NCBI GenBank assembly: GCA_007922195.1
Contig: ML682008.1
Location: 11,231,056-11,295,055, forward strand
From: Podocnemis expansa
Taxonomy: Eukaryota > Chordata > Testudines > Podocnemididae
Reading direction: 5' to 3'
DNA length: 64,000 bases
This document shows, piece by piece, positions 1 through 64,000 of the stretch (positions within the stretch are counted from its first letter, which is position 1; each line of letters begins with the position of its first letter). The notes below the pieces were generated by a model. The model did not search any database, was not told where the DNA came from, and saw only the letters and a list, made by a program, of their open reading frames with translations. The position numbers were made by a program, and so were the translations under genes.

Positions 1-1810
1 CAATATCTCTACATCTGTGCTATTCAGAATTCCCAATCCTGTTCCTGCTCCTCCTAGAGCTGTTTCAATCATACTTCTCTTCTTCCTATCTTTGCTAGTA
101 CTTGGAAAAACTTGAGGGTATATCTCTTTTCCATCCTTTTTCTAAAGGCTTGGTATAATTTTGGCATTGGAGTTTTATAGAAAAAAAATCTGTGTAAGAT
201 CTAATTCTATTTTCTTATGTGAATAGGATGGATCTATTATCAATTGCTTTCTAATATCTTCTTTCACTACATAAGGACCAATATTTGCTACTGTTGGTTT
301 AAGTACCCATGTAAATGGAAAGGTATAAATAAAATCTTTACCTGAAAGTTTCCATGTTCTGCTACCCCATTGTCTTATTATGTTTACTTCCGCTTCACAA
401 TAGTAATTAAATAGTGTTTACTCATATGAACCTGTTTGGCATTCCTTTTCCTGTAGAAAACATTTATACACCATTGGATGAAATTGTGCTATATCTACTT
501 TGGTTAAAATACTCATGTTCATTTGACACTTAAAGGGATGTGTGCTAATATTCCCTTTAAGATCTTCTAATCTGAATGTATATATGGTATTGTTGTGCCT
601 ATTATGATACCACCGAACATGTATTTCCTGTATATTTCCTTTATTCCACAATGGAATAACCCAAACAAGGACTCTGCATCTGGATTCTTTTTCAATCATA
701 ATTGTTCTTTGTTCTGAACTTGCCACTACATTTGATCCCTCTATAATAATGCATTGCCGATGTCCTGGCATAATTGTTTTCCCAGATATTTTTCCTTTGT
801 TTAAATTGTAGTCTCAAATCCACACATAGATGGTTTAGGGGCAAAGTAATATTGTGGATGTGTTAAAATTCTTCCCTGTTCTACTGTGTCAAATTTGAGA
901 AAACACTTATGTGAGAGTTGTGTAGCAACATTTCGTATATTGTGTCTCTGCATGATAGCTTCTAATGTTCCCATCATAATGATAAGAGATTTATTCTTCT
1001 TCATTACCTCCTTCCTAAGCTTTTCTTGAATTATGAATTCACAACCTTGAACCTGACATGCAGAAGGTCCTGGGTTCAATTCCCAGGGGGTTGGACTCAA
1101 TGATCTCATGAGGTCCCTTCCAGCCCTATGATTTGATTTGATTCGATTCATTATCCATGCTGTGGGAGAATCAATCCATTGGGTGTTAGCAACTATTTCT
1201 TGCCTTTCTAATGATTGTATTATTTCTACTTTACCTGTTACTTTTTCCCTTATAACTCTTCTAATAGATTTATTGGCAATAGTGATAGAATTTTGAATGA
1301 GAGTGCACTGCCATGGTCCTAATCTATTTACTTCACCAATCAATCTCCCTTGCTTTCTGGTGTCATCCTATGTGCAACTAGAACGTTGTGGCAACACTCT
1401 ACTAGAACCTATAATGTTTACCCAACCGCTCTCTTTATTGTTGAATTCAAGAGAACATTTATGGGCACTACTTGCAGAAAAGCTTTTGTTTTGAACTAAA
1501 AATTCTATGCTCTCTATTGGTCCCATGAGAACTATAATTTTTGTGTTGTTTAGTGGTGGAAGTGTGAAAATACAATCTTCTACACTTCCATATGCAATGC
1601 TGGAATCTTCAGCTTGTTTGCTCCATTGAATGGTTACAATCGGGTCTGTCTTGTTCACAATACCATAACAGCAGTACGAGTATGCAGAGACCCAAAAAGG
1701 CAAGTACAAATACCACTCCACCTTCCATCTGCTGGATTCTGGAACGAAATAAACACAAAGAACCCTTCCTTCTTCCTTTAAACAACAATTGTTTCCTTTA
1801 TTTGACACTA
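1..1810 (-). pseudogene. env: Retroviral env remnant, 5' two thirds, continues off the left edge
   Basis: This is the envelope region of ERV-1. A hydrophobic signal-anchor-like stretch follows a methionine at 1728, with residues VFVLAFLGLCILVLLLW. The surface-subunit region is cut into open stretches at 1808-1368, 1343-801 and 771-418 in different frames. Near bases 20-70 there is a small-residue segment reading GGAGTGLGILNSTD, which has the character of a transmembrane-subunit fusion peptide. The membrane anchor and cytoplasmic tail lie outside the window. A SINE/CR1 fragment interrupts the gene at about 1060-1155. Frameshifts and stops make it non-functional. A homologous stretch occurs in ERV-2 at 51330-51990. 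Confidence 0.75.
1060..1155 (+). repeat. SINE fragment with tRNA-like B box and CR1 3' tail, inside env
   Basis: GGTTCAATTCC at about 1073-1083 matches a Pol III B box. It is followed directly by a CR1-type 3' tail (GGACTCAATGATCTCATGAG, then GTCCCTTCCAGCCC) and a TGATT-type short repeat. Tortoise Pol III SINEs are known to combine a tRNA-derived head with a CR1 3' end, and this fits a 5'-truncated member. The minus-strand env open frame (1343-801) runs through it without a stop. Confidence 0.7.
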
Positions 1811-1904
1811 TTTACAACACAACTGTACACATTTATGTGATCTGATTTACTAGGAGTTTCGGATAGTAGACAAGATTCTAGCTAAAATTCATTCCTACTG
1901 ATAT

Positions 1905-2402
1905 TTATGCTTCTCGGATTTCTAAGCAGATTAAATCAATAATCATGCTATCTATAGCCTTGAGGATATCTTTTCCAACAATTCCAAAAGTAAAAAAATG
2001 CCAAAACTTTAATCCAAATCTGTGGTAAGTGCTTTTCCTTCCAATTTGAATACAAATAGGATGAGTTAAATATATTTTGGTTTGCTGGAATTTTACTTGA
2101 CTTGCTGTAGGTGGGAGTGTCTCCATTCTTCTTAGATTTATAAAAGACCAAGGTGCAGTAGGCACAAAATTAAAATAATCTAACTGTGTAGAGTTTGAAT
2201 GGGATAAAATAACAGGAATCAGTATACATCCATTAATTGGATTTCTAACAAGTCTAACAATTAGATCCAATTCTCCTTCCCATTCCTCTACTTCTATGGG
2301 ATGATTAACATTTTCCTGTCCTTGCACCTCTCGAGATGGTAATGTTGCTTCATCTCCTGGTACTTCTGCTTCATCTGCAACTTGGACTTCTTTGTCCTCA
2401 AC
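1905..2402 (-). pseudogene. Retropepsin-like accessory gene, copy E
   Basis: This is the fifth and last protease-like unit before env. It is the least broken: one frame is open from about 2402 to 1905, although no ATG is visible at its start. The N-terminus is acidic and is followed by EEWEGELDLIVRLVRNP. The segment NFVPTAPWSFIN aligns with the catalytic loop of the true protease (LIDTGATFSLVN), but the aspartate and glycine are gone. THPICIQIGRK and TFGIVGKDILKAI align with the C-terminal half of the protease. I infer a catalytically dead retropepsin fold. The function is unknown. Confidence 0.7.
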
Positions 2403-2787
2403 TATGATTTTTTTTGTCTCCCTTGTATTCTAGGATTTAAGGATGTGGAGACCTTTACTCAGAATTTCTTATTTTATTCTGGTAACCAAAGGAGTCTAAC
2501 AAAAATAAGCACAAAATCCTTTTTTTCCATAACAAATTTTTTTTTATAACTGATATTTAAAATTCCTTTATCTTACTAAAATTTGGACAGTTAAAACATT
2601 TTTCTTCTTTTTTTGTTTTCCTATTTTACAAAAACTCATTGCTTTATCACTATATCTTAACATAACTTAAACTAACTACACTAAAACTTGTTCCTTACAG
2701 AATTAGACTAAAACTTATCTAATGAAACCTAAGAACTTAAAATTTCTTAAAAATTAATATATATATATTAACCCATGATTACTATTT
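2403..2787. other. AT-rich spacer between copies E and D
   Basis: The stretch is very AT-rich, with T-runs and a short (TA)n at about 2757-2768. No open frame is convincing. It separates two units of the protease-like array and may hold the leader or splice acceptor for copy E. I see no sharper signal. Confidence 0.4.
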
Positions 2788-3320
2788 TTAAACCTCCTGG
2801 ATTTCCATTCTTTCCATATCAATAATACGTCCCTTTATCTTCAATAATAGATCTTCTCCTAGTGTTCCTTTTACATTAGAATTTAAATTTATGATTCCAA
2901 AACAATGATTTACTTGTCTTCTCCCTATACACACTTGAATTGGATGAGTGATCCGCATCCAATTGGGGTGCCGCCCAGTAGGTTGCTGGCATAATCTAGC
3001 CATCCCTGAGAAAGGTGGAGAGACAGGGAGTTGGTTTATATTTAAAATAGATTTAACAGAACTTGGGGCCAGATTAAAAAAGATCATGACGGTCTAGCCC
3101 TCATAGTGGAGGAGCACTAGACAGTCAGGGCTCCTGTTCCTGTTCTAAATAATTGGACCACAGGATCCCTGGCAGCCTCCCAGTCCTCCCTTTCAAATTC
3201 TTCTTCATTAATAAAACCCTCCTTGGGGAGTGCCGTCTGCTCTTCAGGTTGCCTTTCTGCTTCCTCAGCCTCCCATGTGTCTCTCTCCTCTAGTTGTCCC
3301 TCTCTATGCTGTGCTGCCAT
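2788..3320 (-). pseudogene. Retropepsin-like accessory gene, copy D
   Basis: The unit starts at ATG 3320 within GAGAGAAGAATGGCAG, a context shared almost exactly with the ERV-2 unit that starts at 55434. The first 67 residues are strongly acidic (EEFEREDWEAARDPVVQLF). A frameshift lies between 3117 and 3087, after which the frame continues to the stop at 2788. NLAPSSVKSILN aligns with the protease catalytic loop, with DTGA replaced by APSS. THPIQVCIGRR and VKGTLGEDLLLKI align with the protease C-terminal half. One frameshift is the only visible break. A regulatory or structural role in the virus would be inference only. Confidence 0.75.
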
Positions 3321-3540
3321 TCTTCTCTCTTTTTTTTCCTGTTTATTCTTCGCTATTCTAAAACTAAAACAATAAAACTTATCATCTGGGCTCTTAATAT
3401 CTTGCCAAATATTTAGTATATATCTATCTATGCATATTATTTGTATTATTACATTTTAAAACTAAATACTTAACTGTATAATTAAAATATACTCATTTCG
3501 CTTCAACTAACAAATGTAACAAACTTAATACAGAGGACTT
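3321..3540. other. AT-rich spacer between copies D and C
   Basis: AT-rich sequence with no convincing open frame. The purine-rich block directly before ATG 3320 belongs to the leader of copy D. Nothing else is recognisable. Confidence 0.4.
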
Positions 3541-3544
3541 AAAC

Positions 3545-4074
3545 ACTTTCTTTCAGAATTCTAATTTCCAATCATCTTTCATCTATTACATTTCCATGTA
3601 TTTTCCTCAAAATATCACCTCCAATAGTGCCAAAGGTGACACAGAGCAAAGTTATCATTCTAAATCTATGATATATTAACTTTCTTCCAATTTGAACTCA
3701 GTCAGGATGACTCAACCTAATTCTTCTTCCCATGCTTCTGAAATATCCTGCTGGTTGAGGGAGAATATCTAATCTTGTCAAATTTATTAAAGAATAAACT
3801 GAACTTGGTCTTAAATGTAAATATTGAAAAGTTGTATGGGTTGCATAGATCAATGTTATCAATGTAAAAGGGTTCCTGTAAGGAAGTCTCTAGTTAGTCT
3901 CACTATAGGATGTAAGTTGTGATCCCAGTCTTGTTGTTCCAAGATGTTATCATGAACTTCTTCAATTTGGACTCCCTGTGGGTACATTGCCTCTCCATTT
4001 ACTTCTGCCTCAGCTGCTACAGGAAGAATAACTTCTGTTATCTGCTCTTCTTTTCTTTGCTCAGTCATCCTCAC
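3545..4074 (-). pseudogene. Retropepsin-like accessory gene, copy C
   Basis: The unit starts at ATG 4074 or the second ATG two codons later, 20 bases or fewer downstream of TGTTTGTTTATAG, a plausible splice acceptor. The leader is rich in E and Q and is followed by DWDHNLHPIVRLTRD, which matches the equivalent segments of copies D and E. A frameshift near 3858 separates it from HLRPSSVYSLIN (catalytic-loop position, with RPSS in place of DTGA). QIGRKLIYHRF and TFGTIGGDILRKI follow, as in the protease C-terminal half. Two further in-frame stops lie in that half. Confidence 0.7.
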
Positions 4075-4204
4075 TGAATATACCTATAAACAAACACATT
4101 ACTTACTCTTATATTCCGACATTTTTCACACACTACTTATACTTCTATTCTATTGTTTCTGATACAAGTATTTTAATCTACTTGCTAGTCTGTATACACA
4201 AAAT

Positions 4205-4780
4205 TTATAGTAATTGGACCAAGGCATCTTTTTCCAAGTCAATCTAACATTTTAACATTCTTAAGATTTTGATCCCAAGTATTCCATATGGACTTTCATC
4301 CATTTCGATTAATTCAAATTTAACATTTTCTATTCTTTTATTCCCTATTCGTACAGCTAGAGAGGTTGTAACTTCCACTTTCCCTGGTATTTTTGTTATT
4401 TTGATTCTCTTATGTGTTCAGTATGAATCTGTGGCATGATTTTAGTATTGATTATGGAATGCAACGCTGTGGGATCTATATAGCATATGTGCCTCATTTC
4501 ATTATCTTTTACCTTTACATATGTTATTATTAATGGTCTGTTTTGATGATCTTTTAACAGTGGAGTTATATCTGTTATCTAGAAATACAACTGTTGGAAC
4601 TTCTGTCCGAGTTCCTTTTTCTTTTGTTTCATTAAGAATGTTAAAGAGAAACTCTTCCCTCAACTCATCTGAATTTTGTTTTTCATTGTGATCTTCTTGT
4701 CACAAAATCCACTCTATTTCTAAGCTTCTCTTCGTGGTATTTCCTTGATCCAATATCTTCAATACCTCATCATCTTCCAT
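4205..4780 (-). pseudogene. Retropepsin-like accessory gene, copy B
   Basis: The start is at ATG 4780, in a leader beginning MEDDEVLKILDQ. The unit is more decayed than its neighbours and its parts lie in two frames. YIDPTALHSIIN aligns with the protease catalytic loop: the aspartate is kept but the following TGA triplet of residues reads PTA. LAVRIGNKRI and PYGILGIKILRML align with the C-terminal half, where the true protease has GNEILGMDILRSL. It sits between copies A and C and has about the same length as they do. Confidence 0.65.
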
Positions 4781-4873
4781 CGAGGTTACTCCCTCCACCC
4801 AATTCGCCACATTTGTGAATTTTACAAGAATAACTTATTACCTATATCTAAGACTTATTTTACACACTTATTT

Positions 4874-5320
4874 CTATTCGTTATCACTTTCAAGTAAACT
4901 TCTTCTTCCAAAGTCTAGTGTACAGTTCATTGCTGTGATCGCATCTAATCCTAAAACACTATATTGTTCTGGACCTAAATCCATAGGTCCAAAATTTCCA
5001 AGCAACCTTTTTGTTTCTATGTGGACTCTTGGAGGAATACTTATGGGAATTACTCCCCATCATTCTGAAGAATGAACCCATCTCCTTTCCTCTGTAGCTA
5101 TGTTATTAATATTCATTCCATTGGTGTTTAGGATAGAAAACTCTGCTCCTGTATTTATGGTAAAGTACACAGTTTTAAATCTTTCTTCTACATTCACAAT
5201 TGCTGCAACAACCCATCTACGGTCTGGATCCTCTAATAATCTTGCAATTTCTCCATCCAATAATCCATTTTGATCCTCTACATTACATTCATATCCACTG
5301 TCTTCATTCTTATTCTCCAT
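4874..5320 (-). pseudogene. Retropepsin-like accessory gene, copy A, one in-frame stop
   Basis: This is the first gene after integrase. From ATG 5320 to the stop at 4874 it is a single frame of about 148 codons, interrupted only by one TGA (5062-5060). The leader is acidic (ARLLEDPDRRWVVAAIV). TINTGAEFSILN differs from the viral protease loop LIDTGATFSLVN chiefly by D to N at the catalytic aspartate. QYSVLGLDAITAM followed by TLDF matches the protease end (GNEILGMDILRSL, then VVDL). It is the copy closest to the true protease, which suggests duplication of pro followed by divergence. The asparagine predicts loss of proteolytic activity unless it arose after integration. Confidence 0.8.
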
Positions 5321-5399
5321 ATTTTCTACAAAAATGAAAATCAACTATACTTAAACTATACATATGTACAAAACCTTTTTTTGACTTAATCGACTTCTT

Positions 5400-6430
5400 A
5401 ATTGCTTATTTTTACTGTTTTAATGAACTCTCCCTTCCACTTTTTCATTTGAGAAAAATGGAACCACTTAACTACCTTTCGTTTTCCTCGTTTAATCTCT
5501 AGCATATATACAGTGGGACTTGCTTTATTGATAATCTTGACTGTTCCTTCCCATACAGGACATAGGATATGGTCCTTCTCTTTAAACTATCTCCTATTTG
5601 CCATTCTTGTGGGTGCAGAATCAGTCCTAGTTTTTGATCCCTTTGCTGAGCTTTTTGCTTTCACAGCTATGGCTATCTGCTTATGAGTTTCTGAAATAGA
5701 TTTTAGGAGTTGTTGCATCCAGTGATCCGTTAACACTTTTGGTTGCACTTCATCTGGAGGGTTTCCAGCTAACCACCATCATTCTGGCAATCTCATGCTT
5801 CTTCCTGTCATTGCTTTAAATGGTGTTACTCCATGAGATGCTACTGTTCCTCTAATAACCATTAGTATTAAAGGTAGTTTTTGATCTCAATTCTTTCCTT
5901 GCAAATTTACTACTTTTCTTAAGACATTCTTTACAGTTCTGTTTGTTCTTTCCACTTGTCCTGAGCTTTGTGGGTGTCCTGCTATATGTAGTCTTTGCTT
6001 AATTCCAAATGCTTGGCATAATCCTTTTGTTATTTCTCCTACAAAATGTGGACCTTGATCTGAATCTATTTTTTTCGGAATTCCTCATCTGGAAAAGACT
6101 TGATCTACTAATACCCTAGCAGTGGTTAGTACTGTGTTATTTTTGGTGGGAATTGCTTCTACCCATTTAGTGAAGGGATCGACAATCAGTAAGCAATATT
6201 TGTTTCCCTTAGCAGTATTTGCAAGTGGGCCAATATAATCAATTTGTAATCTTGACCAAGGACATTCAATCCTTTGATGTCCTAATTTTCCTTTCACTAT
6301 TTTAGCATCCACACTGTTCGCTGCACAAGGCAAACAATTATTCACATATTGTTCTATATCTGTTCTCATGTTAGGTCACCATCCTGCCACTTGCAATCTC
6401 TCCAAAGTTTTATCTACAATGAAATGTCAA
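5400..6430 (-). pseudogene. pol: Retroviral integrase domain of pol
   Basis: The N-terminal zinc-binding region ends in NNCLPCAA near 6330. The catalytic core shows LQIDYIG (first aspartate, near 6240), DSDQGPHF (second aspartate, near 6055) and SSGQVERTN (glutamate, near 5950), so the DDE triad can be read. A basic C-terminal domain follows and ends with EIKRGKRKVVKWF. In-frame TGA stops lie at 6378-6376, 6087-6085, 5889-5887 and 5781-5779. The order and spacing after RNase H are those of a normal pol polyprotein. Confidence 0.85.
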
Positions 6431-7600
6431 TGATCATGTGCTAAGGCTATCACTTCTGTTCTAAGAGCAGATGGCACTACCCATACAGGCATTTCTTCCT
6501 CTGTTTTAGTTGCTAGGACTAGTCCTGTTTCATGCTTTTTAATATGCCATCCATGAAACTCTCCTTTTTCCACTAATTTCTTTATTTCAGGATCCTTCTT
6601 TTGTAATGTTATTAAATCAACTTGTTCCACTTGTTCTTCTCCTATACGGGATATTGGGGCTGTTTGGAACTGTATTTTGGGTTCCCATGGGGTCCCCTCC
6701 TTGGCTCCTAATTTAGCTTGTTCATCTGCTTTATTATTCCATTGAGCTTCTTCAGTATTTTTCTTGTGTGCTTTTACTTTTCCCATTAACACTGGTTGTG
6801 ATCTCATTTGAGCTAAGTTCCACAAGTATATCAGTTTTTCAGAATGAGCTATGGGCTTGCCATCAGCTGATTTCATTTCCCTTTTCTGCCAATGAGACAT
6901 CCAATCCACTGTAGCTTGTGATACCCAATCAGAATCTGTGAAGATAGCAACTTGTTTGTCTTGTGGGACATTTTCTAGTACTACAACGACAGCTACTATT
7001 TTGGCTGCTTGAGCTGAATGTGGTGAACATCATCCCCTTATAGCCTTTTCATCAGAGATTCTGATTGCTGCATATCTAGTAAAAGGCTGGCCGCCTTTGT
7101 GGTAACTTGATTCATTTACAAACCAAACTTCATCTAACTTGTCTTTTATTTCCTGCAATTTTGTTCCTCCTTGGAACAGTATAGGACCTTCTGGAAGAAT
7201 TTCTGACAAAGGACACTCATGTTGTTCTCCTATTATAAGCCCATAAGGGACTGGAGATAAAGCTAGAAATGTCTTGATGCTTACATTCTTGTTTAGTAAG
7301 GCTAGGGTCTATTTAGCTAACCTAAGACTGGATACATGATCATTATTACTCTTTCCTGTCAGAACACATTTTACAGGGGAGTGTGAGGTTTTTAACAATA
7401 CTGGGGATAATCTGACTAGATATTCCCAACGTTGTAAAGCCCATACCAATGCTAACACTTCCTTCTCACAAGGAGTAAAACCTTGTTCAATTCCTTTGAG
7501 ATTTCTAGAAGTGTAAGCCACAGGTCTTAGTCCAGTACCATGATCCTGACTAAGAACTGCACTCATTCTGGTGTTTGTGATAGCTAATTGAAGCACAAAA
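6430..7600 (-). pseudogene. pol: RT connection and RNase H domains of pol
   Basis: The connection region reads LRPVAYTSRNLKGIEQ and CEKEVLALVWALQRW (7596-7309), typical of retroviral RT after the thumb. RNase H follows with FTDSDWVSQAT near 6940 and VKAHKKN then KADEQAKLGA near 6770-6700, giving catalytic and hinge residues. A stop (TGA 7032-7030) and frame changes break the protein. It cleaves the RNA strand of the RNA:DNA hybrid in an active virus. Confidence 0.85.
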
Positions 7601-8650
7601 GGTTTTCCTACCTTTTGGGTAAGCTAAAGCTGGAGCTTGTGCTAGTGCTTGTTTTAATTGGATAAATGCTGTTTGCTGGTCTGTTTCCCATTCCCACTGG
7701 GCACCTTTCTTCAATAACTTGTATAATGGAGAAGCTTTTTCTGCATAATTTTCCATAAAATCTCTGGAAAAGTTTGTCATTCCTAAGAATGATTGCAGAG
7801 TGGAAATATCTGTAGGGGCTGATAATTTCTGTACGACTTCCACTCTTTGCTTATTTAGTGAACGTCCTTCTTGTCCTAAAGTTACTCCTAGACAGTTTAC
7901 CTGTTGTTGGCATATCTGTGCTTTTTCAGGGCTAACCTTAAAACCTGTTTCTTCTATTTTCTGCAGAACTGGCTCAAGAATTTCCAAATTTTCCTCTTCA
8001 GTTTTGGTGCTAATCAGAATGTCATCCACATAGGATATTATGTTGTCCTTTTTAGGCATGTCATCCAACATTTTGATTACGTGCATATGGTACATCTTAG
8101 GTGACAAATGGAATCCTTGTGCAGCACAGTTGTTGACCTTGGTACAAGTTTGCCTTCACTTTCCAACAGTCTCAGTGTAGTGGTATGGAAAAGAATGCAT
8201 TTGCCAGGTCTAATACAGTAAATCATTTTGCTCCTCCTATTATAGAAGCCATTACTTCTGGATATTTGGCCACAGCTGGTGCAGTTATTGGAGTTACTTT
8301 GTTCAATGGCCTGAATTCAACAGTTAATCGCCATGTCTTTCCATCTGCTTTCAGAACTGGCCAAATAGTTGCATTATTTCTGCTTTGTTTTTCTACTACA
8401 ACTCCTTGATCTAGCAGACCCTGAATTGTTTTTGCCAGACTTTCTTTGTTTCCTTGGGATATTTATATTGTTTTTGAGGTGGGGGATCAGTTCATGTAAT
8501 TAGAACTTCAGCATTAATTTTTCCACATTCTGCTTTATTTTTCACCCATACTTTTGTGTTGTAGAGCGATTTCTAGAATTTCTTTTAGTCAATTAGGCCA
8601 TTTTACTTCCTCAGCAGCTTTTATAGTAGGTAGACTATAGACCTGCTTCT
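7550..8650 (-). pseudogene. pol: Reverse transcriptase domain of pol
   Basis: The fingers and palm begin near 8440 with LLDQGVVVEKQSRN and WRLTVEFRPLNK. The first catalytic aspartate is in VLDLANAFFSIPL near 8200. The active-site motif SYVDDIL lies near 8030, followed by VNCLGVTLGQEG and LQSFLGMTNFSRDF of the thumb. In-frame TGA stops occur at 8225-8223 and 8158-8156, and the frame changes near 7600. The region between 8440 and 8650 links protease and RT and holds no domain I recognise. Confidence 0.9.
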
Positions 8651-8700
8651 ATGATTACAGATTCTTTTAGAGCATCTTCCTTACCTATGGGCATTTTCCA

Positions 8701-9018
8701 TCAGGTTTTACTTACCAAATCAACTACAAGTCTTAGACTTCTTAGAATATCCATTCCTAATATTTCATTTCCATTTAATTCTATTAGGCCAAATTGTCCC
8801 TTTCCATATGTGTTTCCTAATTTAAAATTTACTACAGGGCTGAATGGAACCCTATTTTCTGCTTCATTAAATCCCTGCAGGTTCCTAACAATGACTGGAG
8901 ATCCAAATAGATTTTTCTTTTTAGTGTTAACTAATGAGAAAGTGGCACCTGTATCAATTAACATGTTTTGTCTGAACACTCCCTGTTTAAACTCTACATA
9001 AACTGTAGGTCTCCCCAT
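8701..9018 (-). CDS. pro: Retroviral aspartic protease (retropepsin), open frame
   Basis: An open stretch of 105 codons encodes the viral protease, which cleaves the Gag and Gag-Pol polyproteins and works as a homodimer. LIDTGATFSLVN carries the catalytic D-T-G near 8955. NGNEILGMDILRSL near 8745 is the hydrophobic C-terminal motif that retropepsins place before the final helix, followed by VVDL. The preceding gag-side frame reads through a UAG at 9098-9096 and shifts near 9012 to reach this frame, so a small indel separates them. This is the reference sequence against which copies A to E are compared. Confidence 0.85.
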   Translation of the reverse strand: MGRPTVYVEFKQGVFRQNMLIDTGATFSLVNTKKKNLFGSPVIVRNLQGFNEAENRVPFSPVVNFKLGNTYGKGQFGLIELNGNEILGMDILRSLRLVVDLVSKT

Positions 9019-9079
9019 TTATCTTGATCTAGATGTGCCACTAAGTCAGCACGCTCTCTGGCTGACACTGGGGAAATAG

Positions 9080-9098
9080 GGGATGCTTGGCCTCCCTA
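9080..9098 (-). promoter_or_regulatory. Possible gag/pol UAG readthrough site
   Basis: The gag frame ends in GATCAAAAATAGGGAGGCC (minus strand), with UAG at 9098-9096. The same frame stays open after the UAG and leads toward the protease. Gammaretroviruses suppress a gag UAG followed by a purine-rich GGAGG context and a pseudoknot. The context matches. I did not establish a pseudoknot. Confidence 0.5.
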
Positions 9099-9565
9099 TT
9101 TTTGATCTTGTGGGAGAGGAGGGGCAAATGAAGCTGGGCTTTCATATTTTGCTAGTCTCTTTAATATTTCTGCAGTGGGCAATCCATCAATCTCATCCTT
9201 TGACTTGTATTCAACAACTTCTTCCATGCCCATGCTCTTCCTGGATCTACTCTCTTTAAGAGATAAGCAGCATTTGGGCAGGAATAAGAATTTCTTATTC
9301 CATTTTGCCTTCCATTACAGCCATTTCTTGTGTGTTTAGATGGAAAGTTCTCTTTCTTTTGTGGACCATTATTTGAAAAGGTCACTGTTGACACCTCTTC
9401 ACTTTTTCTAGGAGTAAAGCTAGTCTCTCGCTGAATTTCATATAATGCTTTTGCCCTTTCTTCTATTTCCCTTAAAGGTATCTCTACTGGATCCATAGAA
9501 ATCATTGCTGTTCTCATGGTGGGACTAAAACCTAGCAGTAATGCCTTCTTAAATTGACCACTCAC
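9096..9565 (-). pseudogene. gag: Retroviral gag, 3' part (capsid end and nucleocapsid region)
   Basis: The segment KKALLLGFSPTMRTAM and PLREIEERAKALYEIQRE resembles the capsid C-terminal region of gamma-like Gag proteins. A basic, cysteine-containing stretch follows (NGCNGRQNGIRNSYSCP) and is a candidate nucleocapsid region, but a clean CCHC knuckle is not visible. A frame change near 9220 leads to GLPTAEILKRLAKYE and the UAG. The matrix and most of capsid are absent: sequence upstream of 9565 is an LTR-like repeat. An internal deletion that joined LTR to gag is the simplest reading. Confidence 0.65.
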
Positions 9566-9569
9566 TCTT

Positions 9570-10720
9570 TAGTTAGTTCACACCAGCCTCTTGCAGGTGA
9601 TCAGTCCTAGGCAGCAAGTGTGCACCCTGTGGCCACTCAGGCATTGGTCCCCAGTGAGCACTCCCAGCCCCAGATACCATAGTGGGAATTTGTTTTACAG
9701 GAATTAGGATCCTTCTCCAATCACCATACACTTATGCCTGTCCATTTAACAAAGAAATGGATTGTGCCCACCCTCCCTCACCCATACCCTCTAAAGTCCA
9801 CACAGCTTTAGATAAAGCAACTACTAGTTTACTGATCAGGATATGATTTTAAGTGAGCGTCTAGCAAGTCAATTCACAATCATTTAATAAATATCCAGTG
9901 TTACCATGGAAAATAAAAGAAAACATACATACTACACTATAACACTACTAGAAATATGCTCATCTCACCCCTTAAATCTGACTATGATGCATTGCAGCCA
10001 TCTCTGCCTCTTCCAAGCCAGGGCCCAATTCATCTTGTAGATGTTTCAAAGATGGCATTTCCCAGACAAAAATCCCAGAGTTGTTCAAATCATATGTCTT
10101 TGTTTCCAAAAAAAAAAAAAAAAATCCTTAGCCACTCCCTTTCTGTGCTTCTGTGATTCATAAGAAAACAAAATGAATTTAAAGAGAACAATCCCCACAA
10201 ACACTGTGGGAAAGAAACCCAAGAGTTCCAATGTTTAGGTGCAGTTCACCTATATCTCAGTTGCACTCTCTACTCAAGTCCAAAGGCTTGAGTTGCAAGA
10301 AACAGTGATCCTCTTCTTTGGGTACAGGGATCTTAGGTAGGAATCTATGTGGGCTTTAATGTTCTGGAATTGGCACCATGTCAGTTTACTGGTTAACCAG
10401 CAATCAGTTATATATGAGAAAATTCTGCTGCAACATGCTCCCCACAAGGGAGAAAACATCTTGTTGTCCACTCCTGGCTCAGCTTCTGCTAGTAACACAA
10501 TGAGAAGAGCCCATGTGCTTGTTGCAACTTGCTGGTTGCTGCTCTCAGGCTGCTTCTCTTATGGCATCTGACCACAGCAGCAGTAGAAAACCTTGTGGAA
10601 CATGCTCAATGCAGCCACTCAATTTCCAGAAGTTTCTAGACCTCAGCCCCCAAATCTGCCCAGCAACATAACCCAGCCTCAAGAAATCCCTAAAAGACAT
10701 AACTCTTTAATTAGGCATAT
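9570..10720. repeat. LTR-like interspersed repeat next to ERV-1
   Basis: A non-coding stretch with an A-run at about 10107-10124. Its part at 9730-9905 is clearly related to 28520-28700: both carry the block ACCCTCT(A)..AGTCC/CAGACC, then TTTAGATAAAG and ACTACTAGTTTA. It directly abuts truncated gag, which suggests that it is the 5' LTR or leader of the retrovirus. I could not fix its ends, and a separate insertion is also possible. Confidence 0.45.
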
Positions 10721-10728
10721 GGGTTACA

Positions 10729-11480
10729 GTGTCAGACTCATTCAGTGTGGGGAGCCACATTAGAGGGTAGGGTATCTGATCCAGGCCATGTGTCCACCCA
10801 GGTGTCCCAACCCTTTCCCCTGCCACATTCAGAGCAGCATGGGCTCTTTCCCCTCCCCAACCCCACAGGCTCTGCAACACCTTCCCTTTTCCTTACCCTG
10901 TGCTTCCCCCCACCCCCAGCTGGGCCATTCCAGGACCCCCCTGCAGCTGGGCAGCTCCTGGCCCCCTGTTCCCTTTCTACTTCCCATAGGGCATCATGGC
11001 AGGCAATCGGGCTCAGTCACAGCCATGGGCAGGCTGGGCTCCTGCCTGCCCCCCTCCTGCCCCCTCATTGTCAGGCATTCAGCATACTGGCCTTTGATTG
11101 GCTTGTTCCTATATGGGCCCTAGCCCCTTTTTCCTTTCTTATTTGTGATTCATGCAATGTGCTGTCAATCAAAATAGCATATTGACTGCCAGTAAACAGT
11201 TGGGGTGGGGGATCAGTGAGGTGGATCTCTGGAGCCCAGCTCAGTCTGCTGTGACTGATATGCTGATTGGTTGGCAGAGATGAGCTGGGACTGGGCAGAG
11301 TGCTTCCTTTGTTACTCTGTGCTGTGACTTAGATCATGAGAGAGTCAGAAGCATGCCTTAACCTGCTGCACTGACAGCCTGTCCAAACCCTCAGGCATAA
11401 CCCAGGCAGCCACTCCGTGGGCCAGATCAGAAACCTTGGCAGGCTCGGTGTAGCCCGTGGGTTGTAAGTTTGACACCCCT
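10729..11480. mobile_element. Non-autonomous hAT-type element
   Basis: The ends are imperfect inverted repeats: GTGTCAGACTCA at the left, and GTTTGACACCCCT at the right, read in reverse as AGGGGTGTCAAAC. The 8-bp flanks GGGTTACA (10721-10728) and GGGTTATA (11481-11488) differ at one base and look like a target-site duplication. The GC-rich interior gives long spurious frames but no transposase. Confidence 0.6.
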
Positions 11481-11488
11481 GGGTTATA

Positions 11489-12299
11489 CAAAGAACTACA
11501 AAAATTATACAAGCTGTTGGGAAAATGCATTATAGAGAGGAACTTAAGAAGCTCAGTCTGCCTAAATTATACAAGAGACAGTTCTAGGTGACTTGATCAT
11601 GGTTTAAAGTGCCAAGATGGTTGTGATGGAATGTGTCAGGTTTTTGTGGACACCTGCTATAGGTGCACAGCCTTGTTGCATACCACACTAGGAAACAGTC
11701 CTCTGAGAGGACATGAGAAGCAAATATTAGACCACCTGTCGTGCATGGAAAGGCATGCCAGGAGCAGTCATTCTGGGAATTAGTGAGATCTGGGCCTTCA
11801 GAAAACAGCCAATCCAGGCCCAGAAGACCAACATAAAATGAGAGGAACTGCCTGCTGTCAGCAACTCAGGTACTGGTGAAGTCAGAGAGATGAGATGGGA
11901 TGTTCATTAGGCTGCAGCCAAAGGAACCCAGATGAATCAGGAGCCACTCCTGGCCAAGTCAGTGGGAGGAATTCAGAAGGAACCCTGCTGATTCAATTCC
12001 AGAGAAGGAATGTAGCCAAGAAGGGTAAGAAAATGTTTTGCTTATAATTGTCCTTGAAGGGTAAGGAACATCTATTTTGTTTGTTGTACCTGGGAAAGGA
12101 TTTTGGACTATGGAACCTGGCTGAAGGGCTGTGCATTATCTCTTTACTTAACAAAACTTGTGGTCTCATTAAAAAGGACCTATTTTCATATAACTGTGTA
12201 GGGTGGAATTCATTATGCCACCATCCTTTTAATTCTTTACAGATTGCATCTCATATCAGCTTTCCCTGGAGCCAATTTTCACAATCATGCTCAAATGTC
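11489..12299. other. No recognised feature
   Basis: Non-coding sequence of moderate GC between a hAT-type element and the DIRS remnant. No gene, RNA or clear repeat end is recognised. It may contain LTR or DIRS 3' material that I cannot place. Confidence 0.3.
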
Positions 12300-13830
12300 T
12301 TACGTTGATCTTGTCACAGTAGAGCTAGGTTGGCCCTGCCTTTCCCTCTGATTAACTGCATCCACCACAAAGGACCCAGGAGTAGGGTGCTTAAAAAGGA
12401 AGGAGAATTTATCTGCAGGGATATGGTATCCCCAGTCCACAACCTTGGACACCGGAGAAATAGAGGAGGGGTTTTGCCACCACACCTTTACAATGGAATA
12501 TACCTCCTCATGCAGAGGGGCAGATTGTCACATGTGGGGCAGCTTCCCCCACATCAAAGAGGGGGTTGGACTGCTCCTGGACAATCCCCAAGTCTAGGTT
12601 CAAGTTTTCTGCCATGCTCCTAAGGAGGTCCTGTTGGGCGCAAGATCATCCCTGTATACCAAGGGCCTTCGATAAGCAGCCTCATCCGGTGATGAAGGAA
12701 TTTGCAATCTACGGCGCCGCTTGGCGCCAGAGTCTGGCTCATCATCCACGTCATCCAATGAGCCAGGGGTTTGAGGAGACGATGGTGCCGAGTGTCGCAA
12801 TGATGCCAGCTTGTCCTTTGAGTGATAATTAAGCCAACCATTGGTCTATTCCTGGAAGGATCATGGGGTGGAAACACAGGAAGCTCTGATGCTACCACTT
12901 GCTTTCACTCTGGGAGCCGCTCTGGGGTCTACTTTGCATCTACCCCAGTGCCAACTCAGTGGGGGGAGTGGTCTCATCACCAAATGCTCTCTGGCATTGA
13001 GAGACAAGATGCTTCAGCGGTGAGGAGTTGGGGATCTCTTCCAGTGCCGTTTCCCTGCCAGTTCCTCTCTAGTAGGAGCCGGTACCGGCGATGATGTGGA
13101 CCTGTGGTGCCATGGCTCATCATCTGACAGTGCCGTGGAGCTTGAAGATGATCTTGCTCTTCTTGAACCCTGTGAACTGTACCAAGGGTTCACATGCTGA
13201 CACTGGAGGCATGTGATAACCATTCGACGAATGCCTCTCTGGCCCTGGGGCCGCAGTGGTTTCCTCTGATACCAGAGAGGCTGATAACGATGCCAAGACT
13301 GGTGCCACCTGTACCGCCGAGGACCATTCTTTAGCTGAAAGGGCCAGTTTACTTCTGGACTGTACCACCCTTGGTGGTGCCAGGGTTGTCAATTCTCATA
13401 GTAACTTTGTCATCGCAAACGTCTCCGGTGTCAAGGGGATGGGTACTGGCTCCCTTCCCTGAGGCGGGGTGGATGGCGGAGAAGCAGCACAGCACTGAGG
13501 CGGTGCTGAATTGGAGGCCAATTGTGGCTTTTTAGTAATAGCCAGAGAGCGGTGCCGAGTCTTCTCCGGTGTCGAGCTGGCATGTGGTACCGGCAAGTTC
13601 TTGGACTTGGCAGGTGTACCTAGAGCTGGTAGTGCTGCCCAATTCTGGATGAGGTTCCGGAGCCTCCGTTCTCTGTCCTTGCAAGTTTTTCTTTTGAAGG
13701 ACTTGCATTGGGGTATTTTTCTGTGAGATACGACTCACTCAGACAGGAAAGGCACCTATCTTGGGGGTCTTCAATTGGAAATGCCTTACAACAAGCTGTG
13801 CAGGGTTTAAATCCTGGCAACTTAATCATG
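12300..13830 (-). pseudogene. DIRS-type retrotransposon ORF1 (gag-like), decayed
   Basis: The start is taken at ATG 13829. Within the first 30 residues there is a double-cysteine motif, CTACC then DRCLSCL, typical of DIRS gag proteins. A serine/arginine-rich and acidic middle follows (RRARSSSSSTALSDDEP near 13150). The 3' part reads KVVDWGYHIPADKF and SFVVDAVNQRERQGQ (12485-12300), which matches the conserved end of DIRS ORF1 in reptiles and amphibians. Frameshifts separate the parts. No tyrosine recombinase, RT or methyltransferase follows, so only the 5' end of the element is left. Confidence 0.65.
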
Positions 13831-14060
13831 CAAAAATAAAAAACCTAGATAAAGGGACAGGCACTTGCTTAAAAGCAAGGATGGACTGTTCCAGTACCAT
13901 CAATGAGAGTGGAAAGAAGGAACTAGGAGGGTCAGGGTCACATATATAGCCGCAGTCACAGCGCAGAGGGAGTGTTCGCTGTTGACCCTGACCTGACAGA
14001 CTAGGACTAAAAGGTTTTCTGGATTACCGTACGCTGCAGCACATAGACACTTGTAACTGA
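13831..14060 (-). promoter_or_regulatory. DIRS 5' untranslated region with TATA-like box
   Basis: Directly upstream of the DIRS ORF1. The minus strand has GCGGCTATATATGTGACC at about 13957-13940, a TATA-like sequence roughly 110 bases before the start codon. The 5' boundary of the element near 14050 is a guess. Confidence 0.4.
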
Positions 14061-14650
14061 ACGATATGAGTGGCACTCAAAGCAGCAACATACTTCACAG
14101 ATTATAATTTTTCCATTGATTCCTTGTGATGTATTTGGTACAAGATTTTTGCAATTTTATATTAGTGTATTTAATTCTTTTTTGTGCAGCATTACACTGA
14201 CACAAGATAGAAAAAGGGGGAAAAGACCACTGCTGTTGAGCTGATGATCTTTTAGTCCCTAAACTTGTAGATCAGGATTTTCAGCACTCTCGAATGAAAC
14301 ATAAGATACAGCCTGAGCTGAAGGGTTGTATGAAATGTGGATGTGTGTGCTGGAGTATTTTGTCACCATATGAAGCGTTTGCTTATGCAAGTATAATCTG
14401 GGGACACTGCTACCTAAGCAAGTGATTTTCAGCAAGACAGACTCTTAGGCAGAACATACTTCATTTGTATTGTGCTCAGAATGTTAAAAGCAGTGCATCA
14501 CTGCTGACTATAAGCACTAACTTCAAGAGCCAACTACCTCAACATGCAGAACTTGTATCATTCTTTGTATTAGTACCACCTGGTAAACTCCCCCTGGAGT
14601 TGGGACCTTGCACCTGGATTAGAAGTGGTGAGTCACTCAGCCAAGCCTAT

Positions 14651-14932
14651 GGTTACCAGATGTAAGGCAAAAAGAGGACACGTCTTCCTTTTTACCTTCA
14701 CATCCTCCATCCTGCAGGCATTTTAAAAATACATGCTTTTGTCTGGCTTTTTACTTACAGGGGTTAAAGTATGCTGGAATGCTGTGGAACACCCTATTTT
14801 TAAGGGGAAGTGTTCCAGAGCCCCCTAAAAACAAAAGACTATTACATTACTACATTTTCTCCATATGTCCTCCAATGTCCTCCTTTTTGTACTTCCCTGT
14901 CCTCCTCTCCATGCTTTGGTATCTGGTAACCC
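14651..14932. mobile_element. Non-autonomous DNA transposon with TGGTTACCAGAT ends
   Basis: Terminal inverted repeats GGTTACCAGAT (14651) and ATCTGGTAACC (14921-14931) bound 280 bp of AT-rich DNA. The ends resemble short hAT-type elements common in amniotes. A target-site duplication is not clear. No coding capacity. Confidence 0.6.
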
Positions 14933-15807
14933 TAGAAGCCCGAGTTATGAAGGATGTCAGATTTCAGGGGCAAATTAAGGTCAGGGTAGAATAAACCTTG
15001 AAAGGATCTCAGTGGGTTCTGGGTGTATGAACAAAATGTGTGACATTCAACATGATTTTGTATCTGAAAAATAAAATAGAAAATATTTCACCTATGTGAC
15101 AACTTAAACACCAACACTGCAGCAGCCATCTTCTGGAAAAGGTTAATAAAGTCAGCACTGTCAGATAAAAAGTACCAAAGCTGTAATATCATTCAGGTAG
15201 ACTCAAAACCAGTCTCTTTGTCATCTTCACAGATGCAAACTTTGGTACACTTCAATTTGGAAGATTAGCTAAGTACTAGGTCTGGATCTTGTGGAATGCA
15301 GAGTACCATGAAAGTTGCACATTAAGAAGATCCAGCCCTCAGTCAGAAGTCTTAGCATGCAAAAATAAACTGAGTTTTCATACATCAGAAAGTTATGCAA
15401 TGCCAACATTTAGTTCACTGTGCTAGAACAGATAATTTCCTTTATCATCATGCCTTAAGGCCAACAAGTCATGGAATGTATTAACCATTTTTGCAGAGTC
15501 TTTAGTTTTTTCAGATCCAGATTACAATAAAAAAAATCTGTTTTCTGCTTATGAATAAATCTTATCTAAGGAACACATTAAAAATCTGTAGTTTAATGAA
15601 CATACAAGCACATTATTTTACTATCTTGCAATCTGTAAAAAAAATCAGAAATCTTCTGCTTATAAAATGTGACTTTAAAATCATATTTTTTTATGAATCA
15701 TTTTATATTTGGGAAGGCACATTCTTAAAACACTTGGTAAACTAAACTGATAGTTTGATATGACTGCATATTGTACTGATAAGCTTAATGCTAATAACGA
15801 TATAGAC
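14933..15807. other. No recognised feature
   Basis: AT-rich unique-looking DNA. Open frames are short and have no family signal. Confidence 0.35.
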
Positions 15808-16268
15808 TAAGGGTGAGCAACTTTTGCCAGCTGCTGTGCCAGCCCTGCCTACTGCATCCTCAGCAGGTGTTGAGGGTGGGGCCAAAAGGGGGTGGGGGTC
15901 AAGCCTCCAGTTCAGGGCTGGAGCCGGCTCCCAGCGGCAGAGGTGAGCAGCCTCCGTGGGTTGGGGCCAACTGCTGCCACCAGCGGCAGCTCTGGGCTGA
16001 CCGACCTGCCCCACTCCCCTCTAGCCATGCCCAGCAGATGGCAGGGCCAGCAGGGGCCAGGAGTCCTATGCACCACAGTTTTTCTATCCCTGCTGGCCAT
16101 GCTCCGCAGCAGAAAAGCGCAGCCAGTGGAGGCCTGGAACCATGGTACACGGCTCTTGCTGCCCCAGGCCACGCAGCGCTGGGGGTGCCTAAGCGGAGCC
16201 ATGTGCTGCTCAGACTCATCCCCCCCATGCCATTTTTGGCACATGTGCCAGGGGTTAATGACCCCTGG
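15808..16268. mobile_element. Non-autonomous hAT-type element with target-site duplication
   Basis: A GC-rich 461-bp block. The left end is TAAGGGTGAGCAACTTTTG. The right end, read in reverse, begins CCAGGGGTCATTAACCCC, a related inverted terminus. The flanks ATATAGAC (15800-15807) and GTATAGAC (16268-16275) agree in 7 of 8 bases. Several long frames on both strands are products of its GC content and are not genes. Confidence 0.75.
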
Positions 16269-16275
16269 TATAGAC

Positions 16276-17765
16276 AAATGTCCTTTCTTGTCTATAGAGA
16301 AACTTGACATTTTCAATCGTTAGGTTGGGTTTTCTTAAACTTTAAAAAAATTTCTTCTTCATGCATCTGTAAGCGAGCACCCCTGTTCCACCCAGGGGCA
16401 AACACTCTCAGGCCCTACGTGTCAGGTGCAGAAAGTCTGCCACATGGGGCAGGGCTGACAAATACAACTAGTCTTTGGCCCTCAGGCAGGACAAACCCAA
16501 ATAGCCTTTGACCCTCAGATGCTTTCCCAGGTCCAGTAGTAGGCAGCTGGTCTCAGGGGTCAAGTAACTATAGGCATGCTCCCCCTGAAGCAGGAGAGAA
16601 GAAGAGAGATGCAAGCTCACCCCTCTCCACTGTGTCCCAGTCCAGGGTCCTAGTAGGGGCAGCTGGCTTTGACAGAGGACAGTGAGGTCCTGGCCACAAT
16701 ATGCTGCCCTGTCAGGCTTGGAGCCATGAGGCCCACTGTGGGGCCTCTCCCTGGAGTCACTTCTGCCCTTGGCACTACTTGGTCAGGGTGTTCCCCGTCA
16801 GTCTCCTCTGGGTAGTTGCCCAAGGGTAGGATGCAGAAGGCCTCCATGTCATCTGATCAGGGCAGGCCTGGCAACTCCACTTGGTTCTTCGCAAGTGGCA
16901 GCTCTTCCGGGTCACAGCTTGCAAGGGTTTTATCCTCTTCTTCAGCTGCTAGAAGCTCCTCCACATCACAGGATGGTGGTTGTGGGTCTGTGTCTCAGGA
17001 GCCTGGCAGCTTGGGGAAGGGGCCAGGACCCCACGGCCAGTGGTCCCAAGGGATTCTCAAGATCCTGGGATCTGGCACCACCTCTGGGGTGGGGGCCATA
17101 GGCGGCCCTGGCCAGTCTTCCCAGCCCCGGGCTGGAGGACCATCCTAATCCACCCAGAGGGAGGGGTGGAACTCAGAGGGGAGCAGAGAGCCATCCTTCC
17201 CCTTCAGCAGCTAGGACTGAATTGAGCTCTCCAGCCCCGTTCTTGTACTTCCTGTCCCACCCCTACCCCCCCCATGTCTGTCTTGACGAGTAGGTGCCTT
17301 CAGGTTCTGCCTGTGACCCAGGCCTCCTAGGCTAACCCTCTGAATGTGCCAAAATCAGGGCAAGCTGCAAAACCAGGGTCTAAACCCCCCAAACCACTGA
17401 CGGGTGGTACTTAAACCAGTCTCCCAGTCAGTAACAAAACATGCTTCTGATTCCCCACACCAATCATCACCAAGCATAATACAATAGAAACAGCTCCCTT
17501 TTATGCACATCAGCTCCTATGGTCCCCCCTGGCCACTGGGTCTCTTAAAGAAATAGGTTTTCCTGACCCAAAAGGGCCAGTCACATCACCCAGAATAATA
17601 TAGGCTTGGATCTTAACCAAAATACCACACTGCCAGCCAATCCTTTAGTAACTACAACTAAAGGTTTAATATAGAAAGAGAACAAAAAATGAGAGGTGTT
17701 AAAGAGTGAAAGTGAATCACATACACGCAAGTGACTCAGAGTCCACAGAAAGCAGGTTCTTGAAG
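16276..17765. other. GC-rich unclassified interspersed sequence
   Basis: The first 1.1 kb is GC-rich and free of any recognised domain in six frames. The last 200 bases look like retroviral-LTR-type non-coding sequence, but I cannot name a family. Confidence 0.3.
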
Positions 17766-17769
17766 AACA

Positions 17770-17905
17770 TGTAGTTAGCAGATTTATCGCATGTGCTTTC
17801 ATGGGAGAAAAATCCCACTTCAGTCTGTTAGTCTTTAAGTGCCACAAGACTCCTTGCTTTTTTGGCTTTACTAGACTAACATGACTGCCCCTTTGGAACG
17901 TAGTT
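17770..17905 (-). repeat. Penelope-like element fragment (family 1)
   Basis: On the minus strand, GTTAGTCTAGTAAAGCC leads into GAGTCTTGTGGCAC, then AAGACTAACAGACTGAAGTG, GGATTTTTCTCCCATGAAAG. This is the same family as the fragments at 29160, 29640, 46590, 48410 and 54480. The hammerhead-like core is decayed: CTGAAGTGGG and GAAA remain. Confidence 0.6.
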
Positions 17906-18660
17906 AGCAGGTTAGTCCACTTCCTCTGATATGCATCCAGCACCTGGGTGGGTCTCAGTCCTTTGTTCAGTCCCAGAAGAATAGTTCCAGAGAAGGGTAT
18001 TGGTTGTAGACAGACTGAACACTTAAGACTAAAGATAAAATGGACATGGGCTCTAGCCTTTTATCACCCCCAGTCCTCCCCATGCTTTCAGTGTCCTTGC
18101 CAAATCGAAATGGAGCTGAGTCACATGGTCAGCTTGGGTGACTGATCAAACAGGTTTCCTCCTAAGTCCACTTCAACTGGGAGTTCCCTTGATGGGCCAT
18201 TGGAAGGACAAAGGTTTTGCAGACACCCAGTCTGAGAATGCCTTAAAATCAAATCACTTGGAACACACATAAAAACAAATACATTTCTAATGCAGGCATG
18301 ATATTACATATAAACCATATAATCATTCTTAGCAGATTACAGCCTTTCAACTGATATGAAACATGGTATATCACATATGGATTACTACAAATATGAAATA
18401 ATATGAAAGATAATCATAACCAGTCCCCTAGACCCAGACAGCATCACACTGCCCATCTTGGGTCAGCCTGGTGCTCCCTGCCAATCTCCCGTGGAGGCCA
18501 TGCCCCTTCTCTACATCATCTCATTACATTTTATTTATCCAGCACTTTCATCACCAACACTATATCCTTACTACAGCAAGGAATGAAAATATGAAAAAAA
18601 TCCCATGTAGAAGACTGTTTATCCACTTTGAGTGTCAAGATCATTAACAGTAATCTACTC
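17906..18660. other. No recognised feature
   Basis: Non-coding sequence without a clear repeat boundary. Possibly LTR-type DNA that continues from the unclassified block before the Penelope-like fragment. Confidence 0.3.
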
Positions 18661-18667
18661 TCCTAAT

Positions 18668-18715
18668 TTGGTGTGTGTGGGTGTGTGTGGGGGGGGGTGA
18701 GTGAGAGAGATGTGA
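18668..18715. repeat. (TG)n/(G)n/(GA)n simple repeat
   Basis: Alternating GTGTGTG, a run of nine G and a short GAGAGA tract. Confidence 0.85.
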
Positions 18716-19005
18716 AATGCACCACATGACCACCCGCCTCCTGTGCACATGTGCAGATCAGCCAGGTGATCCAGGGAGACTGGAGGCAAGCCTGCCATGC
18801 TTCCAAAAGTGGCAGCTCCTGTGCTTTGAGCTGTTGCACTGCTAGCAACATCTTGTGACTCCAGAGAGCAGCTGAGCCAGCTGGGTAGCTGCTTGGGGCG
18901 TGGGGCTGCTGGGGTCACATGGCTCTGAAAAGTGCCAATGCTTTTCGGAGCCGCACAGCCCCAGCAGCCTCACACTCTGATCAGGTGCCTGGATGCTCTC
19001 TAGAC

Positions 19006-19203
19006 CAGTGTTTCCCAACCAGGGTGCCATCAGTTCTGAGCAGGTGTGCCACAAATTTTTTGAAAAACTACTCAAAGAGCTCTGGATTGGCTCATTGACT
19101 CATGAATATTCATGAGTTCATTTGGAAACTATATGGTGGTGCTCCTCAAATTAATTAAAAGTAGCAAGGTGTGCCATGGCAGAGAAAATGTTGGAAACCA
19201 TTG
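19006..19203. mobile_element. Short non-autonomous hAT element
   Basis: The ends CAGTGTTTCCCAACC and GTTGGAAACCATTG form terminal inverted repeats around 198 bp. The 8-bp flanks CTCTAGAC (18998-19005) and CACTAGAG (19204-19211) match in 6 of 8 positions. No coding sequence. Confidence 0.75.
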
Positions 19204-19912
19204 CACTAGAGACACAGGAGGCAGTCAGCAGCACAGCAGCTCAAAGTGCAGAAGCTGGCACTTGTGGAAGCATGGCAGGCTTGCTGGCTCTTTGAGGTAA
19301 GCTGAGCAGCCAAGCCAGGAACAACTCCAAGGGATGGGGTCGGTAGGGGTCTGGCAGAGGCTGCGTAGGGAATTCATGTAGCCTGTCCCTGCTTTAGTCC
19401 CTTTCTGTTTTGATTTTCTCCTGTCATTTTTGATGGGTTACAGCTAGTGAATATATATATTTTCCTAATAAGGTTAGTATAAGCAACATGTCCAAACATC
19501 CAGGGTAAAGAATGTCTTTGCATGTAGCTGATCTGAAATTTTATTTTCTCCCAGTCCATTTCAGGACCTTCATTGCAAGATCTCAGTCCCTTGATCTCAG
19601 CCATTCTGAAACCCTATTGGAGAGTGTGGCCCACCTACTGCTGATCAGCTAAGTCTCGGTTTTATACTACACGGTGTGATTTTGCTAAGTATTTTTCATC
19701 ACAAATACATATAACACAATAATACAAAATGTTGCTCTAGTTTGCCAAGTAGTCTGACTCCATGCTCCAGCAGTATTTCATGTTTGAGGGGGGAAAAAAT
19801 AAACAAAGTTAAACTATACTGAATTAGTGTCTTATCAGTACAGTTTGAGCTCATTGGAGAATACATGCTACAACCAAAATGATTTTTTTTTTTTTTAAAG
19901 GTAATTGACATG
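19204..19912. other. No recognised feature
   Basis: Non-coding DNA with an (T)n tract near 19883-19897. No family signal. Confidence 0.3.
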
Positions 19913-19920
19913 TGGTGCCC

Positions 19921-20275
19921 AGGAGCTTTGCTGCCCTGGGAAAAACCCAGGGCACGGATGCAGACCCTGCCCCCCGCAGCCCCGATTTTCCGCCAGGGCC
20001 CAATATGGCCTTGGGCTCCTGCCCCCACCTGCCTGGCCCTGGATCCCTGGCTGGGGCTGGGGCTGGGAGAGGCTGGCACTGCGGCAGGCGGCCCGGCCTG
20101 AATTCCTGGCTGGGCACCAGACTGGGAGTGGCAGGCGCAGCAGCCGGCAGCCATGCCCCAGATCACTGGCCTGGGACTGGGTTGGGAGATGGAGGGGCTG
20201 CCCCGGACACTCAGGGCACTGGCGCTGGGACTCAGGGCACGTGCCCTGTGTGCCAGGAGCCAGCGGCACCCTTGG
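19921..20275. mobile_element. GC-rich non-autonomous hAT-type element, perfect 8-bp duplication
   Basis: The element is flanked by TGGTGCCC at 19913-19920 and again at 20276-20283. It shares its ends and interior (for example GGGCACGTGCC near 20240) with the element at 30991-31221. The high GC content gives several long spurious frames on both strands. Confidence 0.8.
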
Positions 20276-20794
20276 TGGTGCCCAACTGGAGTCACTTTGC
20301 AGGACCCCGATTTCTCAGTAAGTGCTGAGCATCAAAAATGCCTCAGGTCTGATACCCTCATGTTGAATCATTCAGAAAAAAAAACCAATCACTTAAAAAT
20401 CTTGTCCTATACATGCAAAATAGTAATAATTACTAGTTATTATTTTGTGGACTTTCAGACCATAACACAACTCATTATTTGAAAGTTACCTTTAAAAATA
20501 CATATCAATCAAGCCAACTCTGTGCTGCTTCTTTTTTCAAGATGGCTGCCTTGAATGTTCTTCAGATGTGAAAACAGCTACTCTGAGCAGTTCCATCCTT
20601 CTGATGCTTGAGATGATGCTGCTGAGAAGCAAGAAAAGGAAGATCCATGTTTAATAATATACTGCTGGTCACTGGCTTCTCTACTGATCTTGTTTCATTT
20701 GCACTTTATTTGAAATTTAGATTTAAAACAAGCAAAAAAAAAAATCACGATTTGCAGTCTTAAGAAACCAGTTCATTAAATATGTTTGCAGTGT

Positions 20795-20945
20795 GAGGCT
20801 GCTGTGTTGGTCCCATGGTATGATTGAGACAAGGTGGGTGAGGTAATATCTTTTATTCTACCAACATCTGTTGGTGAGAGCGAGAGAGAGAGAGCAGCTT
20901 TTGAGCTCTGAGCTCTTCAGATATTACCTCACCCACCTGGTGTCT
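20795..20945. repeat. Penelope-like fragment, family 2, with hammerhead-like core
   Basis: Contains AGGTGGGTGAGGTAATATC (20836) and the inverted GATATTACCTCACCCACCTG (20918-20939). On the minus strand CTGAAGAGCTCAGAGCTCAA then AAGCTG follows the layout of a hammerhead: CUGANGA, a short stem and an A-rich GAAA-like segment. A (GA)n tract lies at 20880-20893. Assignment to Penelope-like elements rests on the inverted ends and the ribozyme-like core. Confidence 0.5.
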
Positions 20946-20949
20946 ATTA

Positions 20950-22690
20950 TTAAACACCTTGACCATCTAGACATTTTATTTTAATGTCAACATATTTGAA
21001 ATCCCAGAACAAGCAGTTAGACTGACAGTTGCTCCACAGCAGGTGAATTAATTTTTATTCTTTGCCCCCACCCCCAGTTACAAAGAAGAAAGAGGATCTC
21101 TTTTGGGTCCCCTGAGTACAAGGATTGCTCCTTTCTAATCCTAGCTGCCTAGGAGCAGCATACTGTAAACCTTCTGCCAATGTGAGATGGCAGAACAAGG
21201 GCCAGGTTCTATATGTAGGGGTTTCCAAATAATGTAACACCACCAATCAGCTCAAGCCCCCACCCAGATTTCTGGGAAATCATGCACTATCTCCTAGGCA
21301 CCCCAAAGGGGTAATGCTTCCCTGCTTGGAAACATGAGTGAGTGTAGAATACAGAACTTTTAATGGTAGTAAAACCAGAATGTAAAAGGCCAAATAAACA
21401 AAAATCAGCACTGATCTGGAGAATCAGTGCAGAACAGGTTTCCAACATGATCCCACACAGCACGTGACTGTAGCAAAACCAATAGCAAAACCAGCACTGA
21501 TCTGGAGAATCAGTGCCAAACAGGCTCCCAACAAACCCCACCGCATGTAGGGAGCATCTTTCACACCAGCTGTCTGCTGGCACCAAACCACTGGTCACTC
21601 ACTCTGTCACTAGTGCTGTCCTCTGGGCTCCACCCGCTGGTCACTCACACCATCCAGCCTGCTGCTGGCCACTTTCACCATCCACTGACTCTGCCTGCTG
21701 ATCATGCACTCCATCTGCTGTGTCACTTCAGTGATTTCAGCTCAGAGAGAGGGTTTGCCTCTCCTAGTGATTTCAGCTCTTAAACCTCCAGTAGCTGCAA
21801 ACAGCTTTTTCCATTAAAATAACAAAGAAAGGCCTTATAAGAAGCACAGCCAAATTTATTATTTGAAAATAGGGTCAAGGGGTGAGGCAATGCTTCAGGG
21901 CATAGCTCCAGAAGCAGCTATGCAACCTCCCCATCCCTGTCTTAAGTTTTTCAGGCTGAAACAGGCAGTGGTGTCTCTTACAAGTTTCTTTTTTTGCTAA
22001 GGGTAGCTTTTACCCTTTAACTAACCTAACCAGACTTTGATTAGCCAAGAGAGTAGCATATTTCAAAAGACAGTATTTCATGTGTTTTTTTAGTAGAATT
22101 ACAGATATTGACAGATTTGTGATCAGATTAACCCCAAATACAATTACCCATATTGCCTTACACCCCTGGTGTATTTATGCTAATATGTACTTTGTGCTTA
22201 TGCAAATACTAAACCCATGCAAATTAGTTGCCCCCCCCCCAGAAGCTGTTAGGCTTCTAAGCCTACCCTACAATACTAAAAGGGTACCAGGAAAGGGCAA
22301 GACAAAGGCCCCATTCCCCTCCTCAGCATCAGCTCAATCCACTCTTGTGCAGAGCAGAGGGCACCGAACACATACCATGCTCAAAGAGTAGTATTGTGCC
22401 TCCTGAGGAAGTGCTCTTCTTCACTACCAGTGCATTCAGGGCAGAGACTTGAAAACCACACCAGCCCATGGAACAGACAAAAGAAACAGTCCAATAAACA
22501 AAGTTTGGTGGTTTTCCCTTCCTACAGGCTACAGGACTGATCCCACACTCCACAGTCAAACTTACTGATTACAGGTGAACACATGGTGGCTGCAACAAAG
22601 CCTCACAGGAACATCTGGAAGAACTGAAAAATAGCTGTAACATTCTCTCAATGCAAAAGAGCCTAGAAAAAGCTTGTATTCTGCAAGCAT
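20950..22690. repeat. Unclassified LTR-like region with an internal duplication
   Basis: Two near-identical blocks, CAGCACTGATCTGGAGAATC at 21407 and at 21492, begin 85 bases apart and each continue with CAGTGC.(G/C)AACAGG. Duplicated blocks of this kind occur in LTR U3 regions. No TG..CA ends or primer site are visible, so the class is open. Confidence 0.35.
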
Positions 22691-24925
22691 CTCAGGATCT
22701 GTTTATAATTAGCCACCCAGGATTGGCCCGTGCCCACTGACTTGAATTCACCAGACTTGGGCTAAGGGGCTGTTTAATTGTGTTGTAGACATTTAGTCTC
22801 ATGCTGGACTTTGATTCTGGACTCTTTAGAGCTCTGTGAGGTGGGACAGTCCCAAACCTCCAGTTGCAACTCAAGCCAGAATATACATGCTTACCTGGTT
22901 TGCTAGATCAGAGGGAGAGTGTAGGTTCAAGCCAGAGGGTAGAGAGAGAAAAAAGGAGGAGAAGCTTTCACAACATGCAGTTATACTGAAATGAGTAAGA
23001 ATACTCAGGTGCTTTATATTAAGCATCTGCTTAAATGCTTTACACTGAGTATCAAAGTAGAAACAGTCACAACCAGACTCATTATCGTCCTGTGCTGGAT
23101 CCACAGCACCTCACAGAGCATTGCCAAACAACTATGCTATTTTGAATAGCATTACATGTGTTTGATCTAATTAAACTAACATCTTTAGAAAACTTTTTTA
23201 ATGTACTCTATTAGTTACTAAATCCCACATCAAGAAAGCTAGCCTAAAGCATATGTGGCATGAAAAACCGAAGCATTCATGCCTTCTGCTACATCAATTA
23301 GACTGCAGCTGATGTCAAACCTCTTACAGCATAATGATTACTTCTGACAGAAGCTGATAAAAGCTTCAATAGTCTCTCAGTGATGGGTGAGTTAACAACC
23401 GTGATATGGACAGCTTTCCTTACATATGGGGGTTTGTACTAGATTAGAATGTACATGTTATTTTATTGTTGGATTTGTACTTTTCTTTTGATACACAGAG
23501 GCAATGATTTACTTAGCAGAATGCTGTTCTGGTACACAAGATTCAATATTCCCATTAGCGTTAATGGTCAAGGGAACACATTTTTCTAAAATAAATGTTC
23601 CTATATATTTTACAAGGTAAATATAGCAAATAAAATAGAGCATTTAAGAATGCTATTAACATTGCCTCTTTTGTAATAACTTGCATTGAATTCCTCATCT
23701 ACTTGTTTAGGCTGTAAACTCCTCAAGGCAGAAGCCTTGGCCAGCTTCTGCTTTCATTTACAATGCCTAAAAATGGGAATAACTGCACTGACAAAGGTGG
23801 GGTTTTACTAATGCAAAACCAGTGTAAATACAATCAGAATCAAAACATTTAGGTTTTCTTTCATCTGTAATAATCCTTGCACATTCTGGCTGCTATACAG
23901 ATCATTAAGAAAAAATAACAGGTACCCAAATACATGCCTGTATTTAGTCATTAGGAGTCTTAAGCGTAGACAGTCTAAGGCACATGTCCAAGATACCAGA
24001 CAGACAGATTAATAATGCAAAGCATCTTCATTAGAGCTGACTGAACTCCTGTAATTTCTCCAGTACCTTTGCAATTTCTCTGCAACATGCACATTCCCTG
24101 ACAGTTTCCATGACCACACCATTTGTGCAAATATACAATGAAAATTTAAAATGTATTTGCTTTGTTAGTTCTCCAATTCATTAAAATGGGCCCATGCCTG
24201 CCTCTTGGGGAATATGCAAAATATATGGTTGCAAATAAAACTAAAGTGAACTGAATAGAATTGTGCAACTATTATTACAGTAAGTAAAACTGGTCAATTC
24301 CAATATATAGTCTTATGTTTATTACAATCCAAGTCTCTTAGCAGCATATAAGTATGTTTCCCTCATGTATAGTGAAAATGATGGTTGTCTTTTCTTTATC
24401 TTGTCTTTTAAGATGACAATAAAATTAATACGTAAATTTAGAAAAAATAAAAGGAAATACTTGTTCATACAGCACACAGTCAGGTGGTCAAAAATCACTC
24501 ACAGGGGAGATCATAGGATTATAAATGCATTTTTCTGCATTGCCTCATGACGCTGACCAATTTTTTTTATAGTTCCACTTTGTCTGATAAGGGTAATCAA
24601 ATCTTATTCTTCGGGGTGTGGGAAAAGATTATTTTAGAGATCAGAAATCTCCCTTCTGCCCACACTGTATTTGGCTGGCTGCATCATGGGACACAGGGAA
24701 GCCCCACTTTCTTCTGGAGTTTCTGGTATAGGTTACTGCAAGAAGCAGAATCCATGATTTGATGAAACATTGATCTGTTTCAGTACAGCAAATGGTATTT
24801 CCATTTGATCAGTTTACAGTATTTGGTAGCAAAAAGTCATAGCAATTAATAACTAGGTCATGGTCTTTCATAAAACTGCAGAATTTTCAAGATAGCTCAA
24901 CTAACAGCCATAGGAGAGCAGAGAC
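22691..24925. other. Unique-looking AT-rich DNA without recognised features
   Basis: Long AT-rich non-coding stretch. No repeat family, no open frame with a family signal, no RNA gene. It may be host intron or intergenic DNA. Confidence 0.4.
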
Positions 24926-24929
24926 AGCC

Positions 24930-25545
24930 TTAAACTATCTGGGGCCTCAGGTGAAGGCCCACTGCTGAGCCCCCATACGCCCCTGTGACACCTTTCCCCT
25001 AGCCTCAGCTTCCCACTATCCCCCCCCCCCACTGCAGCCCCCATTACCGGCCGCTAGTCCCAGCTCCCCATTGCCAGCCCCACAGACCCAGCTCCCCACC
25101 TCAGGCCCCAGCCACCCCTCCTCCAGGGCCAGTACCTGGATACTGGCATGGTGGGCAAATCCCCTCCCACCCACCAGTTCTGTGATGCCCCAGTGTCTTC
25201 CCCACAGGTTTCCTGACTGCTCCTCATCCCCAACTCCCCCAGGGGGCCCCTTCACCCCCTTATCTGGCTGCTGGTGGGAGATTTAAAAACTCCCAACCTG
25301 TCGGCCAGAGGGCTGGCCCACTTGGCCCCTGGGCCAGCTATTCCCTTCCCCTGAGGCGGGGTGGAGAGGGCCAACCCAGCGACTGGGCTCTGCTCTCCCG
25401 CCCTGCCCTTGGGCCGGGGCAAGCTGACACGCCTTAAGTGAGCGGATGCAGTTTTTCACTGAAGCAGGTGACCACTTAGCACCCCTGCACTCGCTGAGGT
25501 GGTGGCAGGGGCCCTAGGAGGGCATGTGCCTCACTTACCCCAAAA
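24930..25545. repeat. GC-rich repeat-like block
   Basis: Sharp change to GC-rich sequence. The left margin GGGGCCTCAGGTGAAGG and the right margin CCTCACTTACCCC, read in reverse as GGGGTAAGTGAGG, are loosely inverted. A C-run lies at 25020-25030. It resembles a non-autonomous DNA transposon, but no duplication is visible. Confidence 0.4.
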
Positions 25546-28455
25546 GCTCTCTCTGTAGGACAGTAGCATTGATACATGTGAAGTATAAAGTAATGCTAAT
25601 ATTTTACCCTTCTACAGCATCTTCTTTCCCAGGAACTCAAAGTGCAGAACCTTCCCTAAATTTTTGTAGTGTAGTCAGTGATCCTTGTTTTACAAATCTA
25701 GAAACTGAAGTACAAAGATGGCATGTGACTTGCTTATGTCACAAAGCTGGTCTCCAACGGAGTCATGAATAGATCCCAGATTTCCTAACTCTCACCCTCT
25801 GTCTTACTTACAAGTCTGTCTTTTCCTTTCTTTCTCATCAATAAAGGAGTTAACAGAACATCACAGTGAAATATTCAAAATGCACAGGGGGCTGAAGGAT
25901 CAAAACAAAAACAGTGAAGAGACAACTTTTTTCTCCTCAACTCTGCTGTAGAATCCCTATGGCAACACACCCAAAGTGAAACCATCCCCACCCACATATC
26001 CCATCGTAACTCAGCAGGTGCCCAAAAAACCAACATGCCAGCAAGCACTCTTGTCTGTCATCCCATAGATCACATACATTTCCTTAGTCATTTTTTACAA
26101 GGACTGTATTTTCTGGATCATCACTATGATAAACACTGTGATTGCTTTCATGTTCATTCTCACATGAAGAATCTTTGCAAAAAAATAATGATCAGCAGTA
26201 TCTAATTCACCAGCCTCTGTACAAACCAACAAACAGCAATAACTGGATGTACTTAATAAATCCTCTGCATTGCAGTGGAGAGCAAAAAGCACATGCAGAG
26301 AGCAGAACAAGAACAAAACAAAAATAAAAACAAATTTGATTGCTCATTTTTGCTGAACTTTTCATTGCACTAGTTCTCAGCTCTGTTTTAGTTTGGAAAA
26401 AGGCTCCTGCTGTAGGCTTTCCTCTCCATAACATCACATTGAGACAGCTGTCTTCACCTTCCCTCCAGAGTCAGCATAAAACACATCCCTTGCATCAACC
26501 CCATTTTAATAGCTGGAGGTCTCTGAATACCATTTTTTTTAAAGCTTTCACAGAAAGCAGAAAGAAAGCTGCAGAAATTTCAAATGCTGCTTAAGCAATT
26601 CAGACACCCCTTGAGTAATACAGATTGTCTTGAAATCTCTGGGAGGATTTATTAAACTTAGCTTATCACCCTTAATTTTTTTTGGGTGCTCTACTTTTCC
26701 ATTTAGTTATATAATGTCTGTAAGTGAAGTTTGAGAGAGTTAGCCTTGGATTCTGTTGGAAAAAGATACAAACTCCTCACACTATTTGTCTTCATAACAG
26801 ATTGTGAAGAGCATCTCTTTTTCTCCATTCTGTTCAGAAGTAAATGAGCAACTCTAATAAGGAGCCTCTAGATATACGTTTAGAGTGACGGACTCTCCAG
26901 ATTTTTCTGTATCCACTTTAATGCCAGCCATACATGCTTCACCTTTCCTCCTGCAAGCTGCAAGTATTTATGAATCCGAATTTAGGGAGGGTTAGCTACT
27001 TTCATTGTGCTACTGCAGAGGGCCCTACAGGTGTCAAGGCTTTTCTCATCAGGCATTTGCAGATAGTTAATGATTCATTAAACTTGACGGAGTCATGAGA
27101 TTCCAAAAGAAAAAGTTCAAGTTTCCTTTCTGCACCACGGTGTCAGAAATGCAGTGTGATGGGGTATTGGCTCACCAGTTAAGAGACTCTGGCTTTCTTT
27201 TTCAATTTGCTCTATGTTTTTGGGAAAGTCAGTGTGACTTAGCTTTTCAATCTATATAATGGGGATAATAATTCCTGCCTTAGGTGGTGCTGTAAGGGTT
27301 AACATGGGAAAGGCCTGAAGGGCATTAAATTGGTGTATTGCTTCATGGTATTTTGTCCATCCCACAAATGTTTTGGAACATGCACATTGCTGTTAGTGTG
27401 TTTTGTGTGCCTATTATATACGACACCATTATTTCCATTACAACTAGATAAAGCCAAGATATCAGCAAGTCTCTGTTATGCCTTTGTGAGAAAGGAAGAC
27501 TATGGATGAAATTATCAGTTTTGCAGACTGCAACCCCAAACAATATAGCAGGTTGGAAAATCTGTTCTGGTGATTAAGTTCACAGCTGTAAAACTTCCTT
27601 TTTTTGTTGTTGTCTCTTTGTACAACACCTAGCACAATGTAGCCCTAATCCACGTCTGGGGTTTCTGAGAACTACTCTTATATAAAACAATAAATAAATA
27701 CTAAATTAAATGACAAATACATAGAACACTGATTTTTTCCTTCAACACAATTTGAGACCAATAAATATATTGACATCTCTAATTTTCCCAATGGCATATT
27801 GTCACAGTAAAAATACAGATAGGATTGGCTATTAGCCCACATAAAAACAGTTTTGTCCATAAATGAAATATTTTTGAAATGGAGCAAGAAACTCATTTTC
27901 AACACATTGAGGATGTAGATTGTTTTCTTCTAAAAAGAAGCATCCACAGAAACCTGAGTATTTACATTTGTAGTATTTAGAAAAGGCATTTACAAAAAAC
28001 CAATTCATGGCCTTAATGTTTTTCTTCATACGAAGCATGTAGGGTTGCTTTTTCCTTTTGGGGCATTTGGTGTGGGGGGGGGGCAGTGTTCAGTTGTATT
28101 TTTTGTTCTGGTTTGGTTTAGTTTTGGGAGGTTTTTGATAAGTAGCTGAATGGGCCTTTTCTGACTGTGGAGCTGAAAGATTCTGATCTTTGTCTCTTTA
28201 ACAGATGTTTTAGATTTCTTTTTGCCTTCATTTTCAGTTGGCAGGATTGAAGAACTAACTGCTGTTGGCTATCTTGTCTGGAGAAAAACACTTTGCTGTT
28301 CAATTCTTCTTGTGAATCGGTCTATAAGTGGATGAATGAATGCACGTGTTATATTCTGGAACATTGTGAGATTGACACTCCATTGGCTGAGATTTAACCA
28401 GCCTTTCCTCAGGTTAAATACTCTGATGTAGAACATTAAAAATAAAAAAGTTTCT
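25546..28455. other. Unique-looking AT-rich DNA without recognised features
   Basis: About 2.9 kb without a recognised repeat or coding region. A run of ten G lies at 28074-28083. It is the longest candidate stretch of old host DNA in the window. Confidence 0.4.
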
Positions 28456-28459
28456 CTGT

Positions 28460-28780
28460 GTATACCACCCTGGGAACTCCTGTCCTACTGAGATTGGGAG
28501 CCACCCAATCACCATCAACTCATATCTGACCATTTAACATTGCACTGCTATGAATGTGAGCACATCCAGCCTCCCTCACTCATACCCTCTACAGACCATA
28601 TGACTTTAGATAAAGTAACTACTAGTTTATTGATTTGAAAATGATTTTAAGTGAGTATATAGCAAAAATCAATGCATTAGTCATTTAATAATGCAGTCAG
28701 AAATAGCCATAAGTCAAATAAAAGGTATAAAACACATGCTAATATAATGGCACTACCTAGGATGACATGTTAGCTTGTCG
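28460..28780. repeat. Partial copy of the LTR-like repeat next to ERV-1
   Basis: Shares several blocks in the same order with 9650-9960: the AACATTG/AACAAAG segment, CATACCCTCTA, CTTTAGATAAAG, ACTACTAGTTTA and GATTTTAAGTGAG. Ends are not defined. Two separate copies show that this is a dispersed family. Confidence 0.6.
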
Positions 28781-29159
28781 TCATCTTTCTTAACCCCTGC
28801 CCCTATGCCCAGGCTGGCTGTTTGGTGGTTTTCAGCCAGACTATGCCCTCCCAACCATGTAGATAGAAAAAAAATTGCAAGAAACTCAGCCTAAGATTGA
28901 GAAGACAGAAGCTGCTGCACCAAGGGTCTGCATTCCTTTCAATCCCTGTCTGCCCCCCTCCTTCCAGGGCAGAGGTGCTAAAGGCATTCAGCTAGCCCCC
29001 GTTGTCTTTTGTTATGTAATCCAACAGTTGATTTTCTCTCATCTTTCTCTTTATGCTGTTCCCCAGTGTTTGAATCTTAACAACGGCTTTGATTTGCTGT
29101 TATGGTGGGACCTGATCCCATGACTTACACTTCCCTGCATTTATTTCCTCCCATTCTGT

Positions 29160-29310
29160 AAGTTCATCAGATGTTTTGAAGATGAAGGAAGTGGGATCTT
29201 TCCCCACAAAAGCTCATGCAATAAATAGATTTTTTAGTCTTTACATGCCACAGGACTCCTTGTTTGTTCACGGAACTAGACTAACACAACTGCCCCTTTG
29301 GAACTTAGGT
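29160..29310 (+). repeat. Penelope-like element fragment (family 1)
   Basis: Carries AAGTGGGATCTTTCCCCACA, then AAAGCTCATGCAATAAAT, TTAGTCTTTACATGCCACAG and GACTCCTTGTTTG, ending with AACTGCCCCTTTGGAAC. The hammerhead-like core is partly lost (GATGAAGGAAGTGGG). Confidence 0.6.
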
Positions 29311-29434
29311 ACATATGAGGAATTGCTCGCTCTTAGCCTTGCAATCAACTCTGAAGTATAAAATCTTTGGTACAGATCCTTGTGAACAGTTAGACTAAAG
29401 GAAGTGATGATTGGCATACAGAGACCTCATAAAT

Positions 29435-29622
29435 CAGTGGCTTTTAAATCATAGGTTGGGACCCAGTACTGGGTTGCAGACCCTCAGGTACTGCATTGTG
29501 GCACCCGCTGCTGTACTTGCCAAAAGACTAGCATGCATTGCTCAAAGATGTAGTTGTTGGGTCACAGACATAAATGATTGTTTTCAACTGGGTCCTGAGG
29601 GGGGAAAGTTTGAAAACCACTG
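29435..29622. mobile_element. Short non-autonomous hAT element, sibling of 50863-51047
   Basis: The ends CAGTGGCTTTTAAATC and AAAGTTTGAAAACCACTG are inverted repeats. The interior matches the element at 50863-51047 almost throughout, for example GGGACCCAGTACTGGGT and TTGCTCAAAGATGTAGTTG. It has no coding capacity. Confidence 0.8.
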
Positions 29623-29639
29623 TAATAGATGAAAATTTG

Positions 29640-29845
29640 GAGGGGTAGCTGTATTATTCTGTGTACAGCAAAAACAGTGAGAGTCCTATGGCACCTTAAA
29701 GACTAACAGATTTCTTCAGGCATAAGCTTTCATGGCTTCCAATCCACTTGTTGCATCTGACGAAGTGGGTTGGAGCCCATGAAAGCTTATGTCCGAAGAA
29801 ATGTTAGTCTGTAAAGTGTCTTAGGACTCTCACTGTAGTAGATGA
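29640..29845. repeat. Penelope-like palindromic copy with hammerhead-like core
   Basis: Two arms of about 55 bp, 29671-29735 and 29776-29830, are inverted copies of each other (AAGACTAACAGATTTCTTC against GAAGAAATGTTAGTCTG). On the plus strand CTGACGA (29757-29763) is followed by a GTGGG..CCCAT stem, GAAA (29781-29784) and GCTTATGT, the layout of a minimal hammerhead ribozyme. Penelope-like elements are known to carry such motifs. Confidence 0.6.
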
Positions 29846-29876
29846 TCACGTTGATCCCTTCTGACCGTAGAGTCTA

Positions 29877-30265
29877 TGGCTATGTCTACATCTAAAACCT
29901 TAGTTCGGACTTACTTAGTCCGAACTAAGTGGTGCAAACTTAATTCAAATTAAGCACAGTATTTTAGTTTGAACTAACTGGTGTTTTTTTGTTTTTGTTT
30001 TTTTAAAGCTTGAACTAACTTTTTAGTTCAAGCTAAAAAAAACTGTGCTTAGTTTGAACCAACTGCTAGTTCGAATTTACTTAGTTCAAACTAGCATGTC
30101 TTCATTGGGCTAGTTCAAACGAAACTCTGAAATAAGTTTGAACTAAGCAGTTAGTTCAAACTAACCTTTGATTAGTTTGAACTGGCCAAAGGCTAGTGTA
30201 GACAGGATCCAAATTAGTCCAGACTAAGCAAATCCAGACTAATTTTGTAGTGTAGACATAGCCTG
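29877..30265. mobile_element. Harbinger-type MITE with palindromic interior
   Basis: The ends GGCTATGTCTACATC and GTGTAGACATAGCC are inverted repeats. The interior is made of repeated short words around TTAGTTC(A/G)AACTAA in both orientations, so the whole 389 bp can fold on itself. A clear 3-bp duplication is not visible. The ends resemble those of 56696-57970. Confidence 0.7.
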
Positions 30266-30269
30266 AGTC

Positions 30270-30925
30270 TGAGGAAGCTGCTACAGCATTTGCTGATAGG
30301 AGTATTTAAAAGACTTTTTTGAATATGACCTGTGTCCTCAGAGGTGACAGTTTATCATTCCATCTAGAATTAACTGTCTGACACATCTGTTCAAACATTT
30401 GAGATCTAGGAGGGCACAAACCCACCAATACTTAAAGAATTCCTCAAAATTATACAGCATACCAGATATACACCCATAAATTCTCTTAGAGATTGACTCA
30501 TCAGCTTCCATCCTAACCCCGTGAGGCTTCATCTGTAAAAGATGTAGCATTGTTGAGGATATATTCCATGGTTTTCATGGGTACTCTTGTTTCTGAGATT
30601 TGACCCAGACAAGTGTTACAAGTCTATGATGTAACCATTCTGGGTTATCTCATAGATCACACACTAAATATTGTCAACATTTTTGTTGTTTAAAATGTTC
30701 AGAGAAAGGGATCCCGAGATATTAGCTACTTTCCCCACATGAACTTCTGGAACTCCAATACACATTAAGTTTGACACATATTCCAGAAATGAGGCGATAT
30801 CATCATTTTCCCACTTTCTGCAAATGACAGTTCTGCTGCTCAGCATGAACAGCAGTTTCATGATCTTTTACACAGGGCACTCATATAAACATAGTACTAA
30901 TAATGCATATTTCTCATGAAGTGCT
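30270..30925. other. No recognised feature
   Basis: AT-rich non-coding DNA. Open frames are short and without family signal. Confidence 0.3.
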
Positions 30926-30929
30926 TTTC

Positions 30930-31390
30930 ATTGTTAAATCTCAGAGCACTTCACAGCTTTCAAGGTATTTATCCTCACAATGCCCCTGCCGAGAGGCATC
31001 GCTGGCCCAGGGAGGGACCCAGGGCACGGGCCCAGCCCCGCCCCTGGTCCGCAGGCCCTGCCCCCAGCCTGCAGGCCCTGCATCCCCGGCCGGGGACAGG
31101 GACAGAAGTGGCCGCGGCCACCGGGCCCTGGATCTCCGGCCCGATTGAGCCAGAGATCCAGGGCACCAGCGCTGGGATTCGAGGCACGTGCCCCAGGTGC
31201 CCAGCGCCAGTGATGCCTCTGCCCCTGCCAGATAATGAAGTATTCTCATCATCCCCCTTGTACAAAAGGAGAACTGAAGGACAGATAGGCAAAGTGACTT
31301 CCCCCAGGTTACACAGAAAGCCTACGGCAGAATAAGGAGTTGAACCAGGGTCTTCTACAGCAAGTGCCCTAAGCACAAGGCCATCCTTCC
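30930..31390 (+). repeat. Ancient MIR/CORE-type SINE split by a hAT element
   Basis: The left part has TCTCAGAGCACTTCACAG and ATCCTCACAATGCCCC. The right part has GGCAAAGTGACTTCCCC, CAGGTTACACAGAAAGCC and GAGTTGAACCAGGGTCTTC. In this order they match the body of MIR-like SINEs of amniotes. The gap is filled exactly by the element at 30991-31221. Confidence 0.65.
30991..31221. mobile_element. GC-rich non-autonomous hAT-type element, perfect 8-bp duplication
   Basis: Flanked by CCCCTGCC at 30983-30990 and at 31222-31229. The left end GAGAGGCATCGCTGG and the right end, read in reverse as CAGAGGCATCACTGG, are inverted repeats. It is the same family as 19921-20275. Long frames inside it are spurious. 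Confidence 0.85.
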
Positions 31391-31394
31391 CTTA

Positions 31395-34034
31395 TAAGCA
31401 GATTACTCAAGAAATCTAGAATACATTTTCATTGTAGATAGAACATGGACTTGAATGACCTTTTCAACATAATGAATTATAGTCAGTAGCTAGTAGTGAA
31501 TCAACTCAGGCAACTGCAGAAAATTGCAATCAGTGAATAACTGCATAAAAGCAGAGGAGTTTTTTCCATAAATTCATAAGAATTATGAAACATTGTAATG
31601 ATTTTGAGGCATATTCAAAAATACAGAACTTAAGCAGCTAATATTCGGTTACTTATCTCTCCCACAAAAATTGAGATCTTTTTGCCCCAATTAGCCACAA
31701 GTTATTTTACTTTGAACATTTGTTTGTTGTGTCCTCTATATAGTCATCCTGAGAAGGACCAAATTCCTACTGAGTAACAGATAATATGTTCTAAGAGTGA
31801 TTTTCTAATAAGTATTTCTAATGACTGAGTGGGCAGCAAAACTACATTTGTAGACACAAGCGCCGTGCATTTTGAGCTTTCCTTAAAATTTCCATTTGTT
31901 CTACTGCTACTGGACCAACTAGACCATCAACTTCTGGCACTTTGAGTAACCAAAATTAGTTACAACCACCATTACAAGATCTTTGTCTGCTGATGGTGGA
32001 TATGCAGCGGGCCTAAGAAGTGAGGGTAGGTGGGGTAGGTTCTGAGTTATTGTAGAGAATTCTTTTTCAGATGACTGGTTGGAAAGACTTGCCTGCATGC
32101 TCAGGATTTAACTGATCACCACATTTGGAATCAGAAAGGAGTCCCCCCACCCCAGGTTGACTGGGTAGGGTGCGGGGGGGGGGGGGGAGGGAGATGGCTT
32201 TCTCTATAGCATAGGGCATGGCTCACTTGCTAGTGAATTCTCTATATCTTAGAAATCTTAAATCAAGATTTGAGGACTTAAATAACTCAGTGATAGGTTA
32301 GAGGCTGATTGCTGCAGTGGGTGAGTGAGGTCTTGAAACCTTCATTGTGCAGGAAGTCAGACTAGATGATCATACTTGTCCCTTCCGACCTTAGGCTTAG
32401 AGTCTATGAGTCTTATTTTGTAATATTTTATTTTCTTTAAAAAATGGAAAAGAAATTTAATAGAAAGAAATTATTCAGTTTCTGCTCTTTAAAGTATATT
32501 ATATTGAATGTGGGAGAACATTTTCTATTAACTTTAGCATACTTAGAGTTTGGGGAAGATAGAGGAAAAGAAGTATATACTTTGTCATCATTCAGAAAAA
32601 TATCTGTTTTAAGCTGAAGCAAATACTCGGGCTGTGCTTTAAACAAGTTATTCTATGTCTTGAGTAGAATTTTGGCCTTTCCCTTCTGTACAAGTTCTTT
32701 TGAAATACCTTTTCATGACTCTCATTAGCAAATCTTGAATACGCATAAGAATCGATTCCAGAATTTTTACTATGGCAAAGTGAATGAGGAAAAGCAGAAA
32801 GAGAGAATGAGAAAAGTTGTAGAGAGCTAGAGGTCTCTAACCACAATATCTTGAAACAGCCAGTGTATGGATAAACCAGATGTAATTATCAAGGAATCCT
32901 CTGAGCCAGAGCATCCAACAGAACAAGCTCACATTAGATTTGCAGAAAATAAATGAACACTTAACTCACAATGGCTCCTGGCAATTAAAATCTGTAACTT
33001 AAAGCAATAGCTCTTCACTGATTAAAGTAAAATATTGTCAGTCAGGCCACTGACCTGGCCAAGTCTTTTGATAGGACAGCCTGGCTCCATTCCCTCTCAC
33101 AATCTCACCCAGAATTGATCATTGAAAAAAGCAGCCAGCCTTTTAAATCTTACTTGATGAGGCCTGATTGGACTCTGAATGCTCCACGCCCTTCTTGCCA
33201 CTAGAGTGCTCCAACTTTTTAATAGGGACAAGCTAAATGTCCTGCCCATTGCACCCTAGTTGAGCAACAAGGGATAAATTCCAAGATGGTAAGACTCAAA
33301 TCTACCATTAAATGCATGATATGTGGATAGCAGGACTTTGGAGTTGACATGAAATTTGACAGGAAGGCTGCATAGAGATTTTAAAAGGGGAATAGTATAG
33401 TCAAATAACTGACTGCCCAAAAGAGTATGAGCAACTGCAATCTCTGTACTCTTCATATAACAATCAGTAACTGCTGCAAACAAGAACTGCAATAATCCAG
33501 ACTTTGAAAGGCAAACCCTTTATCATCAATTCTAAATCCCCCCTCTTTCAGCAAGGGTCTCAGGCAGTGATATTTCATAGATGGGGCAAAGATGGCCTAG
33601 TGACAGAACTGAGACACTATCTATTGATCAGTCCCATGAAAATATAACAGCCAACCTCTTAAATCTTGAAGGTGGATGTAAGAGTGCTGTATCAGCTGTG
33701 ATCACCAGCAAGGGAGCCTCACTCAGGAAATGTTTCCAAACCTTTCTCTGCCTACATCCCTTTTACCTACTTCTATTGATGTATTGGTAGGATGGACTCT
33801 CTCTGTCTTTTTTCACAATGTTCCAGTGTAACCCAGGTGCCCAATTGAGATCTGTCTCTTTAAAGGAATCTCTTTGCACTGCACTGCTGTTGCTGGGTGC
33901 ATTTATCTACCCACAGCCCGTGGAACAGCTGGAGGCCTGGTAGCTTTGAGCATGCTACACAAGCTTTCCCTGCTGCTAGCTAGTCAGAGGCCAGGAGAGC
34001 AGCAGGCACAGCACTTGCATTGAGAAGAGCCTAT
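31395..34034. other. Mostly unrecognised AT-rich DNA
   Basis: Includes a LINE 3'-tail-like sequence at about 32310-32415 (GTCAGACTAGATGATCATAC and GTCCCTTCCGACC) and a G-run at 32173-32188. The remainder shows no repeat or coding signal that I can name. Confidence 0.35.
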
Positions 34035-34330
34035 GGCTGTGTTCACACAGCCCCCTTATTTCGAAACAACGGAGGTTGTTTCAAAATAAGGATTCAGCTG
34101 TTCACACGACGCATGGTTGTTACGAAACAACCTAAACCCCATGCGGGGACGAAACAACGTTGTTTCGAAACGACTTGTTTCAAAACAACGCTGTGCGAAC
34201 ACGTTTCGAAACAATGGTTGTTTCAAAACAACCGTCGGACCTTCCTCCCAGGGTGCCCAGCACCCTGGGGAACAGGAAGTTCCAGTCTGGGCGTGCCTGT
34301 CAGCCAGCATGCCCACTGCCTGACAGGCAC

Positions 34331-35866
34331 ATGGCGACCCAGGCAGGCTCCTCCGCTGGGGGGCGCCGCAGGGCCCCACTGTGGACAAGGGAGGACACCC
34401 TGTGCCTCCTGGGGGTCTGGCAGCAGCCAGACATCATGTCCCGGTTCCGGTCATCACACTGGAACCGGGACATATACGCGGACATCGCCGCAGAAATGTC
34501 CACCGCCGGCCACCCCAGGACCCTCGAGCAAGTCCGGAGCAAAATAAAAACGCTCCGGCAAGACCACTCTCGGACCCGGGAGGCCCGGGAGCTCCAGGGG
34601 GCAGGGAGCAACATCATCTGCCCCTACTTCGATGAGCTCCACGCCTTCCTGGGTCCAGAGCCCAGCGGCCACCCCGCTGAGGCTCTGGACTCAGGAGGGC
34701 ATCCAAGCCCCTCGTCGGGCCCTGAGGCCCAGGGCTCGCATGTGTCCGTCGGGGGGCCTCTGGCCGCGCCACCACCATCCGTGGTGGAGGCCACTGCCAG
34801 CAGCCCGGAGCTGTTTGCCAGGCCTGAGCCGGAGACCAGCGGGGAGGACCAGGGGCCGACCACCGCCCCAGGGTCGGACACAGAGCCCGGGACATCACAC
34901 CGGACAGCTGGATCCCCTGTTGGTAAGCACCCCCCCACCGAGGCACACAGGGCTGGGCCTGTCCAGCAGGCCCCAGGCAGCGAGGGGGCCAGGGCTGGGT
35001 ACCAGGGCAGGTAGGGCACAGGATTGGTGGGTGCAAAGGCACCCCTGTGGTCACAGGGCCCATGGGGACGGGTGGCACCGGGCACACGGGCCTGTGCGCC
35101 TGGGGGCAGTGGACAGGGCCTGGCTGGCAGAGATGCGACCACATCCCGGGTGGGGTGGGCAGCATGCAGGCCACACCACTGGCAGGTAGCCGTGGGAGGC
35201 CCCCCTAGGACAAGGTGTGACCCAGTCCAGCCCACCCCTGTGGGCACGACGGGCATGTGTGCCCCCCGGGGAACGGTTCCCAGGTGGCAGGCAGGAGGAG
35301 GACATGGTCCCCTTCGTGCCGTCCTGTGCCCCTCTCCAGACCCTGAGTCCCGGTCCGGCAGGCTATGTAAGCTACAGGGGTTTGCCAGGCATCAGACCGG
35401 AGGAGTGGAAGGGGCCTGCACTGCCATAGACTACTGATCTGTACAGGCAGGTGGTCCAGGGCCCCCAGGCCCCAACGACTACCCCAGCCGGACAGCATCG
35501 CCGCCCGGTGTCCCCCAATGTCCCCCGCCAGGTACCGCCCTGGCCTCATTCCCGAGGCCGGGGGGACTGGGAACCCCACCTCTGGGCACTCCCCCACAGG
35601 ATCCCGGGGCCCTCTGGCAGTCAGGGCAGGGGTGTGTGGAGCGGACAGGTGCGAACAGACAGGACCAACAGGCGGCAGGGGCTGACTGTATCTTGTGCTT
35701 CTCTCCGGCAGGTCGCAGGTCCGCCCGTCGCCAGATGCCACCACCACCGGCAGCCAGATGCCCGAGCCCCCGGGCACGCCAGCGGCGGAGGAGGGCCCCA
35801 CGCACCCGCCTGGAGCTCCTCGAGGCCCTGGGTGAAAGAATGGAGGTCTCCACCCAGGCCTGGTGA
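34331..35866 (+). pseudogene. Harbinger Myb/SANT-like DNA-binding protein, two predicted exons
   Basis: The partner protein of Harbinger transposases binds the element ends and carries the transposase to the nucleus. I chose ATG 34331, the first in-frame methionine (MATQAGSSAGGRRRAPLW). Residues 17-100 form a trihelix/Myb-like domain with WTREDTLCLLGVW, HWNRDIYADIAAEM and VRSKIKTLRQDHSR. A donor G|GTAAGC at 34922/34923 and an acceptor CCGGCAG at 35711 define a 789-base intron. Joining them keeps the frame into RRSARRQMPPPP. Exon 2 ends at TGA 35864-35866. The same frame then stays open into LEQCQRLEQLIAVE, a coiled-coil-like tail, so that TGA looks premature. Confidence 0.7.
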
Positions 35867-36204
35867 CTAGAGCAGTGCCAGCGCCTGGAGCAGCTGATTG
35901 CGGTAGAGACCGATCTGGCCACCGCCCTAAGTCGCCTTGCAGACCAGCTGCCATCTGGGAGCTTGCCCAGCAGCTGCCACCACCACAGCCCACAGGGAGC
36001 CCACCGCCTGGACCTTCCCAGAGGCGATGCCGGATGGACGGCGGCCGTAGGCGCGGCTGGGTTGCGCCACCCCCCCGAGCCCCCCCCCCCCAGGTCTTGC
36101 CTGACTTCCCCCTTTCCCCTGGACTTTCACATCCCCTTCCCCTCCCAAGTTACTGCCCCCTCCCTGACACCCTCGGAACCCCTTTCCCCCCGCCCCAACA
36201 CCCA

Positions 36205-36260
36205 CTGTTAATAAACCCCTGTTGCACTGTCTTTTTGCGCGTTAGTCTTTTTATTGGGGT
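36205..36260. terminator. Two facing poly(A) signals of the Harbinger genes
   Basis: AATAAA on the plus strand at 36210-36215 serves the Myb-like gene. TTTATT at 36250-36255 is AATAAA on the minus strand, about 100 bases after the inferred transposase stop at 36357-36355. The two transcripts would overlap by a few dozen bases. Confidence 0.6.
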
Positions 36261-36354
36261 TGGTGAACAGTGCAGGTGGACGGGTGGGGGCTGGCCATGG
36301 GTGGACGGGGGAGTGGGTGGTGCAGGGCAGGGCAGGGCAGGGCGGGCCTGACCC

Positions 36355-37747
36355 TCACAGGTCCCCCTCTGTGAATGCGACCCGGAGGGCATTGTGCACG
36401 GCGAGGGCCCGTTGGGAGGGCTGTTCCCTTGTGGGCACGGGTCCAGGCTCCCTGAGGTACCCGCAGCGAGGTGTTCGGCCTCAGCCTCCCACGCTAGCTG
36501 GATAGGCTCCCCCCGCAGGTCACAGTAATTGTTGAGGACCACACATACCCCAATGATGTGCGGCAGGGCCCTCTCCGCAAGGTGGAGCCGGGTGAGCAGG
36601 CACCGCCAGTGGGCCTTCAGGCAGCCGAATGCCCGCTCCACAACCTGGTGGCAGCCGGTCAGGCGTTGGTTGAAAAGCCGCCGGCTCAGGTCCAGGGGCC
36701 CTGCGTATGGCTGCATGAGCCAGGGCCATAAGGGGTAGGCCGCATCGGCCACGACGAGGACAGACACCACAACGCCCCTGAGGTGGATGTCGTGCCGAGG
36801 GAAGAAGGTGCCTGCCTCCATGTCCTGGTGGAGGGAAGAGTTCCGGAGCACCCGGGCGTCGTGGGCCCTCCCTGGCCATCTGACGTAGATGTTCTGAAAG
36901 CGGCCCCGGTGGTTGACGAGGGCCTGCAAGAGCATGGAGTGGTATCCTTGCCGGTTGTGGTACTCTGCTGCCCTGTGCTCTGGGGCCCTCACAGGGATGT
37001 GGGTGGCATCAAGGACCCCCGCGCAGTTGGGGAAGCCGAGGGCAGCCATCCGGGGATGATGTCCTGGAGCTGTCCTGCGCCCACCAGGCGCTGCATCAGG
37101 ACCCGCTTGATCGCCCTGATGACCTCATGCAGGACGGCACAGATTGTGGATCGGCCGACTCCGAAGAGGTGTGCCACTGCCCGGTGGGCCTCCGGAGTGG
37201 CCATCTTCCATAGGGTGATGGCCACTCTTTTGTCCACCGGGATGGCACGCCTCATCGGGGTGTCCCTGCGGTGCAGGTACGGGGCAAGCTCCATGACCAG
37301 GGCAGTGAAGCTGGCCCTGGTCATGCGGAGGTTGCGTCGCCAGTCCTCTTTGCCCCAGGTGCTCAGGGCGACCCGCTCCCACCAGTCTGGGCTGGTTTCC
37401 CGAACCCAGAGCTGGCGGGGCACAGGGGTAGGCAGGTGCATGAGGTCTGCCCTGAGTATGAGGTGGATGAGGGCCTGGTGTGGGGGCTGGGAGCCCTCTG
37501 CGTCCACAAACAGGGTGTCCCGCATGTGCGGGACACTCTGCGGGTGGGCACGGGGTCCCTGGGTGGCACAGCGCCGTCTGGGCTGCCGGGCACTGTCCAT
37601 GGCTTGCAGTGCGCTGCTCGCCTGGGTGGACAGGGAAGTGAGGTCAGGGCCGGCTTTTATGGGATTGGCTAGCAACATGGCCGCTGACATGGCCCAGTAG
37701 GGCGGCCATGTTGCCACACCTCCCATGGTGCCCTTCCCCTGGGGCAA
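36355..37747 (-). pseudogene. HARBI1-type DDE transposase with frameshifts
   Basis: This is the transposase of the Harbinger element, which cuts and joins DNA at its inverted ends. The N-terminal half (37747 to about 37000) has a helix-turn-helix region, VDKRVAITLWKMATPEAHR and LFGVGRSTICAVL. A frameshift between 37049 and 36989 leads to the catalytic half. There LDATHIPV (D14 of that frame), HDARVL (D64), VADAAYPLW (D102) and VVERAFGCLK (E138) supply the acidic residues of the family. A second frame change near 36450 would give the ending ALRVAFTEGDL and a stop at 36357-36355, close to a poly(A) signal. Without it the frame runs on to 36150. Confidence 0.8.
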
Positions 37748-37919
37748 AATAGCATGCCCACGGTGTGGATATGTTATTTCGATTCCTGCTTTTTTTCTTA
37801 TTTCAAATTAACATTTTGTTAATTCAAAATAAGTTGTTTCGAAATAAGCGTTATTTTGATATACAGTTGTTGCGAAACAACCGTATTGAAATAACTGGCT
37901 GTGTGAGAACACAGCCTAT

Positions 37920-38833
37920 GGTCTCAGCAGTGTAACTGGGAGAAGCTGAGCTAGGAGGGGAAAGCAAGATGTTTTCTCCCTACTCTGGAATATTTTGAAG
38001 CACAGTTTCTGCTTATGTATGCATGACTGATGCTGCTTCATCAGTAAGATGAATGGGATGGTGCTGGCTCTACTGGAGGAAGAAGAACCTATGTGGATTC
38101 TGCACCCAAAGAAGGAGCTGCTGCTTTCAACTCAAGCCTGTGAGCTTGGTGAACAGAGACTATAGCTGAGAGTCAGGCAAACTCCAACTAAATATTGAGA
38201 CCTCTTAAGTTTCATCTCATCATGTTTCTGTGGAGACTGTACTCATTAAATTCAAATTGTTTTCTTAGCTCCGTGTCATGGAAAAGACAGCTGTGAAATG
38301 GTGAATGTGAGTTTACAAAGTAGTCACAACTTGTTGTATAGAGTAGCTTATTTTGTTTCTTTTATCATAGAATTTATTAAGTCAGTACTTAAATTATTTT
38401 TATTTTAATGTAATTAATTTAGTCAGTTAATGAAAATATAAATAATCTTTGCTGAGAGTCGCTTAAAGACTGAATCCTGGATCTCCAGCTGCTTCTCCAT
38501 AGGAGTGGGAGTTTATTTATTTAGGCACTGGAGAGGCACAATGAGGTGAGCTCTTCACCCAAAGGGTAAAGCAGCACAGATGCTGCAGCCTCTCTTCTCC
38601 TGTCTGTTTTATCTTTATTGGTCTCTTCTGCCTCTTCTTGTTTAGCAGAGTTGGAGGTTGCTTGTTTTTTTGACTCCTCAGTTGTCAGCAGGGTGCATGC
38701 TGCTTTGGGCTGCTGGCATCCACTAGTGGCTTCATAAATATTGCAACAGTAGAAAAGTTAAATAGAAATGAGCAATGTTTGCTACATAGCAGTGAAAACC
38801 AATTATAGTTCCTAGTGATAGCCCCAATGTTAG
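37920..38833. other. No recognised feature
   Basis: AT-rich non-coding DNA on the right of the Harbinger element. No repeat end or coding signal. Confidence 0.35.
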
Positions 38834-38841
38834 CTTATCAG

Positions 38842-38956
38842 TAGAGCCCTGCAAATGAGTATATCCACATCTACAGATACAAATATGGGAATCCATATCC
38901 AATCTGCATCCGCAAGAAATGGTCCGTGGATATTGGTGTATCTGTGCAAGGCTCTA
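38842..38956. mobile_element. Short hAT-type MITE with perfect 8-bp duplication
   Basis: TAGAGCCCTGCA at the left and TGCAAGGCTCTA at the right are inverted ends of a 115-bp element. CTTATCAG flanks it at 38834-38841 and 38957-38964. The interior repeats words such as ATCCACA and ATATCCA. Confidence 0.85.
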
Positions 38957-38964
38957 CTTATCAG

Positions 38965-40475
38965 TGGAAAAAAAAGGAGTGGATCATAAAAGAGAACTCT
39001 TACATACACCACACCACACAAAAAAAAAAAACAAAACAAAAAAAAAACCACACACCAACCCACACAAAACAAAACACTGGATATGACAGCAATTGCTCTA
39101 TAGGAATCACCTTAGTGATTAAAATTATTCAAAACAGAAACTGATAATTCATCTAAGGCTGCAGTGCTGCTAAGAGACAAGCCTGAACAGTACCAAATGT
39201 TGCTACCTGGTGCAAAGAACTTAAGAATCTGCTTCATCACTGCCTTCCTCCACTGTGCATAGATCCAAAAGAAAGCTTAAATCATCTTCTAGCAGCAAAT
39301 GATCAGACAGCTTAAGAAAAGAGCTGCTGGTGTCCCCTTGCTCTCTGGTCAGTATGTTCAAATATATCACTTTACCAAGCAGGGCCACACTCTACCTCCT
39401 CCCATCCCTGTTCCATGTCTTCCCATGAGGCTTCCCACCCATCACACGCTCCTCTTCACCCCCTTCTCCGAAGTCACCTTGTCTGCTGCTCATGGTTCTC
39501 CATTCTCTTCCATTGCTCATACCTCTCCCACTTTTTTCCTGCCCCAAGGATGACCAATGGGAAGAGCCAGCAGAGAGGAGTGAGCAAAAGGCCAGGGGGC
39601 AAAGAGAAAGGTTTGTGAGCAGTGGACATGGGGATCTCAGGGGAGGGGTAAGCAGTGGATAGAAAATTTGGGGAAGGGGACAGAGAAGCATGAGCAGTAG
39701 GTGGGGGAACCTGAGGAAGGAGTGGAGCAAAGGCAGGTTGGGCATGGAACGAGGGTGTGGTATAGGCAGGCCCTCAGGATGGAGCAGGGGAGAGGGCCAG
39801 TCTGAGTACCTAGAAGTGGGTGAGGCACTGGGAGTCCCCATTGCTCACTCCCAGCTTGCCCACATGTGGGAATCATGCGTCTCCCATGTTTGCAGATCTT
39901 TGAAAAACAACAATATTGAGATGTCCCCTTCATACCCAAGACACCACCTTGATGTCTAATGGGACTAGGCCAGTAGTTGACAGAGTCAGTATCCCTCGAT
40001 TGCCTTTTTGATGGTTTCTCAGTGAGTTCAACGATACATCAAGAATAGGATTGCCAGGTGCCCAGCTTTCAACTGGAAAGTCTGATTGAAAAAGGGAGCT
40101 GACGGTGTCCAGTCAGTTATACTGACCAGACACCAAAAGTTTGGTTTCCTGAGTAACTGAACATAATCAGCTTCTGTTCTACCGGTGGGATGGAAAAAAA
40201 AAAAAACAAAAACAAAAAACAAAAAAAAACAAAACAAAAAAAAACCACACACACAACAGGGAAAGGCAGCTGTTGCTGGAGAAGCCTCCAGGAACTTTCC
40301 AGCTCTAGTGAAGAGAGGTACCAATGCCCAGGAGGAGGTACTCTGAAGCACATGGCATTTGAGGAGCAGGGCAGTGGTCTGGCTCCTGGCCAAGTCCCCT
40401 TTTGCAGCCTCCTTTGTGCCCCATGCCTGGGGTCCTGCCTCCTGCTTTCCCCACTCCTGGAATATGGCTGACCTT
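38965..40475. other. No gene recognised, two A-rich simple tracts
   Basis: A-rich/C simple sequence at 39010-39070 and 40193-40250 (AAAACAAAAAC type). The purine-rich region 39560-39840 produces long frames on the minus strand without family signal. Confidence 0.4.
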
Positions 40476-40553
40476 ATCATAGAATCATAGGGTTGGAAGG
40501 GACCTCATAGGTCATCTAGTCCAACCCCCTGCCAGAGGCAGGACCACTCCCGC

Positions 40554-43370
40554 TTAAACCATCCCAGTCATGGTTTTGTCCAGCCGGGCCTTCAACACCT
40601 CCAAAGATGGAGACTCCACCACCTCCCCTGGCAGCTCATTCCAAGACTTCACCACTCTCCTAGTAAAAAAGTTTTTTCTAATATCCAGCCTCGACCTCCC
40701 TAACCGCAGCTTGAGACCATCGCTCCTCATTCTGTCCTCTGTCACCACCGAGAACAGTCGAGCTCCATCTTCCTTAGAGCATCCCTTCAAGTAGTTGAAG
40801 GTTGCTGTCAAATCCCCCCTCAATCTTCTCTTCTGCAGACTAAATAAGCCTAATGCTTTCAGTCTTTCCTCATAGGGCTTGTGCTCCAGCCCTTTAATCA
40901 TTTTGGTTGCCTTCCTCTGAACTCTCTCTAGCATGTCCCTGTCCTTTTTGTAGTGGGGAGCCCAAAACTGAACACAGTATTCTAGATGTGGCCTCACCAG
41001 TGCAGAATAGAGGGGAATGATCACATCCCTTGATCTGCTGGTAATAATTCTTTTGATGCAGCCCAGTATGCCATTGGCCTTTTTGGCAGCAAGAGCACAC
41101 TGCTGACTCATATCCAGCTTCCCATCCACCATGACCCCCAGGTCCTTTTCTACACTGCTGCTACTCAGCTGAATGTTTCCCAGCCTGTAGCAGTGCATGG
41201 GGTTTTTTTTGTCCCAAGTGCAGGATTTTACACGCATCCTTATTGAATCTCATAAGATTTCTATTGGCCCACTGTTCCAATTTATCTAGGTCTCCCTGAA
41301 TCCTGTCCTTGCCCTCCAACGTGTCTACCGTTCCCCCCAGCTTGGTGTCATCTGCAAACTTACTGAGAATGCAGTCTATTCCATCATCCAGATCATTGAT
41401 GAAAATGTTGAACAGAACCGGCCCCAGGACTGACCCCTCGGGCACACCACTCGTGACCAGTTGCCAGCTAGACATGGAACCATTGATTCCTACACGCTGA
41501 AACCGTTGATCTAGCCAGTTCTCTATCCACCTTATAGTCCACCTATCCAACCCATACTTCCTTAATTTGCCAATGAGGATGCTGTGGGAAACTATCAAAA
41601 GCCTTGCTAAAAATCAAGGTATATCATATCAACAGTTCTTCCTGCATCCAGAAAACCAGTCATCTGATCATAGAAGGAAATGAGATTGGCCAGTCATGAT
41701 TTACCCTTGGTAAATCCACGCTGACTGTTCCTGATCACTTTATTTTCCTCTAAGTGTTTGAGGATGGATTCTTTGAGAATCTGCTCCATAATTTTTCCAG
41801 GGATTGAGGTGAGGCTGACTGGTCTAATTCCCTGGATCCTCCTTTTTCCCCTTTCTTGAAAGTAGGCACTACATTTGCTTTTTTCCAGTCCTCTGGCACC
41901 TCCCCCGTTCTCCATGAGTTTTGAATGATAATGGCCAGCGGTGCTGCAATCTCATCAGCCAGTTCCCTTAGCACTCTTGGATGCAGTTCGTCCGGCCCCA
42001 TGGACTTGTGCACATCCAGCTTCTTCAAGCAGTCCCTAACCTGACCTTCCATCACCAAGGGCCTGTTGTCTTCTCTCCCATCTGCCACACCCATGGTAGT
42101 GGGCTGGGAGCTGACCCTTCCTGTGAAAACTGAAGCAAAAAATGCATTGAGCACCTCAGCTTTTTCCTCATCCTCTGCCACAAGGATGCCTGCCCTATTC
42201 AGCAAGGGGCCTACACCATCCCTGATCCTCTTATTATTATTAACATACTTGTAGAACCCCTCCTTGTTATCCTTTACATCCCTTGCTAGCTGCAACTCCA
42301 TTTGTCCTTTGGCCTTTCTGATTTTATCCCTGCATTCCCTAGCAATATCTTTATATGCCTCCTTGGTCATCGGACCAAGCTTCCGCTTCCTGTAAGCTTC
42401 CTTTTTATGTTTAAGCTCAGAGCAGAGTTCCCTGTTAAGCCATTCTGGCTGCCTCACATGTTTGTTCTTTCTCCTAATTGGAATGGAAACTTCCTGTGCC
42501 CTTAGCAGGGTTTCTTTAAAATATAACCAACTCTCTTGGACTCCTTTCCCCTTCAGATTAGCGTCCCAAGGGATCCTGCCCATCAGTTCCCTGAGGGAGC
42601 CAAAAATCTGCTTTTTTGAAGTCCAGGGTTTTTGTTTTGCTTCTTTCCTTTAATCAGCATCCTGAACTCAACCATGTCATGGTCACTACTGCCTAGCTTG
42701 CCATTTACCTCTACGTCCTGATCAATTCTTCCCTGTTTGTGAGCAGCAGGTCGAGCGGTGCAAGGCCCCTAGTTGGTTCCTCTAGCATTTGTACTAGAAA
42801 AGTTGTCCCCAACACACTCTGTAAAAACTTCCCTGGATTGCCCATGCACTGCTGTATTGGCCTCCCAGCAGATGTCAGGGTAATTGAAGTCCCCCATGAG
42901 CACCAGGGCCTGTGATCTAGAAGCTTCCGCTAGATGTCCATAGAACACCTCGTCCACCTCCTGCTTCTGGTCTGGTGGTCTATAGCAGACACCCACCACA
43001 ACATCCCCCTTGTTGCTTTCCCCTCTCAATGTAACCCACAGACTTTCTACTGGCATGCTTCCACTTCCATAATGGAGCTCTGAGCAGTCAGAGCTCTTTT
43101 ACATATAATGCTACTCCTCCCCCTCTTCTTCCCTGTCTTTCCTGAACAGTTTATACCCATCCATGGCAGAGCTCCAGTCATGCAGACTATCCCGCCACGT
43201 CTCTGTTATTCCTATGATATCATAGTTCCTTGTCTGCACTAGTATTACCAATTCTTCTTGCTCATTTCCCAGGCTCCTCGCATTAGTGTATAGGCACCTA
43301 AGATACCTGGCCGATTGCCCTATTTTGTCATGTTGGATTTCCAATTCTATTACATAAACCTCCTTGCATT
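40554..43370 (-). pseudogene. CR1 ORF2: endonuclease and reverse transcriptase, broken
   Basis: The order of domains is that of CR1. An apurinic-type endonuclease has LYTNARSLGNEQEEL and IIGITETW (43344-43111), then [10 protein letters not shown] and [13 protein letters not shown] (43056-42769). The reverse transcriptase starts with SMGPDELHPRVLRELA and TGEVPEDWKKANVVP (42583-41750). It continues with TSGVPEGSVLGPVLFN and LSKFADDTKL, whose FADD is the catalytic motif (41598-41161). The C-terminal domain runs to 40554. At least four frameshifts or stops separate these pieces. Confidence 0.9.
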
Positions 43371-43446
43371 TTTTCTAGGAGTTCTCCTTCCCCACTCTCC
43401 TCACATACTGGGGCTTCAGTAGAGCCCTTAAGACATTTGTTTGATT

Positions 43447-43613
43447 CCCCCCCCCCCCCCATGTTCCAACTACCTTCTCTTNNNNNNNNNNNNNNNNNNN
43501 NNNNNNNNNNNNNNNNNNNNNNNNNNNNNNNNNNNNNNNNNNNNNNNNNNNNNNNNNNNNNNNNNNNNNNNNNNNNNNNNNCCCCCCCCCCCCCCCATGT
43601 TCCAACTACCTTA
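43447..43613. repeat. C-run minisatellite unit on both sides of an assembly gap
   Basis: Each side of the N run (43482-43581, exactly 100 N) has a C-run of 14-15 bases followed by ATGTTCCAACTACCTT and CTCTT or ATCTT. The unit is about 35 bases. The gap therefore probably hides more copies, and its real length is unknown. It lies between CR1 ORF1 and ORF2. Confidence 0.75.
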
Positions 43614-43723
43614 TCTTTTATTGCTGGTGCTACAGTCCCAGCCCCCCCCAAGTTCCATCCCTTCCCCCAGATCACCCACATTGTCACTTACCCGTGGGCT
43701 TTGGTCTCCTTCTCCCATTGAAC

Positions 43724-44701
43724 CTAGTTTAAAGCCCTCCTCACTAGGTCAGCCAGTCGGTGCCCAAATAAGCTCTTCCCCTTCCTGGACAGGTGAAGGC
43801 CATCTCTGCCTATCAATCCTCTGTCCTGAAACAGGACTCCATGGTCAAGGAAGCCAAATCCCTCCTGATGACACCATCTTCGCAGCCAGGCATTCACCTC
43901 CAGGATACATCTCTCTCTCCACAGGCCTCTAGCCTTGACTGGAAGGATTGAGGAGACCACCACTTGTGCTCCAAACTCCTTCACCCTCGCTCCCAGAGCT
44001 CTGAAGTCACCTTTGATCTGCTGAGGATCACCTCTCGCAGTATCATTGGTACCCACATGGATAAGCAGCATGGGGTAGTAGTCTGAGGGGTGGATGATTT
44101 TTGTCAATCCCTCCATTACATCTCGGATACAGGCACCTGGCAGGCAGCATACCTCTCTAGAGGCCTTGTCAGGGCAACAGATGGGTGTCTCCATTCCTCT
44201 CAGGAGTGAGTCCCCAATCACCACAACCCTACACTTCCTCTTAAGTGAGGTGGCTGTGATCTGCCCAGCCTTTGGGTTGAATGGCATCTCCTCTACCTCC
44301 TGCATCATGTCCAGCACCACATAACAGTTCCTCACCACAAGGGATGGTGGGATGTGAGCAGGCGTGGAGCACTGTCTACTGCCAGAGGTGACCAGCTGCC
44401 ACTGTCCTCCCTCTGCCATAGGCATCCCATCCATTTCCAGAGCTGTGGCAGTAGCCCTTGGCACAGGGATAGGGACCTCCTCCTTGCAGGTCTCATCATG
44501 GACACTTTCAAGGAACTTGTCCAGGGCATAGATACCCCTGAGGTGTGATACCTCCTCCTGTTGCTCTACCTGTTTCCGAAGAGATGCCACCAGAAGGCAC
44601 CTATCACATAGGCTCATTTCCCTAGCCTGATCATCAGTGGCAGGAAAATGAAGGCCACAGTCCTTGCAAATCCATACCAGGATCTGGGTGGAGATGTCCA
44701 T
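43724..44701 (-). CDS. CR1 ORF1 with SGNH esterase domain, intact frame
   Basis: This 325-codon frame has no interruption. The N-terminus holds a paired-cysteine motif (C12, C15, C32, C35), probably zinc-binding and used for nucleic acid or protein contact. Residues 157-325 form an SGNH-hydrolase/esterase-like domain: IGDSLLRG (GDS at 163-165) supplies the serine, VGTND (216-220) the asparagine, and DGLHLSRKG near residue 302 the histidine. CR1 ORF1 proteins with esterase domains are known, and a role in membrane or RNP association has been suggested. The frame is open although ORF2 is broken, which indicates a fairly young copy. Confidence 0.85.
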   Translation of the reverse strand: MDISTQILVWICKDCGLHFPATDDQAREMSLCDRCLLVASLRKQVEQQEEVSHLRGIYALDKFLESVHDETCKEEVPIPVPRATATALEMDGMPMAEGGQWQLVTSGSRQCSTPAHIPPSLVVRNCYVVLDMMQEVEEMPFNPKAGQITATSLKRKCRVVVIGDSLLRGMETPICCPDKASREVCCLPGACIRDVMEGLTKIIHPSDYYPMLLIHVGTNDTARGDPQQIKGDFRALGARVKEFGAQVVVSSILPVKARGLWRERCILEVNAWLRRWCHQEGFGFLDHGVLFQDRGLIGRDGLHLSRKGKSLFGHRLADLVRRALN

Positions 44702-45000
44702 GGACAGACAGTCTGGGTAGAAACAGAGCTAAAGGAAATAGCAGGGGCACTGGCACCAGCAGTACAGCTCCTCTTCACCATCTTGGCCTCACCAAACTCC
44801 TGCTCAAACTCCCTCGGGTCACTCTAGCAGTGGCTTTTAAAGGCCTTCTCTGCCTAGGTCAGCCCTTGCCCCTTGCTAGTCACACAGGGGGCAGGCCAAT
44901 CACAAGGCTGCTAGAGGCTGGTGATTAAATGGTGCAAACAGCCCCCACCCAATCACACAAGCACAGACCCACAACTAACAGCAATCACCTGTAGGGAAAA

Positions 45001-46588
45001 AGACACAAACACCTTTCCCCAACCTGCTCTGGTAACTCACCCCAGAGCATGGCAGTCCCTCTGACATCCTGCACCAGTCCCCCCTGACTTTCCCTCCCTT
45101 GTCCTGTCCCAGTCACTCACACCCAGAGCACAGTTATCCCACCTCATTTTGCTAGTTCTCTACCCACCCCTGCTGAGCTGGCAGGGAGATGGAGAGAGCA
45201 CTAAAATGACAAGGGAGAGGGAAAGAGGAGGAGCAGGGGTAGTGTTTTGAGGGAAAGAGGCAAAGTAGGGGTTAAGGATGTTCTGTTTGTCACAGATTGA
45301 CATTGTTGGCTGTATTAGTCAAGCACCTTTCTTGGGCATCTCTACTGTCTGGAATGTCATACAATAAGCTGCCTTGAGCAAGTTTAGATGTGTTTAACAC
45401 GCAACACAAAATGGAAATCATTTGATGCAGACATATCCCACCTTGCCACTCTCAATACCTCATAGGATGTATTCCAAAATGATTACATAATTTATTGCAA
45501 AGATTGTTAAGTGGCCAATAAGTTGAGGGATTTGGAGCAGGGAGGGGTGGGTTAGGATCCTGACTATGATATTACAAAGGACTGTCAGTAGTTCCTTGCC
45601 CTAGGGATAGTATTCTGAAAGTAGATTGCTTTAGTACTAACAGGAGCTTACCAATGCTCAATCATAAGCAATTTCCACCCAAAACAAGACAGGCACTCAT
45701 TAATGCTGTTAACTTTGACGTAGCTTGCTTTTGTTGTTTTCAGTATTCTCAATATCAGAGACTCCATGAGGAACAGCAAGGAATATAATCCATTATGGGC
45801 AACAGTGGGACTGTTTCCTCTAAAATTATACAGATCTGTCAGGAATTCTTGAAACAACTTCAATAGATCTTGAATTTTTAATATGGTTCATGAGTTCAGA
45901 GACAAATCAGTGTTTCCAAACAGTTGGCATCCTGACGTAATCTTGGATGTCAAGTTACAGAAACTGATGCAAGATGAAACAAAAATAGCTATCTTTAAAA
46001 AGAGTTATCAGAAGTGGCCAGAAAAAGAATGGCTGTTGAAAAGTAGAAAAAGGCAGATCTGCAGAAGTGGCCAGAAAGAGCAAGAGGTCACCAATGCATG
46101 AGCCTGCTTCTTCATTCTGTCCCAGGCTCTGGCAGCATAAAGGAAACAAATGCCAGTGAAGAATATCCTTGCTCTAATGTAACTTCCCAACTGATAGGGA
46201 GCTAATAGATGTCCCTACAACAACCCTCCTAGCCCCAACATAGAGGGTAGCTCGTGACACTAGGAAACATGGCTGAGCACTTTGGCTAGTCTCAGATGAT
46301 GCCACACAAAAGGTGGCAATTAGAATGGACTAAAAGTGATAGTATACTTTACAAACCCACTGTCAGCTGAGGAGATACAGGCAGGAAAACATGGGCATAA
46401 CCCTATATTAAAGCCAGATAAGGTGTAGACTCCACACTATATCATGTGCAAAGAATTGGCAAGAGGAGGCCATCCATTCACAGTTTGCAAACACTGAATT
46501 GTGACCTTCCCACAATTCTCATTTGTCTGCACACAAATCAGTCAGCATACTTTTCCTACAAATAATTCACATCCATCACAGTAATGAC
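45001..46588. other. No recognised feature
   Basis: Non-coding DNA. A 72-codon frame at 45883-46101 contains KSRKRQICRSGQKE but has no family signal, and I do not call it a gene. Confidence 0.35.
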
Positions 46589-46695
46589 ACAAACAAGGAG
46601 TTCTGTGGCACTTTTAAAGACTAACAAATTTATTTATCACATGGGCTTTCATGGGAGAAAATCCCACTTCAGACATTTTGAACATGGAAAACTTA
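46589..46695 (-). repeat. Penelope-like element fragment (family 1)
   Basis: Minus strand: TCTGAAGTGGGATTTTCTCC, then CATGAAAGCCCATGTG, ATAAATAAATTTGTTAGTC and TTTAAAAGTGCCACAGAAC. The hammerhead-like core has lost bases between CTGA and the stem. Confidence 0.65.
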
Positions 46696-47129
46696 CAGAA
46701 ACAGTAATGATACAATACATGTGGCCTTAACATCATGCAGGAAACAGTCATGAAGAGTGTCACAGCCAGCTGTAGAGAGTAATAATTGGGTGATGTTGAA
46801 CAGGAAGTTCATTAGCAGTGCTAAGACATATGACAGTTATCTTGTTTTTGGAGGTAACACAGGTAGATAGATGCAAATAGAAAGTTAATGTATAAGACAT
46901 GCAGTACATGGTTCAACATGCCCACAAAAACCAAGTAGTACTATTAAAAACAAGTTCTCAGTAGGGATCAGGGGATTCTAAACTTAAGACTACCATTGCC
47001 CAGGCTGTGACCACTCTGACAACTGAGAACTAAATTTCACATGAAATGCCTCTACCTCATCCCCCACTACACCCTTGTGTACCTGTTGTGTCTTGTCCTA
47101 ATGCTAAGCCATGTATTTCTGGAGCAGGG

Positions 47130-47515
47130 ATAGTCTGTTATAGAATATAGGGCTGGAAGGTATCTCATGAAGTTTAGTCCAACCACCCTGCTAAAAGCAG
47201 GATTACTCCCACCAAATCAGCCTAGCCAGTGTATTGTCTAACTGGACCTTAAATATCTCCAAAGATAGAGATCCTGCCACCTCCCTAGGCAACCCATTCC
47301 AGTGCTTTACCACCCTCCTAGTGAGAAGTTTTTCCTAAAATCCACCTTAGATCTTCCCAGCTGCAACTTGAAACCATTGCTCCTTGTTCTGTCCTGTCAT
47401 CACTGAGACTAGCCTGGCTCCCTCCTCTTTGGAGCATCCTTTCAAGTAGTTGAAGGTTGCCATCAAATCCCCCTCCTCAGTCTTCTCTTCTGCAGACTAA
47501 AGCACGTTATACAGT
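47130..47515 (-). repeat. CR1 3' fragment
   Basis: Matches the 3' end of the CR1 at 40478 in order and orientation: AGGGCTGGAAGGTATCTCAT, GGACCTTAAATATCTCCAAAG, CACCTCCCTAGGCAACCCA and TTCAAGTAGTTGAAGGTTGC. It is older, with small deletions, and is truncated at its 5' side near 47515. Confidence 0.85.
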
Positions 47516-48405
47516 GCTGTGCTGTTCCCTGATGTGGGCCTCTTAGCAATATTGAAATAAGTAACCATAGATACTATTCATAAAACAGCAACAATCCACT
47601 GAGCATGAACACACCATGCATGTATATTCCAATCCAGCATATTATTTTGACTTCATGTAGATGAGCTCAAGGTGAAGCATGTGTAGTAACTCTGGCCTCA
47701 GCACTAGACCCTTCTGTAGTTTTGAGTTATTGAAATGTAGGGCATACAGCAGTGATTGATGCCTGATCCCAGAATGCCATGAGAAGGGACCAGTCAGGGT
47801 GAAGTTGAAGTGATGGGAAAGGGCTTGGATGACATTCAAAAAAAGTTGCAAAAAACTTTGAGGAGCAGGAAGAAGATAGAAGGATTTAGATGCTGAGTTA
47901 GTGGATGAACTGAAGCTGGGGTAGGAGGTAAGGTCAGAAAAATGAAAGAATGACAGGAGACAAAAAGGAAGGGTCTTGAAAGTGGGAGGAAAGGAAAAAG
48001 GAAGAGTTCTCATCAAGAAAAGCAGAAAAGACACAGAAGCAGTTATGTCAGCAGACCCTATGAGAAAAATTTTATGCACATACTCAACAGAGAGTATCAA
48101 GAAGAAAGAAGACAAAGAAAATATAAGTGGTGAAATAAGATTTGACTGAAGTTACTTAAGAGGTAAACAGGTCATGAAAACAATAAACCCAACCTGAGAT
48201 CTGAAGTACAGGTACAGAGAGAATGACTGCTTGAACATCTACTGAAGGAAAACTATGCAAAGACACATGATGGACAAATGAGGATCACTAGATGAAAAAC
48301 AGCCATAGGTGTATCAACATGCCAAAGAGAAGCAAAGGATAAGTCTGGAAGAGGATTTCTCTCTCCCTCCAGCAGTTTTTTTTTTCCCCCCCCTAAGGTA
48401 AATTT
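47516..48405. other. No recognised gene, purine-rich tract
   Basis: The plus strand is purine-rich at 47800-48120, which leaves a 157-codon frame open on the minus strand. It is rich in F, L and S and has no domain signal. I treat it as a by-product of composition. Confidence 0.4.
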
Positions 48406-48409
48406 TTTT

Positions 48410-48530
48410 CCCCCACTGTCTGGCATCTGATAAAGTGGGACTTCACTCACAAAAGTTCATACAAAAAATACATTTGTTAGTGTTTAAAAGTACTAGAAGA
48501 TTCCTTGTTTGTTTTGCTTCTACTTACAGT
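48410..48530 (+). repeat. Penelope-like element fragment (family 1)
   Basis: TCTGGCATCTGATAAAGTGG then GACTTCACTCACAAAAG, TACATTTGTTAGTGTTTAAA and GAAGATTCCTTGTTTGTTTT. CTGATAA and AAAAG correspond to the hammerhead core words CTGANGA and GAAA in a decayed state. Confidence 0.55.
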
Positions 48531-48884
48531 TTACTTTAACAGCTTCAGGGACCTTGCAGTCTCAGACACAAAAAGAGCAGAGCCCATAACCAACCCTCAC
48601 TAGCTTTTCCCTATTTCAATTCACCTCTGCATTTCTCTCCTGAGAACTGTTTGTAGCCCCTGGCTAATGAAGCTGGCAGTTGTTCCCTATTGGCCCACTA
48701 AGGGCACGCTTACTCATCTGGCTGCAATTCCCTTTCCTTAATTGGGGGTCATGTAAGAAAGGGCTGGCTCAGCTTTCCTTTGCCTAGCACCCTGTCACAC
48801 CTTATTAAGCTGTAAAATTGGACCTTGACAGATTTCTAGACCCATCCCTTGCCCTCATGGCAGAACTAAGTATTGTCTAGACTA

Positions 48885-49900
48885 GGGGTTCCCAAAAATT
48901 TCAAGGCTGGGGACCCTCTTCTATGGGAAAAAAAAAACTTTGCAGGTCCCTGGGGGAAGTCAGGCACTGCCTCCATGTGCAGAATTTGGCCTGCATGGGG
49001 CAGAATCTGACCTGTGCTGCTCTCCTGTTGGGGAGAAGGAGCTGCTGTGGCCATGGGGAGCTGGGAACCACCACGGCCATAGCCCCCTGCCTCTGCCCCC
49101 CCAGTGTTCCCTGCCCGCCCACCCATTCTCTGCCCCTTCCCCCACTGGCTCCCTGTCCCCAGTGCCCCCTTACCTGGTCACCAGAGCTGCTGGGACCTGA
49201 CCACCCCCCAGGCTACTCTCCTTGAGTGTGTTATGCATGCTCAGGGCAGAAGTTTTAAAAACTCCCAGCCGGGGGGAAGCACCCTGATGGCTGGAAACCT
49301 GGGTCTCTGTGGCAATCGGAGACCCCAGCAGCATCCAGCCCCAGCTCCCAACCTCTCTGTGGCCCCTCAGAGCACCCTGCAGCCCTCCATGGGTCCACAG
49401 AGATTCCACAACCTTCCCTGGTCGTTTATTCTATTGCTTAATGACCCCGGCAGAAAATTATTCCTAAAGTCAAACATAAACTGCCTTTCCAAAATTTAAG
49501 CCTGTTGCTTCTTGTCCTCTCTTCAGAGGTTAATGAAAACAATTTTTCAACCTCCTCCTTGTAACAATCTTCTAAGTACTGGAAAACTGTTAGCATGTCT
49601 CTTCTCAGAATTCTCTTCTCCAGACTAAATAAATGCATTCTTTTCAATCTTCCCAAACAGATCATGTTTTCCAGAAGGCAGCAGGGAGCCAGATCTCCCC
49701 CTCCCACCCCGAAAAATGCATCTGAGCATGCTCAGGGGCAGGGGAGGAGATTTTAAATTCCCCCAGCTGCAGCCCCAGCCTGGAGCCCAGATGAATGTTC
49801 TTTCAGGGACAGGTAGGGTCTGGGCTGCCGGCCATGTGCCCTCAAAAACTAGACATCAGGGGCTTTGCCCTGGTTGCGCCCCCCAGTTACGGCCCTGTGT
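48885..49900. mobile_element. GC-rich hAT-like block split by a LINE fragment
   Basis: Begins with CTAGGGGTTCCCAAAAATTT, a hAT-like terminus, and continues as GC-rich non-coding DNA. A LINE fragment (49405-49680) lies inside. A matching right terminus was not found, so the right end is uncertain. Long frames on both strands are spurious. Confidence 0.4.
49405..49680 (-). repeat. CR1-related LINE 3' fragment
   Basis: Minus-strand frame 49707-49438 reads LFSLEKRILRRDMLTVFQYL and RSNRLKFWKG, the C-terminal domain of CR1 ORF2 (compare [20 protein letters not shown] at 41 kb). It is a different and older CR1 lineage. Confidence 0.75.
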
Positions 49901-50825
49901 GTGCCCTACAAAGAGTAAGAGAAATAAGAATAAATGAGGAATAAGAATCATGACAATCCAGAGTAATAGAGGAACATGTGTTGTGCACTGCAATTTGATT
50001 GCACCCTTCCAGCTCTGCAAATGCTTTCAGTTCATAAAAATCTCCTAAGATCCACTAGAGGGCTAGAGGCCACAGGAGTACAATTTTCACAGCTTAGAAA
50101 ATGAGCTGTCCTGTAAAAATCCTTCATTTTCTGTTCTTTTAATCACTTTCCCCTGTACAAGATCAGTTCTTTCATAGTATTAGTTAGGCAAGGGAAGACA
50201 AATAAGGACTGTGTAATGAATCAGCTAAGTAGGCAACTAACACTCAGAACAACACCTTCGCCTCACTAATCTGTGTCCCCTCAGGTTGATCACTCATGCT
50301 CATTCTCTTCCCCTTGGCAGCAAAAAGCCAGGACCAACTGGACTTGATCCTTGGAAATCTGCATATTCCTATTTGCTTTTAGTAGATGATTGATCTAGAA
50401 TTTGCACCCCAGGAGGCCTGAAGAGGCCTAAAACTTGGTTGGATAGCCCAAGGGGCCTAAAGAAGAACTCTTATTGTTTCACTATGAAGTCACAGTTCAA
50501 ACTGACATGGCTTAAGTCTGAGAGGGTTGAGTTATCTTCTGACTTGACCCCAACCCTTCCATCTGAATCTGAACCAACACCTCTGCCACTGCCTCCTGCC
50601 CATGGAGCTGGCTCTCCTCCTTCCATCCGTAAGGTTGGTGTCATGATGCCTGCCCTCTGTAGCACATACACATTGCAGGAGTGAGTGGCATTGTTTTGTA
50701 GAGTTTCTATTGAGGGCAATATAATGAAATGGTCTACCTTTTGTGAGTATTCCAACCAGGAAGTAAGCAGACTATTAAACATTGACCAGGGCTTATGTCA
50801 TTTAGATGTTTTCAGGGGCTTAGAG

Positions 50826-51293
50826 CAGTGGTTCTCAACCACTGTATTGTAACACATTACAGCAGTGGTTGTCAAACTTAGGGTCAGGACCCAGTACTGG
50901 GTCGCAGACCCTTAGGCACTGGATCGCAGAACACTTGCTGCCACTTCCAAAGATTAGAGTGCATTGCTCAAAGATGTAGTTGCTGGGTCACAAGTATAAA
51001 TGATTTTTTTTAACTGGGTCCTGAGGAAAAAAGTTTGAAAACCACTGCATTACAGTGTTGCTCATGTGTATAAGAGTGTTGGGGAGCCAGTCCCCATGAG
51101 AAGATGGAGAGCAGCAACAGCTGTAGATTCTTGGCAGGGAGGCTGGGTTTGGGTGTCAGGGGCAAGGACCTTGGCATCAATAGTGGGTGGGTTGGTGGCA
51201 GCAGCAGGGGGCTTGGCAGCAGTGGGGGACACTGTGTCACACACAATTGTGCACACCATCATGTCACAACACAAAAAAGCTTGAGAACCTCTG
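50826..51293. mobile_element. Non-autonomous hAT element (outer, hosts a second hAT)
   Basis: The ends CAGTGGTTCTCAACC and CTTGAGAACCTCTG are inverted repeats. The 8-bp flanks GCTTAGAG (50818-50825) and GGTTAGAC (51294-51301) agree in 6 positions. It is interrupted at 50863-51047 by a younger relative. Confidence 0.75.
50863..51047. mobile_element. Short non-autonomous hAT element (inner), perfect duplication
   Basis: CATTACAG at 50855-50862 and 51048-51055 flanks the element. Its ends CAGTGGTTGTCAAAC and GTTTGAAAACCACTG are inverted repeats. Sibling of 29435-29622. Confidence 0.9.
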
Positions 51294-51329
51294 GGTTAGA
51301 CAAAACTTCCAAATGCTGTCGTCCTCCAT

Positions 51330-51990
51330 TCCACATGTATGTTATTTAGTACCTCCAGAACTGTTCCTGTTCCTTCTAGAGCTGAATTGATCAAACTTCC
51401 TTTTGTCTTCTTTGGAGGAGTGTTTGGCCAGAGTTGGGTCTCTATCCACCTCTTCCATCCTATAAACAGAAGTGCAATATATTTGGTACATTGTATCTGT
51501 ATGGATGAAATGTTCATGGAGGTTAGGTCTATCACTGCTTTCTTTAAAGAGTAAGTGGGATCTATTATTAATCATGTTTTGACATCTTCCTTCACTATGC
51601 AAGGACCGATGTTAATTTGTTCAGACTTGAATACCCATAGGGTGGTAAAAGTTTTATTAAAATTAATAGAGCCAATAGTTCTCCATACCCCACTGCTTCT
51701 TTTTCTGGTTATATCTAACCAAGCTTTACACCAATCAGAAAATGAAGTTTGATTTACATCATTCTTCTCACACCTATGGTATTGTTCTCTTACTTGTTCA
51801 TACCAAGGTGCACATAGGTTTTAACCATTCCTTGACCCACCTTTTGGCTGAGGTATACAATGAATTGTTGTCCTCATATATCCTTCTCATGGAGGAACAA
51901 TACTAAATAAAACATTGGCTAATTTAACATCATTGTGGGCTGTAGTAGTTTCACATGGGTCCTCCTGCTGTTCAAGTCTTTCACTCACCA
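51330..51990 (-). pseudogene. env: ERV-2 env fragment
   Basis: The sequence at 51350-51420 parallels 20-90 of ERV-1: GAACTGTTCCTGTTCCTTCT against CAATCCTGTTCCTGCTCCTC on the plus strand. Minus-strand pieces such as MYQIYCTSVYRMEEVDR belong to the transmembrane/surface boundary region. Stops and frame changes are frequent. The fragment ends at the hAT element 50826-51293. Confidence 0.6.
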
Positions 51991-52205
51991 AATCATGCAC
52001 AGACATCAGCTTTATGCTTCCCCCCAAGTGCTCTTTATTTCTCTAACATAACCCACCACTAGTTCCTGGTTTATATACATACAGTTTAGCAGGCCTCACT
52101 ACCCAGCCACAAGCACAATAAGCATAGCTTCTGCAGCAGTTTTTCTGAGGCTAGCTATTTGTGATTCCCCTCTTCACATCCTTAGGCTGAGCTTTTAAGA
52201 AGCCT

Positions 52206-53012
52206 TAGAATCATAGAATCATAGGGTTGGAAGGGACCTCACAGGTCATCTAGTCCAACCCCCTGCCAGAGGCAGGACCACTCCCGCTTAAACCATCCCA
52301 GTCAGGGTTTTGTCCAGCCGGGCCTTCAACACCTCCAAAGATGGAGACTCCACCACCTCCCTTGGCAGCTCATTCCGAGGCTTCACCACTCTCCTAGTAA
52401 AAAAGTTTTTTCTAATATCCAGCCTTGACCTCCCTAACCACAACTTGAGACCATCGCTCCTCGTTCTGTCCTCTGTTGTTACCGAGAACAGTCGAGCTCC
52501 ATCTTCCTTAGAGCATCCCTTCAAGTAGTTGAAGGTTGCTATCGAATCCCCCCTCAATCTTCTCTTCTGCAGATTAAATAAGCCTAATGCTTTCAGTCTT
52601 TCCTCATAGGGGTTGTGCTCCAGCCCTTTAATCATTTTGGTTGCCCTCCGCTGAACTCTCTCTAGCATGTCCCTGTCCTTTTTGTAGTGGGGAGCCTAAA
52701 ACTGAACACAGTATTCTAGATGTGGCCTCACCAGTGCAGAATAGAGGGGAATGATCACATCCCTTGATCTGCTGGTAATACTTCTTTTGATGCAGCCCAG
52801 TATGCCATTGGCCTTTTTGGCAGCAAGAGCACACTGCTGACTCATATCTAGCTTCCCATCCACCATGACCCCCAGGTCCTTTTCTACACTGCTGCTACTT
52901 AACTGAATGTTTCCCAGCCTGTAGTGGTGCATGGGTTTTTTCCGTCCCACATGCAGGATTTTACGCTTGTCCTTACTGAAGCTCATAAGATTTCTATTGA
53001 CCCACTGTTCCT
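52206..53012 (-). repeat. CR1 3' half, young copy, inside ERV-2
   Basis: Almost identical to the 3' end of the CR1 at 40478-41290, including the tail motif TAGAATCATAGAATCATAG. It is truncated in the RT C-terminal domain. Minus-strand frames 52986-52696 and 52668-52288 encode the ORF2 C-terminus. Confidence 0.9.
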
Positions 53013-53244
53013 TAACAAGTTCTGCAGCTGCTCCTGGTTAGCTCATCTTGGCAGGTTTACACAGCCTGCGCCAATCACTGCTAATTAGGGTCACAGTAGC
53101 AAGAGGCGAACTAGCCTAGTTGCTCCCACCCCCATTTTATCACTACCGTCTTCCTTTCCTCCTTTATCCACTGTGGGGCATTTCTTGCTACAAAATCACA
53201 GGAGATATTTTCTTTTAAGATCAGGGTGCAATTATCAAGTTGCA

Positions 53245-53475
53245 GCTGGGAAGGTTGAGGTTGGATATTAGAAAAAGCCTTTTCACTAGGAGAGTGGTGA
53301 AGCACTGGAATGGGTTACCTAGGGAGGTGGTGGAATCTCCATCTCTGGAAACTTTTAAGATCCAGTTGGATAAAACCCAGGCTGGGATGATTTAGAGGGA
53401 GTGGTCCTGCTTGTAGCAGGGATTTGGCCTAGATGACCTCATGAGGTCCCTTCCAGCCCCAATATTCTGTGATTC
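53245..53475 (+). repeat. CR1 3' fragment, plus orientation
   Basis: GGTTGGATATTAGAAAAAGC, CCTTTTCACTAGGAGAGTGG, GGGAGGTGGTGGAATCTCC and ATGACCTCATGAGGTCCCTT mark the CR1 3' end. It faces the copy at 52206-53012 tail away from tail. Confidence 0.85.
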
Positions 53476-53749
53476 AGTTCTCTGGGATGCCATATGCAAA
53501 CCTCTCCTCCTTTATACCACAACAAGAGCTTATCTCTTCCTGGGCCATCATTCGTAATTGACATTCTCTGCTGTACATGTGCCATATCTATTACGTATAC
53601 CCCATGTTATCCCTTTACTCATCCAGATCCTCTGATAGTTTTATTCATTCAAAATTTTGGCAATCTGTATGTTTTCCCCCTCATCCCATGGGTTGGATTT
53701 AGCTACCCAATGAATATGGTCTGTTTTACATTTATTAACCCTGTATGAT

Positions 53750-54165
53750 GGGCTAAAGTCCATCCTTTCTAACTTGCATTTAAGGACCAAAGCTCCCAGC
53801 CATGGGCGACACACCAAGGCTCCCCCACTATCCACCTCTCACTGACGGCACCACTTTTGACCATGGGTAAATCTCAAGTGACCTTGCCACCGAAAGAAAA
53901 CTGCCTGGAAAGGCAGCCCCTGCTGGAGCAAAAAAAGCAGCTAACCCAGGTGCTTTTGGTGGCAGCTCTTCAAAAGGCACCCCACTGCCACAGCAGAGCT
54001 GTGACTGCTCTACACTTCAGAGGGCTGAGGGCCAGCAGCCTGTGGCTGCAGCCCCCAGGATTGGGGGGTGGAGGGGCCTTTCAGCAGCAGACTGCTAGCC
54101 TGTGACACACTCAGCTGCTGTCCCATGATACTCGTGTCACAACACAGTGGTTGAAAACCACTGTA
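53750..54165. mobile_element. hAT-like element, right end clear
   Basis: The right end ACACAGTGGTTGAAAACCAC resembles the ends of the short hAT elements at 29435 and 50863. The GC-rich body has no coding signal. The left end is not found, so the start is approximate. Confidence 0.45.
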
Positions 54166-54479
54166 CTAGATTACATTGCTATTCTCTAGTTGTAGCTGCT
54201 CTTCCTTATTTATTTGATGAGTTCACTTTCATCCTGTTAACTCTTGTGCGGGGAGATTATGAGAATTCAAAGTTTCCCATGGCTTTAAGAGGGCAAATGC
54301 AATAAAACACCTGTGAGAGCTTTCTACAACAGATGTTTTACCTGATTTAGTCAGTATTAGAAAACTCACATCTCTCATCAACCCCATTGTAACTTCAACT
54401 ATCTTATTATCCTCTAAATGCAGCAAAGTAAAAGCACAACTAACACTACTGTTTTGGATAACAGTTTGGTTAGCAAAAC

Positions 54480-54615
54480 CAGCGAGAGTTCTGGGGCACC
54501 TTAAAGCCTAACAGAGTTCTTTGGGCATAAGCTTTCGTGGGCTTCAACCCACTTCGTCAGATGGAATGAGGACTCTCATTTTTGCTGTATACAGAATAAC
54601 ATGGCTTCCCTTCTG
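54480..54615 (-). repeat. Penelope-like fragment with well-kept hammerhead-like core
   Basis: On the minus strand CTGACGA (54560-54554) is followed by AGTGGGTTGAAGCCCAC, GAAA (54536-54533) and GCTTATGCCC. The AGTGGG and CCCAC strands pair well around a short loop, and GC..GC can close the next stem. This is the clearest ribozyme-like copy in the window. Stem I was not established. Confidence 0.6.
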
Positions 54616-54790
54616 GAAATTTTCACTGGTCTGGTTAGGTTTGGTCCACTGGATTGTTGCTGTCATCTTTGTAATTTCCAGATTCATGCCACAATAGTAG
54701 AATCCCCATAACTGCTAATACCCAGATGAGCCAAGATGAACATAGCTGCATCATCCACCACTTGACTTTTCTGTTTCTCTAAGACCTAAG
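54600..54790 (-). pseudogene. env: ERV-2 env leader (signal-anchor region)
   Basis: A frame with a hydrophobic run, LIWVLAVMGILLLW, corresponds in position and character to the start of env in ERV-1. It is cut off at its 3' side by the Penelope-like fragment. Confidence 0.5.
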
Positions 54791-54959
54791 AACAAGAGAT
54801 TCTCTTTTTCTTTTAAAATATACCTAACAACTATCATATCAAATTTAACGAAAGCCTTATTTATCTAAATTTTAACTACCAGTACAATTTATGTAATTTT
54901 GACAAATAACTACTCATGTATTTTTAAGTAACTCAGCAGAAACCTCTCTCCCATTTCCT

Positions 54960-55434
54960 ATGTGAATCAAACAGTACATCAAAATAATGATATCAACTTT
55001 GATAACACCATGTGCCCCTACCCCTCAGTCCATCAATCCCTTTCGCATCTCCCTCAACTCTATTCTCCCCAAACTGACTGAAATAGGCCTGGTGAGAGGC
55101 ATGGGGACTGTTCCTCCTCCTCCCCGGCCCCGTTCATTCCTTTGACTCATACTGTATCAAATAAAAATTTACCACTGTTGTCAAAATAGAAATGCTTGAT
55201 CCTTCATCCAGACAGCATCACTTCCACCTCTGCTCCATTCATCCAGCTGGGGACTAAAGGCCTTCCCAGTAGTTCCAGAAGTAATAGGGAAATCGTTAAT
55301 GGTAAGTCCTCCTGAATTTCTTCAATGTCCTCCTTTTCTATATCTAATAGTCCTTCCAATTGTGTGTTTAATAATTCTGAAATATCCAGCTCATTTAAAT
55401 TATCAGTGTCCTCGAACCAACACTGTCCTGCCAT
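54960..55434 (-). pseudogene. Retropepsin-like accessory gene of ERV-2, second unit
   Basis: The start at 55434 lies in AAGAGAAGAATGGCAG, the same context as copy D in ERV-1. The leader is acidic (LLDIEKEDIEEIQEDLP). The 3' part, in another frame, shows RPISVSLGRIEL and HGVIKVDIIIL, which take the places of THPIQVCIGRRQV and GTLGEDLLL in copy D. The catalytic-loop part is unclear. Frame changes make it non-functional. Confidence 0.55.
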
Positions 55435-55591
55435 TCTTCTCTTTTCTTTACCTTCCTTCTGTCTTTCACTTTCTCTAGCTGTCTTTCAGATTTAATAACA
55501 AACAGTAAAATTCTGTACATTTTGCTTCTTGTTCTATTATTATTTTTTTCTACTGTCCTGAGAACATTTTTGTCAAGATCTGTTGAACATC

Positions 55592-55855
55592 TTAATACTT
55601 TAATAATAATATCCTTTTGTTCCAGCTTCCAAAATTCCAGAACACAATATCCCGACTATCTCGCTTATTTAATGGAATAATTAGTGAACTATCTCTTTTT
55701 ATTCCTTGAACCCCTTGTATCTCTGCTGTTTCTGGAGAAACAAATGGGAGAAGGTCTGCTGGGATATATCTGTTATTTGATACTGAATGGGTGGATCCCA
55801 TATCCAGATAAAACAGTTGATACATTTTACTGTTATCTATGGCAGCGGTTCCCAA
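55592..55855 (-). pseudogene. Retropepsin-like accessory gene of ERV-2, first unit
   Basis: YLDMGSTHSVSN aligns with LIDTGATFSLVN of the ERV-1 protease, with aspartate and glycine kept and threonine replaced by methionine. EIQGVQGIKRD resembles VRNLQGFNEAE further along the protease. The 5' side is cut by the hAT element that begins at 55844. Since a true pro region is present at 56280-56650, this is an extra copy, as in ERV-1. Confidence 0.6.
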
Positions 55856-56130
55856 CCTTTTCCTTTATGTGGACTGCAACATCATCACCAAAAACTTTTG
55901 TGGACCACCATGTACACAAATCATTTTAAATGTTTTTAACACAGCCAATGGGCAGCACAGTTGTTTCTAATAATTTATTACACTCATTCACAAACATATG
56001 GCACTCATCAGAGTACGTTTTTCTGCAGTTCATTTACCTGCAATAATAATCTCCCCCTCCCCTTACACACCTGTGGGCCACCTGTAGTACCCTTGTAGAC
56101 CACCAGTGGTCTATGGACCACAGGTTGGGA
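55844..56130. mobile_element. Non-autonomous hAT element
   Basis: CAGCGGTTCCCAACC at the left and GGTTGGGAACAATC at the right are inverted ends. No convincing 8-bp duplication. It interrupts ERV-2 at the 5' side of a protease-like unit. Confidence 0.7.
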
Positions 56131-56134
56131 ACAA

Positions 56135-56650
56135 TCTATACTTACGTCCACTATGAATCTTCCATACTGGTTCCCTGGGACACTATGAAACCTTGTTGAG
56201 TGCCAGTGGTTACTTTGCTGCTCTATTATAACTTTTCTGAATAATTTTGTCCATCTTAGCTTCTATTTTGGGGAAGGGGGTATTTACATTTTATTAATAT
56301 CCCAAACCTCTGTATGCTTTTGCACTCTCTCTAATATCTCCATTGGACAGTTAGGCCATTCTATATGTTTGGCACCTTTAAGGATGGATAGTACAACTAT
56401 TCCTATTATACCCACTGCCATCCAAATTTATTAGGCCAATTGTCCCATTCCTTGTTTTCTTCACAACTAGTAATTTATTGGAGGGCTATATGGTACTTCA
56501 CTTTCTGCCTCATCTAATGCCTACAGAAATTCTTTCTCCTTAGTACTAATTAATGAAAAAGTGGCTTCTGTATCTATCAACATACTGTATCTACCTGAAC
56601 ACTTCGCTATTTTCAATGATTACTGATCTTTTCATTTTTAGGGCAAATTA
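56135..56650 (-). pseudogene. pro: ERV-2 protease and pro/pol junction remnant
   Basis: The block around 56560-56600 (plus: GTATCTATCAACATACTGTA, then TCTACCTGAACAC) parallels the catalytic-loop region of ERV-1 pro at 8948-8982. Blocks at 56300-56450 parallel 8560-8830, including TTAGGCCATT and CCAATTGTCCC. The reading frame is lost. RT does not follow, which places the pol deletion near 56.15-56.25 kb. Confidence 0.6.
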
Positions 56651-56695
56651 TGAAACCAGTATTCCTTCAGACTGTATTACATTACACATGATGGG

Positions 56696-57970
56696 TGTGT
56701 CTACACTTACAAGTTAGTTCAAATTAAAGAGGCTTAATTCAAAATAACTTACTCCCTGGCTACAATGGCACTCTATTATATTGAATTAAGCCTTTCCTTA
56801 ATTTGAAATAAAGAAAGGCTAATTCAATATAATAAAACCTCCTTTTACTCTGAATTAAAGGTTAATTTGACTTTATTAACTTGAATTGACCCAGTCCTGG
56901 CCACCCTAGATTGACTTTTGTTGACCTAGAGCTAAGGACAAGGGAGCCACACACAGCTCCCATGGCCCTGTTCTCCCCAGACCCATGGTTACTGGCAAGA
57001 ATGGAGCTGCCCTTCCTTTTCCCCGGGACCCACTCTCCCTTTTCCCCAGGACCCTGTCTGGGGAGCTCCAGAGAAGCAGCCACTGGGGCTCCCCTGTCTG
57101 GGGGAGCACCATGGAAGACAGCCACTGGCACTCCCTGGATATGGGAGTCCCTGGCTGGCAGGGCACCTTCCCCACTGCCAGCAGGAATGCCTTCCCTGCT
57201 GCTGGCACGATCCCCCATGGGGCAATGTCCCCATCGCTGGTAGGCCCTGCTGGTGGCAGGGAAGGTGTCCTGAGGGAGATCCTGCTGGTGGCAGGGAAGA
57301 GGTGACTGGGGTGGGGGGGATCCTGCCAGTGGCAGGGAAGAGGCACCCCATGGGGGATCCTACCAGTGGTGGGGAAGAGGAGCCTTACAGGGGATCCTGC
57401 TGGCAGCAGAAAAGGCATGCACAGCCAGGGACTCCCCTATTTGGGGAACACTGGCAGTTGCCTTCACTGGAGCTCCCAGGACAGGGGAACCTCCGAGGCC
57501 CCTCTGTCCGGGAAGTGCTGGGGAAGACAGCCACCAGCAGCTCCCAGAACAGGGGAGTCTCGGGGGAGACAGCATTGGTGGCTGTCTTCCCTGGGAGCTC
57601 CAGAGGCTTCCCTGTTCAGGGAGTGCTGGCAGCTCTCTTCTGTGGGATTCCCTGGACAGGGCAGCACCAGTGGCCACTTCTCTAGGGCTCCCCTGTCTGG
57701 GAAGCCCCAGTGGCTCCCTCCTCCGAGGAAACTGTGGCTCCCTGCCTGCTGGGGAGCCGGGGCTCCCCTTGTCCCCGGGAGCCGCAACTCCCCCAGTTCA
57801 AGTTAGAGAGTCTAATGTAGATTTTCTAACTTGAATTAATAAATCCTGCTTTAATTTGAATTAGGAGTCTAGTGAAGACTCTAATTTGAATTAATAACTT
57901 TGACTTAAAGTCAAATTTGTTAGTTTGAATTAATTAATTCAAATTGACTTTTGTAGTGGAGACATAGCTG
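56696..57970. mobile_element. Harbinger-type non-autonomous element with GC-rich core
   Basis: GGGTGTGTCTACACTTACAA at the left and TTTTGTAGTGGAGACATAGC at the right are inverted ends. Subterminal TTCAAATTAA words occur in both orientations at 56715-56890 and 57790-57950. TGA stands at both outer flanks. The core (56900-57790) is GC-rich and repetitive and encodes no transposase. Confidence 0.7.
57040..57790. repeat. Degenerate tandem repeats in the core of the Harbinger-type element
   Basis: GATCCTGC(C/T)(A/G)GTGGCAGGGAAGAGG-type units recur at about 57240-57410 at spacings of 40-55 bases. GGGAGCTCC, CCCCTGTCTGGG and CCAGTGGC-type words recur through the rest. They cause the long spurious frames on both strands. 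Confidence 0.6.
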
Positions 57971-57974
57971 ATGG

Positions 57975-59850
57975 TACCCCCCGAATCAGTTCAGGATTTT
58001 TCTGCACTAATTTTCAAGATTTTCTTGTACCCCCTGTTCCTTTTTAGGAAAGCTCATTGCAAAATGAGAAGCCTCTACTGGGACAGAAGTCTTCTTTTTT
58101 TCCCTCAGGCTACTGGTATTACTTCCATAGAGGAGTCCAGAATAGTTTTCTGAATCTAAGTCAGAGCTATCCCTGCTCTTTTCTTTCAATTTTGTGAGTA
58201 CAGCCTTTTTTTCTCTCTCCATAGAACTGCTTTGCTGGCCATGCTATTAACTATCTGTATACCTAGAAGTTATTCCTGCAAGCAAGCCACTTTCTGTTGG
58301 CAATATGCATGATCAGCTACAGTTTGCTGCTTTTATGATTCAGAACCCTATCTACTGCTACTGGTGTGGCACTTTCACTTAAACAACAACCTTGTTCTCT
58401 TAATAGCATGAACCACTGCTCATCACAAGGATGCGGCAGCATTTTGGCCTGCAGCCCAATATGGGGTTCTCAGTTTCAACCTGAGCCCCCTCCTCAGACC
58501 AAAACGTCAACGGCTGCTGGAGTAACTGATGAACTGGTTTGAGGCACTGTCTAACTTTTTGGATTCCTTTCAAACGTACAGAGCTTTTCGGTGTTTTTCA
58601 CAAACATGGTGGGGCCATCAGTTTCTGTTGTCTGAGGTGTATCAAATGTTTTAGTCAACCAACTGGCTATTATGCTATTATTTTGGGGACTCTAAGAACT
58701 TGCTTAAAGCTTTACTTTGTTCTGTGGCATATGGTGTCTGAAGGAGTTCCTCAAAGTTATCCCTTTAATTGTTCAAACTGAAGAAATTTTCTCTGAAAGA
58801 CTGGTCCTTTCTTTTTTTATCAAAACATTTCATCATCCCAACCTGTCTCTTCTTGCCCTGTGCTGCCATTGCCACTCCTTCTCTTACTTGCAGTTCAGCT
58901 TCTGGAGTGTATTTCTGGCACTGACAGCCTCCATGACTAACTTTATTTTTTTCTCTCTATGTTTGTGAGCACTGCCTCCTCTATAGCTTGCCCATCTAGT
59001 GCTTTTTGTTTCCATTCTGCTACCTCCTGCCTTGACCTGCCCTGTTTCATCTTTGCTTTGCTGGCCTCTTTCTGTGTAGCTATCATCTCAGCCCTCTGTG
59101 ACACAGTGGCTTCCCATACATCAGCTTTACTTTGTGGTGGCCAACTCTCAGTGTAGAGCAACCTTCTGAATATTCTGCACCAACACCATGATTCTTAGAA
59201 CTTCAGCCTCTATCTTTGAATTAGTCAGTTCTTTTTTCTAACTTATGCTTCTTTGCTCCACGATTGTTTACTAATTCTTTCTCTAACCCCTAATCCCATA
59301 TTCTTGTTCTCAGGCTGTCCACTTCTCTATTTAAAACTACAGTTGCCATTTGCCAGCCCTCCAAATTGACCTGTTTCTTTGCCTTCTTGCTGAGACTCCA
59401 AAAGGAAATCCTTTAGGCTGAATCCATTGTTCCCACTGCTCACACAGGTGTTGTTAGGCACCAGCTCATTAAAAGCACTTTTTTTCCAGGGACCGTTTCC
59501 CTTTCACGTAATAAAATCTTCTATTTCCTAACATCATCTCTAAAAAGCTATTGTGACTCAGTTTCCATTTTGCTGTCAGTTTGGATTTTTATTTTTACCA
59601 CTTTGACCAGGTGGAAATTCCAGTAATGACCTACAATTTCCTCTTTTAATCTATAAATTATAATATTTTCCTCAGGATTAAGCTTCTGTGCTGCAGTTCC
59701 TAAAATCTCTGCAGCATAAACTCTGCCTCCTGGGACCTCCTTACCCTCTGTGCCTGATCCTGTTTCCAGTGTCAGAATCTGCCTTCCCCAAGCCTTTCCC
59801 CTGTACCTGTTTCTGTTTCCTGTGGGCCTCCTTGTCCTATTTTCTCTGGG
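57975..59850 (-). pseudogene. gag: ERV-2 gag-like region
   Basis: On the minus strand, frames carry lysine- and glutamate-rich segments such as EASKAKMKQGRSRQEVAEW (59161-58943), EKKAVLTKLKEKSRDSSDL (58222-58007) and NPEENIIIYRLKEEIVGHYW (near 59680). Position, directly upstream of pro, and composition suggest Gag matrix and capsid. I recognise no capsid domain with certainty, and stops are frequent. Confidence 0.4.
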
Positions 59851-59899
59851 CCTCCTTGTTCTAACAGCCAGGGTTTTCCAAATTAATCTGATTCAAGAC

Positions 59900-60490
59900 C
59901 CCAACTACCTCCACACCTGGGTTTCTTAAAATGAGCACCTATCAAACTGCACTTGCTAGTAGTTACCTTGATCCTGATCTTGACCAAGACAATTTACCAG
60001 GGCATGACAACCATTACAGCTAGTTATGATGACCCAAACTAATAAATAGCCTAGCCTTAGCTACTCACCAGGGCATGATAGCCCCTGCTTTCAGGTATAA
60101 TGGCCCAAACTATGAATGACTAGGTCACCAATGGAGCTTTTTAAAGCACCATTAACTTTTTCTTATGACACCATTTAATATAATTTTCGATTTAAAACCT
60201 CAAAAAGAGAAAGTTTTTCTATCGGGTATCAATTGATCTGCAGTCAGCTAGGGGGCACAATATACTCCTAGAGGCAGCAAATAGTGCTGTAGGCTTAAAT
60301 AGTTCTGTGAGCCCACCATGGGATGACAAATTGCTACGCCAGAACTTCAAACCTAAGAAATCCTATACTGGCCTGTATAGTAATGAACCAATCTCAAGCC
60401 TTTTCTATAGCAAATATGTCAGGTGACCAGCTTGGCTTAACAATGAAGTCTTCAGTTATCTTAAACACAAAAAGCTTACAAGAAGTGGAA
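59900..60490. other. No recognised feature
   Basis: Non-coding sequence between ERV-2 and the CR1 at 60500. An LTR of ERV-2 might lie here, but neither ends nor a primer-binding site are visible. Confidence 0.3.
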
Positions 60491-60499
60491 GCTTGCACA

Positions 60500-62215
60500 G
60501 ATGCCTAGGAAGGAGTAAAATGCTACTGCTTGAGTGTACAGGAGTGAAATCAGAAAGGCCAAAGTACACTCGAAGTTGCAGCGAGGAAGAGATGGGAAGG
60601 TTAACAAGAAGAATTTCTAAAGGTATGTTATCAACAAGAAGGTCAGGGAAAGTGTGGGCCCCTTACTGAATGGGGAAGGCCACCTAGTGATCGATGATGT
60701 AGAAAAAGCTGAGGTACTCAATGCTTTTTTTGCCTATTTATTCACAGACAAGGTAAGTCCCCAGGCTCCTGCTCTGGGCAGCACAGAATGGGGTGGAGGT
60801 GAGCAGCCCTCAGTGCTGGATATGCATAAGTCCATGAGGCTGGAGGCAATTCATCTAAAAGTGTTGAGAGAGTTGACTGATGTGATTGCATAGCCATTTG
60901 CCATTATCTTTGAAAACTCATGGTGACTGGGGGAGGTCCCAGATCATTGGAAAAAGGCAAATATAGTGTCCATTTTCCAAAAAGAGAAGAAAAAGGAACT
61001 GCGGAACTGACCAACAAATTGGTCAGTCTCGCCTCAGTTTTGGGAAAAATCATGGAGCAGCTCCTCAAGGAATCCATTCTGAGGTACTCGGAAGAAGGGA
61101 AAGTGATCAGGAACAGTCAGCATGGATTCGTCAAGAGCATATTATGCCTAAACACCCTGATTGCCTTCTATGATGAGATAACTGGCTTTATGGATGTGGG
61201 GAGCCAGTAGTCATGATATACTTGGATTTTAGCAAAGCTTTTAATACAGTCTCCCACAGTATTCTTGCCAACAAATTAAGGTAGCATGGGTTGGATGAAT
61301 GGACTATAAGATGGACAAAAACCAGGCTAGATCATTGGGCTAAACAAGTAGTGATCAACAGACCAGTGTCCAGTTGGCAGCCAGTAACAAGCAGAGTGCT
61401 CCAGGAATCAATACTGGGACAAGTTTTGCTCACCATCTTCATTAATAATCTGCAGAATGGGGTGGATTACACCCTCAGCAAGTTTGCAAATGATACAAAG
61501 CTTGGCAGAGTGGTAAATATGCTGGAAGGCAGGGGATATGATACAGAGACGCCTAGACAAATTAGAGGATTGGCCTAAAGTAATCTGCTGAGGTCAACAA
61601 GGACAAGTGCAGAGTCCTGTACTTAGGACAGAAGAATCCCATACACTGCTACAGACTAGAGACCTATTGGCTAGGCAGCAGTTTCACAGAAAAGGACCTG
61701 GGGGTTACAGTGGACAAGAAGCTGGACATCAGTCACCGATGTACCCTTATTGCCAAGAAGGCTCATGGGATATTAGGCTGCATTAGTAGAAGCATTGCCA
61801 GCAGATCAAGGGACAAGAACATTCCCCTCTATTTGACACTGGCAAGGTCTCATTTGGAATATTGGGTCCTGTTTTGGCCAATGTCAACAAACTGGAGACT
61901 CCAGCAGAGAGTAACAAAAATTATTAGGGGGCTGGACCATAAGATTTATGATGAGAGGCTGAGGAAACTTGGTTTGTTTAGTCTGAAGAGAAGAATGAGG
62001 GCTGAGGGGAGGGCGATTTGATAGCATCCTTTAACTAGGATTCCAGGAAGGATGGACCCATGCTGTTTTCAGTGGTAGCAGATGACATGACAAGGATAAG
62101 TGGTCTCAGGCTGCAGTGGGAGAGGTCTAGGTTGGCTAGTATGAAAAACTTTTTCACTAGGAGGGTAGTGAGGCATTGGAATGGGTTGCTTAGGGAGGTG
62201 GTGGAATCTCTTTTT
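60500..62215 (+). repeat. Old CR1 LINE, 3' half of ORF2 and tail, plus strand
   Basis: Successive frames encode [14 protein letters not shown] and [14 protein letters not shown] (60654-60893), NKLVSLASVLGKIMEQLL (60920-61210), SILGQVLLTIFINNL then LSKFANDTKLG (61291-61578, where FANDT stands at the catalytic FADDT), and the C-terminal domain ARSHLEYWVLFW (61710-62021). At least five frame breaks show age. The 3' end is cut at about 62207, where a T-run begins. Confidence 0.85.
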
Positions 62216-62411
62216 TTTTGTTTACTTCAAACTTGGACCACCTTCAGATCCTCCTTCCTACCCATACCTGCAGGTATTAGGAGTGACCTTTATTTTACCC
62301 CATCTACCTTTCTGTCATTGGTCAATTTCTTAACATCTCCATTCCCTCTCTCTTTCTAAGCATGACACATTGGCCACCATTTTAGATTTCCAGCCTAACC
62401 TCGCTCTAAAG

Positions 62412-62590
62412 CAGGGGTCTCAAACATGCATCCTGCGGGCCACGTGCTGCCCCTGAAATTATTTCCTGTGGCCTGCAGCAACGCTACCGTCATTGATATT
62501 TGCAATATCATTGTATGAAAAGGTTTTCATGGTGCAGCCCTCAGGCTAACATACTAGTTCTCATGTGGCCCTCATGGTGATTTGAGTTGC
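62412..62590. mobile_element. Short hAT-like element
   Basis: CAGGGGTCTCAAACATGC at the left and GATTTGAGTTGCG at the right are imperfect inverted ends. The interior has GCGGGCCAC and GTGGCCCTCA, as in other short hAT elements of sauropsids. No clear duplication. Confidence 0.6.
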
Positions 62591-62599
62591 GAATGCTAC

Positions 62600-64000
62600 T
62601 CTACTATCATTATTTACTATTTATCAAAAGCTTTAAACATAAAACCAACTATGTTTCTACTCATGCCTAATTATTATGATTCGGTCACAAGCTTTGTTAT
62701 TAAAATCAAAACTGATAAAATCCACAGTTGTTTTCTCCTCTCTCTGACTTCTCTTCAGCTATATGCTGTGTCTGCTGATCTCCTTACATGGACTAGAGAA
62801 GCTTAAAATTCTCTTGTATCACTCTCACCCACTAAAATGATGTTGTGGCAATATTTGATGAAATAGCTGCTTCTTTTTGATTGCATAATAATCTCTCGAA
62901 CTTGACCCTCCCTCCAGAACTTAAAAGCTTGAAAATAAACATTCCTTGTTACTAATTTGAAGAGTGCCAACATTTTGCTCAGCACTAAATAAATGTAAGA
63001 TGACATGGTCCCTGCTCAAAACCATTGAAAAAGGTTCTGCAAAAGTGTGTTTCAATGTGCAATTCAGAGGAAGCCAGTTTAATGCACAAGGATTTTCATT
63101 TGCTTTTTGTCCTTCATTCATCTGACAAATAGTTACTGTATTCTTTTGTTGATGGAACAAAAATTAATTTAGATGCCTTTTGTTTGAATGGTTGTATATT
63201 GTCATCAGCAGGAACATGCACATTGCTGGAGACACCGTTATCAGGACGTTATCAGGTTATCAGCTTTTTGGTAGACCTCATAAAAACTATGCTGACTTTA
63301 AGAATTTCCTGGCAAGGTAGATTTTCCTTTTAAAATTAATAGATGTTTATAACCTACAGCTATTCCTAATTAGAAAACTTTCAGATAAAATATTATGCTT
63401 TTGTAGACTTGTCTTGATAGTGACCCATTAAAGAATGCCAAAAAACTAGAATTATCATTCCTACTACAGCAATTCTTGACAGCAGAGGCAAATTGGAAAA
63501 CTGACATATTTTTCCTTGTAAGACTATGTGTATCAGGCAGTTAATCTGACCTGGCTTTCTCTTAATGAAGACCTCACAAAACACATCAAAGTATTTCTCC
63601 TACAGACTTGAAAGGAAGGAAGAAAAAGATTGTTTCTCTATTTTGTTGTATTCAGGGGGCTGGAGGGTGCCCAGCTACCATGGTGATATGGGCCCTATAA
63701 ATAGACAACTTATTCCATTGGGAGATGCATGTATTTAATATTGCAGGGGGCCTCATTGCCTATGTGCAATTCCAAAAAATGAAACATGTGCATGACTATC
63801 TGAAATTAGCTCCCTCCCAATCAGCAGGCATCACTTATTTACAGTACTGTACCCAGTGGAAAAATGTCATTGGACTTTGTGGGTCACTATTCGTTCTACT
63901 ATCCTGCAGCCAGTATTCTTTTAATACTAAAATGACGTCCATGGGGATGTTTGGTTTCACAAGCCTCCCTATTCACTATAATACTACTGGCAAGGCAAAT
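62600..64000. other. No recognised feature
   Basis: AT-rich unique-looking DNA to the right window edge. No repeat family or coding signal. Confidence 0.35.

What the first reader, a model, noticed from the sequence alone, without database searches (positions are those of the whole stretch)
1905..5320. Array of five retropepsin-like genes between integrase and env
Between the end of integrase and env, ERV-1 has five successive units of about 500-580 bases, all on the coding strand. Each shows three aligned parts: an acidic leader, a segment at the place of the protease catalytic loop, and a C-terminal segment like the protease end. C-terminal words as seen: pro GNEILGMDILRSL, A QYSVLGLDAITAM, B PYGILGIKILRML, C TFGTIGGDILRKI, D VKGTLGEDLLLKI, E TFGIVGKDILKAI. 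Retroviruses normally have one protease, and this position normally holds nothing or small accessory genes such as vif. Serial duplication of pro into an accessory block is, to my knowledge, undescribed. Inference: the products were expressed from spliced RNAs and acted by dimerising with protease, Gag or a host aspartic protease-like partner.
Basis: partly seen in the sequence, partly recalled or inferred. Interest (0 to 1): 0.95.

Follow-up and report, generated by a model that had tools for sequence, protein, structure and literature searches.

The report
Five dead protease copies in retrovirus
An ancient retrovirus in this animal's genome carries, next to its normal protease, five extra genes that look like worn-down copies of that protease which can no longer cut proteins but were kept working by selection, so they probably served as helper proteins.

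Summary
Between integrase and env of a class I-like ERV (minus strand, window 1908-5320) lie five paralogous genes, A to E. In this copy A-D are broken and E is open but lacks the usual ATG. The same genome holds many related arrays: 71 loci among the 150 scored matches to unit E, and 26 of 37 near full-length E matches have no stop. In other copies open units have their own ATG and stop. Profile comparisons tie the units to the virus's protease: A, B, D and E clearly, C weakly by itself but firmly to D and E. None of 87 catalytic loops keeps D-T-G, against 14 of 14 sampled pro loci. Median dN/dS is 0.23-0.27 for A, B, C and E. Two sister ERV copies go from integrase straight to env. This is a block of catalytically dead retropepsin paralogues kept as accessory genes; ten literature searches listed no earlier description. 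What the proteins did is inferred: non-catalytic binding modules, more likely host-facing than protease regulators. Structure prediction failed; transcripts are untested.

The parts
4877..5320 (-). unit A: acidic leader (about 24 aa) plus retropepsin-like domain, catalytic loop NTGA; one in-frame stop in this copy
   Evidence: tblastn with an open copy, 78% over 148 aa; seven open copies in alignment A1
5326..5327 (-). candidate splice acceptor AG just upstream of the unit A ATG
   Evidence: sequence; acceptor-like site 5 nt before ATG in 7 of 7 open A copies
4208..4810 (-). unit B: long acidic leader plus retropepsin-like domain, catalytic loop DPTA (no glycine); split over frames in this copy
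   Evidence: tblastn 60% over 205 aa; Pfam RVP listed for 8 of 8 open copies at E up to 1, best 1.9e-4
3557..4068 (-). unit C: acidic leader plus domain, catalytic loop RPSS here, RPNL in most copies; broken here
   Evidence: tblastn 75% and 66% in two frames; alignment A3
2791..3320 (-). unit D: acidic leader plus domain, catalytic loop APSS; two frames here; the most varied unit between copies
   Evidence: tblastn 59% and 63% in two frames; alignment A4; same-provirus comparison
1908..2429 (-). unit E: open frame of 174 codons, catalytic loop VPTA; the start of other copies aligns at about 2408 and is not ATG here
8704..9018 (-). pro: the virus's own protease with DTGA, the presumed parent of the units
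   Evidence: DTGA in sequence; Pfam Asp_protease_2 and RVP at 0.003 and 0.0065, both below the curated cut-off; a profile of 11 pros matches ASPRV1, DDI1 and EIAV protease in the PDB
6430..8155 (-). reverse transcriptase and RNase H, in pieces
   Evidence: Pfam RVT_1 1.7e-17, RT_RNaseH 1.8e-20, RNase_H 4.4e-13; best PDB matches are Gag-Pol/RT-RNase H p80 entries
5401..6375 (-). integrase in pieces, ending in a GP/TV...KWFH..QMKKW segment like the class I GPF/Y end
   Evidence: Pfam Integrase_H2C2, rve and SH3_Tf2-1, only the first above its cut-off
1..1811 (-). env region directly downstream of the array (runs off the window start)
   Evidence: position and open pieces; no Pfam match

Best explanation
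The five units are catalytically dead paralogues of the retrovirus's own protease. A copy of the protease gene came to lie between integrase and env and multiplied there into five genes: A, B and the C/D/E group, the last duplicated together with its acidic leader. Each gene lost the D-T-G active site but kept the rest of the retropepsin-like sequence pattern and has an acidic N-terminal leader (median net charge -10 to -12). They were expressed as separate small accessory proteins, at least A, D and E probably from spliced RNAs. I think it most likely that they worked as non-catalytic binding modules: the retropepsin fold, alone or as a dimer, holds one partner and the acidic leader another, much as other viruses have reused duplicated enzymes as host-facing adaptors or decoys. 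Shown: array, homology, loss of the active site, open frames in many copies, purifying selection, absence from two copies of a sister lineage. Inferred: a single founding copy of this virus's own pro (tree support moderate), splicing, dimerisation, host-facing binding role.
For: Homology: hhalign with shuffles; Pfam RVP listed for 8 of 8 B copies at E up to 1, the best 1.9e-4 and 22.1 bits against a cut-off of 20.7; PDB profile searches that rank retropepsins first (B: 7efy 0.0028, then human DDI1 and DDI2 at 0.04-0.05; A: FIV protease 0.055, suggestive only); a B query reaching unit A in the genome. Dead active site: 0 of 87 loops with D-T-G against 14 of 14 sampled pro loci with DTGA. Selection: median dN/dS A 0.27, B 0.23, C 0.23, E 0.24, every pair below 1; D pooled pN/pS 0.38. 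Open frames: 26 of 37 near full-length E matches and 15 of 33 such B matches have no stop. Separate genes: own ATG and stop in the open copies; acceptor-like sites for A, D and E. History: each unit one clade across proviruses (B only 80/92), C/D/E 98/98, all units apart from pros 88/82. Gain in one lineage: L059 and L060 have integrase then env with nothing between.
Against: C on its own is only weakly tied to pro (23.9 against a shuffled maximum of 17.4; not above chance with the window pro alone), and the C, D and E copies scanned have no retropepsin match in Pfam or, for D and E, in the PDB. Seven A copies gave RVP only once, at 0.11. Pfam also listed unrelated families for B (DUF1456 in 6 of 8, best 0.0042). 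The two structure predictions were useless (pLDDT 36 and 45) and the fold search of the second showed no retropepsin in the 50 rows seen. B and C lack a good splice acceptor by my criterion, and such sites are commoner on the opposite strand. Low dN/dS shows that the proteins mattered to the virus, not what they did. No transcript, protein or partner was examined. The place of the units beside this virus's own pro rests on rooting with sister pros and on long branches.
Confidence: 0.6

Rival explanations
1. Protease regulators: the units form dead homo- or heterodimers with the viral protease or with Gag-Pol and time or damp Gag processing.
For: Retropepsins work as dimers with one catalytic aspartate from each subunit (established knowledge). 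The stretches that align with the terminal strands, the region after the catalytic loop and the C-terminal helix are kept. B still has the aspartate in 19 of 20 loops.
Against: Two copies of a sister lineage have no unit. Five different units, with D changing fast (in the same proviruses D averages 61% identity where C averages 85%), look more like outward-facing adaptation. Dimer contacts could not be modelled.
Confidence: 0.22
2. The founding copy was a captured host retropepsin (DDI- or ASPRV1-like) rather than the virus's own pro.
For: The best PDB matches of the B profile are 7efy (named UBA domain-containing protein; I take it as DDI-type) and human DDI1 and DDI2.
Against: The profile of 11 pros also ranks ASPRV1 and DDI1 first, so that match is not specific. 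B matches the pro profile at P 3e-12 and the units group beside this lineage's pro. Host genes of this species were not compared.
Confidence: 0.1
3. The units are another fold such as dUTPase, repeating the old mistake in which retroviral 'pseudoproteases' turned out to be dUTPases.
For: That mistake did happen (PMC4531489, passages read).
Against: No dUTPase family is listed for the window pieces (E up to 10), 7 A, 8 B, 2 C, 3 D and 2 E copies (E up to 1), while RVP is listed for 8 of 8 B and 1 of 7 A copies. The C-terminal GxDxL stretch and the loop in register with DTGA are retropepsin features.
Confidence: 0.02
4. Passenger pseudogenes: tandem copies of pro carried along without function.
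For: The window's own copy is mostly broken; array make-up varies between lineages (L062, L064).
Against: dN/dS near 0.25 in four units with all pairs below 1, own start and stop codons, many open copies.
Confidence: 0.04

Closest known systems
Retroviral retropepsin (PF00077 RVP), including this ERV's own pro
   Same: Sequence profile, pattern around the catalytic loop, C-terminal G-x-D/E-x-L stretch and following I-D segment
   Different: Catalytic D-T-G absent in all 87 loops found; separate genes with acidic leaders, not part of Gag-Pol
Accessory genes of complex retroviruses (vif, vpr/vpx of lentiviruses and orfA/B/C of walleye viruses, recalled; ORF1-3 and 3'ORF of snakehead retrovirus, PMC12193657 passages)
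   Same: Small extra ORFs beside gag-pol-env, not found in all relatives; vpr/vpx also arose by copying (recalled)
   Different: None of those that I know derives from the viral protease; five related genes in a row is unusual (recalled)
KIT-ligand captured between pol and env in CrocERV29 (PMC4299795, abstract and passages)
   Same: Extra ORF at the same place in a reptile ERV, under purifying selection
   Different: Host mRNA capture, not a copy of a viral enzyme
Herpesvirus dUTPase-related proteins (PMC11599850, passages)
   Same: Viral enzyme duplicated into many diverged paralogues, some of which lost the activity; dead homologues have been given other roles
   Different: Other virus, other fold; closest in principle, not a relative
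Retroviral 'pseudoproteases' of the 1980s (PMC4531489, passages)
   Same: Name and idea of a second protease-like gene in a retrovirus
   Different: Those were dUTPases; the present units match retropepsin profiles instead

Membership tests
Retropepsin fold family (RVP) | Significant profile match to retropepsins | tested here: met
   B: RVP listed in 8 of 8 copies, best above the Pfam cut-off; A, B, D, E and weakly C against the pro profile with 40 shuffles. Not met by direct Pfam scan for the C, D and E copies scanned
Retropepsin, active enzyme | D-T/S-G catalytic triad | tested here: not met
   0 of 87 loops found in the units; 14 of 14 sampled pro loci have DTGA. The shortened pro of L044 reads HTGA
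Retropepsin fold family (RVP) | Dimer of identical or similar subunits | not testable with these tools
   Structure prediction from window sequences alone failed
Retroviral accessory gene | Own start and stop outside gag-pol-env, absent from some relatives | tested here: met
   Own ATG and stop in open copies; absent in L059 and L060
Retroviral accessory gene | Expressed from spliced subgenomic RNA | tested here: inconclusive
   Acceptor-like sites for A, D and E only; no RNA data
dUTPase | Match to the dUTPase profile | tested here: not met
   No such family in the Pfam scans of the units
Class I (ERV1) retrovirus | RT nearest to gammaretroviral RT; GPF/Y-like integrase end | tested here: inconclusive
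   Best PDB hits of the RT piece are p80 RT/RNase H entries that I recall as XMRV/MLV, then foamy-type Pr125Pol; GP/TV...KWFH end. No RT tree was built

The most novel reading that the evidence does not exclude
A retrovirus evolved a whole set of host-facing accessory proteins by serially duplicating its own protease and losing the active site, giving a gene family that gains, loses and swaps members between lineages (A-B-C-D-E here, A-B-D-E in L064, B plus a further type X in L062), with D in an arms race and B possibly recruiting the dynein light chain LC8 through a conserved K-x-T-Q-T motif in its leader.
Probability: 0.35. Interest if true: 0.9.

Novelty: new variant of a known kind. Interest (0 to 1): 0.82.

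Why it matters
It would be, as far as my searches and knowledge go, the first retrovirus known to have built accessory genes out of its own protease. It offers an internal record of how accessory genes are born: parent enzyme, dead copies, later copies, and a sister lineage without any in the copies seen. It also gives natural catalytically dead retropepsins that evolved under selection, useful for asking what the fold can do besides cutting.

Tried and rejected
Structure prediction of unit E from window-only alignments: pLDDT 36 and, domain only, 45. Foldseek of the second model gave no match below 0.001 and no retropepsin among the 50 rows shown of 124. I treat both as uninformative.

Protein database search with unit E: 18 candidates, none significant. 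Viral contig scans with E and B profiles: no relative. PHROGs: nothing for E, 0.23 for A's first piece. PDB profile searches for D and E gave only unrelated hits at 0.57 or worse.

A first shuffle control timed out without output and was rerun smaller.

dUTPase reading: considered because of the history in PMC4531489; rejected on the Pfam scans.

Idea that pol-deleted copies arose by recombination between pro and unit A: checked in one copy, L044; pro up to about residue 67 is followed by about 900 bases with no match to the four sequences compared, apart from one 39-base piece like the stretch just before unit A, so this idea is not supported.

Rows dropped before a count: one short D copy (L041) from alignment A4; X_L062 and D_L064 from the tree; the tree and the nine-pro profile use a choice of the open copies (A 7, B 6, C 4, D 4, E 5, pro 9).

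Papers: PMC4299795 (abstract and passages), PMC6001957, PMC2717909, PMC4531489, PMC11599850, PMC12193657, PMC10435555 and PMC6431247 (passages only); the rest as search listings (aimed at other viruses or at pseudoenzymes in general).
Full report
What is there. The window is part of contig C47 of an unnamed 2.39 Gb assembly. On the minus strand, from about 9 kb down to base 1, lies an endogenous retrovirus in the order pro, RT, RNase H, integrase, five small units, env. RT, RNase H and integrase pieces are recognised by Pfam. The RT piece is closest in the PDB to p80 RT/RNase H entries that I recall as XMRV/MLV, and the integrase ends in a segment like the class I GPF/Y end; I built no RT tree. 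In this copy A has one in-frame stop, B, C and D are split over frames, and E is open for 174 codons but lacks the ATG seen elsewhere.

It is not a feature of one decayed copy. Searching the same genome with unit E gave 150 scored matches out of 286 candidates, so counts are lower bounds. I grouped these into 71 loci; 49 hold two or more separate C/D/E-type units and 24 hold three. Of 37 matches that cover at least 160 of the 174 residues at 50% identity or more, 26 have no stop (my count). Four pairs among them have the same coordinates and scores on paired short contigs; three of these pairs are identical in the fetched stretch and one differs, so 23 of 34 if identical ones count once. A search with one B protein gave 140 matches (150 of 325 candidates scored); of 33 that cover at least 190 of 208 residues at 50% or more, 15 have no stop (my count). 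I fetched 20 arrays. In them the open units have their own ATG and stop: A 148 aa, B 205-208, C 169-173, D 156-181, E 164-168. Not every array has every unit open.

What the units are. I aligned open copies of each unit (A 7, B 8, C 8, D 8 of 9, E 15 including the window) and compared the families by hhalign with column-shuffled controls (12 shuffles per pair, 40 shuffles). C, D and E match each other strongly (169-176 against shuffled maxima of 15.5-18.0); the D-E alignment, the one shown, covers the leader too. A and B match each other (48.0) and D and E (37.3-55.0), but C only weakly (24.3 and 22.6, both above their shuffles). Against a profile of nine pro sequences A scores 46.2, B 74.2, D 39.6, E 35.1 and C 23.9, with shuffled maxima of 16.9-19.4. 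C is thus linked to pro mainly through D and E; with the window pro alone it was not above chance. Pfam, asked at E up to 1, lists RVP for 8 of 8 B copies, the best at 1.9e-4 and above the curated cut-off, besides some unrelated families; RVP at 0.11 for one of 7 A copies; and no retropepsin for the 2 C, 3 D and 2 E copies scanned. The window's real pro itself is below the Pfam cut-off, so the scan is not sensitive for this lineage. The PDB profile search ranks 7efy (0.0028) and human DDI1 and DDI2 (0.04-0.05) first for B, and FIV protease first for A (0.055, suggestive only). D and E found nothing there. The B protein as a single query also reaches unit A in two proviruses (E 6e-4 and 7e-4). 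An alignment of the window's own pieces shows the same register without any outside copy.

Active site. The pro loop reads DTGA in 14 of 14 pro loci sampled, ten of the array lineage and four sisters; a shortened pro in L044 reads HTGA. In 23 arrays or part-arrays searched the units read: A NTGA 13, NRGA 2, NIVA, TTGA, YTGA (18 loops); B DPTA 10 and near variants, aspartate in 19 of 20 but never the glycine; C RPNL 11 and variants (16); D APSS 9 and variants (15); E mostly [V/M/I]-P-x-x (18). None of 87 is D-T/S-G. The search patterns fixed the flanks and left the four loop letters free, so a DTG would have been seen, but loops with changed flanks are missed. The rest of the domain pattern is kept: the strand before the loop, S-h-h-N after it, G-x-D/E-x-L and I-D near the end.

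Selection and history. Nei-Gojobori dN/dS medians are A 0.27 (21 pairs), B 0.23 (28), C 0.23 (28), E 0.24 (105), all pairs below 1; for D the median could not be computed because dS was saturated in many pairs, and the pooled pN/pS is 0.38 with a bootstrap range of 0.33-0.42. These copies include time spent neutral in the host genome, which pushes ratios up. D is much more varied than its neighbours in the same proviruses: mean identity 61% for D against 85% for C (four proviruses), 62% against 83% for E (six), 58% against 80% for B (five). In the tree (35 rows, 125 columns) every unit is one clade across proviruses, though B only at 80/92; C/D/E together 98/98, A with C/D/E 95/91, and all units apart from all pros 88/82. 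The program warns of long branches, so the inner order is tentative. In L064 (pro 70-72% identical to the window's) I see A, B, D and E with only about 300 bases between B and D, so no C. In L062 there is B plus a further unit-like piece X. In L059 and L060 (pro 39% and 36% identical, DTGA) integrase runs directly into env with no unit. So the array was probably gained on one branch and its make-up changed later. Five other fetched relatives (L061, L063, L065, L066, L067) were too interrupted or fetched at the wrong place to tell. The B search shows still more distant B genes, some with open frames (for example C322 at 43% and C155 at 36% identity), not followed.

How it may work. Every unit joins a strongly acidic leader (median net charge -10 to -12) to a retropepsin-like domain that is basic in B to E and about neutral in A. 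Acceptor-like sites lie upstream of the ATG in A, D and E copies (7/7, 7/9, 12/14) but not in B and C (0/8, 1/8), against a background of 2.2 per kb on the coding strand; the other strand has 5.3 per kb. Retropepsin subunits pair through their terminal strands (established knowledge) and these stretches align, so dimers are plausible. I favour host-facing, non-catalytic binding because the sister copies do without the units, because they multiplied and diverged, and because D changes fast. Regulation of the viral protease is the main rival. The B leader carries K-G-T-Q-T-E-E in 7 of 8 open copies (M for the first T in one), K-A-T-Q-T in L062 and K-A-V-Q-T in L064; the window's own broken B reads R for Q. 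This fits the LC8-binding motif as I recall it. Among E leaders 6 of 15 read K-E-I/V-Q-V/T. Five-letter motifs occur by chance, so this is a lead only.

What is known. Retroviral 'pseudoproteases' were once proposed and proved to be dUTPases (PMC4531489, passages); I tested that reading and it fails here. Crocodile ERVs can carry a host gene between pol and env (PMC4299795, abstract and passages). Ovex1 of chicken has no obvious accessory ORFs (PMC2717909, passages). Snakehead retrovirus has small accessory ORFs (PMC12193657, passages). Herpesviruses have multiplied dUTPase into many diverged proteins (PMC11599850, passages), the nearest parallel in principle. Ten searches of the open-access library (eight of them aimed at retroviruses) listed no paper that I recognised as describing protease-derived accessory genes in a retrovirus; I judged most from titles and abstract starts. 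Subscription papers, preprints and repeat databases were not searched.

Limits. Structure prediction failed. No RNA or protein data. Host proteases of this species were not compared.

Noticed in passing
window 1023-1140: A short tRNA-like plus CR1-tail-like repeat (T-arm-like GGTCCTGGGTTCAATTCCCAG, then a CR1-like end and a short repeat) interrupts the env region; looks like a reptilian SINE insertion (recalled resemblance).
   Followed up: no
L044:1359-1547, and pro matches such as C612:6783-6971, C102:2715908-2716096, C80:13774407-13774595, C97:864592-864777: A recurrent shortened form: the pro match ends at about residue 67-68 and unit matches follow within about 4 kb. In L044, the one looked into, most of pol and unit A are missing, with about 900 bases of almost wholly unmatched sequence between. 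Looks like a non-autonomous subfamily.
   Followed up: partly
L062:2415-2678: A further unit type (X) ending GYGYLGTDALSVLNFQIDL in a related ERV, not seen in the five-unit arrays that I read.
   Followed up: partly
L064:2801-5474: Array A-B-D-E without C in a related ERV; its A loop reads YTGA.
   Followed up: partly
G000 C322:30640-31284 and C155:2027072-2027713: Distant B genes (43% and 36% identity) with open frames, from ERV lineages not examined here.
   Followed up: no
unit B leaders of eight open copies, L062 and L064: Conserved K-x-T/V-Q-T in the B leader, like a dynein light chain LC8 binding motif (recalled); 6 of 15 E leaders show K-E-I/V-Q-V/T.
   Followed up: partly
window 421-1811: By eye the env ectodomain pieces look internally repetitive (two similar stretches around KQGRLIGEVNRLGPWQCTL and NKGKISGKTIMPGHRQCII).
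   Followed up: no
L059:3359-5752: A 798-codon open env-like frame in a sister ERV without units; no Pfam family above cut-off.
   Followed up: no
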